A DNA stretch of 37,434 nucleotides from Selenomonadaceae bacterium (GTDB lineage: Bacteria; Bacillota; Negativicutes; Selenomonadales; Selenomonadaceae): contig JAFZMV010000035.1 of NCBI GenBank assembly GCA_017553205.1, forward strand, positions 1 through 37,434, given 5' to 3'. Both the position numbers and the translations under genes were made by a program. This document shows positions 1 through 37,434 of the stretch, in pieces; the first letter of the stretch is position 1, and every line of letters starts with the position of its first letter. The notes under the pieces are model-generated. The model did no database searches. It worked only from the letters and a program-made list of their open reading frames with translations, and had not been told where the DNA came from.

Positions 1-311
1 CGTTACAGAAGTTTTGAAGGTTCAATTACAGGAAAACGCTTTTCAATTAGGAGTGTGGAGATAGGAATGAGGAATTTTAACTCCCAACTCCTCCTTCCTC
101 ATTCCTCATTCCTCATTCAACTTTGCCTCTGTATTTACCGCCATACAGTCATGACTTGAATCCAATCGAGATGCTTTGGGCAAAATTGAAAACTTTTCTT
201 CACAAATGGAAAATTCGTGATGTTAAACTTTTACGAAATGTCATCAAAGCTGCTGTTTTCAGAATTTTACTTTCTGATTGTCAAGGTTGGTTTGCTCACT
301 CGGGTTACTGA
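1..311 (+). pseudogene. IS630-type transposase remnant (3' part, internally disrupted)
   Basis: The reading frame from about 123 encodes LPPYSHDLNPIEMLWAKLK, the C-terminal signature of IS630/Tc1-type DDE transposases; the Glu of NPIE is the third catalytic acidic residue. It ends at a TGA at 309-311. In a different frame, positions 1-57 read RYRSFEGSITGKRF, which resembles the region before the second catalytic Asp in this family, but the stretch that should carry that Asp is missing. The two pieces are separated by a short repeat tract (63-118). The gene starts outside the window. I see a dead insertion-sequence fragment with an internal deletion replaced by repeat DNA. The C-terminal assignment is firm; the identity of the frame-1 peptide is an inference. 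Confidence 0.75.
63..118. repeat. TTCCTCA tandem repeat with an inverted copy
   Basis: Three exact TTCCTCA units lie at 95-115. The 12-mer at 63-74 is the exact reverse complement of 95-106, so the tract can form a hairpin. It lies inside the transposase remnant and breaks its frame. Confidence 0.8.
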
Positions 312-383
312 CATTATTTTTCCAAACCAATATAGGCGTGGTGAGTGTCAAAAAAATCTCGTGAGATAATTAAATCAAAAAAC

Positions 384-412
384 TTGACAGTTAAAAATAG
401 TTAAACTAAAAT
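384..412 (+). promoter_or_regulatory. Sigma-70-type promoter for the amidase gene
   Basis: TTGACA at 384-389, a 17-base spacer and TAAAAT at 407-412. It lies 40 bases upstream of the GTG start at 453, after the transposase remnant. Confidence 0.8.
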
Positions 413-452
413 TTTTTACAACTGAAAGAAATAATTTTGGGAGTGAAGAATT

Positions 453-1091
453 GTGATAAAAAAATTTTTTTCCGCAGTCGTCGTACTGCAAATTTTTTTT
501 ATGAATTTTGTTTATGCACAGGAAATTATTGATAAACCTGTTCCCATGTCTGAAAATCGTTTAAGACTTACCCGCGAATATTCTCAAAAACATTACGGCA
601 CTTCTCAAACTGAAATTATTCCTCAAGCGGTTGTTATTCATTGGACTGCTGGACCTACTTGGGAATCAGCGTACTATACTTTTTACAACGACGACAGAGG
701 CGACGGGACTGTAAATGTTTCTTCGCAATTTATTGTTGACAGAGACGGAACAATTTACAGAATTACGCCCGAAAATTTTTTGGCTCGTCATGTTATCGGT
801 TATAATCATTGTGCGATTGGAATTGAAAATGTCGGAGGAGTCGACAACGTTGAAGATTTAACTGACGCTCAACTTGCCGCAAATATTTTTTTGATAAATT
901 ATCTTCGCGGAAAATTTCCGACGATAAAATATATTTTCGGTCATTATCAGCAGACTGCCGCCCGTGAAAGCGGTCTTTATATCGAAAATGTTCAAGGTTA
1001 TTATTCTTTGAAATCTGATCCCGGTCCGAAATTTATGGGCGAATTAAAAAAAGTTTTTGAAAATGACGGATTAATATTTTTCCCGCTCTGA
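453..1091 (+). CDS. Exported N-acetylmuramoyl-L-alanine amidase (amidase_2/PGRP fold)
   Basis: Peptidoglycan hydrolase expected to cut the bond between N-acetylmuramic acid and L-alanine outside the cytoplasm. Residues 1-22 form a signal peptide (lysines, hydrophobic core, YAQ). The zinc-amidase pattern is visible: H63 in VVIHWTAG, H164 in IFGHYQQ, and D189 in KSDPGP, the place of the third metal ligand. The segment around 91-128 (SQFIVDRDGTIYRI, then HCAIGIENVGG) is typical of the T7-lysozyme/AmpD-like family. The 212-residue length fits a single catalytic domain with no separate wall-binding domain. The start is GTG with GGGAG at 439-443 and a consensus promoter upstream. The next gene follows after 50 bases on the same strand. 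Cell-wall turnover is likely; a role against other bacteria cannot be excluded. Confidence 0.88.
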   Translation: MIKKFFSAVVVLQIFFMNFVYAQEIIDKPVPMSENRLRLTREYSQKHYGTSQTEIIPQAVVIHWTAGPTWESAYYTFYNDDRGDGTVNVSSQFIVDRDGTIYRITPENFLARHVIGYNHCAIGIENVGGVDNVEDLTDAQLAANIFLINYLRGKFPTIKYIFGHYQQTAARESGLYIENVQGYYSLKSDPGPKFMGELKKVFENDGLIFFPL

Positions 1092-1141
1092 AAATTTCTA
1101 CAAATAAAAAATTTTAACTGAAAAAATTTTGAGGATTAAAC

Positions 1142-1816
1142 ATGAAAATTGATTTTAAAAATAAAATTACCGAAGAACTTCAAGGGACAAATTTTTTTGA
1201 CAATCTGCCTGCAGAAATTCATGATTTCACTTTTAGAAAAGTTTTTGAAGAGGATCTAGACAAATTTATTTATTTTTCTTACGAAAATATTAAAACTCAT
1301 CGAGGTTTGACTGCTTATTTTCATGAAGAAACGCAGGAATATAAAGTTAAAGTAAATATCGGCTTTAATGAATTTTGTTTGACAGAGTTTTTTTCGGAAA
1401 ATTTGACTGACTACTGCAAAAAAATTTCTGACAAACTTGAAAACTTTCTTGAAAATTTTTCAAAGGGGCAATCAAAATTAAATCCTCTTATGAGATCAAA
1501 AAGATTTCTTGAATGGAATTACGGCAAAAATCTTCCCGAAAATATTGCAGGCTTTGAACTTTTTATCAGTCCTAAAAATCCCGTCGAATTTACAAACGGT
1601 TCGTGCATAGTAATAAATTACAGCGATTTTGAAACCGAAAGCGACTTTACAATTTTTTACAACATTTATACAAGAGATTTTTCAACCGAATACACTGAAA
1701 AACATGTTCCGCATATAAGTTATCTTTTTGACTCGGAAAATTTAAAAGAACTTGAACAAAAATTGAGTCAAAATCTTTCTGCGGAACTTTCCAGAATCAG
1801 AAAAAATTTACAGTGA
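1142..1816 (+). CDS. Uncharacterised protein, 224 aa
   Basis: I do not recognise this family. It is rich in Phe, Glu, Lys and Asn, has no signal peptide or membrane segment, and looks cytoplasmic. The C-terminal 25 residues (ENLKELEQKLSQNLSAELSR) are predicted helical. A Shine-Dalgarno GAGGA lies at about 1131-1135 before the ATG. It follows the amidase by 50 bases without a terminator, so the two may share a transcript. Codon use resembles the neighbours, so there is no sign of recent transfer. No function is proposed. Confidence 0.75.
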   Translation: MKIDFKNKITEELQGTNFFDNLPAEIHDFTFRKVFEEDLDKFIYFSYENIKTHRGLTAYFHEETQEYKVKVNIGFNEFCLTEFFSENLTDYCKKISDKLENFLENFSKGQSKLNPLMRSKRFLEWNYGKNLPENIAGFELFISPKNPVEFTNGSCIVINYSDFETESDFTIFYNIYTRDFSTEYTEKHVPHISYLFDSENLKELEQKLSQNLSAELSRIRKNLQ

Positions 1817-1881
1817 TTAAAATTTTCTTGCGTTGTATAATGATGTCAAGTTGCAATTATTTTCAAAAGTGAGGTGGAATT

Positions 1882-2793
1882 TTGTCTGACAGAAGAATAA
1901 TTGACTTGAGTGGCACTGACATTGAAGTTAGAGATGACGAGGTTCCAATTTCGCTGATTTATTTCGGAAAATTAACAGTGCGGGATTGGGAAGATTTATT
2001 TTTTGTCGCGGTAAAATGTTTATATACAGAATTTCCCGACGTAATAAATAAGCTCTGCAGTAAAGATTCCAGAAGAATTCTTTTTCTGCGGACTACTACT
2101 ATAGATATGATTCACCCGCGAAGAATTGCACCGATAATTTTTTTGGAAACAAAACGCACTCCTAAAGAAATTATACAAGCCATTCTGACAATTTTTCATT
2201 TTGCGGGAATAATCAACATAAACATGAAAATTGAAGTCACAAAAGTAGGTGCGGGAGATGTAATAGACTTAGAAAAAATGTTTCCGCCCGAAATTTTAAA
2301 TAAAAATCCTGTTGAAAAATTTTCTCCCGAAAAATCCCGAATCAACTTTCCAAATTTTTCGTTGGATCAAAGTATTGATGAAATGATTGCCGCTCTTGAC
2401 GCAATGGAACCAAAAAAATTTTCTCCGCAGAAAAATTTTCAAAACGACAAAAAAAATGAACTTGAAGTTCCTGTTTTCGGAAGTTTGTTTTTTCATTTGA
2501 ACGGAAAACGTTACGGACCTTTTGCGAATGAAAAATATCGTTATGTTGAATTGATGAAATGTCTTGCGGAATTTTTTCCTGACGAAATGTTGAAACAGGC
2601 GGGACGGCATATCAACAGCAAGCACAGACTGACTTTAATGCATGGAAAAAGTTATTTGTATTTTCGTGAACCCGTCATGCTCCCAAATGATTTATTTACC
2701 GATAAAGGTTTTTCTGACAACATTTTAATAGAGAATGAAAAATATTATTTAGAGAAATGCGGACTGAATTTTGAAACAGTAATGCGGGCATAA
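1882..2793 (+). CDS. Uncharacterised protein with two copies of a ~90-residue domain
   Basis: No family was recognised with confidence. Residues about 24-112 and 203-296 look like two diverged copies of one domain. Each begins near an aromatic residue and a Leu-rich helix (DWEDLFFVAVKCLYTEFPD and KYRYVELMKCLAEFFPDEM), continues through a basic Arg/Lys strand region, and ends in a helix followed by aliphatic-Gly (FAGI; KCGL). A polar linker at 130-195 joins them. Similar short domains, with Trp-x-x-Leu then Leu-Tyr and Pro, occur in Firmicute nucleic-acid-linked proteins, but I cannot name the family. The start is TTG with a strong GAGGTGG at 1870-1876. A TATAAT at 1836-1841 may be its -10 box, but no good -35 is seen. 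There is no signal peptide. Confidence 0.75.
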   Translation: MSDRRIIDLSGTDIEVRDDEVPISLIYFGKLTVRDWEDLFFVAVKCLYTEFPDVINKLCSKDSRRILFLRTTTIDMIHPRRIAPIIFLETKRTPKEIIQAILTIFHFAGIININMKIEVTKVGAGDVIDLEKMFPPEILNKNPVEKFSPEKSRINFPNFSLDQSIDEMIAALDAMEPKKFSPQKNFQNDKKNELEVPVFGSLFFHLNGKRYGPFANEKYRYVELMKCLAEFFPDEMLKQAGRHINSKHRLTLMHGKSYLYFREPVMLPNDLFTDKGFSDNILIENEKYYLEKCGLNFETVMRA

Positions 2794-2854
2794 TATATTC
2801 ACTATTTTTTCATTTTGCAGTGTTAAACTTCTGCAGATTGAGGAGGTGAAATTT

Positions 2855-4099
2855 ATGCTTGATAAAGTTATGAGATTCTTTATAACTTTAACTTTTGTAA
2901 TTGCAGGCGGTGCACTTTTAAAATTGGCAAGTCCGTTTGTAGCGACGTATATTACCACAGAATTTTTTCAAGTTGACACGGGGATATTCAGGCTGACTAT
3001 GGTAAATCTGCTCTGTATTGTGGCAGGTGCGGTTTTAGGAGGACTCGGCGGCTGGTTTGTATCTCCGTTTTTTATTCGCAAGCTGGGAAAATTTACAACA
3101 TTTGTAGAAAAAAATCTCAGCAAAATGCCTGTCACCGATGTAGTTGCAGGTGCGATCGGTTTGGCTGTTGGACTTATAATTGCAGATTTATTGGGTAATG
3201 CGTTTGCAAGAATACCTGTCGTCGGAAATTATATCCCGATTATTTTCAGTATTGTTCTCGGTTATCTCGGAATTCATTTGACTATCAAAAAGCGTAAGGA
3301 ACTCACAAAAACTTTTGATTTTATCGGACGTTTGAAAGAGGCTTTGAAAAACCGCGAAAACGAAAAGGCGGCGAATAAAAAAGAAGCTGAACCCATAAAT
3401 GCTGAAGTTGAAAAAGTTGACGAGGAAATTTTGACGGAAAATGAATCTTCCGAAATTCCGAAACCGCATGGAAAAATCAGCTTGGTTAAAGTACAAGCCG
3501 ACAAGAGCAAAAATTATAAATTACTCGACACAAATGTTATCATTGACGGGAGAATTGCGGATATTTGCAAGACCGGTTTTCTTGAGGGGACTTTGTTAAT
3601 TCCTGTTTTTGTTTTGGAAGAACTCCAGCATATTGCGGACTCCCCTTATTCTCTGCGAAGAGTACGCGGCAGACGTGGTCTTGATGTTCTTCAGCAAATG
3701 ATGGACGATGAGACTTTGAAACTTGAAGTCATGAACGTTGATTTTAATGACGTGCAGGAAGTGGACTCTAAACTTGTAAGACTTGCACAAAAAGTTGAAG
3801 GAAAAATTATTACAAACGATTTCAACTTAAATAAAGTCGCCCAACTTCGTGGCGTGGAAGTTTTGAATATTAACGATCTTTCAAACGCTGTGAAGGCTAT
3901 AGTAATTCCCGGCGAAGTCATGAGAGTTCAAGTCGTTAAAGACGGAAAAGAACCCGGTCAAGGCGTTGCTTATTTGGACGACGGTACCATGATTGTCATT
4001 GAAAACGGTCATAAATATTTGAGCCGTACTATTGCAGTTGAAGTTACTTCCGCTCTTCAAACTTCGGCGGGCAGAATGATTTTTGCAAAACCGCAGTAA
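2855..4099 (+). CDS. PIN/TRAM-domain membrane protein (YacL-like)
   Basis: An integral membrane protein of the YacL family carrying a predicted nuclease domain. The N-terminal ~145 residues hold four hydrophobic segments. A charged Glu/Lys linker follows (about 150-205), then a PIN domain opening with LLDTNVIIDGRIADI, whose Asp residues would bind metal, and continuing through VLEELQHIADS and KIITNDFNLN. A TRAM domain (about 340-400) follows, with PGQGVAYLDDGTMIVIE. The start is ATG at 2855, set by AGGAGGTG at 2841-2848; a GTG nine bases upstream lies inside that site and is unlikely. The 414-residue length is slightly above usual (~360-380) because of the linker. Relatives often sit before ispD/ispF; here a non-coding RNA follows. 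Substrate RNA is not known from sequence. Confidence 0.88.
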   Translation: MLDKVMRFFITLTFVIAGGALLKLASPFVATYITTEFFQVDTGIFRLTMVNLLCIVAGAVLGGLGGWFVSPFFIRKLGKFTTFVEKNLSKMPVTDVVAGAIGLAVGLIIADLLGNAFARIPVVGNYIPIIFSIVLGYLGIHLTIKKRKELTKTFDFIGRLKEALKNRENEKAANKKEAEPINAEVEKVDEEILTENESSEIPKPHGKISLVKVQADKSKNYKLLDTNVIIDGRIADICKTGFLEGTLLIPVFVLEELQHIADSPYSLRRVRGRRGLDVLQQMMDDETLKLEVMNVDFNDVQEVDSKLVRLAQKVEGKIITNDFNLNKVAQLRGVEVLNINDLSNAVKAIVIPGEVMRVQVVKDGKEPGQGVAYLDDGTMIVIENGHKYLSRTIAVEVTSALQTSAGRMIFAKPQ

Positions 4100-4144
4100 T
4101 TGATTTTTTGAAAAATGGTTTCTGTTTAAATAAGTTTTAAGGTC

Positions 4145-4173
4145 TTGTAATGAAAAAATTTTTATGATATTAT
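4145..4173 (+). promoter_or_regulatory. Promoter of the 6S-like RNA
   Basis: TTGTAA at 4145-4150, a 17-base spacer and TATTAT at 4168-4173 give an expected transcript start near 4180. Confidence 0.75.
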
Positions 4174-4179
4174 ACATAT

Positions 4180-4410
4180 CGAGGAGGACGGGTCTGGAAT
4201 GTGCGAGGACTTTATTGATGTCTAACCTACATAAAATTTAGGGAATCTGAATTGTTTCGGCGGATGGAGAATTATTCTAGTTTATAAGTAACAGAAACCG
4301 AACTTAAGAAACCCACCTGCAATACGCAGGTTCTAGACATTGGGAGGATACGGCGTTTTGGATGCCTTTTCAAAAAAGGGAGTGCTGATACAAGTCAGCA
4401 CCCTCTTTTT
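4180..4410 (+). ncRNA. ssrS: Probable 6S RNA
   Basis: No convincing ORF lies here, but a promoter and a terminator bracket about 230 bases that fold like 6S RNA, the regulator that binds the sigma-70 RNA polymerase holoenzyme by mimicking an open promoter. A closing stem can form between 4193-4199 and 4356-4362 (with G-U pairs). A second stem is perfect over seven bases between ATGTCTA (4218-4224) and TAGACAT (4334-4340). Inside it, the 5' side of a large bulge reads ACCTACAT then AGGGAA, and the 3' side carries a small hairpin ACCTGC/GCAGGT (4315-4320/4326-4331), as in Firmicute 6S RNAs. The apical arm spans about 4250-4310. SRP RNA, tmRNA and RNase P motifs are absent. The exact 5' end is inferred from the promoter. 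Confidence 0.75.
4372..4410. terminator. Bidirectional intrinsic terminator
   Basis: Stem 4378-4388/4395-4405 with one bulge, preceded by six A and followed by a T run. It ends the 6S-like RNA on the plus strand. Read on the minus strand it serves the converging gene ending at 4425. Confidence 0.8.
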
Positions 4411-4424
4411 GGTTTAGGGACAAA

Positions 4425-4958
4425 TTAAATTTTTTCAGGGAATTTACTGTGCGGACAACCGGCATAAATCAGCCATCTGAAAAATTCTGCACTGGCTTTT
4501 TTCAAGCCGACACAAATATTTATTCTTGGCAGTTTATAGCCTTCATGACAGTGAATTAAATTAACTCCATAATCATCGCAGTAAAGTGTACGATATTTCA
4601 TGCTGTCCCACTCTCTGTCGTCGGAATCAAAAGTCGGAATTTCTTCACTGTAGAACAAAAATTTTTTTCCGTCAGAATAATGGCGGAGTTGATAAGAGTA
4701 GTCACTTCTTTTGGAAGGAAATTTTTTTATCAACTTTCCTTTTAAGCAACTCATATCGCAAAAAGTTCTGCCGTTCAACTGCCACACACAATCTTGAATA
4801 CCTTCGCCCCAGTCTTTACGCCCGATTACATAGGCTTTTGAAAATTCCAAAGTTACGCCTTTACCAAAAGTCGGTTCTGTCCATGTGTAGATATTGTCCT
4901 CCACAATATCCAAAACTACGTTTTTTCCGTTCAAAATTTTTACGGGTTCATCAATCAT
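4425..4958 (-). CDS. Uncharacterised protein, 177 aa
   Basis: Not recognised. A cytoplasmic-looking protein without signal peptide or membrane span, rich in Asp, Tyr, Trp and Cys. Features include VWQLNGRTFCDMSCLKGK, a Ser/Tyr-rich middle and a C-terminal AEFFRWLIYAGCPHSKFP. There are six or so cysteines, but no paired CxxC motif. The likely start is ATG at 4958 with GGTGA about five bases upstream; GTG and TTG codons four and three codons earlier in frame are less likely. It is transcribed alone, converges on the 6S-like RNA with which it shares a terminator, and is divergent from the NlpC/P60 gene. No function can be inferred from context. Confidence 0.7.
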   Translation of the reverse strand: MIDEPVKILNGKNVVLDIVEDNIYTWTEPTFGKGVTLEFSKAYVIGRKDWGEGIQDCVWQLNGRTFCDMSCLKGKLIKKFPSKRSDYSYQLRHYSDGKKFLFYSEEIPTFDSDDREWDSMKYRTLYCDDYGVNLIHCHEGYKLPRINICVGLKKASAEFFRWLIYAGCPHSKFPEKI

Positions 4959-5069
4959 ATTTTTCACCAACTTTACAAAAATTTTGTTTAAAACGGTGAA
5001 ATTATATTTTTTATTCCGTCATGCGTCAAATTTTCTTTGATTATTCATACATAAATCAGAATAAAGGTT

Positions 5070-5075
5070 TATAAT
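5070..5075 (+). promoter_or_regulatory. Possible -10 box for the NlpC/P60 gene
   Basis: A perfect TATAAT lies 51 bases before the ATG at 5127. The matching -35 region is weak, so this is tentative. The 4959-5126 gap holds nothing else that I can recognise. Confidence 0.4.
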
Positions 5076-5126
5076 CCCGCTTAGTTTTTGTAGGAAAATA
5101 TTTTTTAAAGGATGTGTTGTTAAGTT

Positions 5127-5795
5127 ATGCGGTTTATCCGAGTGATATTTACAGCGTTTTTTTTGATGGTTTTTTGTAGTGCGGTGACTTTTGCTGAAGG
5201 AATGCTCAGAATGGGAGATCAAGGTGCGGAGGTTGCCGAAGTTCAAGGGAGGCTTGCTTCATTAGGTTATGATGTTGTCGCTGACGGAGATTTTGGTCCC
5301 GCAACGGCAGATGCGATTAAAGATTTTCAGACATTGAACGGAATACAGGCTGACGGTCTTATCGGTCCAACAACTTATATGGCTCTTCTCGGTAAAGATA
5401 TGCCCGATATCAGTCGCGGTTCAAGCTATATCAGTCGCAGAATTATTTCAACTTCAATGCAGTACATGGGTGTGCCGTATGTTTTCGGCGGAACAAGTCC
5501 CATTTACGGTTTTGACTGCTCAGGTTATGTTCAATATGTTTTTGCACAGGCGGGAATCAGCCTTCCAAGAACAGCTGACGCACAATTTGAAGTCGGTACG
5601 CCAATTTCAACTACAGACCTTTTGCCCGGCGATGCAGTTTTCTTCACAACTTATACTTATGGAGCCTCGCATGTAGGAATTTATATCGGTGACGGTAACT
5701 TTATTCATGCAAGTTCAAGTCGCGGAGTCACCATTTCTTCATTGTCTTCATCTTATTACAGCACTCATTATATCGGAGCTCGCAGAATGCTCTAA
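5127..5795 (+). CDS. Exported NlpC/P60 peptidoglycan endopeptidase with PG-binding domain
   Basis: A secreted cysteine peptidase that should cleave peptide stems of peptidoglycan. Residues 1-24 form a signal peptide ending AEG. A PG_binding_1 domain follows (about 28-90: GDQGAEVAEVQGRLASLGY and DGDFGPATADAIKDFQ). The NlpC/P60 domain (about 105-222) has catalytic C131 in GFDCSGYVQYVF, H182 in SHVGIYIGDG and the third-position H194 in FIHAS. The 222-residue length fits one binding and one catalytic domain. The ATG is the only sensible start because an in-frame stop lies two codons upstream; AAAGGA at 5107-5112 is 14 bases away, a long spacing. It is likely monocistronic, with a terminator at 5839-5876. 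Confidence 0.9.
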   Translation: MRFIRVIFTAFFLMVFCSAVTFAEGMLRMGDQGAEVAEVQGRLASLGYDVVADGDFGPATADAIKDFQTLNGIQADGLIGPTTYMALLGKDMPDISRGSSYISRRIISTSMQYMGVPYVFGGTSPIYGFDCSGYVQYVFAQAGISLPRTADAQFEVGTPISTTDLLPGDAVFFTTYTYGASHVGIYIGDGNFIHASSSRGVTISSLSSSYYSTHYIGARRML

Positions 5796-5838
5796 CGAGG
5801 TTTCAAAAAAATTTGATGATGTAAAAAAAATTCTATTG

Positions 5839-5876
5839 AAAAGACCTTCGCACAATTTTTCGGCGAGGGTCTTTTT
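5839..5876 (+). terminator. Intrinsic terminator before gltX
   Basis: A 13-bp stem, 5839-5851 with 5863-5875 (one G-U pair), ends in five T. It closes the NlpC/P60 transcript. Confidence 0.85.
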
Positions 5877-5909
5877 CATGAAAAAAATTTTTATACGGAG
5901 ATGACATTT

Positions 5910-7244
5910 ATGAAAAAAATTCGTACACGTTTTGCACCAAGTCCGACAGGCTATATGCATATCGGAAATTTAAGAACTGCTCTTTATGCTTATCTTTTTG
6001 CAAAATCTCAAGGCGGAGATTTTATTTTGAGAATCGAGGACACAGATCGTGCCCGTTATGTTGAAGATGCTGTTGAATTTATCGAAAAAACTTTGGCGGC
6101 TGCTAAAATTATTCCCGATGAAGGTCCTCATCAAGGCGGAAATTTTGCACCGTATGTTCAAAGCGAACGCATGGAAACTTACAAAAAATACGCTGAACAA
6201 CTTGTTAAAGAAGGTCATGCATATTACGAAGAATCCGAAAACGGAGTTGCCATTCGTCAAAAAATGCCTGAAACCGGTGAAACAACTTTTTTTGATGTTC
6301 TGCACGGAAATATCACTATCGCAAATTCCGAACTTGAAGATCAAATTTTGCTGAAGAGTGACGGACTGCCGACTTATAATTTTGCGAACGTTATCGACGA
6401 TCATTTAATGGAAATTTCTCATATAATTCGCGGCACTGAATTTATAACTTCAACGCCGAAACATGTTTTGCTTTATCAATATTTCGGCTGGGAAATTCCA
6501 ACTTTTATTCATCTTGCTCCCGTCATGGGAAAATCTGACGACGGAACAATTTCAAAACTCAGCAAGCGTCATGGTGCAACAAGTTTTAACGATTTAATTG
6601 ACATGGGATATTTGCCTGAAGCTATTACAAATTATGTTGCCCTGCTCGGTTGGAATCCGAAATCTAATCAAGAAATTTTTTCCATGCAGGAACTTATTGA
6701 AAAATTCAGTCTGGAAGGTTTGAGCAAATCGCCCGCAGTTTTCGATTATGATAAACTTGACTGGATGAGCGGAGAATATTTTAAGGTCATGAGCGACGAA
6801 GATTTTGCAAAAGCCGCCGAAAAATATTTTGCTGAAATTCCCGACGACAAGAAAATTTATCTTGCAAGTTTGATTAAAACTCGCGTTTCAAAACTTTCTG
6901 AAATTCCCGACATGATAAAATTTTTGTCGGTTCTGCCTGATTTTGACATTGAACTTTTCACGAACAAAAGAAATAAAATTACTCCCGAAAAATCCGCAGA
7001 AATTATTTCTCCCGCGATTGAAATTTTGGAAAATATTTCTGTCTGGACTTTTGAAAATCTTCATGAAAAAATTTCTGCGTTTATCGAAAAATCCGGACAA
7101 AAAACAGGTACGATTATGTGGCCCTTAAGAATTGCACTTGCCATGCAAAAAGTTACTCCCGGCGGAGTGACAGAAATTTTATATCTTCTCGGAAAAGAAA
7201 AATCTGTTGAACGTTTAAAATTTTCGCTGGAAAAATTAAGCTAA
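5910..7244 (+). CDS. gltX: Glutamyl-tRNA synthetase
   Basis: Class I aminoacyl-tRNA synthetase that charges tRNA with glutamate using ATP in the cytoplasm. The HIGH-type motif is FAPSPTGYMHIGNLRTALYA near the N terminus, and the KMSKS-type motif is SKLSKRHG. Between them lie the usual GluRS blocks DGLPTYNFANVIDDH, IRGTEFITSTPKH and GWEIPTFIHLAPV. A helical anticodon-binding region makes up the C-terminal third. At 444 residues it is somewhat shorter than the usual ~480. The ATG at 5910 is preferred because GGAG at 5897-5900 is nine bases upstream; the in-frame ATG at 5901 directly abuts that site. Whether the enzyme is discriminating, or also charges tRNA-Gln, cannot be read from the sequence. 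Terminators flank it, so it is probably monocistronic. Confidence 0.95.
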   Translation: MKKIRTRFAPSPTGYMHIGNLRTALYAYLFAKSQGGDFILRIEDTDRARYVEDAVEFIEKTLAAAKIIPDEGPHQGGNFAPYVQSERMETYKKYAEQLVKEGHAYYEESENGVAIRQKMPETGETTFFDVLHGNITIANSELEDQILLKSDGLPTYNFANVIDDHLMEISHIIRGTEFITSTPKHVLLYQYFGWEIPTFIHLAPVMGKSDDGTISKLSKRHGATSFNDLIDMGYLPEAITNYVALLGWNPKSNQEIFSMQELIEKFSLEGLSKSPAVFDYDKLDWMSGEYFKVMSDEDFAKAAEKYFAEIPDDKKIYLASLIKTRVSKLSEIPDMIKFLSVLPDFDIELFTNKRNKITPEKSAEIISPAIEILENISVWTFENLHEKISAFIEKSGQKTGTIMWPLRIALAMQKVTPGGVTEILYLLGKEKSVERLKFSLEKLS

Positions 7245-7266
7245 AAAAATCTTTTCTGTAAAAAAA

Positions 7267-7296
7267 TCCCGGCAATGTTGTCGGGATAATTTTTTA
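7267..7296 (+). terminator. Intrinsic terminator after gltX
   Basis: Stem TCCCGGCA (7267-7274) with TGTCGGGA (7279-7286), including a G-U pair, followed by a T run. Confidence 0.85.
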
Positions 7297-7371
7297 AACG
7301 GCAGAAAAGTTTCTAATAAAAATTTAAATTTCTTAAAATATCATGACGAAAAATTTTGAAAGGAATGTACA

Positions 7372-8343
7372 GTGATGATTTTAAAAAAATTTACAGCCGT
7401 TCTTCTGGCGGTTTTTTTTGTATCTGAATTATTTTTTGTTTCGCAGACTTCAGCAGAACGCCCAAAACCTTCTTCAGCAGTTTCTTATACTGCTCCGATT
7501 TCTCTTTATTGGCTGGCAAAAGCGGGAGTCCCTGAGGCGATAGAATATCTGCAATATATTAACGCAGAAAGTATTTTGAAACCTGAAAACATTTCGCAAT
7601 ATGAACGCGTCGAAAGAATCAACAAAATTTATAATGAAATTCGTTATTCGTCGCTGAATAATTTTATTGAATCGGAAAATTATAAAAATGTTTTAGATTT
7701 GGGTTGCGGTGTTTCTCCGCGTTGTTTGTATACTGCAAAAAAAGAAATAAATTATACCGGTACTGACTTGAAAGACGTTGTAAATGTTTTAAATGTTTAT
7801 GCTCCGAATTTTTTGAAAGATGACATGAAAAAATACGTCCGCTTTGTGACTGCCGATGCGTCAAACCGCAATGAGATGATTAATTCTGCTAAAGAATTTA
7901 ACGGAAAAATTTGTATCGTTGAGGAAGATTTATTAATGTATCTTTCACGAGATAAACAAAAAGCAATGTTGAAAAATATCCGCGACATTTTGAAAAAAAA
8001 TGGAGGTTGCTTTGTGACTTCTGATTTTGTTGCGGGAGAAATTTTTATGTCAATCGCAAAAAATATTTACGGCGATGAGGACGCATTAACTTTGGCAAAA
8101 GAAACTCAAAAAATTTACGAAGATATTTCTGAAATGTTTTTCAACGAAACCATGTTTAAAAGCAAAGAAGAGGCTGTAAAATTTATTGAAGATGCGGGAT
8201 TAAAAATTGAAATGCGTCCTATTTTCAGCGGCACTCCGAATATAAGAAGTATCAGAGATTTAAATAACCGCGACATTGAAAATATAAACGCAATGACACA
8301 GCAAAAACTTTTGTGGATTATCACAGTTGACGATAAAAAATAA
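7372..8343 (+). CDS. SAM-dependent methyltransferase with an N-terminal signal peptide
   Basis: The body is a class I SAM-binding methyltransferase: motif I NVLDLGCGVSPRCLY (about residues 106-120), then YTGTDLKDVV as the acidic-loop strand, and KICIVEEDLLMYL. The pattern is reminiscent of leucine carboxyl methyltransferase/PpM-type enzymes, though the substrate is unknown. Oddly, the first ~28 residues look like a true signal peptide: KK, a long hydrophobic core and TSAERP. SAM is a cytosolic cofactor, so either the protein stays membrane-anchored facing in, or the fold is used for something else outside. The GTG at 7372 and ATG at 7375 are both possible; AAAGGA at 7359-7364 fits either. The next gene starts 29 bases after the stop and is also exported, so they may be cotranscribed. 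Confidence 0.8.
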   Translation: MMILKKFTAVLLAVFFVSELFFVSQTSAERPKPSSAVSYTAPISLYWLAKAGVPEAIEYLQYINAESILKPENISQYERVERINKIYNEIRYSSLNNFIESENYKNVLDLGCGVSPRCLYTAKKEINYTGTDLKDVVNVLNVYAPNFLKDDMKKYVRFVTADASNRNEMINSAKEFNGKICIVEEDLLMYLSRDKQKAMLKNIRDILKKNGGCFVTSDFVAGEIFMSIAKNIYGDEDALTLAKETQKIYEDISEMFFNETMFKSKEEAVKFIEDAGLKIEMRPIFSGTPNIRSIRDLNNRDIENINAMTQQKLLWIITVDDKK

Positions 8344-8371
8344 TTTTCGTTAAAATTCGGGAGTGTTAGCG

Positions 8372-9472
8372 ATGAGAAAATTTTTAAAAATATTTTTTTT
8401 AGTCGGCTTTATCGTTGCGGGAATTTTTAATTTTGCTGAAGCTGAAGAAGTCACTGTTGAAGGTGTCGGAACAGATCGGGAAAGTGCTTTAAGAGATGCC
8501 CGCCGTGTTGCAGTCGAACAAGTTGTCGGAACTTTTGTAGATTCCAGAACTTTGACAAATAATTTTAAAATCGAACTGGACAAAGTTTATTTGAACAGCA
8601 AAGGCTTTGTCGGAAAAGTAAATGTTTTGAGTGAAGGAATGGCAAACGGTTTTTATAAAGTTCGTGCAGTGATAAATGTTGACAAAAATCCGAGTGCCGA
8701 AATTCTTCAACAAGTTCAGGCTGTCATGGCTTTGAACGATCCAAGAATTGCGGTGGCAGTTTTCAAGGGAAATTCTGCAACTCATGAAGATGCTATTGAG
8801 TCGGCGATTATTGATAAACTTATTTCATTAAATTTTACTCACATGATTGATCCGAATATTGTAGCGGGCTTACAAAATGCTCAAATGCAGGAAAGTCTTT
8901 ACAACGGCAGACCGATTAGCGGAGTCGGTTCAAGTTTCGGAGCAGATTTTATTGTTTTGGGAAGATGTCATACAGTTTCTTCAGGCGGTGTAAAAATTCC
9001 TGATTTCAAGGGCGGTTACATTGAAACAGGATTAAACGTGGGAAAAACTGAACTGACTGCAAAAATAATTCGTATTGATACGGGCGATATTTTGGAAACT
9101 TTCAGTATTGAAGTTGCGGGACTCAGTGACAATAACAGTGCTGCCGAACGTGAAGCGTTAAAAAATATGGCTGGTCAAGCCGCCTCAAAAGTTGAAGAAA
9201 AATTTCGGCGTATCGGTGCAAGGAGCAGTAGAGGCATACAGATAACAGCACTTTCCAACGATTATAATAAAGTTCAGTCTTTGGCGAATGATTTACGCGG
9301 ACTTTCAGGAGTTCAAAGCGTTTATGTTCGCGAGCATAGAAACGGAAAAGCCATTATCGATGTTGATACAGATCAAGACGTTGACAGTTTAATTTTATTA
9401 CTTCGCAACAGGAGCAGTTTAAATTTCGTAATTGAATCAACGGGCGGCAGCAGTGCCACACTCAGAATTTGA
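8372..9472 (+). CDS. Exported FlgT-like protein
   Basis: A secreted or periplasmic protein of 366 residues. The signal peptide is residues 1-24 (KFLKIFF, hydrophobic core, FAEAEE). The N-terminal block VEGVGTDRESALRDARRVAV, then EQVVGTFV and GFYKVRAVINVD, matches the LPP20/FlgT N-terminal pattern seen in outer-membrane-associated flagellar proteins. The middle (about 145-285) contains FGADFIVLGRCHTV and ELTAKIIRIDTGDILETF, resembling a CsgG/FlgO-like fold. The C-terminal ~75 residues (VQSLANDLRGLSGVQSVYVR and VDVDTDQDVDSLILLLRN) look like a small alpha/beta substrate-binding module. The start is ATG 8372 with GGGAG at 8359-8363; the GTG at 8363 overlaps that site. It pairs with the CsgG-like gene 15 bases downstream. 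A flagellar role is inferred, not shown. Confidence 0.7.
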   Translation: MRKFLKIFFLVGFIVAGIFNFAEAEEVTVEGVGTDRESALRDARRVAVEQVVGTFVDSRTLTNNFKIELDKVYLNSKGFVGKVNVLSEGMANGFYKVRAVINVDKNPSAEILQQVQAVMALNDPRIAVAVFKGNSATHEDAIESAIIDKLISLNFTHMIDPNIVAGLQNAQMQESLYNGRPISGVGSSFGADFIVLGRCHTVSSGGVKIPDFKGGYIETGLNVGKTELTAKIIRIDTGDILETFSIEVAGLSDNNSAAEREALKNMAGQAASKVEEKFRRIGARSSRGIQITALSNDYNKVQSLANDLRGLSGVQSVYVREHRNGKAIIDVDTDQDVDSLILLLRNRSSLNFVIESTGGSSATLRI

Positions 9473-9487
9473 TAAGGAGCGGGAAAA

Positions 9488-10024
9488 ATGTTTCTGAAAA
9501 AAATTTTAGGAATTTTTTGTTTGCTGACATTTTTATTTTTGCCGTTGAATTGTTCAGCCGCAAAACCTTCAGTGGCGGTTATTCCTTTCAGCGATCAAAG
9601 CCCGCGTCATGGTATTGTGAATGATAATATCATGAGTATTATTCGAGAATGTGTGGAAACTGATGTAGTACAAACCGGAAAATTCAGACCGCTTACAAGA
9701 ACTGAAATTCAAAAGCTGATTGACGAAATAAAATTTGATCAAAGCGGACTTGTAGACCCTTCCACTGCCGCAAAATACGGAAAAATGATAGGAGCCCAGT
9801 ATCTTATAATCGGTACGGTTACGGGACTAGGCATGCAAAAAGTCAATCAGTATGTGGCACATTTATCACTTCGCATGATTGAAGTAGAAACTGCTGAAAT
9901 TATTTTTGCAGGACGCGGGACAGGTCAATCCAAAATCAGTACTTTTGACGCACTCCAAATTGCAACTGAAGATGCTCTGCACGGTCAACGCGGAATAATT
10001 ACTATGTTAAACGGCGGAAAATAA
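9488..10024 (+). CDS. Exported CsgG/LpoB-like protein
   Basis: A 178-residue exported protein with the CsgG-family pattern: PSVAVIPFSDQSP after the signal peptide, VVQTGKFRPLTRTEIQKLI, KYGKMIGAQYLIIGTVTG, then SLRMIEVETAEIIFAGRG. CsgG relatives form or assist outer-membrane secretion pores, flagellar rings (FlgO) or activators of peptidoglycan synthases (LpoB); sequence alone does not choose between these. The signal peptide has a Cys in PLNCSA, but the preceding Asn does not fit a good lipobox, so cleavage by signal peptidase I after the Ala residues is as likely. It starts 15 bases after the FlgT-like gene, with GGAG upstream, and is followed by a terminator, so the two form one unit. Confidence 0.78.
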   Translation: MFLKKILGIFCLLTFLFLPLNCSAAKPSVAVIPFSDQSPRHGIVNDNIMSIIRECVETDVVQTGKFRPLTRTEIQKLIDEIKFDQSGLVDPSTAAKYGKMIGAQYLIIGTVTGLGMQKVNQYVAHLSLRMIEVETAEIIFAGRGTGQSKISTFDALQIATEDALHGQRGIITMLNGGK

Positions 10025-10038
10025 TTCTTTTTTTTGAA

Positions 10039-10073
10039 AAGTTCCCTTCGTCAAAATTCGGCGGGAATTTTTT
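10039..10073 (+). terminator. Intrinsic terminator
   Basis: Stem 10039-10046 with 10063-10070 (one G-U pair) followed by a T run. It ends the FlgT-like/CsgG-like unit. Confidence 0.75.
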
Positions 10074-10108
10074 ATTTTCTAAAAATTTTTTAACTGAAAA
10101 GATTGAAT

Positions 10109-10139
10109 TTGTAGAAAATTTTTTCTGCTGTGTTATAAT
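10109..10139 (+). promoter_or_regulatory. Probable promoter for the M16C peptidase
   Basis: A perfect TATAAT lies at 10134-10139. TTGTAG at 10109-10114 is the best -35 candidate, but the spacer of 19 is long. Confidence 0.5.
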
Positions 10140-10173
10140 AGCGGAAAATTTTTTTATTTTGAGGAGCGATTGC

Positions 10174-13089
10174 ATGAACATTAACGATAAAATTCACGGT
10201 TTTGAACTTAAGAAAATTTCTGACGTTGCTGAAGTCAGTGCAAAAACTTTTGAGTTTGAACACATTAAAACCGGTGCGAAACTTTTTTACATTGCGGCAG
10301 ACGATGACAACAAAGTTTTTTATATTGCCTTCCGTACTCCGCCAAAAGATGATACAGGCGTTGCTCATATCGTCGAACATTCTACACTTTGCGGCAGTAA
10401 AAAATATCCGCTGAAAGAACCGTTTGTCGAACTCGTCAAAGGTTCGCTGAATACTTTTTTGAATGCGATGACTTATCCCGATAAAACTGTTTATCCCGTT
10501 GCAAGTCGTAACGAAAAAGATTTCAGAAATTTGCAAGACGTTTATCTTGACGCAGTTTTTTATCCCGCCATGCAAAATACTCCTGAAATTTTAATGCAGG
10601 AAGGCTGGCATTTTGAAATTGAAAATTCTGACGCTCCTTTGACTTACAGCGGAGTTGTTTACAACGAAATGAAAGGTGCGTTGAGTTCTCCTGATGATAT
10701 TCTTGCAAGAAAATCTATGCACGAACTTTTCCCGCAGACTTGTTATCAATATGAATCCGGTGGCGATCCTGAAGCAATTCCGAATTTGACGCAGGAAGAT
10801 TTTATAAATTTCCATAAAAAATTTTATCACCCGTCGAACTCTTATATTTATCTGTACGGTGATTTAAATTTGGAAGAGCAGTTAAAATATTTGGACGAAG
10901 AATATTTGTCGAAGTTTGAAAAAATTTCTGTTGATTCTGAAATAAAACTTCAGCCGCAATTTAACGAGATGAAAAAAATTTCTGATGTTTATCCGATTGG
11001 CGAAGAAGAATCTGACGAAGAAAAAACTTTCTTGTCATTAAATCTTTTGACGGGAAATTTTTCAGACTCAACTGACCTGCTCGGCTTGGATATTTTGAAT
11101 CACGCACTTTTTGTAAGTCCTGCCGCTCCGATTAAAAAAATTTTGATTGATTCAAGACTCGGAAAAGACGTTGACAGCGGAATTGAAGGAGATTTAATTC
11201 AACCCGCATTTAATATCACGCTGAACGGCTCCGAAAAAGAACACGCAGAAAAATTTTATAATCTTGTCATGGACGCTATGAAAAATCTTGCGGAAAACGG
11301 AATTGATAAAACACTTCTGCAAGCGTCAATAAATGTCAATGAATTTAGACTTCGTGAGGCTGATTTTGGATTTTATCCGAAAGGTTTAATTTACGGCTTG
11401 AGAATTTTGCGGACTTGGCTTTATGACGGCGACGCAAACATTTATCTGCGTTATGAAGATGATTTGAAAAAAATTAAAGACGGCTTGAACGAAAATTATT
11501 TTGAAAATCTCTTGAAAAAATATTTTATCGACAATCCGCACAAAGTTTTAATTACTCTTTCGCCCGATAAAAATTTTGCAAAAATCCGCGACGAAGAACA
11601 AGAAAAAAAACTTGCCGAAATAAAATCTAAAATGACGGCGGAAGAAATTGAAAAAGTTATCGAAACGACGGAAAAACTAAAAATCCGCCAGCAAACTCCC
11701 GAAACTCCTGAGGCTCTCGAATCAATTCCGCTTTTGAAACTTTCCGACATCAAGAAAGAACCTGAAAAACTTCCTTTAAAATTCCGCGACCTTGACGGCA
11801 CAAGAATTTTGGACAGCTGTATTGACACGCACAGAATAATTTATTTGATTTTCTATTTCGACGCGTCAAAAGTTCCGCAGAAAAAATATTTTCAAGCGTT
11901 GTTGTTGAATTCTCTGCTCGGACGAATTGACACGAAAAAACATTCTTATGAAGATTTAGCCAACCTCGTGAATTTAAATATCGGCGGTTTTGCAAATATG
12001 ATTCACGCCGATTCTAAAAATAATGAGCCGAAATCTTTCATGCCGACTTTGAAAATTTATGCGAAGTGTCTTGAATCAAAAATTTCTGATATGAGCGAAA
12101 TTTTATCGGAAATTTTTACGGAAACAATTTTCACGAACAAAAAGCGAATCCGCGAAATTATTGAAGAGGATCAAATCGGAATTGAATTGAATCTGCAGTC
12201 AATGGCTCCGACGATTATTTCTTCAAGAGTTGCCGCGTATCAATCGACGGCAGGAGCATACAACGACGCACAAATTTTACCGTACAATGAATTTTTAAAA
12301 GACCTGCTGAAAAATTTTGACGAAAAATTTGACGAACTTGTTGAAGATTTGCAGGACGTTTACAACCGCCTTTTAAATCGAAACGGCTTGACAATCAGCG
12401 TAACTTGTCCCGACGAACTTTACAAGAAATTTATTCCCGATCTTTCAAAACTTTTGAAAAATCTGCCCGTTGATGAATATGAAAAAGTTACTTATGATTT
12501 CCCGTTGACTGCGAAAAATGAAGGGCTTTATTCTCAAAGTCGCGTGCAGTATGTCGGCAAAGGAGCAAACTTTTTAGATCTCGGCTTTGAATATTTGGGC
12601 GAATTGAATGTTCTGGAAACAATTCTGCGTTATGAATATTTCTGGACAAAAATCAGAGTACAGGGCGGGGCTTACGGTGCGTTTGTAAATTTCAATCGTA
12701 ACGGCTCAATGTTCTTCGGCTCGTACAGAGATCCGAACTTAAAAGAAACGCTGGAAATTTTTGACAATACTGCCGACTTTTTGAAAAATTTTGACGTGTC
12801 AGATCGTGAAATGGATAAATACATTATCGGAACTGTCAGCAAAATTGACAAACCTTTAACGCCGTCTTTAAAGGGTCAACTTGCCGCAGAATTTTGCCTG
12901 AAAAATATCACTTACGACGACAGACAAAAATCCCGCAACGAAATTTTAAAAACTCGTCAAAAAAATATTCGCGAACTTGAAAATATTGTTTCTGCCTGCA
13001 TGAAAGAAAATAATATCTGTGTTTTCGGCAACGAAGAAACTATCAAGGAAAATGAAAAACTTTTCGGAAGTATCAAACCTGCTGTATAA
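10174..13089 (+). CDS. M16C zinc metallopeptidase (PreP/Cym1-like)
   Basis: A large cytoplasmic peptidase of the presequence-protease branch of family M16, which degrades short unfolded peptides inside a closed two-half chamber. The inverted zinc motif HIVEH is at residues 65-69 in GVAHIVEHSTLCGS, followed by the family block KEPFVELVKGSLNTFLNAM and TYPDKTVYPVASRN. The third zinc ligand is probably the Glu in SGVVYNEMKGALS. The second half has the usual degenerate copy, and GGAYGAFVNFNRNGS near 865 matches the C-terminal substrate region. At 971 residues the length is typical. The start is ATG 10174 with GAGGAG at 10161-10166. There is no signal peptide. A short broken ORF starts 10 bases after the stop. 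Confidence 0.93.
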   Translation: MNINDKIHGFELKKISDVAEVSAKTFEFEHIKTGAKLFYIAADDDNKVFYIAFRTPPKDDTGVAHIVEHSTLCGSKKYPLKEPFVELVKGSLNTFLNAMTYPDKTVYPVASRNEKDFRNLQDVYLDAVFYPAMQNTPEILMQEGWHFEIENSDAPLTYSGVVYNEMKGALSSPDDILARKSMHELFPQTCYQYESGGDPEAIPNLTQEDFINFHKKFYHPSNSYIYLYGDLNLEEQLKYLDEEYLSKFEKISVDSEIKLQPQFNEMKKISDVYPIGEEESDEEKTFLSLNLLTGNFSDSTDLLGLDILNHALFVSPAAPIKKILIDSRLGKDVDSGIEGDLIQPAFNITLNGSEKEHAEKFYNLVMDAMKNLAENGIDKTLLQASINVNEFRLREADFGFYPKGLIYGLRILRTWLYDGDANIYLRYEDDLKKIKDGLNENYFENLLKKYFIDNPHKVLITLSPDKNFAKIRDEEQEKKLAEIKSKMTAEEIEKVIETTEKLKIRQQTPETPEALESIPLLKLSDIKKEPEKLPLKFRDLDGTRILDSCIDTHRIIYLIFYFDASKVPQKKYFQALLLNSLLGRIDTKKHSYEDLANLVNLNIGGFANMIHADSKNNEPKSFMPTLKIYAKCLESKISDMSEILSEIFTETIFTNKKRIREIIEEDQIGIELNLQSMAPTIISSRVAAYQSTAGAYNDAQILPYNEFLKDLLKNFDEKFDELVEDLQDVYNRLLNRNGLTISVTCPDELYKKFIPDLSKLLKNLPVDEYEKVTYDFPLTAKNEGLYSQSRVQYVGKGANFLDLGFEYLGELNVLETILRYEYFWTKIRVQGGAYGAFVNFNRNGSMFFGSYRDPNLKETLEIFDNTADFLKNFDVSDREMDKYIIGTVSKIDKPLTPSLKGQLAAEFCLKNITYDDRQKSRNEILKTRQKNIRELENIVSACMKENNICVFGNEETIKENEKLFGSIKPAV

Positions 13090-13099
13090 GGAAAAAATT

Positions 13100-13246
13100 T
13101 TGGATTTTATTAAAAATCTTCTCGTCAAAAATGTTGATGACGATTAGTTAAAAAAATTTCAAGCGGCTTATGAACGTTTAACAGAAAATTTTGCGGAATT
13201 AAAAGGAACCGAAAAAAGTTGCAAGGGCGATGTTGGAAAAATATAA
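13100..13246 (+). pseudogene. Small ORF interrupted by an in-frame amber codon
   Basis: After the M16C stop, AAGGA at 13088-13092 precedes a TTG at 13100. The frame reads a 15-residue peptide (LDFIKNLLVKNVDDD), meets TAG at 13145-13147, then continues for 32 residues (KKFQAAYERLTENFAELKG is the core) to TAA at 13244-13246. The downstream part looks like genuine amphipathic helix coding sequence. The product family is unknown. The simplest reading is a decaying small gene; a two-part gene or stop readthrough is possible but unsupported. Confidence 0.45.
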
Positions 13247-13299
13247 CTCCTGCAGAATTTTACAGTAATTTTAACAAATAATTTTTTTGGAGGACTGAC

Positions 13300-14190
13300 A
13301 TGAAAAAAACTATTTTTACAGGGGCCGGCGTAGCAATTATTACGCCTTTTGATGATGAGGGAAAAATAAATTTTTCTGAACTCGGCAGAATTATTGACGA
13401 TCAAATTGCAAACGAAACTGACGCAATAATTATCACGGGAACAACCGGAGAATCTGCGACGATGAATGACGAGGAACACAAAGCCGCCATTAAATTTGCC
13501 GTCGAACATACAAATAAAAGAATTCCTGTCGTTGCGGGAACCGGTTCAAATGATACGGCTTATGCAGTTCAGCTTTCGCAGTATGCTGAAAAAGTCGGAG
13601 CTGATGCTTTACTTGTCGTCACTCCCTACTACAACAAATGCACTCAAAACGGTTTAGTTGCTCATTACAATAAGATTGCGGACAGCGTAAATATTCCGAT
13701 TATTGTTTATAATGTTCCTTCAAGAACGGGAGTTGGAATTAAGCCTGAAACTTATTTGAAACTTTCCAAGCATGAAAATATTGTTGCGGTGAAAGAGGCT
13801 AACGGAGATTTGTCTGCAATTTTGAAAACAAGAAAACTTTGTGGCGATGATCTTACAATTTATTCCGGAAATGATGACCAAATTATTCCGATTCTTTCAA
13901 TCGGTGGCAAGGGTGTCATTTCTGTTTTGTCAAATGTTGCTCCAAAAGACACTCACAAAATTTGTCAGCTTTATTTTGACGGAAAAATTGACGAGGCGGC
14001 AAAACTTCAAATTGATTACAGCGATTTAATCGACGCTCTTTTCTGTGAAGTAAATCCAATTCCCGTTAAAACTGCGATGAATTTAATGGGCTGGAATGCC
14101 GGAAAACTTCGCATGCCACTCAGCGAAATGGAAGAAAAAACTTTAAATCAACTGAAAACTGCTTTAAAAAATCATGATTTAATAAAATAA
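13300..14190 (+). CDS. dapA: 4-hydroxy-tetrahydrodipicolinate synthase
   Basis: Condenses pyruvate with aspartate semialdehyde in the first committed step to diaminopimelate and lysine, which also feeds peptidoglycan. The TIM-barrel aldolase motifs are clear: GTTGESATM (47-55), Y137 in IIVYNVPSRTGVG, and the Schiff-base lysine K165 in VAVKEANGD. At 296 residues it is the standard length. The ATG follows GGAGGA closely. N-acetylneuraminate lyase and other members of this superfamily share the fold, but the motifs and the GTTGES/YNVPSRTG pair favour DapA. The aquaporin gene begins 21 bases downstream. No lysine riboswitch is visible in the short leader. Confidence 0.93.
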   Translation: MKKTIFTGAGVAIITPFDDEGKINFSELGRIIDDQIANETDAIIITGTTGESATMNDEEHKAAIKFAVEHTNKRIPVVAGTGSNDTAYAVQLSQYAEKVGADALLVVTPYYNKCTQNGLVAHYNKIADSVNIPIIVYNVPSRTGVGIKPETYLKLSKHENIVAVKEANGDLSAILKTRKLCGDDLTIYSGNDDQIIPILSIGGKGVISVLSNVAPKDTHKICQLYFDGKIDEAAKLQIDYSDLIDALFCEVNPIPVKTAMNLMGWNAGKLRMPLSEMEEKTLNQLKTALKNHDLIK

Positions 14191-14211
14191 TTTTACAGGA
14201 GGATTTTTTTC

Positions 14212-14898
14212 ATGAAGAAGTATGTTGCAGAATTTATCGGCACTATGGTGCTGGTTGTTCTGGGCTGTGGAACTGCTATGCTTGTCGGCTGTGACGCGGT
14301 AAACGGCAGCGGTTATATTTTGACGGCGTTTGCTTTTGGTTTGTCGATTGTGGCAATGGCTTATTCAATCGGAAATATTTCAGGCTGTCACATCAATCCC
14401 GCTGTTTCATTGGGAGTTTATTTAACCGGCAAAATGTCCAACAAAGATTTTGCTTACTACATTATTGCTCAATGTTTCGGAGCGTTAGTCGGTGCGGCTT
14501 TATTGTCTACGATTTTCACGGCTGGAAATGTCACTGACATGACGGGCGGACTTGGAACAAACGGACTTGCTGGAGTTCATGGAAGTGCTGTCGCGGGAAT
14601 TTTAGTCGAAACAGTTTTGACTTTTATTTTCGTGATAAATATTTTGGGAGTAACTTCTCCTAAATTTAATCATGGATCCTTCGGCGGTCTGATTATAGGT
14701 TTAACTTTAGTCGGAGTTCACATTTTGGGAATCGGATTAACAGGAACTTCCGTAAATCCCGCGAGAAGTTTTGGTCCGGCGGTTGTTTTGGCTTACAGCG
14801 GCAACGGTATGGCTTTGGAAAGTTTACCTGTTTTTATTTTTGGACCTTTGTTCGGTGCGGCACTTGCAGCATTTGTTTATAGAGCATTGGAAGATTAA
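14212..14898 (+). CDS. aqpZ: Aquaporin Z-type water channel
   Basis: Major intrinsic protein of the inner membrane with six transmembrane segments and two half-helices. Both NPA boxes are present: HINPAVS (NPA 62-64) and SVNPARSFGPA (NPA 182-184). The selectivity-filter residues read F42, H170, T179 and R185, the aquaporin (water) set rather than the glycerol-facilitator set. At 228 residues the length fits AqpZ. AGGAGG precedes the ATG at 14212. It lies 21 bases after dapA and 15 bases before the next exported protein, so all three may be on one transcript; a link between them is not obvious. Confidence 0.92.
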   Translation: MKKYVAEFIGTMVLVVLGCGTAMLVGCDAVNGSGYILTAFAFGLSIVAMAYSIGNISGCHINPAVSLGVYLTGKMSNKDFAYYIIAQCFGALVGAALLSTIFTAGNVTDMTGGLGTNGLAGVHGSAVAGILVETVLTFIFVINILGVTSPKFNHGSFGGLIIGLTLVGVHILGIGLTGTSVNPARSFGPAVVLAYSGNGMALESLPVFIFGPLFGAALAAFVYRALED

Positions 14899-14913
14899 TT
14901 TGGAGGTTATGAG

Positions 14914-15483
14914 ATGAAAAAAATTTTTAGTGTACTTCTGCTCATGTCGATGATTCTAATTTCTTCGTCGGCGTTTGCGGCTTTTAATGAAACAATCCCT
15001 GAAGATTCTTCAATTTCGTCAGTAAAAAGATTGGCGGTAGCTTTTCCAAGACATTATAAAACTATGGACACAGAACCGACTGCAGAAGAATTGGCTGAAG
15101 TTATGTTTTATGCCAGCAAAGTCGCCCGCTGTTATGTAATTTCTTATGACGAAATAGCCTCCGCTATAAAAAAAGATACGGGAGTTGATATAAAAGTTCT
15201 TGATGTCAATAAGGCGGAAGAAGTTTTTGAAAAGAACGTCGGAAAATATGCTGATGCTTATGTTGCAGTTACCACCGCAACCAACAGCAAAAAAGTTCAA
15301 TTTTTCTTTGACGTGAAAAAACCTGACGGCGAATTGGTTTATTCTTTCACAAGTCAAAATGCTATGTACGGCAGAGAATTAAAAGGTTATAGAAAATCTT
15401 GCGAAGATTTTTATAAACAATTTGACATGGCTGCCGAGAAAAAAATAAAAGCGGAAGAAAAAGAAGCCAAAAAGAAAAAATAA
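14914..15483 (+). CDS. Exported protein of unknown function with a Lys-rich tail
   Basis: A 189-residue secreted or periplasmic protein. The signal peptide is residues 1-22, cleaved near AFAAF. The mature part reads VKRLAVAFPRHYKTM, then EVMFYASKVARCYVISYDEI and YADAYVAVTTATNS, an alpha/beta pattern that loosely resembles the CsgG/DUF799-like lipoprotein fold seen elsewhere in the window. The last ~20 residues are Lys/Glu repeats (KKIKAEEKEAKKKK), a possible envelope-binding tail. I do not recognise a family. GGAGG precedes the ATG and a terminator follows at 15503. Confidence 0.75.
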   Translation: MKKIFSVLLLMSMILISSSAFAAFNETIPEDSSISSVKRLAVAFPRHYKTMDTEPTAEELAEVMFYASKVARCYVISYDEIASAIKKDTGVDIKVLDVNKAEEVFEKNVGKYADAYVAVTTATNSKKVQFFFDVKKPDGELVYSFTSQNAMYGRELKGYRKSCEDFYKQFDMAAEKKIKAEEKEAKKKK

Positions 15484-15502
15484 TTTTTGATGAAAGTTTC
15501 TT

Positions 15503-15537
15503 AAGCCTCCTTGTTAAAACTGCGGGGAGGTTTTTTA
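15503..15537 (+). terminator. Intrinsic terminator
   Basis: Stem AAGCCTCC (15503-15510) with GGAGGTTT (15526-15533), one G-U pair, running into a T run. Confidence 0.8.
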
Positions 15538-15559
15538 ACTACTGAGATTAAGGTTTGAT

Positions 15560-16489
15560 ATGAAAAAAATATTTTTTATAATTTCGGTTGTCATTTTAAT
15601 TTTAGTCGGTGCGGGATATTTTGCCGGAAATTATTTTGTAGACTTTGCACTAAAAAGAAATATTGAAACCGGTTCTCCACCTCCCGCAACTAAAAATATT
15701 GCAGATCCTTCTATAAAAGTTCCGCCTGAACCGAATTTTAAAAAAGAAATTTGGGAAATAACTTCTGCAGATAATTTGAAACTTCACGCAAGTTATTTTT
15801 CTCCGACAGAAGAAAGTCATCGCTGGGCTGTTTTGGTTCACGGTTATGGCAGGGATCAAAGATTTGCTTTTGATTACGCTGAAGAATATTTGAAAGACGG
15901 CTGGAATGTTTTAACGCCCGATTTGAGAGCGGCAGGAACGAGCGAAGGAATTTATATAACGATGGGAACTTTTGAAAGTCAGGATATTATTTTGTGGGCT
16001 GAAAAAATTATTGAACGCGACCCTCAAGCAAAAATTATTTTTCATGGAGTTTCTATGGGAGCGGCGACTGTTTTGATGGCTGCCGCACTTGAACCGAAAA
16101 ATTTATGTGCCGTTGTTGAGGATTGCGGATATACAAACGCCTATGAAATGTTTTCTGCTCAGCTGGAAAAAATCTTTAATGTTCCTGCCGCTCCGATTAT
16201 GCCCGCCGTTGATATTGTCTGCAAAATAAAAACCGGTGCAAAAGTTTCTGATGCCGCTCCTATTAAGTCAATAGAAAAAATAAACGTTCCAATATTTTTT
16301 ATACACGGTGATTCTGATAAACTTGTTCCTTATAAAATGGCGGAAGAACTTTTTGACAAGTCGAATGCTCCGGTAAAAGAATTTTGGAAAGTTGAAGGTG
16401 CGGGACATGCTGACGCAAAATCTCAAGACCCGCAAAAATATTTTGAAAAAGTTTTTAATTTTGTTGACACTTATGCAAAATCAAAATAA
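15560..16489 (+). CDS. Membrane-anchored or exported alpha/beta hydrolase
   Basis: A serine hydrolase of the alpha/beta fold. Residues 1-24 are a hydrophobic signal or anchor segment. The oxyanion block is VLVHGYGRDQ, the nucleophile S165 lies in FHGVSMGAAT, the acid is probably D253 in IHGDSDKLVP and the histidine is H283 in GAGHADA. The overall pattern resembles YqkD/BAAT-like and DUF1749-type esterases of Firmicutes; the substrate is unknown. It is 309 residues long. No strong Shine-Dalgarno is seen; AAGG at 15549-15552 is the nearest. The CAP/SCP gene follows after 27 bases, so a two-gene envelope unit is likely. Confidence 0.85.
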   Translation: MKKIFFIISVVILILVGAGYFAGNYFVDFALKRNIETGSPPPATKNIADPSIKVPPEPNFKKEIWEITSADNLKLHASYFSPTEESHRWAVLVHGYGRDQRFAFDYAEEYLKDGWNVLTPDLRAAGTSEGIYITMGTFESQDIILWAEKIIERDPQAKIIFHGVSMGAATVLMAAALEPKNLCAVVEDCGYTNAYEMFSAQLEKIFNVPAAPIMPAVDIVCKIKTGAKVSDAAPIKSIEKINVPIFFIHGDSDKLVPYKMAEELFDKSNAPVKEFWKVEGAGHADAKSQDPQKYFEKVFNFVDTYAKSK

Positions 16490-16516
16490 AAAATTATTTT
16501 AAAGGATTGATGAAAA

Positions 16517-16978
16517 ATGTTGAATTTCAAAAATTTATTTGCAGGTATTTTTTTCAGTCTGATACTTTTCTGCAACTTTTCGGCTAGTGCTTCGGATTAT
16601 GACGAAGAAAGACAGGTTTTTGAGTTAGTAAATCAAGCACGTTCTGAACATGGTCTGCCGCCGTTTTCATGGAATCGAAATTCAAATTTGCAAAGAGCCG
16701 CAGAAATCAGAGCAAGGGAAATTGCAGAATATTTTTCTCATAACAGAACTGACGGTTCAAGTTATATGACGGCTTTGAATCAATGCGGAGTAAATTACAC
16801 AGAGTGCGGAGAAAATATTGCAGTCGGTTTTAATCTTGCAGGAAGATTTGTTTTTGCTCGTTGGATGAACTCGCAAAATCAATCTGATGTCATTCTCAGC
16901 CCGATTTTCAGAGAAACCGCCATTGCATCTTTCCGTTCAGATATGGACGTATATTGGGTTCAACTTTTTATCAGATAA
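16517..16978 (+). CDS. Secreted CAP/SCP-domain protein
   Basis: A 153-residue exported protein made almost entirely of one CAP (SCP/PR-1) domain. The signal peptide is residues 1-25. The CAP blocks are QVFELVNQARSEHGLPPFSW, LQRAAEIRAREIAEYFSH, ECGENIAVGF, and YWVQLFIR at the C terminus. The His in FSH and the Glu in CGEN belong to the conserved cavity of the family. Bacterial CAP proteins are secreted and often Firmicute-type (YkwD-like), but their biochemical role is unsettled. AAAGGA at 16501-16506 precedes the ATG. It lies between the hydrolase and cca. Confidence 0.88.
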   Translation: MLNFKNLFAGIFFSLILFCNFSASASDYDEERQVFELVNQARSEHGLPPFSWNRNSNLQRAAEIRAREIAEYFSHNRTDGSSYMTALNQCGVNYTECGENIAVGFNLAGRFVFARWMNSQNQSDVILSPIFRETAIASFRSDMDVYWVQLFIR

Positions 16979-17009
16979 AATTTGAAAGACGGTTTTAATA
17001 AAAAATTTT

Positions 17010-18242
17010 ATGACAGAATTAGAATTTGCAAAAAAAATTGACGAACTCGGCGGGACGGCTTATTTGGTCGGCGGTGCTGTTCGCGATAAATTTCGCAATG
17101 TGAAAGCCCATGACAAAGATTATTGTATCTGCGGACTTGATGAAAAAATTTTTTCCGAAAATTTTCCTAAGGCTGAAAAATTTGGAAAATCTTTTCCCGT
17201 TTATTCCGTTAAGATTGACGGAAAACTTTCTGAAGTTGCATTTGCCCGCACTGAAAGAAAAGTCGGCGAAGGCTATCGCGGTTTCAGCGTGAACTTTGAT
17301 AAAAATGTTACGATTGAGGAAGATTTATTTCGACGCGATACAACCATAAACGCGATGGCAATAAAAATTTTGACGGGAGAAATTATTGATCCTTTCGGCG
17401 GAAAAAAAGATATTGAGCAAAAGAAAATTCGTGCAGTATCGGAACATTTCACGGAAGACCCTGTAAGAGCATTGAGAGCGGCTCGACAATCTGCACAATT
17501 TAATTTTGAAATCACGTCGGAAACTTTGACAGCCATGAATTTTTGTGCGGAAGAACTTTCTAAAGAACCAGGCGAAAGAATTTTTGCGGAACTTGAAAAC
17601 GCTTTGAAAACTGATAAGCCGTCAATTTTTTTCAGAAGTTTGGATAAAGCGAATTTGTTGAAAATAATTTTTCCTGAAATTTATCAACTTAAAGGAAAAA
17701 TTCAGCCCGTATTTTTTCACCCTGAAGGAGATGCCTACGAACATTCTTTAAAAATTCTTGACGAAGTTTCAAGCGTAAATAAAAAAACTGTCGTGAGATT
17801 TGCCGCACTTGTTCACGACATCGGCAAGGGAATTACTCCGACTGACATGCTCCCTCATCATTATCAGCATGAAAGACGCGGCTTGAAAGTTTTTGAAAAA
17901 ATGACAAAAAAAATTCCCCTGCCTAACGACTGGAAAAAAACTGCGGAATTTGTTATCAGTGAACATATGCGGGCTCCTGTTTTGGCAAAGCCGGGAAAAA
18001 TTGTTGAGTTGTTGTTAAAAATTCACAAGTCAAAAATTTCTGTTGAAGATTTTAACGACATCATCAGAGCAGATCACAACGGACTGCCGAATTATTTGGA
18101 GCGTGCAGAATTTTTTATAACGGAAATGCTAAAAGTCAGCGGAAAAAATGCTCCGCCCGAATTGAAAGGCACAGAAATCGGAAATTGGATTTTTCAAGAA
18201 CAAATTAAAATTTTCAATATGAAAAAAATTTGTAAAAAATAA
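17010..18242 (+). CDS. cca: tRNA nucleotidyltransferase (CCA-adding), HD-domain type
   Basis: Adds or repairs the 3' CCA end of tRNAs using CTP and ATP. The nucleotidyltransferase head has YLVGGAVRDKF (18-28) and the metal pair D35/D37 in HDKDYCICG. The ribose and base recognition blocks are FRRDTTINAMAI and EDPVRALRAARQSAQF. An HD domain follows, with ALVHDIGKG (H269, D270), as in the E. coli-like multifunctional enzymes. At 410 residues the length is normal. No good Shine-Dalgarno is visible before the ATG, so translation may be weak or coupled to the upstream gene 31 bases away. It converges on the DUF116 gene with only 8 bases between stops and no clear terminator. Confidence 0.92.
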   Translation: MTELEFAKKIDELGGTAYLVGGAVRDKFRNVKAHDKDYCICGLDEKIFSENFPKAEKFGKSFPVYSVKIDGKLSEVAFARTERKVGEGYRGFSVNFDKNVTIEEDLFRRDTTINAMAIKILTGEIIDPFGGKKDIEQKKIRAVSEHFTEDPVRALRAARQSAQFNFEITSETLTAMNFCAEELSKEPGERIFAELENALKTDKPSIFFRSLDKANLLKIIFPEIYQLKGKIQPVFFHPEGDAYEHSLKILDEVSSVNKKTVVRFAALVHDIGKGITPTDMLPHHYQHERRGLKVFEKMTKKIPLPNDWKKTAEFVISEHMRAPVLAKPGKIVELLLKIHKSKISVEDFNDIIRADHNGLPNYLERAEFFITEMLKVSGKNAPPELKGTEIGNWIFQEQIKIFNMKKICKK

Positions 18243-18250
18243 TTTTGACG

Positions 18251-19027
18251 TTAATAAGTAATCTGTTCCAAAACTTTTTTAAATTCTTCCATATCAACGC
18301 GAGTATTAAAACAAGGACCATTCGGACGAATATTTAAAACTCCGACAGCGGGCAGAGGATAAACATCTTGTATTCCGCTCATCAAATCACGTTCACAGGC
18401 AATCGCCAAAACTGCCTGCGGACGATTTTTTTTGACAATCTGCCTTGCCAAAGTTCCTCCAGTCGCCACAAAAAAAATAAATCCCATTTCTTCAGAAAGT
18501 TTCATCAAGTCGCCGATATTACAGCCTCCGCAACGTTTGCAATTATTTGGGTCGCGTGTAATTTTATGCGGACAACTTGCAAGTTGCAAACAGTGCGGAG
18601 TAATGACAAGCAATTTATTTGCAGGAACTTTTATTTTGCTTTTCATGAAAATTAAATTACTTACCGCAATAAATGATGCTTCAAGTTGTCTGCGTTTTAT
18701 TCCGAAAATTTTCCCGATTCTTACTGCAAACGGAAATAAAAATTTTATTATTGTAAAGCTGTAACGATGAAATAATTTTAAAGTCGGCAGACCTTTTACG
18801 GCAAAAATCATGTTGCAGATCGTGCCGAATGAAAAAGTTGATATGAAAATCAAAAATGCTCCGACGATTGCGGGAAGGTATTCAGAAATATTTTCAAGTC
18901 CGAGATAAGAAATTTTCCAAACGCCATAAAGTCCGAGTGCAATTAAAAATTCTGTTATCAATAAAAGCCCGAGAAATAATCTTTTTTTGGGACGAAGTGC
19001 CACCAGTGTGTTTAGCAAAATTTTCAC
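18251..19027 (-). CDS. DUF116-family membrane protein
   Basis: Two hydrophobic segments fill about residues 15-80, followed by the DUF116 domain: LLVITPHCLQLASCPHKI, then NNCKRCGGCNIGDLMKL, FVATGGTLARQIV and AVLAIACERDLMSGI. The Cys cluster (CPH, CKRCGGC) suggests a metal or Fe-S site. The family has no settled function. The GTG at 19027 abuts AGGA; the TTG three codons in (19018) is ten bases from the same site and is a fair alternative. It is transcribed toward cca, and the kinase gene lies upstream beyond a terminator, so it is its own unit. Confidence 0.88.
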   Translation of the reverse strand: MKILLNTLVALRPKKRLFLGLLLITEFLIALGLYGVWKISYLGLENISEYLPAIVGAFLIFISTFSFGTICNMIFAVKGLPTLKLFHRYSFTIIKFLFPFAVRIGKIFGIKRRQLEASFIAVSNLIFMKSKIKVPANKLLVITPHCLQLASCPHKITRDPNNCKRCGGCNIGDLMKLSEEMGFIFFVATGGTLARQIVKKNRPQAVLAIACERDLMSGIQDVYPLPAVGVLNIRPNGPCFNTRVDMEEFKKVLEQITY

Positions 19028-19078
19028 TTCCTAAAAAATTTTGGCAAATTATATCACTGAAAAAATTTTTCTGCAAAA

Positions 19079-19108
19079 ATAAAAGGCGGTAGCCCGCCTT
19101 ATTTTTTG
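19079..19108. terminator. Bidirectional intrinsic terminator
   Basis: Perfect stem AAGGCGG (19083-19089) with CCGCCTT (19094-19100), A/T runs on both sides. It ends the minus-strand kinase/glmS unit. Confidence 0.85.
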
Positions 19109-19124
19109 TATTATTTAAAAAATA

Positions 19125-19904
19125 TTAATCGTAAAAAGTTTCCTCTTCCTGTTCTGTGCGGATAATTTCTCCGTCGTCAGTAACTTTCCAAATTTCGTTT
19201 GCATGTGCAGAATTTTTCAAAACCTGCTCAACATTTTTGCTGTCACTGTTGAAATAAAAATTTTCAGCCTCTTCACGAGTTAAACCGCCCTGAATTTTTC
19301 TTGAAATTAAACGACCTTTCAAAAATTCGGGTTCAGCCTCAATAAAAACTGTGTAATCTGCAAGAACGCGAATATTTGTCCAATGCGGGTCTTTCAACAA
19401 AAGATAATTTCCCTCAATCAAAATAATATCGTCCTCAACGCTCAAAACATTATGAACGACATCATGAATTTTTCTGTCATAAATATTCCAGTCCGTACCT
19501 TCCTGACGAACTTCACGAATTTTTTCTTGAAGGGAATCAACGTCAAAAGTTTGCGGAGCACCTTTAATATCATTCAAAAAAATTTCTTTGCCGTCAATTT
19601 CAACTTTATTTCTTTTGAGATATTCCGAAGTATTATGAAAACCGTCCATACCCAACGCCCTTATCGGCGTTAAATTTTTTTCTTCACGGCTGATTTTTTC
19701 AAGAAACTGAGCGGCAGAAGTTTTTCCTGCGGCAGGAGGAGCGGCAATATAAGCGACAATTTTTCTGTCCATAGTTGCATGAAGTCCCGAAAGTTTTTTC
19801 AAGAAAGGTTTAAAAACTTCCTCGACGGTTTCAACAGAAAATTTTATATCCTGTGTCAATCCGTTAATTTCTGTCGTGTAAGTTATAAAATTTTTTTCCG
19901 ACAT
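19125..19904 (-). CDS. P-loop kinase of the uridine/pantothenate kinase superfamily (YggC/FrcK-like)
   Basis: A cytoplasmic nucleotide-dependent kinase. The Walker A is AAPPAAGKTSAAQFLE (about 52-67), with Ala in place of the first Gly. The substrate-binding block is ALGMDGFHNTSEYLKRN, with LIEGNYLLLKDPHW as the Walker B-like strand and a lid region RLISRKIQGGLTREEAENF. These match the YggC/FrcK branch related to pantothenate and uridine kinases; the substrate, possibly a sugar or nucleoside, is not defined. It is 259 residues long. The ATG has GGGGTG upstream. It begins 21 bases after the glmS stop, so it is likely the second gene of that operon, which hints at sugar metabolism. Confidence 0.82.
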   Translation of the reverse strand: MSEKNFITYTTEINGLTQDIKFSVETVEEVFKPFLKKLSGLHATMDRKIVAYIAAPPAAGKTSAAQFLEKISREEKNLTPIRALGMDGFHNTSEYLKRNKVEIDGKEIFLNDIKGAPQTFDVDSLQEKIREVRQEGTDWNIYDRKIHDVVHNVLSVEDDIILIEGNYLLLKDPHWTNIRVLADYTVFIEAEPEFLKGRLISRKIQGGLTREEAENFYFNSDSKNVEQVLKNSAHANEIWKVTDDGEIIRTEQEEETFYD

Positions 19905-19925
19905 AAAATTTTCACCCCAAAATTT

Positions 19926-21755
19926 TTATTCGACTGTTACAGATTTTGCCAAATTTCTCGGCTTGTCAACGTCACAACCTCTTGTAATTGCCGCATAATA
20001 TGCAAGAAGTTGAAGAGGAACAACGGCAAGCAACGGAATCAAAAGTTCATCAGTATTGGGAACAAAAATTACATGATCCAAATATTTTTCAAGTTCGGTA
20101 TCACCTTCCGCCGCAATTCCGATAACAACAGCGTCACGGGCTTTAACTTCCTTAATATTCGACAAAGTTTTTTCGTAAACAGATTTTTGAGTTGCAAGAG
20201 CAATTACGGGAACTCCTTCGACAATCAAAGCCAAAGTTCCATGCTTTAATTCTCCAGACGCATAAGCCTCCGCATGTATGTAGGAAATTTCTTTGAGTTT
20301 CAAAGCTCCTTCAAGTGCAACATCATAATCAAGACTTCTGCCGATATAAAAAACATCTTCATTAAATCCGTATTGACGGGCAAAAGTTTTTATCGGGTCA
20401 ACGTCCGAAAGAGTTTCTGAAATTTGTGCGGGAATTTTTTTCAGCAGGTCGATCAATTCTTTTGTGCGTTCCGGAGAAATTGTTTTTCCGATTTCCGCCA
20501 TGTACAAAGCCAGCATAAACATTAAAATTAATTGTGTTGTGTATGCTTTAGTTGATGCGACGGCAATTTCAGGACCTGCCCAAGTATGAATAACAAATTC
20601 AGCTTCACGAGCGATTGACGAGCCGACAACATTTGTGACTGCCAAAGTTTTTGCTCCGAGTCTTTTTGATTCTTTGAGAGCGGCGAGAGTGTCAGAAGTT
20701 TCGCCCGACTGTGAAATAACAATTACTAAAGTATTTTCGTCAACGATGGGATCTCTGTAACGGTATTCGCTTGCCAAATCGACTTCAACAAGTTTTCTTG
20801 CAAGTTTTTCAATATAAAATTTTCCGACAAGTCCCGCATGATAAGCAGTTCCGCAGGCAACAATATAAATTTTGTTAATGTCGTCAAGAAATTTTTTGTC
20901 CCAGTTCAATTCTTCCAAAATAACCGCAGAATCATCTTTCAAAATTCTTTTACTCATGGTATCGCGGACGGCTTTGGGCTGTTCGTTAATTTCTTTCAGC
21001 ATGAAATGTTCGTAGCCGCCTTTTTCTGCCGCCTCCGCATTCCAGCTGACATGGAAAATTTTCTTTCCGACAGGTTCGCCTTTACGATTAAAAATTTTTA
21101 CTGAATCTTTTTTGACAACGGCAATTTCTCCGTCGTTCAAAATATAAGTGTCGCGGGTTTTGGAAATTATCGCGGGAATATCAGACGCAATAAAATTTTC
21201 TCCCTTGCCCAGACCGACAACAAGCGGGTTATCTTGTTTCGCACAAATTAAGGTGTCAGGATTATCTTTCGACATGAAAACTAAACTGTAAGAGCCTTCA
21301 ATTTTATTTAAAACTTTCTGCACGGACTCCAAAAAATTTCCGTTGTAAAGTTCTTCCAAAAGATGCGGGACAACTTCAGTATCAGTTTCAGAAATAAATT
21401 TATGACCGCGAGAAATTAAATCTTCTTTGAGCGCCATATAATTTTCAATAATTCCGTTATGAACGACAACAAATTTTCCGCTGCAGTCCGTGTGCGGGTG
21501 AGCGTTTGAATCAGACGGACGACCATGAGTTGCCCAGCGAGTATGACCGATTCCGATATTTCCTTCGGGTTCACGATTTTTTAATTTTTCTTTGAGTGCG
21601 TCGAGTCTGCCGACAGCTTTTTCCACAAAAATATTTAAGCCGCAATTTACGGCAATTCCAGCAGAGTCATAACCGCGATATTCTAATTTAGTCAAACCTT
21701 CAATCAAAAATTCTACAGCTTTTTTATCTCCAATGTAACCGACGATTCCACACAT
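19926..21755 (-). CDS. glmS: Glutamine-fructose-6-phosphate aminotransferase
   Basis: Makes glucosamine-6-phosphate from fructose-6-phosphate and glutamine, the entry to UDP-GlcNAc, peptidoglycan and LPS. The class II glutaminase domain starts MCGIVGYIG, with Cys2 as nucleophile, then EYRGYDSAGIAV and GIGHTRWATHG. Two SIS domains follow: VACGTAYHAGLVGK with ISQSGETSDTLAALK, and FYIGRSLDYDVALEGALKLK. It ends in LAKSVTVE, the conserved C-terminal tail. At 609 residues the length is standard. AGAGGTGA precedes the ATG. Only ~45 bases separate the ribBA terminator from the start, leaving no room for a glmS ribozyme. Confidence 0.97.
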   Translation of the reverse strand: MCGIVGYIGDKKAVEFLIEGLTKLEYRGYDSAGIAVNCGLNIFVEKAVGRLDALKEKLKNREPEGNIGIGHTRWATHGRPSDSNAHPHTDCSGKFVVVHNGIIENYMALKEDLISRGHKFISETDTEVVPHLLEELYNGNFLESVQKVLNKIEGSYSLVFMSKDNPDTLICAKQDNPLVVGLGKGENFIASDIPAIISKTRDTYILNDGEIAVVKKDSVKIFNRKGEPVGKKIFHVSWNAEAAEKGGYEHFMLKEINEQPKAVRDTMSKRILKDDSAVILEELNWDKKFLDDINKIYIVACGTAYHAGLVGKFYIEKLARKLVEVDLASEYRYRDPIVDENTLVIVISQSGETSDTLAALKESKRLGAKTLAVTNVVGSSIAREAEFVIHTWAGPEIAVASTKAYTTQLILMFMLALYMAEIGKTISPERTKELIDLLKKIPAQISETLSDVDPIKTFARQYGFNEDVFYIGRSLDYDVALEGALKLKEISYIHAEAYASGELKHGTLALIVEGVPVIALATQKSVYEKTLSNIKEVKARDAVVIGIAAEGDTELEKYLDHVIFVPNTDELLIPLLAVVPLQLLAYYAAITRGCDVDKPRNLAKSVTVE

Positions 21756-21797
21756 AAAAAAATCACCTCTTATTATTTTACTAAAGTCTATCAGAAA

Positions 21798-21832
21798 AAA
21801 AAAAGTACTGCAAATTTTTTCTGCAGTACAGA
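21798..21832 (-). terminator. Intrinsic terminator after ribBA
   Basis: Perfect 8-bp stem 21805-21812/21822-21829 (GTACTGCA with TGCAGTAC); on the minus strand it is followed by a long T run. Confidence 0.85.
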
Positions 21833-21838
21833 ATTTTT

Positions 21839-23032
21839 TTACAATTCGTGACCCATTTTAATTTTTTTGACAGTCAAATATTTTTTGTCGAATTTTGTAG
21901 GAGCAACGACGATTGGAACTCTTTCAGTTATCGTTAAGCCGTGTCCTTCAAGTCCTGCACGTTTTGCAGGATTATTTGTCAAAAGTCTGATTGAAGTCAA
22001 TCCCAAGTCGGATAAAATTTGGGCTCCAATTCCGTAATCCCTTAAGTCAGGTTTAAAGCCTAACAAAATATTTGCTTCAACTGTGTCTTTTCCGTCGTCC
22101 TGCAGAGCATAAGCACGCATTTTATTTGCAAGACCTATTCCTCGACCTTCCTGCCGCATATAAAGTAAAACGCCTTCGCCTTCTTGTTCAATTCTTTTCA
22201 AAGCTGTCGCAAGTTGATCTCCGCAGTCACAACGAAGAGAACCCAACGCATCACCCGTCAAACATTCCGAATGAACACGAACTAAAACATTTTTCTTGCC
22301 CGCGACTTCTCCTTTGACAAGTGCAAGATGACATTTTCCGTCAATGGTGCTTTCATATGCGTTAATTCTGAAATGACCGTATTTACTCGGAAAATCCACG
22401 TCAGCAATTTTTTTAACAAGTTTTTCGGTTCTGTTTCTGTATTCGATTAAAGACTGAACAGAAATAATATTTAATCCATGCTGTTCAGCGAAAATTTTCA
22501 ATTTTTCCGTACGCATCATATGTCCGTCATCGTCCATAATTTCACAGCATAAACCCGCAGGAAAAAATCCCGCCAATTTTGCCAAATCCGTAGTCGTTTC
22601 AGTATGACCTGCACGGCGTAAAACTCCGCCTTCAACACTCCGCAAAGGAAAAACATGTCCCGGTCTTCTGAAACTCGACGGCTTTGCATCTTTATCCAGC
22701 AAAAGTTTTATAGTGCGACAACGTTCATAAGCTGAAATTCCTGTTTCCGTATCAAAAGCATCAATCGAAACAGTAAAAGCCGTTTCATGATTATCGGTAT
22801 TATTCATGACCATTTGAGTTATTTGGAGTTCGTCAAGTCTTTCACCGATAATCGGCGTGCAGATTAAACCTTTAGCATGAGTCGCCATAAAATTTATAAT
22901 TTCCGGCGTGACAGTTTCAGCAGCACAGATTAAATCGCCTTCGTTTTCTCTGTCCTCGTCGTCAACAACCACAATCATTTTGCCGTTTTTAATATCTTGT
23001 ATTGCTTGCTCAACTGTTGCAAACTCGCTCAT
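21839..23032 (-). CDS. ribBA: Bifunctional DHBP synthase / GTP cyclohydrolase II
   Basis: Supplies both precursors of riboflavin: 3,4-dihydroxy-2-butanone 4-phosphate from ribulose 5-phosphate, and the pyrimidine from GTP. The RibB half (1-200) carries [35 protein letters not shown] and [13 protein letters not shown]. The RibA half has [20 protein letters not shown], whose three Cys bind zinc, and [14 protein letters not shown]. At 397 residues it is the usual fusion length. It starts 27 bases after flhF with GGGAG upstream and ends at a terminator, so it is probably the last gene of a flhF-ribBA transcript. Riboflavin synthase (ribE) is 10 kb away on the other strand. No FMN riboswitch is seen. 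Confidence 0.96.
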
Positions 23033-23059
23033 AAAAATTTCTCCCTTTAAAATTTTTCT

Positions 23060-25105
23060 TTATGATTGAACTTTTTTCAAAATAAAATCTGTGAGAATAT
23101 CAGCCGTCGCAGGTTCAATATCATCAGGAACACTTTGCCCAGTCGTGATATAAGAAAGAGCAAGTTTTTGATTTCTTAAAAGATTTACAACCATTCCAAG
23201 ACTGCCAGTTTCGTCGATTTTTGTGAGAATAAGCCTTTCAGGATTTACGACGGAAAATTTATTCATGATTTCTCTTGCGTCAGTGAGTTTTGTAGTTGCA
23301 CTGATTACAAGATGTTTTTCGATTCGCGGATTGACATTCAAAAATTCTTCAAGTTCCCGCATTTGATATTCATTTTTTTGACTTCTTCCCGCAGTGTCAA
23401 TCAAAATAAGTTCTTTATGTTTGTGGCGTTCAATAGCTGCGTTTAATTCTGCAGGATTGTAAACAATTTCCAGTGGCAAGCCCAAAATATCGGAATAAGT
23501 TTTCAGCTGATCCACTGCGGAAATTCTGTAAGTGTCGGCAGTTATCAAAGCGGCGTTTACTCCGTTTTCCAAAACAAATTTCGCGGCGATTTTTGCAAGC
23601 GTTGTAGTTTTTCCGACTCCCGTAGTTCCCAAAAGTGCAACCAATCGAACTCCATGACGATTTAATTTTACGCCGGAAGAAAAATTTAAATGCTCCGTCA
23701 AATAATTTGATAAAGTCACTCGCGAAACTGTTGACTTGCTGTCCGCCAAAGTATCTCCCGCACCCGCAGTCGTCGCCATTTCTGATAAAATTTCTTCGTC
23801 AACTTCCTGTTGTCTTAATGCCTCGTGCAGAGAAATTCCCGTTTTTCTTCCTTCTCTTCCCAAAACTTCGGCAAGTAAAATTTTCATTTGCGAAATTTCA
23901 TCTTCCAGCCGTTTTATTTTATCTTGGCTTTCTTGCTCTGAAGTTGATAATTGTTGAGGTTCCGGAGAAGGTGGCGGCGGAGTTTGAATTTTTGGAGCAG
24001 GTGCAGGAGGAGGAGTTGTTCCGACTGATTCGCTTCTTTGTCTGCGAACTTCCCGCATTTGTTCCGCCATTTCTGCAACTTGTACTTGAGCCTGTGCCTG
24101 TGCTTGAACTTGTGCTATTGCCTGTTGCATTATTTGAGTAAGTTGCATTTGATTTATCTGTGCGAACATCATGGCTTGAGCTTGTGCCTGTGCAAATGGA
24201 TCTGATGCTAAATTTTTTTCGGGTTCAACAGTTTTTTCAGTTTCTGAAACTTTTTCTACATTTTCAACAGGTTTTTCCGATTCAGAAACTTTTTCTACAG
24301 GTTCAGCGGGCTTTTCCGATTCAGAAACTTTTTCTTCAGATTCTACAGTTTTTTCAGGTTCTGAAATTTTTTCTTCAGATTCTACAGGTTTTTCAGGTTC
24401 TGAAATTTTTTCTTCAGATTCTACAGGTTTTTCAGGCTCTGAAATTTTTTCTTCAGATGTTGCAAGATGTTCAGATTTTTTTTCTTCAGTTTCTTCGATT
24501 TTTTCAGACTCGGAAATTTTTTCTTCAGGCTCAAAAATTTCTTCAATCGGTTCGTTATACGGAGGAATTTTCTTTTCAGTTTCTTCAGTCAAAACTTCTT
24601 CAGGTGAATTTAAAATTTCTGCGTCTGTTTGTGATTCTATTTCTAACGGCTGAATTTCTTCCGCCTCTTTCAAAATATTTTCAAAGTCGTCTTCTTTATT
24701 CAAATTGTCATCTTCTCTCAAATTTGCCGACACTCTCGCCGATAATTCATCAGATTGCGAAGGTCTCAAATTTTCATTTATCAAAGTCGGACGCGGAGAA
24801 ATTTTTGGTGCAGAAATAGTTTCGTTATTTTTTTCTGCCTGTTCAACTCCTTGAGCAGTGCCGTCAGTTTTGTATCTTGATAAATTTGAATTTGGAAAGA
24901 GCGTAGGTTTTGCCGGAGCAGGTTTAGGAAGAGAAGTTTCTTCAACAGCTGCAGTAATTTCAACAATTTCTTTGCTGCCGAGTCCCAGCAGTCCGCCCTC
25001 TTTATATTTTTTGCTGTGAAGTATAACTGCATCGTCACCGAGTTCGGCTTTCATTGCCGCCATCGCTTCTTTCATTGTGCCTGCTTTAAAAACTTTTATC
25101 TGCAA
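23060..25105 (-). CDS. flhF: Flagellar SRP-type GTPase FlhF with an expanded linker
   Basis: The third SRP GTPase, which positions and regulates flagella with FlhG. The N-terminal domain MQIKVFKAGTMKEAMAAMK and ELGDDAVILHSKKYKEGGLL matches FlhF. The NG GTPase domain covers about 425-681: P-loop GTTGVGKTTTLAK (493-505), ADTYRISAVDQLKTYS, LILIDTAGRSQ and TKIDETGSLGMVVN. Between them lies a ~340-residue low-complexity linker: acidic Glu/Lys/Ser, six 13-residue repeats (218-295), an Ala/Gln-rich stretch (305-345), and a Pro-rich stretch (364-384). Usual FlhF is ~370-460 residues; this one is 681. The start is TTG with GGAAGGAT upstream and a strong promoter at 25150-25178. No other flagellar gene is adjacent; ribBA follows. 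Confidence 0.95.
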   Translation of the reverse strand: MQIKVFKAGTMKEAMAAMKAELGDDAVILHSKKYKEGGLLGLGSKEIVEITAAVEETSLPKPAPAKPTLFPNSNLSRYKTDGTAQGVEQAEKNNETISAPKISPRPTLINENLRPSQSDELSARVSANLREDDNLNKEDDFENILKEAEEIQPLEIESQTDAEILNSPEEVLTEETEKKIPPYNEPIEEIFEPEEKISESEKIEETEEKKSEHLATSEEKISEPEKPVESEEKISEPEKPVESEEKISEPEKTVESEEKVSESEKPAEPVEKVSESEKPVENVEKVSETEKTVEPEKNLASDPFAQAQAQAMMFAQINQMQLTQIMQQAIAQVQAQAQAQVQVAEMAEQMREVRRQRSESVGTTPPPAPAPKIQTPPPPSPEPQQLSTSEQESQDKIKRLEDEISQMKILLAEVLGREGRKTGISLHEALRQQEVDEEILSEMATTAGAGDTLADSKSTVSRVTLSNYLTEHLNFSSGVKLNRHGVRLVALLGTTGVGKTTTLAKIAAKFVLENGVNAALITADTYRISAVDQLKTYSDILGLPLEIVYNPAELNAAIERHKHKELILIDTAGRSQKNEYQMRELEEFLNVNPRIEKHLVISATTKLTDAREIMNKFSVVNPERLILTKIDETGSLGMVVNLLRNQKLALSYITTGQSVPDDIEPATADILTDFILKKVQS
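24221..24454 (-). repeat. Six 39-bp (13-residue) tandem repeats in flhF
   Basis: Six in-frame units of the type EEKISEPEKPVES encode residues 218-295. The first three units are nearly identical; the last three drift toward VEKVSESEKPVEN. All copies keep the frame. Confidence 0.9.
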
Positions 25106-25149
25106 GAGTAATCCTTCCTTTTTTAAAGCTGATTTATTTTTACTGCGGA

Positions 25150-25178
25150 ATTATACAAAAATTTTCTGCAGTTGTAAA
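25150..25178 (-). promoter_or_regulatory. Promoter of flhF
   Basis: On the minus strand: TTTACA (25178-25173), a 17-base spacer and TATAAT (25155-25150), about 45 bases before the TTG start at 25105. Confidence 0.8.
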
Positions 25179-25203
25179 AGAAAAATATATTTACCGATTT
25201 TTT

Positions 25204-25231
25204 GGACAAATTGCAATAGAAACTCGGACAG
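25204..25231 (+). repeat. Dispersed 28-bp repeat, copy A
   Basis: Matches 33982-34009 at 24 of 28 positions, with core ACTCGGACAG. Weaker similarity continues some 25 bases further, from CCC at 25256 into the end of cobD. It lies between the flhF promoter and the cobD stop. Confidence 0.7.
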
Positions 25232-25270
25232 AATTTGAAAAAATTTTATGAAACGCCCATGTGACAGCGG

Positions 25271-26308
25271 CTAGCAGTTAGTAATTATAGCTGAAAAACT
25301 TTTCAACAGTAAATTATTTTCTTCACGTGAACGAATTGCCAGCCGTAAAAATCTTCCGCCCAGCCCTGTAAAATTTTCGCAATTTCTCACCAAAATATTT
25401 TTTTCGCGGAACTTTTCTAAAATATTTTCCGCGATTTTTTTATTTTCCAGCTGAATCAAAATAAAATTTACACTCGGTTCAAAAACTTTCACGCCGTCGA
25501 ACTCTCTCAATTTTTCTGCAAAATATTTTTTTTCGACTTCCAGCCAGTTCCTTGTGTCCTGTAAAAATTTTTCGTCGGAAAGTGCCGCAACTCCCGCCTT
25601 CTGTGCCAAAAAATTTACATTCCAGACATCTTTTGCAAAATTTAATTTTTCTGCAAAATTTTTTTCAGCGACTGCAAAACCTAATCTCAAGCCCGGTATC
25701 GCAAAAATTTTAGTGAGTGACTGAACGACAAAAATTTTTTCAGTCAAAAAATTTCGTACGGATTCTATCGGCAAAAAATCTATGAATGATTCATCGACGA
25801 CGACAGAAAATTTTTCTGCAAGTTTCAAAATTTCTTCGATTGAAATTAAATTTCCCGTCGGGTTGTTCGGTCTGCCTAAAATTATGCAGTCCGCATTTTT
25901 TTCAAGTAATTTTTTTACGTCAAGTTGAAAATTTTCTTCTGCCTTCGTGAAAAAAAATTCTACTTCCGCACCTGAAGATTTTGCCGCCCGCTCATACTCC
26001 GAAAAACTCGGCACGGGAATTAAAATTTTTTTCGGTCTGAAAACATTGCAGAACAAATAAAAAAATTCCGCCGCTCCGTTCAGCAGAATTAAATTTTCCT
26101 GTGAAACTTTGTACCGTCGAGAAATAGAATTTTTTAATTCGGTTGCATTAGGGTCAGGATAATTCACAACGCCCGCAAAATTTTCCGTCAAAGTTTCAGA
26201 AATTTTTTCAGAAAGTCCCAACGGATTTATATTCGCACTGAAATCCAAAAAATTTACGGCATTTCCAAACTCGTCATAAATTTGCCCGCCATGCTGAAAT
26301 TTTTCCAT
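25271..26308 (-). CDS. cobD: Threonine-phosphate decarboxylase-like PLP aminotransferase (CobD/HisC family)
   Basis: A fold-type I PLP enzyme. CobD decarboxylates L-threonine-O-3-phosphate to aminopropanol phosphate for the nucleotide loop of cobamides; HisC transaminates histidinol phosphate. The N terminus HGGQIYDEFG then LDFSANINPLGL is the CobD signature. Other blocks are VVNYPDPNATELKNSI, ILGRPNNPTGNL, VVDESFIDF and the PLP lysine in SLTKIFAIPGLRLGF. Length 345 is typical for CobD. GGAGGAATTTT precedes the ATG, and a consensus promoter lies at 26337-26365. No other cobamide gene is in the window. Its stop codon lies in the outer part of a dispersed repeat. Confidence 0.85.
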   Translation of the reverse strand: MEKFQHGGQIYDEFGNAVNFLDFSANINPLGLSEKISETLTENFAGVVNYPDPNATELKNSISRRYKVSQENLILLNGAAEFFYLFCNVFRPKKILIPVPSFSEYERAAKSSGAEVEFFFTKAEENFQLDVKKLLEKNADCIILGRPNNPTGNLISIEEILKLAEKFSVVVDESFIDFLPIESVRNFLTEKIFVVQSLTKIFAIPGLRLGFAVAEKNFAEKLNFAKDVWNVNFLAQKAGVAALSDEKFLQDTRNWLEVEKKYFAEKLREFDGVKVFEPSVNFILIQLENKKIAENILEKFREKNILVRNCENFTGLGGRFLRLAIRSREENNLLLKSFSAIITNC

Positions 26309-26336
26309 AAAATTCCTCCGTCAAAAATTTTTTGAA

Positions 26337-26365
26337 ATTATCTGCAGAAAATTATTCAATGTCAA
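26337..26365 (-). promoter_or_regulatory. Promoter of cobD
   Basis: On the minus strand: TTGACA (26365-26360), a 17-base spacer and GATAAT (26342-26337). On the plus strand of the same gap, TAGAAT at 26386-26391 may serve the divergent rqcH. Confidence 0.8.
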
Positions 26366-26423
26366 GCAGGAAAAATTTTTTCATGTAGAATATTTGAAAA
26401 AAAGTTTTTGAAAGGATTTTTTT

Positions 26424-28064
26424 ATGAATTTAGACGGATTTTCCATGCGTTCTCTAACTGAAGAACTCAAAAAAAATTTAATCGGCGGACGAATAGACAA
26501 AATTTTTCAACAGAATAAAGTTAATTTTACTTTCACGATAAGACAGCCGGGAAAAACTTTTATTTTAAAAATTTCTCTTGCTCCTCAAAATCCCGCACTT
26601 TATTTTGTGAAAAAATCTGCGGAAAATCTTCCCGAGCCTCCGACTTTCTGCATGGTCTTGAGAAAAAATTTGGAAAACGGAAGAATTGCCGACATTAGAC
26701 AGCATGAACTTGACAGAATTATTTTTATAGAAGTTGACACGATTGGAGCGGGCGGAAAAATTCAAACTCTCACGCTTGCCGCCGAACTTATCGGAAAGTA
26801 CAGCAATTTAATTTTAATTCACGAAGATAAAATTATTGACGCATTGAAAAAAGTCGGCACAAATTCCAGCAGATTCAGAACAGTTTTGCCGAATCAAATT
26901 TATCAACTTCCGCCAGAACAAAATAAAGCTGATATTTTTTCCGTCAATCTCGACGAAGTTACAAAAAATTTGCAGGCAGATAAATCAATTATGAATTTTT
27001 TTCAAGGTTTCGGACCGCAGACAACTCGCGAAATTATTTTTCAATCTCAAACAATCGGCTTAAAAAATGCTCTGCAAAAAATTGTTGAAAATTCTCAAAA
27101 TCCTTCGCCCTGTTTTGTCGAAGAAAATAAAAAAATTTTGGCGGTTTCTGCGATTGATTTAAATTATTTGAGCGGAGAAAAAATTTTTTTCCCGACTATT
27201 TCCGAAATGCTTGAAACTGCCGACGAAATTATGGGAAGTTATACTCCGCCCGATAAAGAAAAATTTTTGAAACTTGTTCATAATGAACTTAAGCGGGCAA
27301 GAAATAAAATTTCCGTGCTGGAAAATGAACTTTCCGCCGCTGAAAACGCAGAATTTTATAAACTTCGTGCAGATAATCTTTCAACGTACAGATATAATTT
27401 TCAAGACCACGCCGACGAAAAAATTTTTGTGGAAAATATTTACAGCGAAAACGGCGAAAAAATCGAAATCGAACTTGATAAAAAAATTACAATCGCCGCC
27501 AATGTTCAAAATTTTTACAAGAAATATGATAAACTTAAACGGGCAAAAAATTTTATTCTTGAACAAATTGAAAAGTGTCGCGACGAAATTTTTTATTTGG
27601 AGAGCGTCGAACATTCTTTAAACTCCTGCGAAACTTTGGCGGAAATTGACGAAATACGGACTGAACTTACTGCACAAAAATATTTAAAAGAAAATCGGAA
27701 AAAAACCGCGTCAAGCAAAAAATCAGAGCCGTTTAAATTTTTTTCTCCCGACGGCACTGAAATTTTAATCGGCAAAAATAATTTACAGAATGACAAACTG
27801 ACTTTCAAAATTTCTGCACCAAATGATATTTGGCTTCATACAAAAGATATTACGGGTTCTCATGTTATTATCAGAAACGAAAATCCGAGCGAAGAAACTT
27901 TAATTTTTGCCGCGAAACTTGCCGCAAAATTTTCAAAGGCGGCGGGATCTTCAAAAATTCCCGTCGATTATACAAAAATAAAATTCGTGAAAAAACCGAA
28001 CGGAGCAAAACCGGGCTTTGTAATTTTCACGAATCAAAAAACTTTATACGTTGACGACGAATAA
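26424..28064 (+). CDS. rqcH: NFACT protein RqcH (ribosome quality control, Ala-tailing)
   Basis: Bacterial relative of Rqc2/NEMF, formerly called fibronectin-binding protein. It binds stalled 50S subunits carrying peptidyl-tRNA and recruits tRNA-Ala to add alanine tails for degradation. The NFACT-N block is MNLDGFSMRSLTEELKKNL and IGGRIDKIFQQNK. A central coiled coil follows (about 275-420: ELKRARNKISVLENELSAAE and YKKYDKLKRAKNFILEQIEK). The C-terminal NFACT-R domain has ILIGKNNLQNDKLTFK and DIWLHTKDITGSHVIIR. At 546 residues the length is normal. AAAGGA precedes the ATG. The DUF4127 gene follows after 18 bases. Confidence 0.93.
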   Translation: MNLDGFSMRSLTEELKKNLIGGRIDKIFQQNKVNFTFTIRQPGKTFILKISLAPQNPALYFVKKSAENLPEPPTFCMVLRKNLENGRIADIRQHELDRIIFIEVDTIGAGGKIQTLTLAAELIGKYSNLILIHEDKIIDALKKVGTNSSRFRTVLPNQIYQLPPEQNKADIFSVNLDEVTKNLQADKSIMNFFQGFGPQTTREIIFQSQTIGLKNALQKIVENSQNPSPCFVEENKKILAVSAIDLNYLSGEKIFFPTISEMLETADEIMGSYTPPDKEKFLKLVHNELKRARNKISVLENELSAAENAEFYKLRADNLSTYRYNFQDHADEKIFVENIYSENGEKIEIELDKKITIAANVQNFYKKYDKLKRAKNFILEQIEKCRDEIFYLESVEHSLNSCETLAEIDEIRTELTAQKYLKENRKKTASSKKSEPFKFFSPDGTEILIGKNNLQNDKLTFKISAPNDIWLHTKDITGSHVIIRNENPSEETLIFAAKLAAKFSKAAGSSKIPVDYTKIKFVKKPNGAKPGFVIFTNQKTLYVDDE

Positions 28065-28082
28065 TTTTGAAAGGATTTTTAC

Positions 28083-29678
28083 ATGAAAAAAATTTTTTTG
28101 GCAGTTTTGTTGGTTTTCTTTTTCATTCTGCCGACAAAATCACAGGCGGCAGCAGGAAAAATTTTATTTATTCCTCACGATGACAGACCTATTTCTTATC
28201 ACCAAACAGTTCAAGTTGTTGAGGCGGCAGGTTACAAAATGATTATGCCTCCTCAAGAATTTTTGAGTAATGCGACAAACATGGGACACCCTAACGAGCT
28301 TTGGCAGTGGCTTTTTGAAAATGCTCCTTCCGCCGATTCTGCAGTTATTGCGTCAGATTCCATGCTTTACGGCGGTTTAATTCCTTCAAGAAAGCATGAT
28401 GTTTCCGAAGAAAAATTAAATGCCCGTCTGAAAAATTTTAAAGAACTCCGCAGAAAAAATCCCGCTTTAAAAATTTATGTTTTTGATTCGCTCATGAGAA
28501 CTCCGATGGCAGGCACAAAGGGAGATATTGAAGAGCCGGAATATTATCAGGATCACGGCGGAAATATTTTTCAATATACCGGACTGCTTGACAAAAAAGA
28601 AATTTCTTCATTGACTGACGAAGAAGAAAATTATTTGCAGACACTTGAAAAAAATATTCCTGAAGAACTTTTTAAAGACTGGATGGACAGACGCAGAAAA
28701 AATTTTTCCGCAACAAAAACTTTAATGGATTTTACGCGAGATGATGTCATAGATTATTTAATTTTGGGACGTGATGACAATGCTCTACTTTCTCAAACTC
28801 ACAGAGAGAACCGCGAAATTTTATCTTATGCCGAAAAAAATAATTTGCCGAAAACAAAATTCCAATCCATGCCCGGTATCGACGAATTTAATATTTTGCT
28901 TTTAAATCGTGCAATAAATGAAATGACAAATGAATATCCCTTTGTAAATGTTCAGTATAATAAGGGAGTCGGTGGCGATACTGTCCCCGCTTTTTCTGAT
29001 GAAAAAATTTCTGCGTCGATTGATGCGGCTATAACTATCGCGGGAGGATATAAAATTTCAAATCCTAAGCGTGCAGATTTTGTTTTATTGGTTAATACAG
29101 ATAAAAATGGAGAAACTTTATGGGGACACAATGAATATCCGAGTGGCGGAGAATTTAAGCCGAATTTAAAAGCAGATTCAGGCACAAAACATTTTGTAAA
29201 ACTTGTTGAGGAATATGTCAAAAAAAATTATCCTGTAGGAGTTGCCGATATAAAATTTGCAAACGGTTCGGATAATGCACTGATGAAAATTTTGAAAGAT
29301 AAAAAATTGTTATTCAAACTTCAAAGTTATTCTGGCTGGAACACTGCGACAAATTCAACAGGCTTTGCAATCGGTACAGGCTTGCTTGCGAAAAAAATGA
29401 ATGAAAAATCTAAGCAGAAAATTTTGGCGACTCGTTATCTTGATGACTGGGCTTATCAAGCAAATGTCAGATCTGTTGTCGGGAAAGAAATTTTTAGAAA
29501 GTTTAGAGATCCGAAATTTTATTATCAGCTTGAGGACAAACTTTCTTGGGCTGAAAATAGAAATACTGAACTTGTGAAAGATTTTGCGGAAAAAAATTTA
29601 CCGCGTTTTGATTTTCTGCACGGATTAAAAATAAAAAATACTTGGTTGAGAATGTTTGAGTGTGATGTGATTTTTTAA
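28083..29678 (+). CDS. Exported DUF4127-family protein
   Basis: A 531-residue protein with a signal peptide (1-22, SQAAAG). The DUF4127 blocks are ILFIPHDDRPISYHQTVQ, SDSMLYGGLIPSRKHD, VFDSLMRTPMAG, DYLILGRDDNAL, SMPGIDEFNILLLNRAINE and YSGWNTATNSTGFAIGTGL. The conserved Asp, His and Asn residues suggest an enzyme with a metal site, but the function is not established. AAAGGA precedes the ATG. It sits 18 bases after rqcH and the exporter begins 4 bases after its stop, so it is the middle of a probable operon. Export means it does not share a compartment with RqcH. Confidence 0.88.
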   Translation: MKKIFLAVLLVFFFILPTKSQAAAGKILFIPHDDRPISYHQTVQVVEAAGYKMIMPPQEFLSNATNMGHPNELWQWLFENAPSADSAVIASDSMLYGGLIPSRKHDVSEEKLNARLKNFKELRRKNPALKIYVFDSLMRTPMAGTKGDIEEPEYYQDHGGNIFQYTGLLDKKEISSLTDEEENYLQTLEKNIPEELFKDWMDRRRKNFSATKTLMDFTRDDVIDYLILGRDDNALLSQTHRENREILSYAEKNNLPKTKFQSMPGIDEFNILLLNRAINEMTNEYPFVNVQYNKGVGGDTVPAFSDEKISASIDAAITIAGGYKISNPKRADFVLLVNTDKNGETLWGHNEYPSGGEFKPNLKADSGTKHFVKLVEEYVKKNYPVGVADIKFANGSDNALMKILKDKKLLFKLQSYSGWNTATNSTGFAIGTGLLAKKMNEKSKQKILATRYLDDWAYQANVRSVVGKEIFRKFRDPKFYYQLEDKLSWAENRNTELVKDFAEKNLPRFDFLHGLKIKNTWLRMFECDVIF

Positions 29679-29682
29679 GCGG

Positions 29683-31041
29683 GTGATGAATTTGGCGGAG
29701 AACGATTATATAAACAATTATGACATACAGCAGGAACTTTTGAAAAAAACTTTTGCCGAAATAGATCAGAAAGCTGATTTAATTTTGACGACTGCCCAGT
29801 TACTCATGGAAAACGGAGCGACGGCGGACAGAATTTTCCGCGATACAAAAAGAGTTGCGGCATTTATGGGAATACCTGAAGAAAAATTTCATTTCCATAT
29901 AATGTACACAACTTTAATGCTCAATGTCAGCGATGAAAAAAATTCTCATACAAAATTTAGAAAATGCGTGAAACATGCAGTTGACATGAGAATTATTTCA
30001 GCAGTCAGCAAATTGACATGGCGGGCGTTGAGAGATCATTACACAATGGAAGAATTCAGCGGGAATTTAAAAGAAATTGCAAGCCGTCCGAGATATTACA
30101 AACTTTGGCAAAATGTTTTGGCGATCGGAATTGCTGACGCTGCTTACTGTTCTTTATTCGGCGGAGATGTTTTTGCGGGATTATATACTTTGATAAGTTC
30201 GATAATCGGAAAACTTGTTCAGGTACGCTGTGAAAAAATCGGAATCAATCCCTATGTAGGAATTTCTTTCGCGGCATTGGCGGCAACTGTCACGGCTTAT
30301 TTTACACATTTTCTCCCAACAGAAACTCCATGGCACCCGATAATTGCATGCAGTTTATTTTTAGTTCCCGGTATTCCGATAATAAACGGACTGACGGACA
30401 TGTTAAACACATATTTATTTTGCGGTGCGGCAAGATATTTGCGAGCGTCATTAATAGTCGGCGGAATGACATTCGGAATAGTTTTTGCGGTCGGAATGTT
30501 GCCTGTTTCTGATTTTACAAATTTGAGAATGTTACCAAGTGAAAATTATTGGGAGTTTGCAGTTTTTGCGGCGATAGGTGCAATGGGCTTTTCAATTTTG
30601 TTTAATCTTCCGCCAAGACTTTTATACGCTGTCGGAATCGGCGGAGCGTTGGCAGTCTGCACGAGAAATTTTTTGATATTTGAATTGGGAGTAAGTTCAT
30701 CTTTTGCAACATTGGCGGGAGCAACTTTAGTCAGTGTCCTTGCTGTTCAGTCGCGTCATTGGTTACATACTCCCATGCAAGTTTTAATTGTCCCCGCAGT
30801 GATACCGCTAGTGCCCGGCGTTTTAATCTACAGATTTTTATTTGCTGTCATAAATATAAAAACCATGACGCTTGCTCAATTGTTGTCGGCTGTTCAATCT
30901 GGAGTTGATGCCGCACTGATAATTTTGGCGATAGCGTTGGGAGCGGCGGCACCAAATATTTTTGCGAGCAGAAGATTTGAAAGAAAACGTCAAGAAGAAC
31001 AGGAACGACTTTTAAACGAAGAATATAAAACAGATTTATAA
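29683..31041 (+). CDS. Threonine/serine exporter-like protein (ThrE + ThrE_2 fusion)
   Basis: An inner-membrane protein with about ten hydrophobic segments. The N-terminal cytoplasmic part (QLLMENGATADRIFRDTKRV, FHFHIMYTTLML) and first membrane half are ThrE (DUF1212) type, with LVPGIPIINGLTDMLN ending the first half. The second half, from about 280, is the ThrE_2 module, with LVPGVLIYRFLFAV as its matching signature. Both halves in one 452-residue chain is the actinobacterial-ThrE-like arrangement; many Firmicutes split them in two genes. The start is GTG 29683 or ATG 29686 with GCGGG just ahead, a weak site, so translation is probably coupled to DUF4127. Substrate Thr/Ser is inferred from family. 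Confidence 0.88.
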   Translation: MMNLAENDYINNYDIQQELLKKTFAEIDQKADLILTTAQLLMENGATADRIFRDTKRVAAFMGIPEEKFHFHIMYTTLMLNVSDEKNSHTKFRKCVKHAVDMRIISAVSKLTWRALRDHYTMEEFSGNLKEIASRPRYYKLWQNVLAIGIADAAYCSLFGGDVFAGLYTLISSIIGKLVQVRCEKIGINPYVGISFAALAATVTAYFTHFLPTETPWHPIIACSLFLVPGIPIINGLTDMLNTYLFCGAARYLRASLIVGGMTFGIVFAVGMLPVSDFTNLRMLPSENYWEFAVFAAIGAMGFSILFNLPPRLLYAVGIGGALAVCTRNFLIFELGVSSSFATLAGATLVSVLAVQSRHWLHTPMQVLIVPAVIPLVPGVLIYRFLFAVINIKTMTLAQLLSAVQSGVDAALIILAIALGAAAPNIFASRRFERKRQEEQERLLNEEYKTDL

Positions 31042-31063
31042 AAAATTTTGCAGGAAAATCTTT

Positions 31064-31093
31064 TTGTTGAAAGAATTCTTGGCAGGTTAAAAT
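31064..31093 (+). promoter_or_regulatory. Possible promoter of serS
   Basis: TTGTTG at 31064-31069, an 18-base spacer and TAAAAT at 31088-31093. No T-box leader is present: the gap to the previous gene is only 74 bases. Confidence 0.4.
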
Positions 31094-31115
31094 TTATCTA
31101 AGGAGTTTTGATAAA

Positions 31116-32390
31116 ATGCTTGATATGAAATTTGTACGCGACAATTTGGAAGTCGTTCAGCAGATGTTAAAAAACAGAAATAATTCTTTGAGTCTGGACG
31201 GTTTTACCGACTTAGAAAAAAAACGCCGCGATATTTTAAACGAAGTCGAACAGCTTAAAGGTCAGAGAAATTCCGTTTCTAAAAAAATCGGTGCAATGAA
31301 AAAAGCCGGCGAAGATACAACAGAAATTTCTGCAGAAATGAAAAAAGTCGGAGAAAAAATTTCTGCACTTGATAACGACTTGAAAGAAGTTGAAAATAAT
31401 CTTCGTGATTTTCTCTTGAACATTCCGAACATGCCCAAAGAAGATGTCCCGATTGGAAAAGACGACACGCAGAATCCTGAAATTCGCAGAGTTGGTGAGC
31501 CGAGAAAATTTGACTTTGAACCGAAAGCCCACTGGGATATTGGAACGGATTTAAATATTTTTGACTTCGACAGAGCGGGAAAAGTCAGCGGAGCAAGATT
31601 TACTTTTTATCGCGGACTTGGTGCAAGACTTGAAAGAGCCTGCATAAATTTCATGATGGATTTGCACGCCAACAAACACAGCTATACTGAAATGCTTGCA
31701 CCTTATATCGTAAACCGTGACAGCATGATCGGAACGGGACAACTTCCGAAATTTGCGGAGGATATGTTCAAAGTGGAAAACAGTGATTTTTATCTTGTGC
31801 CGACTGCTGAAGTACCGACAACAAATTATCATCGTGATGAAATTTTATCTGCCGAACAACTTCCCGAATATTTCAGCTGTTATACTGCATGTTTCAGAGC
31901 GGAGGCAGGAGCGGCAGGGCGTGACACTCGCGGACTTATTCGCCAGCACCAATTTAATAAAGTCGAACTGATTAAATTTACAAAGCCCGAAGATTCTTGG
32001 AACGAATTGGAAAGCATGGTTAATGCGGCGGAAGATGTTTTGAAAATTTTAGAAATTCCCTACAGAGTTGTTATGCTTTGTACGGGCGATATGAGTTTCA
32101 CCTCCGCAAAAACTTATGATATTGAAGTTTGGATGCCCGCACAAAATAAATATCGTGAAATTTCTTCCTGCTCAAACTGCACGGATTATCAGGCAAGAAG
32201 AGCAAATATTAAATTCCGTCGCGATAATAAATCTAAGCCCGAATTTGTTCACACTTTGAACGGTTCAGGAATTGCAGTAGGTCGAACAGTTGCCGCGATT
32301 CTTGAAAATTATCAGCAGGCTGACGGCTCTGTTAAAATTCCTGCGGCTTTAATTCCCTACATGGGCGGAATTGAAGTCATAAAGAATTAA
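31116..32390 (+). CDS. serS: Seryl-tRNA synthetase
   Basis: Class II synthetase that charges tRNA-Ser (and tRNA-Sec if present). The N-terminal coiled-coil arm that holds the tRNA long arm spans about 1-105 ([40 protein letters not shown]). Class II motif 2 is [20 protein letters not shown] with [10 protein letters not shown], and motif 3 is [18 protein letters not shown]. The block [19 protein letters not shown] is typical of SerRS. At 424 residues the length is standard. AAGGAG precedes the ATG. A strong terminator follows at 32428. Confidence 0.97.
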
Positions 32391-32427
32391 GAATTAAAAA
32401 TTTTTTCTTGAAATATATTTTTCCGCG

Positions 32428-32474
32428 TGAATCCTTCTGGAAATTTTTGTTTAACAGACGGATTCATTTTTTTT
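32428..32474 (+). terminator. Intrinsic terminator after serS
   Basis: TGAATCC (32428-32434) pairs with GGATTCA (32460-32466), and inner CTG with CAG; eight T follow. Confidence 0.85.
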
Positions 32475-32503
32475 AGAATTAAAAAACGAACGGAGGAAAA
32501 TTT

Positions 32504-33130
32504 TTGTTTACGGGAATTATTGAAGAAGTCGGACGGCTGAAAAGTTTGAACGGCGGAAGGATTGAAATTTTCTGCGAAAAAATTTTGTCTGATATGAAAA
32601 TCGGTGACAGCATTTCAACAAATGGAGTTTGTTTAACTGTTGTAGATTTTTCGGAAAATTTTTTTGCGGCGGACATTATGCCCGAAACTTTCAGAAAAAC
32701 TTTTCTTGCTGAAATTTCTGCGGGCGGTGTCGTAAATCTTGAACGGGCTTTAAAAGTCGGCGACAGGTTCGGCGGTCATATTGTCAGCGGTCATATTGAC
32801 GGCACAGGAAAAATTTTAAATATCCGTGCAGAAGGTAACGCACTTTTTATAAATATTTCTGCGGAAAACTTTTTGCTCAGACAAATTGCCGCAAAAGGTT
32901 CAGTTGCTCTTGACGGAATAAGTTTGACAGTTGTTGATGCGGACTCGGAAAATTTCAGCGTGTCGATGATTCCGCACACTCGCGAAGTTACAAATTTTAA
33001 ATTCAAACGCGTCGGCAGTATTGTAAATATTGAAACTGATGTTCTTGCGAAATATGTTGACAGGCTCATAAATTTTAAAAATTCTCCGCAGACTTTAACG
33101 AAAGATTTTTTATTTGAAAATGGATTTTGA
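32504..33130 (+). CDS. ribE: Riboflavin synthase, alpha chain
   Basis: Dismutates two 6,7-dimethyl-8-ribityllumazine molecules to riboflavin. The two homologous lumazine-binding halves are visible: MFTGIIEEVG with SDMKIGDSISTNGVCLTVV, then FGGHIVSGHIDGTGKI and a second GSVALDGISLTVV with SMIPHTREVTNF. At 208 residues the length is typical. The start is TTG, set by CGGAGGA about six bases upstream and by the invariant MFTG N terminus. It lies just after the serS terminator with no room for an FMN riboswitch, and may depend on read-through. Its partner ribBA is 10 kb away; ribD and ribH are not in the window. Confidence 0.95.
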   Translation: MFTGIIEEVGRLKSLNGGRIEIFCEKILSDMKIGDSISTNGVCLTVVDFSENFFAADIMPETFRKTFLAEISAGGVVNLERALKVGDRFGGHIVSGHIDGTGKILNIRAEGNALFINISAENFLLRQIAAKGSVALDGISLTVVDADSENFSVSMIPHTREVTNFKFKRVGSIVNIETDVLAKYVDRLINFKNSPQTLTKDFLFENGF

Positions 33131-33139
33131 ACATAAAAA

Positions 33140-33170
33140 AAGTCCGCATGTGCGAAGCGAACTTCTTTTA
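33140..33170 (+). terminator. Probable terminator after ribE
   Basis: Stem 33140-33147/33157-33164 with one mismatch, an A run before and T-rich sequence after. The 33171-33294 leader beyond it has a TATAAT at 33179-33184 and a perfect hairpin, AGCTTT with AAAGCT, at 33200-33215. Confidence 0.65.
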
Positions 33171-33294
33171 TAAGCGTATATAATTACTTTTTTTAGGAGA
33201 GCTTTATCGAAAGCTTGGACGAAGTCTAACATAAATGATAATAACTGTCAAATTGGAAATAAATTTTTCATGAATTTGGCGAAGGAGTTTTTTT

Positions 33295-33984
33295 ATGAAC
33301 TTTGAAAAACTGCACGAAAAATTATTTGAGTTGAAGGACGACGACTATAAAAAATTTCAGTCGAAACTTTTGCCTACTGTCAATCCTGAAAAAATTATCG
33401 GCGTGAGAACTCCCGCACTTTGTAAACTTGCAAAAAAATTTTTTCAAGAAAATGACGCGGAAATTTTTTTGAACAATCTCCCGCACAAATATTTTGAAGA
33501 AAATTCCCTTCATGTTCTTCTGATAAACGAAATGAAAAAATATTCGGAATGTGTTCAGCGTGTGAAAAATTTTCTGCCGTTTGTTGACAACTGGGCGAAT
33601 TGTGATTCACTTATCCCAAAAATTTTTAAAAAGCACACTGACGAACTGGAAAAAGAAATAAATTTTTGGCTGGATTCAAATTCAACTTATAAAATTCGTT
33701 TCGGAATTTCTATGTTGATGAAATTTTATCTTGAAAAAAATTTTGATGAAAAATATTTGCGACAAGTTGCTGAAATTAAATCTGATGAATATTATGTTAT
33801 GATGATGTCGGCTTGGTATTTTGCGGAGGCTCTTATAAAGCAGTACAATTCAGCGATAATTTTTTTGGAGAAAAATTTTTTGTCGCAGGAAGTTCACAAC
33901 AAAACTATTCAAAAAGCTGTAGAAAGTCGGAGAATTTCTAAAGAAAGAAAAATTTATTTAAAATCTTTGCGAAGGAAAAAATGA
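33295..33984 (+). CDS. DNA alkylation repair protein, AlkD-like
   Basis: A HEAT-like-repeat DNA glycosylase of the AlkD family (PF08713-type), which removes bulky or cationic alkylated bases. The active-site set of AlkD is preserved by spacing: W100 and D104 in PFVDNWANCDSL (AlkD W109/D113), R135 in YKIRFGIS (R148) and W174 in MMSAWYFAEAL (W187). At 229 residues of helices the length is normal. GAAGGAG precedes the ATG. The leader carries a hairpin at 33200-33215. The TGA stop is the first three bases of dispersed repeat copy B. Confidence 0.88.
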   Translation: MNFEKLHEKLFELKDDDYKKFQSKLLPTVNPEKIIGVRTPALCKLAKKFFQENDAEIFLNNLPHKYFEENSLHVLLINEMKKYSECVQRVKNFLPFVDNWANCDSLIPKIFKKHTDELEKEINFWLDSNSTYKIRFGISMLMKFYLEKNFDEKYLRQVAEIKSDEYYVMMMSAWYFAEALIKQYNSAIIFLEKNFLSQEVHNKTIQKAVESRRISKERKIYLKSLRRKK

Positions 33985-34009
33985 CAGATTACAATAGCAA
34001 CTCGGACAG
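33982..34009 (+). repeat. Dispersed 28-bp repeat, copy B
   Basis: 24 of 28 positions match 25204-25231. It supplies the TGA stop of the AlkD-like gene. Weaker similarity continues after a ~20-base gap, at 34030-34045. Confidence 0.7.
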
Positions 34010-34086
34010 TATAAAAAAATATAGATTAACCCGTTGTGTCAGCAGATAAAGTTTGATTCAGATTGTCAATGAATTTTGAAAAAAAA

Positions 34087-34122
34087 ATCTCCGACAAAAT
34101 TTTTTCATCGGAGATTTAATTT
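34087..34122 (-). terminator. Terminator of the RTX-repeat gene
   Basis: Perfect 8-bp stem ATCTCCGA (34087-34094) with TCGGAGAT (34108-34115); on the minus strand seven or more T follow. Confidence 0.85.
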
Positions 34123-34140
34123 TTTTTATTCGATTAAATT

Positions 34141-36165
34141 TTACTTATCAGAGTAAGTTATCAAAGAATTTTCTTGCGTGAGATTTTCAAATTTTGTTCC
34201 TGAAATTTTTTCAAATTCTGCAGGTGTCCAATCAGTTTTAACAATTTCAGAAAGATTGTCGGCAGTTACAAAATTATCTTCTGCAAAAAGTGCCGAAACA
34301 TCTGCCGTCACTTTAGACGATTTAGACGAACTGTTATAAGTCGTCGTCTTTCCGTTTGAATTATCTCTAATGACAATATCTACACCTTTACCGTTTTTGA
34401 CAGTCACGGTATTATTTTTTGCAACAGTGAAAATGACATCATTTCCGCTGACTTTTGCGGTGTAATCGTCCAAAATAACAATAATATCTTTTTTGGTTTC
34501 ATAATCGGTAATAACATCTTTTCCGTCAAAATGAACAAAAATGTCATTTCCTTTTCCGCCTGTCAATTTGTTATTTCCGCTTTCACCGTTCAAAGTATCG
34601 TTACCTTCTCCGCCAAGCAAAATATCATTTCCTTTTCCGCCGTTCAAAATATCATCTCCGGCAAGACCTTTCAAAGTATCATTTCCTGCAAGACCACTCA
34701 TAATATCGTCGGATGCAGTTCCTGTAAGATTATCATTTTTGTTTGTGCCGTTTATGATATTGTTGTTAAGATCAATTTCAAGACTTCCTGACGCTTTTGC
34801 ATAGCCGCTGAAAACTGCAGTGTCTCCGTTGAAAACTATCGCTTCAAGCAATCCGTCATCTTGATTTGTTATATTAAGTTTTTCTCCGTCAAAATTAATT
34901 ATTGTCGTCAAGTCAGTTGAAGGAGTCAAGAAAATTGTATAACTTCCATAAGACAAAACTGTTTGCGAATCTTTTGACATGGTTAATGCACCTGACGAAG
35001 GATTATAAGAAACTGAACCAAGAGCAGTAATATTTCCGCTGAACAATGTTTTAGAATCTCTTTCAACAGTAAGGTCTACAGATGTCATGCCGCCGATATT
35101 CAATGCACCGTCCACAAATTGCAAAGCAGCTCCTTTTGAATCGTCGGCAAGTTTCGCGGTTACGGTAACTCCTCTCGATGTTGTAATTAAAGAAGTATTT
35201 TTTCCTAAAGTAAAAGTTCCGTCCGAACTCAAAGTTGCAGTTCCGCCTGTTACCTGAACAGTGCTGTTAAAAATTTCTGAAGAAGTATTAGTATTTTTAA
35301 TCACAACTTTTAATTTATCTTTGTCTGTGTCGCTGATTACAAGTTTTCCGTCGTCCATTGCAAGTTTTACTGACAAATCGCCTGTCGGTTTTAAAACGGT
35401 TTGATAATTATTTGTTGTAAAAGTTGCTGTTGTATTTTTACTTGCATTCAAATTGCCGTTTGACATATCGTAAGTAACTTTTCCGTTTGCAACACTGAGA
35501 TTACCGCCGAAAAATACTTTTCCGTTTTTACTTGCAGTAAAATCGATTGAGCCTGCCTCTTTTGCAGATTTCAGAGTGAGTACTCCGCTTTGACTTACAG
35601 AAAAATTTGCTCCGCCTTCTTCGGCGACAGTAGCTTTTAAAGTCGAATCATGGTTAGTTTTTACAGTAACGCTCGAACCTTTGGCAACTTTTAAATTTCC
35701 GGAATTATCAAAACTTACTGTTCCGACAAAATTGAAAGATTCTTTTGAAATTACTGTATTTCCGTCTTTTATGACATTCTGCAAAAATCCGTCGTCGGCA
35801 CTCTTGAAAGTTAAATTGCCTTTTTTATCAGGAATAACATATTCTGTCAATGTACTCAAAGCAGTTGTTGTAAGAGTTCTGCCGTTATTTGTTCGAGTAA
35901 TTGAAATTCCTTTCGGAATCGTCAATTTTCCGGTTGAAGAATCAAGCGAAAAAGCTCCCTTGGAAATGGTCGCAGTTGAAGTATGAGATTTACCTCCAGC
36001 ACTTTGAGTAACATTTACTTTACCTGAAACGGTAACTACGCCTTTTTTGTCAACTTTGATATTCTTTCCTGTCAGCGTAACTGAAAGACCATTCAACGTG
36101 AAAGAAATCTTTCCGTTTTCAAACGACATTGCAAACATCTGCAAATCAAAAACAAAACTCTTCAT
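34141..36165 (-). CDS. Large repeat protein with RTX calcium-binding motifs
   Basis: A 674-residue, probably secreted Ca-binding protein. It has no classical signal peptide. The N terminus reads MKSFVFDLQMFAMS; a DLQ-x-FA motif near the start occurs in other Negativicute repeat proteins. Residues ~70-470 hold six diverged repeats of about 78 residues (start points near 70, 148, 228, 308, 383, 458) with a GxVSxDxSGxL core. Residues 472-545 are RTX nonapeptides such as GLAGNDTLKG and GGEGNDTLNG, which bind calcium and mark type I secretion substrates. The C-terminal ~47 residues recur in the partial gene at 37221. The ATG at 36165 is chosen because TAGGTGGTG sits nine bases ahead; an upstream GTG-type start would lack this. 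Role as adhesin or S-layer-like protein is a guess. Confidence 0.85.
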   Translation of the reverse strand: MKSFVFDLQMFAMSFENGKISFTLNGLSVTLTGKNIKVDKKGVVTVSGKVNVTQSAGGKSHTSTATISKGAFSLDSSTGKLTIPKGISITRTNNGRTLTTTALSTLTEYVIPDKKGNLTFKSADDGFLQNVIKDGNTVISKESFNFVGTVSFDNSGNLKVAKGSSVTVKTNHDSTLKATVAEEGGANFSVSQSGVLTLKSAKEAGSIDFTASKNGKVFFGGNLSVANGKVTYDMSNGNLNASKNTTATFTTNNYQTVLKPTGDLSVKLAMDDGKLVISDTDKDKLKVVIKNTNTSSEIFNSTVQVTGGTATLSSDGTFTLGKNTSLITTSRGVTVTAKLADDSKGAALQFVDGALNIGGMTSVDLTVERDSKTLFSGNITALGSVSYNPSSGALTMSKDSQTVLSYGSYTIFLTPSTDLTTIINFDGEKLNITNQDDGLLEAIVFNGDTAVFSGYAKASGSLEIDLNNNIINGTNKNDNLTGTASDDIMSGLAGNDTLKGLAGDDILNGGKGNDILLGGEGNDTLNGESGNNKLTGGKGNDIFVHFDGKDVITDYETKKDIIVILDDYTAKVSGNDVIFTVAKNNTVTVKNGKGVDIVIRDNSNGKTTTYNSSSKSSKVTADVSALFAEDNFVTADNLSEIVKTDWTPAEFEKISGTKFENLTQENSLITYSDK

Positions 36166-36192
36166 AAAAAAAACACCACCTAAAAAGATTTT

Positions 36193-36214
36193 AAAAAGAT
36201 TTTTAAATCTTTTT
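36193..36214. repeat. Palindrome in the leader of the RTX gene
   Basis: AAAAAGATTT and AAATCTTTTT form perfect 10-bp arms around two bases, between the promoter and the start codon. It could be an operator or mRNA hairpin; nothing more is visible. Confidence 0.5.
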
Positions 36215-36223
36215 CTGAAACTT

Positions 36224-36251
36224 ATTAGACAACGATATAAATACTTGTCAA
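36224..36251 (-). promoter_or_regulatory. Promoter of the RTX gene
   Basis: On the minus strand: TTGACA (36251-36246), a 16-base spacer and TCTAAT (36229-36224), 59 bases before the ATG. Confidence 0.75.
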
Positions 36252-36319
36252 CAAAAAATTCTGAAAAATCTTGAAACATTTTTTAGACTTCAACAAAAGA
36301 GTTATTTCAAAAAAATTTT

Positions 36320-36350
36320 GCAAAAAAAATCTCCGACTTTTCAATCGGAG
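36320..36350 (-). terminator. Terminator of the PIN gene, overlapping its stop codon
   Basis: CTCCGA (36331-36336) pairs with TCGGAG (36345-36350), with a T run on the minus strand. The TGA stop of the PIN gene (36343-36341) lies in the loop. Confidence 0.8.
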
Positions 36351-36899
36351 TTTTGATTTAAATATTTATCGTAAAATTCTCTTGCGGTAACAATTTCTAT
36401 TCCTGCAAAATTTTTTATCGTCAACAAATCATTGTCGCCGCTGACAATATAAATTGCTTTCGCGTCAATCGCACAATTTATAAATTTATCGTCATCAGGA
36501 TCACGGCAAATTTTTAAATTTGATTCAATCTCAAAACTTTTCAAACTGTTGAAAAATTTTTTATCAAAAAGCGGCGTAATACCCCCTGCTTTAGCTGTTG
36601 GGATATTACTCCGGCGACAATAAATACTAAATTTTTTTCGTGAGATTCTATTCGCATTTCACGTCTGCTAAAAATTTCTTACAGTTTTTGGTAATTTTAA
36701 TCGTCGGAGTAATAAGTTTATATTTCGGATTTGAAACTTTTCTGTCAATCTGTTCATTATATTCAGACAAAATTTTTTCATTCACGCAAACATTAAATTT
36801 CTCGTCAATTTCTGATAAAAGTTTTTTTGGAAGTCCGCCGAAAAATAATCCTGAAATTAAAATATTCGTGTCAATTAAAATTTTCATGATTTTTTTCAT
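36341..36899 (-). pseudogene. PIN-domain toxin gene split by a 127-bp insertion
   Basis: The N-terminal half (36899-36651) reads MKILIDTNILISGLFFGG with VNEKILSEYNEQIDRK, then meets TAG at 36650-36648. The C-terminal half (36526-36341), in another frame, reads ICRDPDDDKFINCAIDAK and YIVSGDNDLLTIKNFAGIEI, the end of the same PIN_3-type (COG1569) fold. The two halves are separated by 127 bases. Deleting those joins the GAA codon of VKCE to SNLKICRDPDD in frame and gives 143 residues, a normal PIN toxin length with the acidic residues D (LIDTN), E (NEKI), D (DPDDD) and D (SGDND). As it stands it is likely inactive. The start could be ATG 36899 or 36887. It overlaps the antitoxin-like ORF by 29 bases. 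Confidence 0.8.
36527..36649. mobile_element. 123-bp palindromic miniature element in the PIN gene
   Basis: The insert is bounded by ATTC at 36523-36526 and 36650-36653. Its ends carry AATCTCA (36527-36533) and TGAGATT (36641-36647). The centre is a long imperfect hairpin: GGxGTAATA (36573-36581) with TATTACxCC (36604-36612), plus CCC/GGG and GC/GC around loop TTTA (36590-36593). It encodes nothing evident. It could be a MITE with a 4-bp target duplication, or a palindromic element mobilised by an IS200/IS605-type transposase. No related transposase is in the window. Confidence 0.65.
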
Positions 36900-37107
36900 A
36901 CCTCGACGCTTTAATTCCGCCTTTTATAAACTCGCTGATTTCCTGTTCGTATTTATCCGGGTCGGCTTGCCAACGTGCCAATTTTTCATCTTCATTTTCA
37001 ATTTCTTTATCCGAAATAAATTTTTTTATCAACTCATTCAGCCAATAAATATAATCATCGGGAATTTTTTCAATAAGCGAGTAAGTTTCATTTCTGATAG
37101 CTGACAT
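36871..37107 (-). CDS. Probable antitoxin of the PIN module
   Basis: A 78-residue small acidic/basic helical protein: RNETYSLIEKIPDDYIYWLN and ELIKKFISDKEIENEDEKLA. The N-terminal pattern (IEKIPDDxxxxLNELIKKF) is that of short antitoxins encoded ahead of PIN or RelE toxins. A clear GGAGG lies before the ATG at 37107. It overlaps the PIN ORF start by 29 bases, the usual arrangement of a type II toxin-antitoxin pair. Family name not determined. With the toxin interrupted, this may be an orphan antitoxin. Confidence 0.7.
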   Translation of the reverse strand: MSAIRNETYSLIEKIPDDYIYWLNELIKKFISDKEIENEDEKLARWQADPDKYEQEISEFIKGGIKASRYEKNHENFN

Positions 37108-37165
37108 TTTAATTCCTCCACAAAAATTTTTTTGTAATTTCGACTTGAAAATTTATTATCCTTTA

Positions 37166-37199
37166 AAAAAAATCTCCCGTGAAATTTTTCACAGGAGAT
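37166..37199 (-). terminator. Terminator of the partial RTX-type gene
   Basis: ATCTCC (37172-37177) pairs with GGAGAT (37194-37199), and inner GTGAAA with TTTCAC; a T run follows on the minus strand. Confidence 0.8.
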
Positions 37200-37220
37200 A
37201 ATTTTTTATTCGATTAAATT

Positions 37221-37434
37221 TTATTTTTCAGAATAAGTTACAAAATTTTCTTGCGTGAGATTGACGTAATTTGTTTCAGAAATTTTTTCAAAAGTTGTCG
37301 GAGTAAAATCAGTTTTCGTAATTTCGGAAAGATTATCGGAAGTCACAAAATTATTTTCTTCCGCAAACCACAATTCAGAAATATTTTTTGAATAAGTTTT
37401 TGTTGAAGTTTTGCCGGAAGAATTTTCTATTGTA
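37221..37434 (-). CDS. 3' end of a paralogue of the RTX-repeat protein (partial)
   Basis: The open frame on the minus strand runs off the right edge and ends at TAA (37223-37221). The visible ~70 residues include NNFVTSDNLSEITKTDFTP and NLTQENFVTYSEK, which align closely with the C terminus of the gene at 34141 (DNFVTADNLSEIVKTDWTP and NLTQENSLITYSDK). Both genes also share about 20 bases just past the stop and a similar terminator. So the two are duplicates, or products of duplication of the 3' end. Whether RTX motifs are present upstream is outside the window. Confidence 0.85.
   Translation of the reverse strand, partial: TIENSSGKTSTKTYSKNISELWFAEENNFVTSDNLSEITKTDFTPTTFEKISETNYVNLTQENFVTYSEK

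Follow-up and report, generated by a model that had tools for sequence, protein, structure and literature searches.

A predicted exported LCM-fold methyltransferase-like protein in rumen Selenomonadaceae and apparent graded loss of the SAM site among its exported relatives

The gene at 7372-8343 on the plus strand of the window (the whole stretch of 37,434 nucleotides analyzed here, contig JAFZMV010000035.1 of a Selenomonadaceae bacterium) encodes a methyltransferase-fold protein whose predicted export is well supported. On balance, we favor the view that this protein belongs to an exported LCM-fold lineage that is being repurposed as envelope binding or scaffold proteins, within which the window copy has retained the older pocket. 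Methyltransferases that use SAM are regarded as cytosolic enzymes, since this is the compartment where SAM is found. The source bacterium lives in the rumen, and some MAGs of its genus were deposited under the name Quinella, a diderm of the rumen Selenomonadaceae. The open reading frame 7372-8343 was confirmed in the window; an AAGGA stretch precedes two adjacent possible starts, GTG 7372 and ATG 7375, of which ATG 7375 is the likelier and is used for residue numbering. The following features are referred to below.

7266-7287, plus strand: intrinsic terminator-like site after gltX and before the three-gene unit (consensus match only)
7375-8343, plus strand: LCM-fold methyltransferase-like protein, predicted to be exported (322 aa with ATG 7375 as the start, 323 aa with GTG 7372)
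7375-7455, plus strand: signal peptide, residues 1-27, predicted cleavage between SQTSA and ERP (n/h/c-region rule, pN/pS, charges)
7456-8343, plus strand: mature domain with an LCM/PPM-type Rossmann fold (AlphaFold model; VIA-align Z = 18.2 to 3iei)
7642-7644, plus strand: R90, aligned with a basic residue (R or K) kept in 16/16 LCM-STAS paralogues
7696-7722, plus strand: SAM motif I, D108-LGCGVSP-R116 (sequence and alignment)
7765-7767, plus strand: D131, acidic residue after strand 2 (alignment)
7855-7857, plus strand: D161, motif III acidic residue (alignment)
7924-7926, plus strand: E184, acidic residue of the E-x-LLMY motif (alignment)
8372-9472, plus strand: exported FlgT-like protein, second gene of the unit (Foldseek; passes the leader rule)
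9488-10024, plus strand: CsgG/LpoB-like protein, predicted to be exported, from the unit's third gene (Pfam; passes the leader rule)
10121-10148, plus strand: intrinsic terminator-like site after the three genes (consensus match only)

The cleavable signal peptide ending in TSAERP that had been proposed from the sequence corresponds to a 27-residue leader of the Sec/signal peptidase I type, with K4K5 at the N-terminus, a hydrophobic core containing one charged residue (E18), and the segment T25-S-A27 ahead of E28RP. Leader calls were made with a simple n/h/c-region rule, which was passed by all 53 full-length short homologues of the genus, by none of the 16 STAS-fused paralogues, by 9 of 2120 segments taken from the interior of the 53 short proteins, and by 71 of 517 neighboring frames of at least 200 aa, truly exported neighbors among them. 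In other Selenomonadaceae genera, all 12 rows passed, although for 2 of them this required starting at an inner Met instead of the called start used for the other 10. Five genera (g32, g37, g38, g45, and g47) are represented among the 12, together with named Selenomonas and Anaerovibrio records. Retention of the leader in orthologues, which the original prediction had singled out for checking, is seen in 53/53 and 12/12 cases, an outcome in favor of that prediction. By this rule-based assessment, a basic n-region, a hydrophobic core, and a small-x-A site are present and kept in orthologues, as expected of a Sec substrate cleaved by signal peptidase I. Neither a lipobox cysteine nor an RR motif was found in any of the 53 short homologues, and lipoprotein and Tat substrate assignments were ruled out on these grounds. 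For the leader, the mature part, and the upstream DNA read in frame, pN/pS was 0.53, 0.24, and 1.04, respectively, over 293 close pairs; these pairs share sequences and hence are not independent, and 282 of them lie outside the six closest clade A sequences. The 11 pairs from the window's own clade gave 0.56 for the leader and 0.19 for the mature part, and the other 282 pairs gave 0.52 and 0.25, respectively. The leader codons are under purifying selection, and the upstream DNA is not. In one relative (L078, Selenomonas ruminantium WCT3, near position 8000), the leader is not in frame with the domain, owing either to gene breakage or to a sequencing error.

For the window protein, AlphaFold (53 rows) gave a model with a mean pLDDT of 87.6 and a pTM of 0.84, in which residues 1-3 and 18-36 fell under pLDDT 50. 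The best VIA-align match was LCMT-1 (3iei; Z = 18.2, rmsd 4.3, 255 aligned), followed by TYW4 (2zw9; Z = 18.0), ML2640c (2uyo; Z = 17.7), and PPM1 (2ob2; Z = 17.6). All top 15 rows were of the LCM/PPM type (LCMT-1, TYW4, ML2640c, PPM1, and Rv0731c; Z = 15.9-18.2), where we take ML2640c, Rv0731c, and TYW4 to be members of this fold family; the first rows outside the family had Z-scores of 15.6 and 15.1. Foldseek ranked a Hen1 methyltransferase domain first (E = 1.1e-6), and the E-values of PPM1 and LCMT-1, which came next, were almost identical. The predicted structure of the window protein has the LCM/PPM fold of the PF04072 family; at the sequence level, Pfam LCM (PF04072) gave no row at E ≤ 1 and so fell short of the gathering cut-off. 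What Pfam detected was limited to a generic methyltransferase signal (Methyltransf_25, 25.8 bits, cut-off 27), and nothing came near the cut-offs in NCBIfam. Compared with the LCM/PPM family (human LCMT-1, yeast PPM1, TYW4, and Mycobacterium leprae ML2640c), the window protein is alike in predicted fold across residues 34-322 and shares motif I, the acidic strand-2 residue, and the E-x-x-x-MY motif, but it differs in carrying a Sec signal peptide, in an identity of just 11-16%, and in lacking a Pfam LCM match.

The same domain, including an N-terminal YxA-type part that aligns with the window protein, is present in cytosolic LCM-STAS proteins of Selenomonadaceae and Lachnospiraceae. The 16 members from the genus are 21-28% identical to the window protein. 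Unlike the latter, which ends at residue 322 after the methyltransferase domain, the LCM-STAS proteins are about 400 aa long, have no leader, and carry a C-terminal STAS domain. Two longer paralogues that were tested both match Pfam STAS. Of these two, L060 passes Pfam LCM (23.6 bits against a cut-off of 22.3), and L061 gave no LCM row. A profile built from 15 STAS-fused rows matched SpoIIAA-type STAS chains with E-values of 2.3e-9 to 4.3e-6. The cytosolic fusion was observed in L060, L160-L162, L134, and other loci; at L160, a separate STAS gene and a gene for an RsbW-like HATPase lie close by, hinting at a partner-switch link for the LCM-STAS proteins.

A search of 99 genomes gave matches in 53, all from one genus. 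Among the 75 genus matches listed, 70 were read: 53 short proteins of full length, a further short protein truncated at a contig end, and 16 longer homologues. The longer ones are mostly about 400 aa, and in some of them a contig end or the choice of start reduced the length. Scanning named genomes with a profile also yielded 70 loci, from Selenomonadaceae/Selenomonadales MAGs (many titled rumen or other gut, and three deposited as Quinella), Selenomonas ruminantium, Selenomonas sp. AE3005, Anaerovibrio sp. RM50, and three Lachnospiraceae. At the family level, matches of any size were present in 102 of 189 genomes (38 of 99 among the better genomes), and at the class level, 50 of 300. The class matches outside the window's family came from four genomes of one other genus, with frames of 423-452 aa, plus one weak partial match; L162, the single member read from those four genomes, is STAS-fused. 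With profile A3, matches were found in 40 of 299 genomes of the phylum, and those beyond the source genome and the same-family genome G121 were partial, with E-values of 2.4e-10 or weaker, and look like generic methyltransferases.

A phylogenetic tree of 81 rows was built with IQ-TREE and rooted at the midpoint; the program warned of long branches meeting. In this tree, the 65 exported rows make up one side of a branch (support 100/99) opposite the cytosolic LCM-STAS proteins, and fall into sets corresponding to the other genera (96/87), clade A, which includes the window protein (99/94), and clade B (100/100). Given the midpoint root and this warning, a leader acquired just once is the most straightforward interpretation, not a proof. 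The exported and cytosolic proteins share ancestry, and the simplest account is an ancestor of the exported proteins that lost STAS and gained a leader; leader loss on the cytosolic side is a possible alternative history.

Motif I and the following acidic strand, described earlier as intact, are present as D108-L-G-C-G112-V-S-P-R116 and D131. At the aligned positions of the SAM site, the window protein has R90, G110, G112, D131, D161, and E184, where the assignment of R90, D161, E184, and the others as SAM contacts is our assumption from LCMT-1 and methyltransferases in general; a limited literature search for the LCMT-1 SAM contacts found none. Five groups were compared, namely, cytosolic STAS-fused (16), clade A (7), other exported genera (12), B1 (19), and B2 (27), with B1 and B2, together clade B and 46 of the 53 genus members, separated by the residue at position 110; two B1 rows (L011 and L035) group with B2 on the tree. 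A basic residue at position 90 is found in 16/16 cytosolic, 5/7 clade A, and 10/12 other-genera rows, and in none of the B1 (0/19) or B2 (0/27) rows. D161 follows a similar course (16/16, 7/7, 10/12, 0/19, and 0/27, in the same order), as does an acidic residue at 184 (16/16, 6/7, 12/12, 3/19, and 0/27, with Q in B2). G112 is kept in 16/16, 7/7, 12/12, and 17/19 rows and is replaced by S in B2 (0/27). The acidic residue at 131 is complete in all five groups, and position 110 is occupied by G or A throughout the exported groups but by P or A in the cytosolic one.

When positions were ranked by entropy, five of the six SAM-site positions were at the top in the cytosolic group; in clade A plus the other genera they were mixed (0 to 55%), and in clade B they ranked at 40-79%, except for 131. 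The most conserved positions of clade B include P115 and R116 (both 46/46), E131, E183 (45, with one D), and Y189 (45, with one F), and the N-terminal YxA-LxW part is kept in most exported rows. These residue patterns appear to reflect a graded loss of the SAM site after export and not decay of the whole gene, given the conservation of P115, R116, E131, E183, and Y189 in clade B. The persistence of P115, R116, E183, Y189, and the YxA-LxW part suggests a kept ligand or partner, and the SAM-site loss in clade B points to repurposing. The new extracytoplasmic role that was one of the two options originally offered is favored. The label "SAM-dependent methyltransferase" is probably wrong for clade B members.

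Under the repurposing reading, the window protein would leave the cytoplasm through Sec, lose its leader by cleavage after A27, and fold into a soluble LCM-fold protein of the periplasm. A figure legend on putative Quinella cells names both a cytoplasmic and an outer membrane (PMC9585023), so a cleaved Sec substrate should end up in the periplasm; the word methyltransferase is absent from the main text of that Quinella genome paper. Following loss of STAS and gain of the leader in the ancestor of the exported proteins, selection on the donor site would have been relaxed outside the cytoplasm, where SAM is not known to be supplied, far in clade B and partly in clade A and the other genera. The exported proteins would then serve as periplasmic binding or scaffold proteins, with the old pocket or face reused for another ligand or partner, and the window copy, as a conservative member, may still bind a SAM-like nucleoside. 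Against repurposing stand G112, the acidic residue at 131, and D161 in 7/7 clade A rows, as an active enzyme would show; likewise, the replacement of glycine by small residues (A and S) in clade B does not exclude ligand binding. The coexistence of site-keeping and site-losing exported clades in one genus raises the questions of whether SAM or a relative is ever available in the bacterial periplasm and of how an enzyme fold becomes a non-enzyme after a change of compartment.

The foremost alternative, which we regard as unlikely, is that the pocket keeps a nucleoside or SAM-breakdown ligand (SAH or MTA) and that the protein is a periplasmic sensor or carrier without catalysis. Such a role would fit the retention of the acidic and glycine positions in clade A and the other genera, as well as the symporter-cluster gene that follows in 6 of the 9 named Selenomonas/Anaerovibrio loci and whose tested member is of the SDF type by Pfam. 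It fits less well with the neighbor comparison of the Quinella copies, none of which has an SDF-type symporter gene beside it. The symporter gene lies directly behind the exported gene in L079-L083, L085, L156, and, judged by eye, L157, and in L163 a relative with 21% identity follows. Pfam identified SDF in L083 and L156, leaving an N-terminal part of about 140 residues without assignment; an RsbW-like domain suspected at the N-terminus of the Selenomonas symporter was not supported.

Next in rank, and likewise improbable in our judgment, is a true periplasmic SAM-dependent (probably carboxyl) methyltransferase that acts on a periplasmic or surface target and obtains SAM by leakage or through an exporter. 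Motif I, D131, D161, E184, and Y189 are all present in the window protein, and G112 and the acidic residue at 131 are found in 17/17 clade A plus other-genera rows. Moreover, 6 of the 9 genomes with the window-type copy also hold a clade B copy (one cut by a contig end), as if the functions differed. However, in the same conservative set, R90 is lost in 4/17 and D161 in 2/17 rows, compared with 0/16 in the cytosolic set; the sister clade dropped the site yet stays exported; and we know of no periplasmic SAM source. If true, an active periplasmic enzyme would depend on SAM being present beyond the cytoplasmic membrane in a diderm, its methylation targets would be envelope components, and the sister clade would have since lost the site. 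The listed literature, from which subscription papers were mostly absent, contained no match for exported or periplasmic methyltransferases, exported LCM proteins, periplasmic pseudoenzymes, or LCM-STAS fusions. Secreted pathogen methyltransferases that act in host cells, to the extent covered by these sources, resemble the window protein in leaving the cell; they differ in that the window protein is predicted to stay in the bacterial periplasm. Secreted pathogen methyltransferases work where the host supplies SAM.

The other option originally considered, an enzyme tethered to the membrane and facing in, would treat the leader as an uncleaved anchor and let the domain use cytosolic SAM. Although this arrangement would remove the SAM problem and the hydrophobic core of the window protein contains E18, we consider it very unlikely. 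The first 8 residues have a net charge of +1 or +2 in 53/53 short homologues, and the opening 15 residues of the mature part have no net positive charge in 50/53 (the script itself required A at -1, so the count at that position is no finding). This distribution predicts an N-in/C-out orientation and, together with the signal peptidase I-type sites, would place the domain outside; the inward-facing anchor was rejected on the charge distribution. A mis-called start, with a cytosolic protein beginning near residue 35, is hardly credible, being rejected by selection acting on the leader codons but not on the upstream DNA and by the presence of the leader in all 53 short homologues.

The repurposing reading also draws on gene order, and our best guess for the window copy is that it probably acts with the FlgT-like and CsgG/LpoB-like envelope proteins. 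The unit between the two terminator-like sites consists of three genes on the same strand, separated by 19 or 28 bases (depending on the start) and then 15; 6 such sites were found in the region against 2.8 expected, so each is weak evidence. The products of the second and third genes both pass the leader rule, in agreement with the initial impression that the next two genes encode exported proteins. For the 8372-9472 protein, the first Foldseek row was FlgT (3w1e, E = 1.7e-9), followed by an LPHT ring chain; the model is only moderate (pLDDT 69.9, pTM 0.39), and the best VIA-align rows cover a CsgG/TolB-like middle domain, whereas 3w1e ranks twelfth (Z = 9.9, rmsd 13.0). FlgT_N was detected below the cut-off in the orthologue from L071 (E = 2.1e-4) and with E = 0.22 in the 8372-9472 protein itself. 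The 9488-10024 protein matches Pfam CsgG (57.4 bits, cut-off 20.8) and LpoB (41.1 bits, cut-off 22.3). The resemblance to FlgT, CsgG, and LpoB envelope proteins is confined to these two neighbors; the methyltransferase-fold protein showed no such likeness in Pfam or Foldseek.

Both partner genes also follow in five other clade A loci (L071, L072, L074, L075, and L076). The contig of L073 ends at the methyltransferase-fold gene, and in L008, the outlying clade A member, neither partner gene was found within the 1.5 kb of flank behind it. FlgT-like orthologues (at least 60%) occur in 8 of 66 genus genomes, all of them among the 9 genomes with a window-type protein (at least 70%); in the ninth, G011, the contig ends there. 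Distant FlgT-like exported proteins are multi-copy in the genus, with matches in 62/66 genomes and up to 6 per genome, and the co-occurrence link therefore concerns this orthologue pair. A phage or mobile origin was set aside because the gene order is common to close relatives.

Gene neighbors differ between the clades, which, like the L008 locus, counts against the repurposing reading. Upstream of clade B genes one often finds either MotA, MotB, and AcpS or else FapA, DUF6115, and an acetolactate synthase-type gene. The neighbor analysis covered the 70 loci from named genomes except L077, L134, L135, and L137-L140; L094, L101, L126, and L128 showed no family frame in it, and these loci do not enter the motility counts. 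Motility genes are near 20 of the 28 clade B loci with at least 5 kb upstream and near 0 of 7 Selenomonas/Anaerovibrio loci, so a flagellar link of the exported proteins is only a hint. Elsewhere in the window, at 34141-36279 on the minus strand, an RTX-repeat protein with four hemolysin-type calcium-binding stretches is likely a secreted surface protein.
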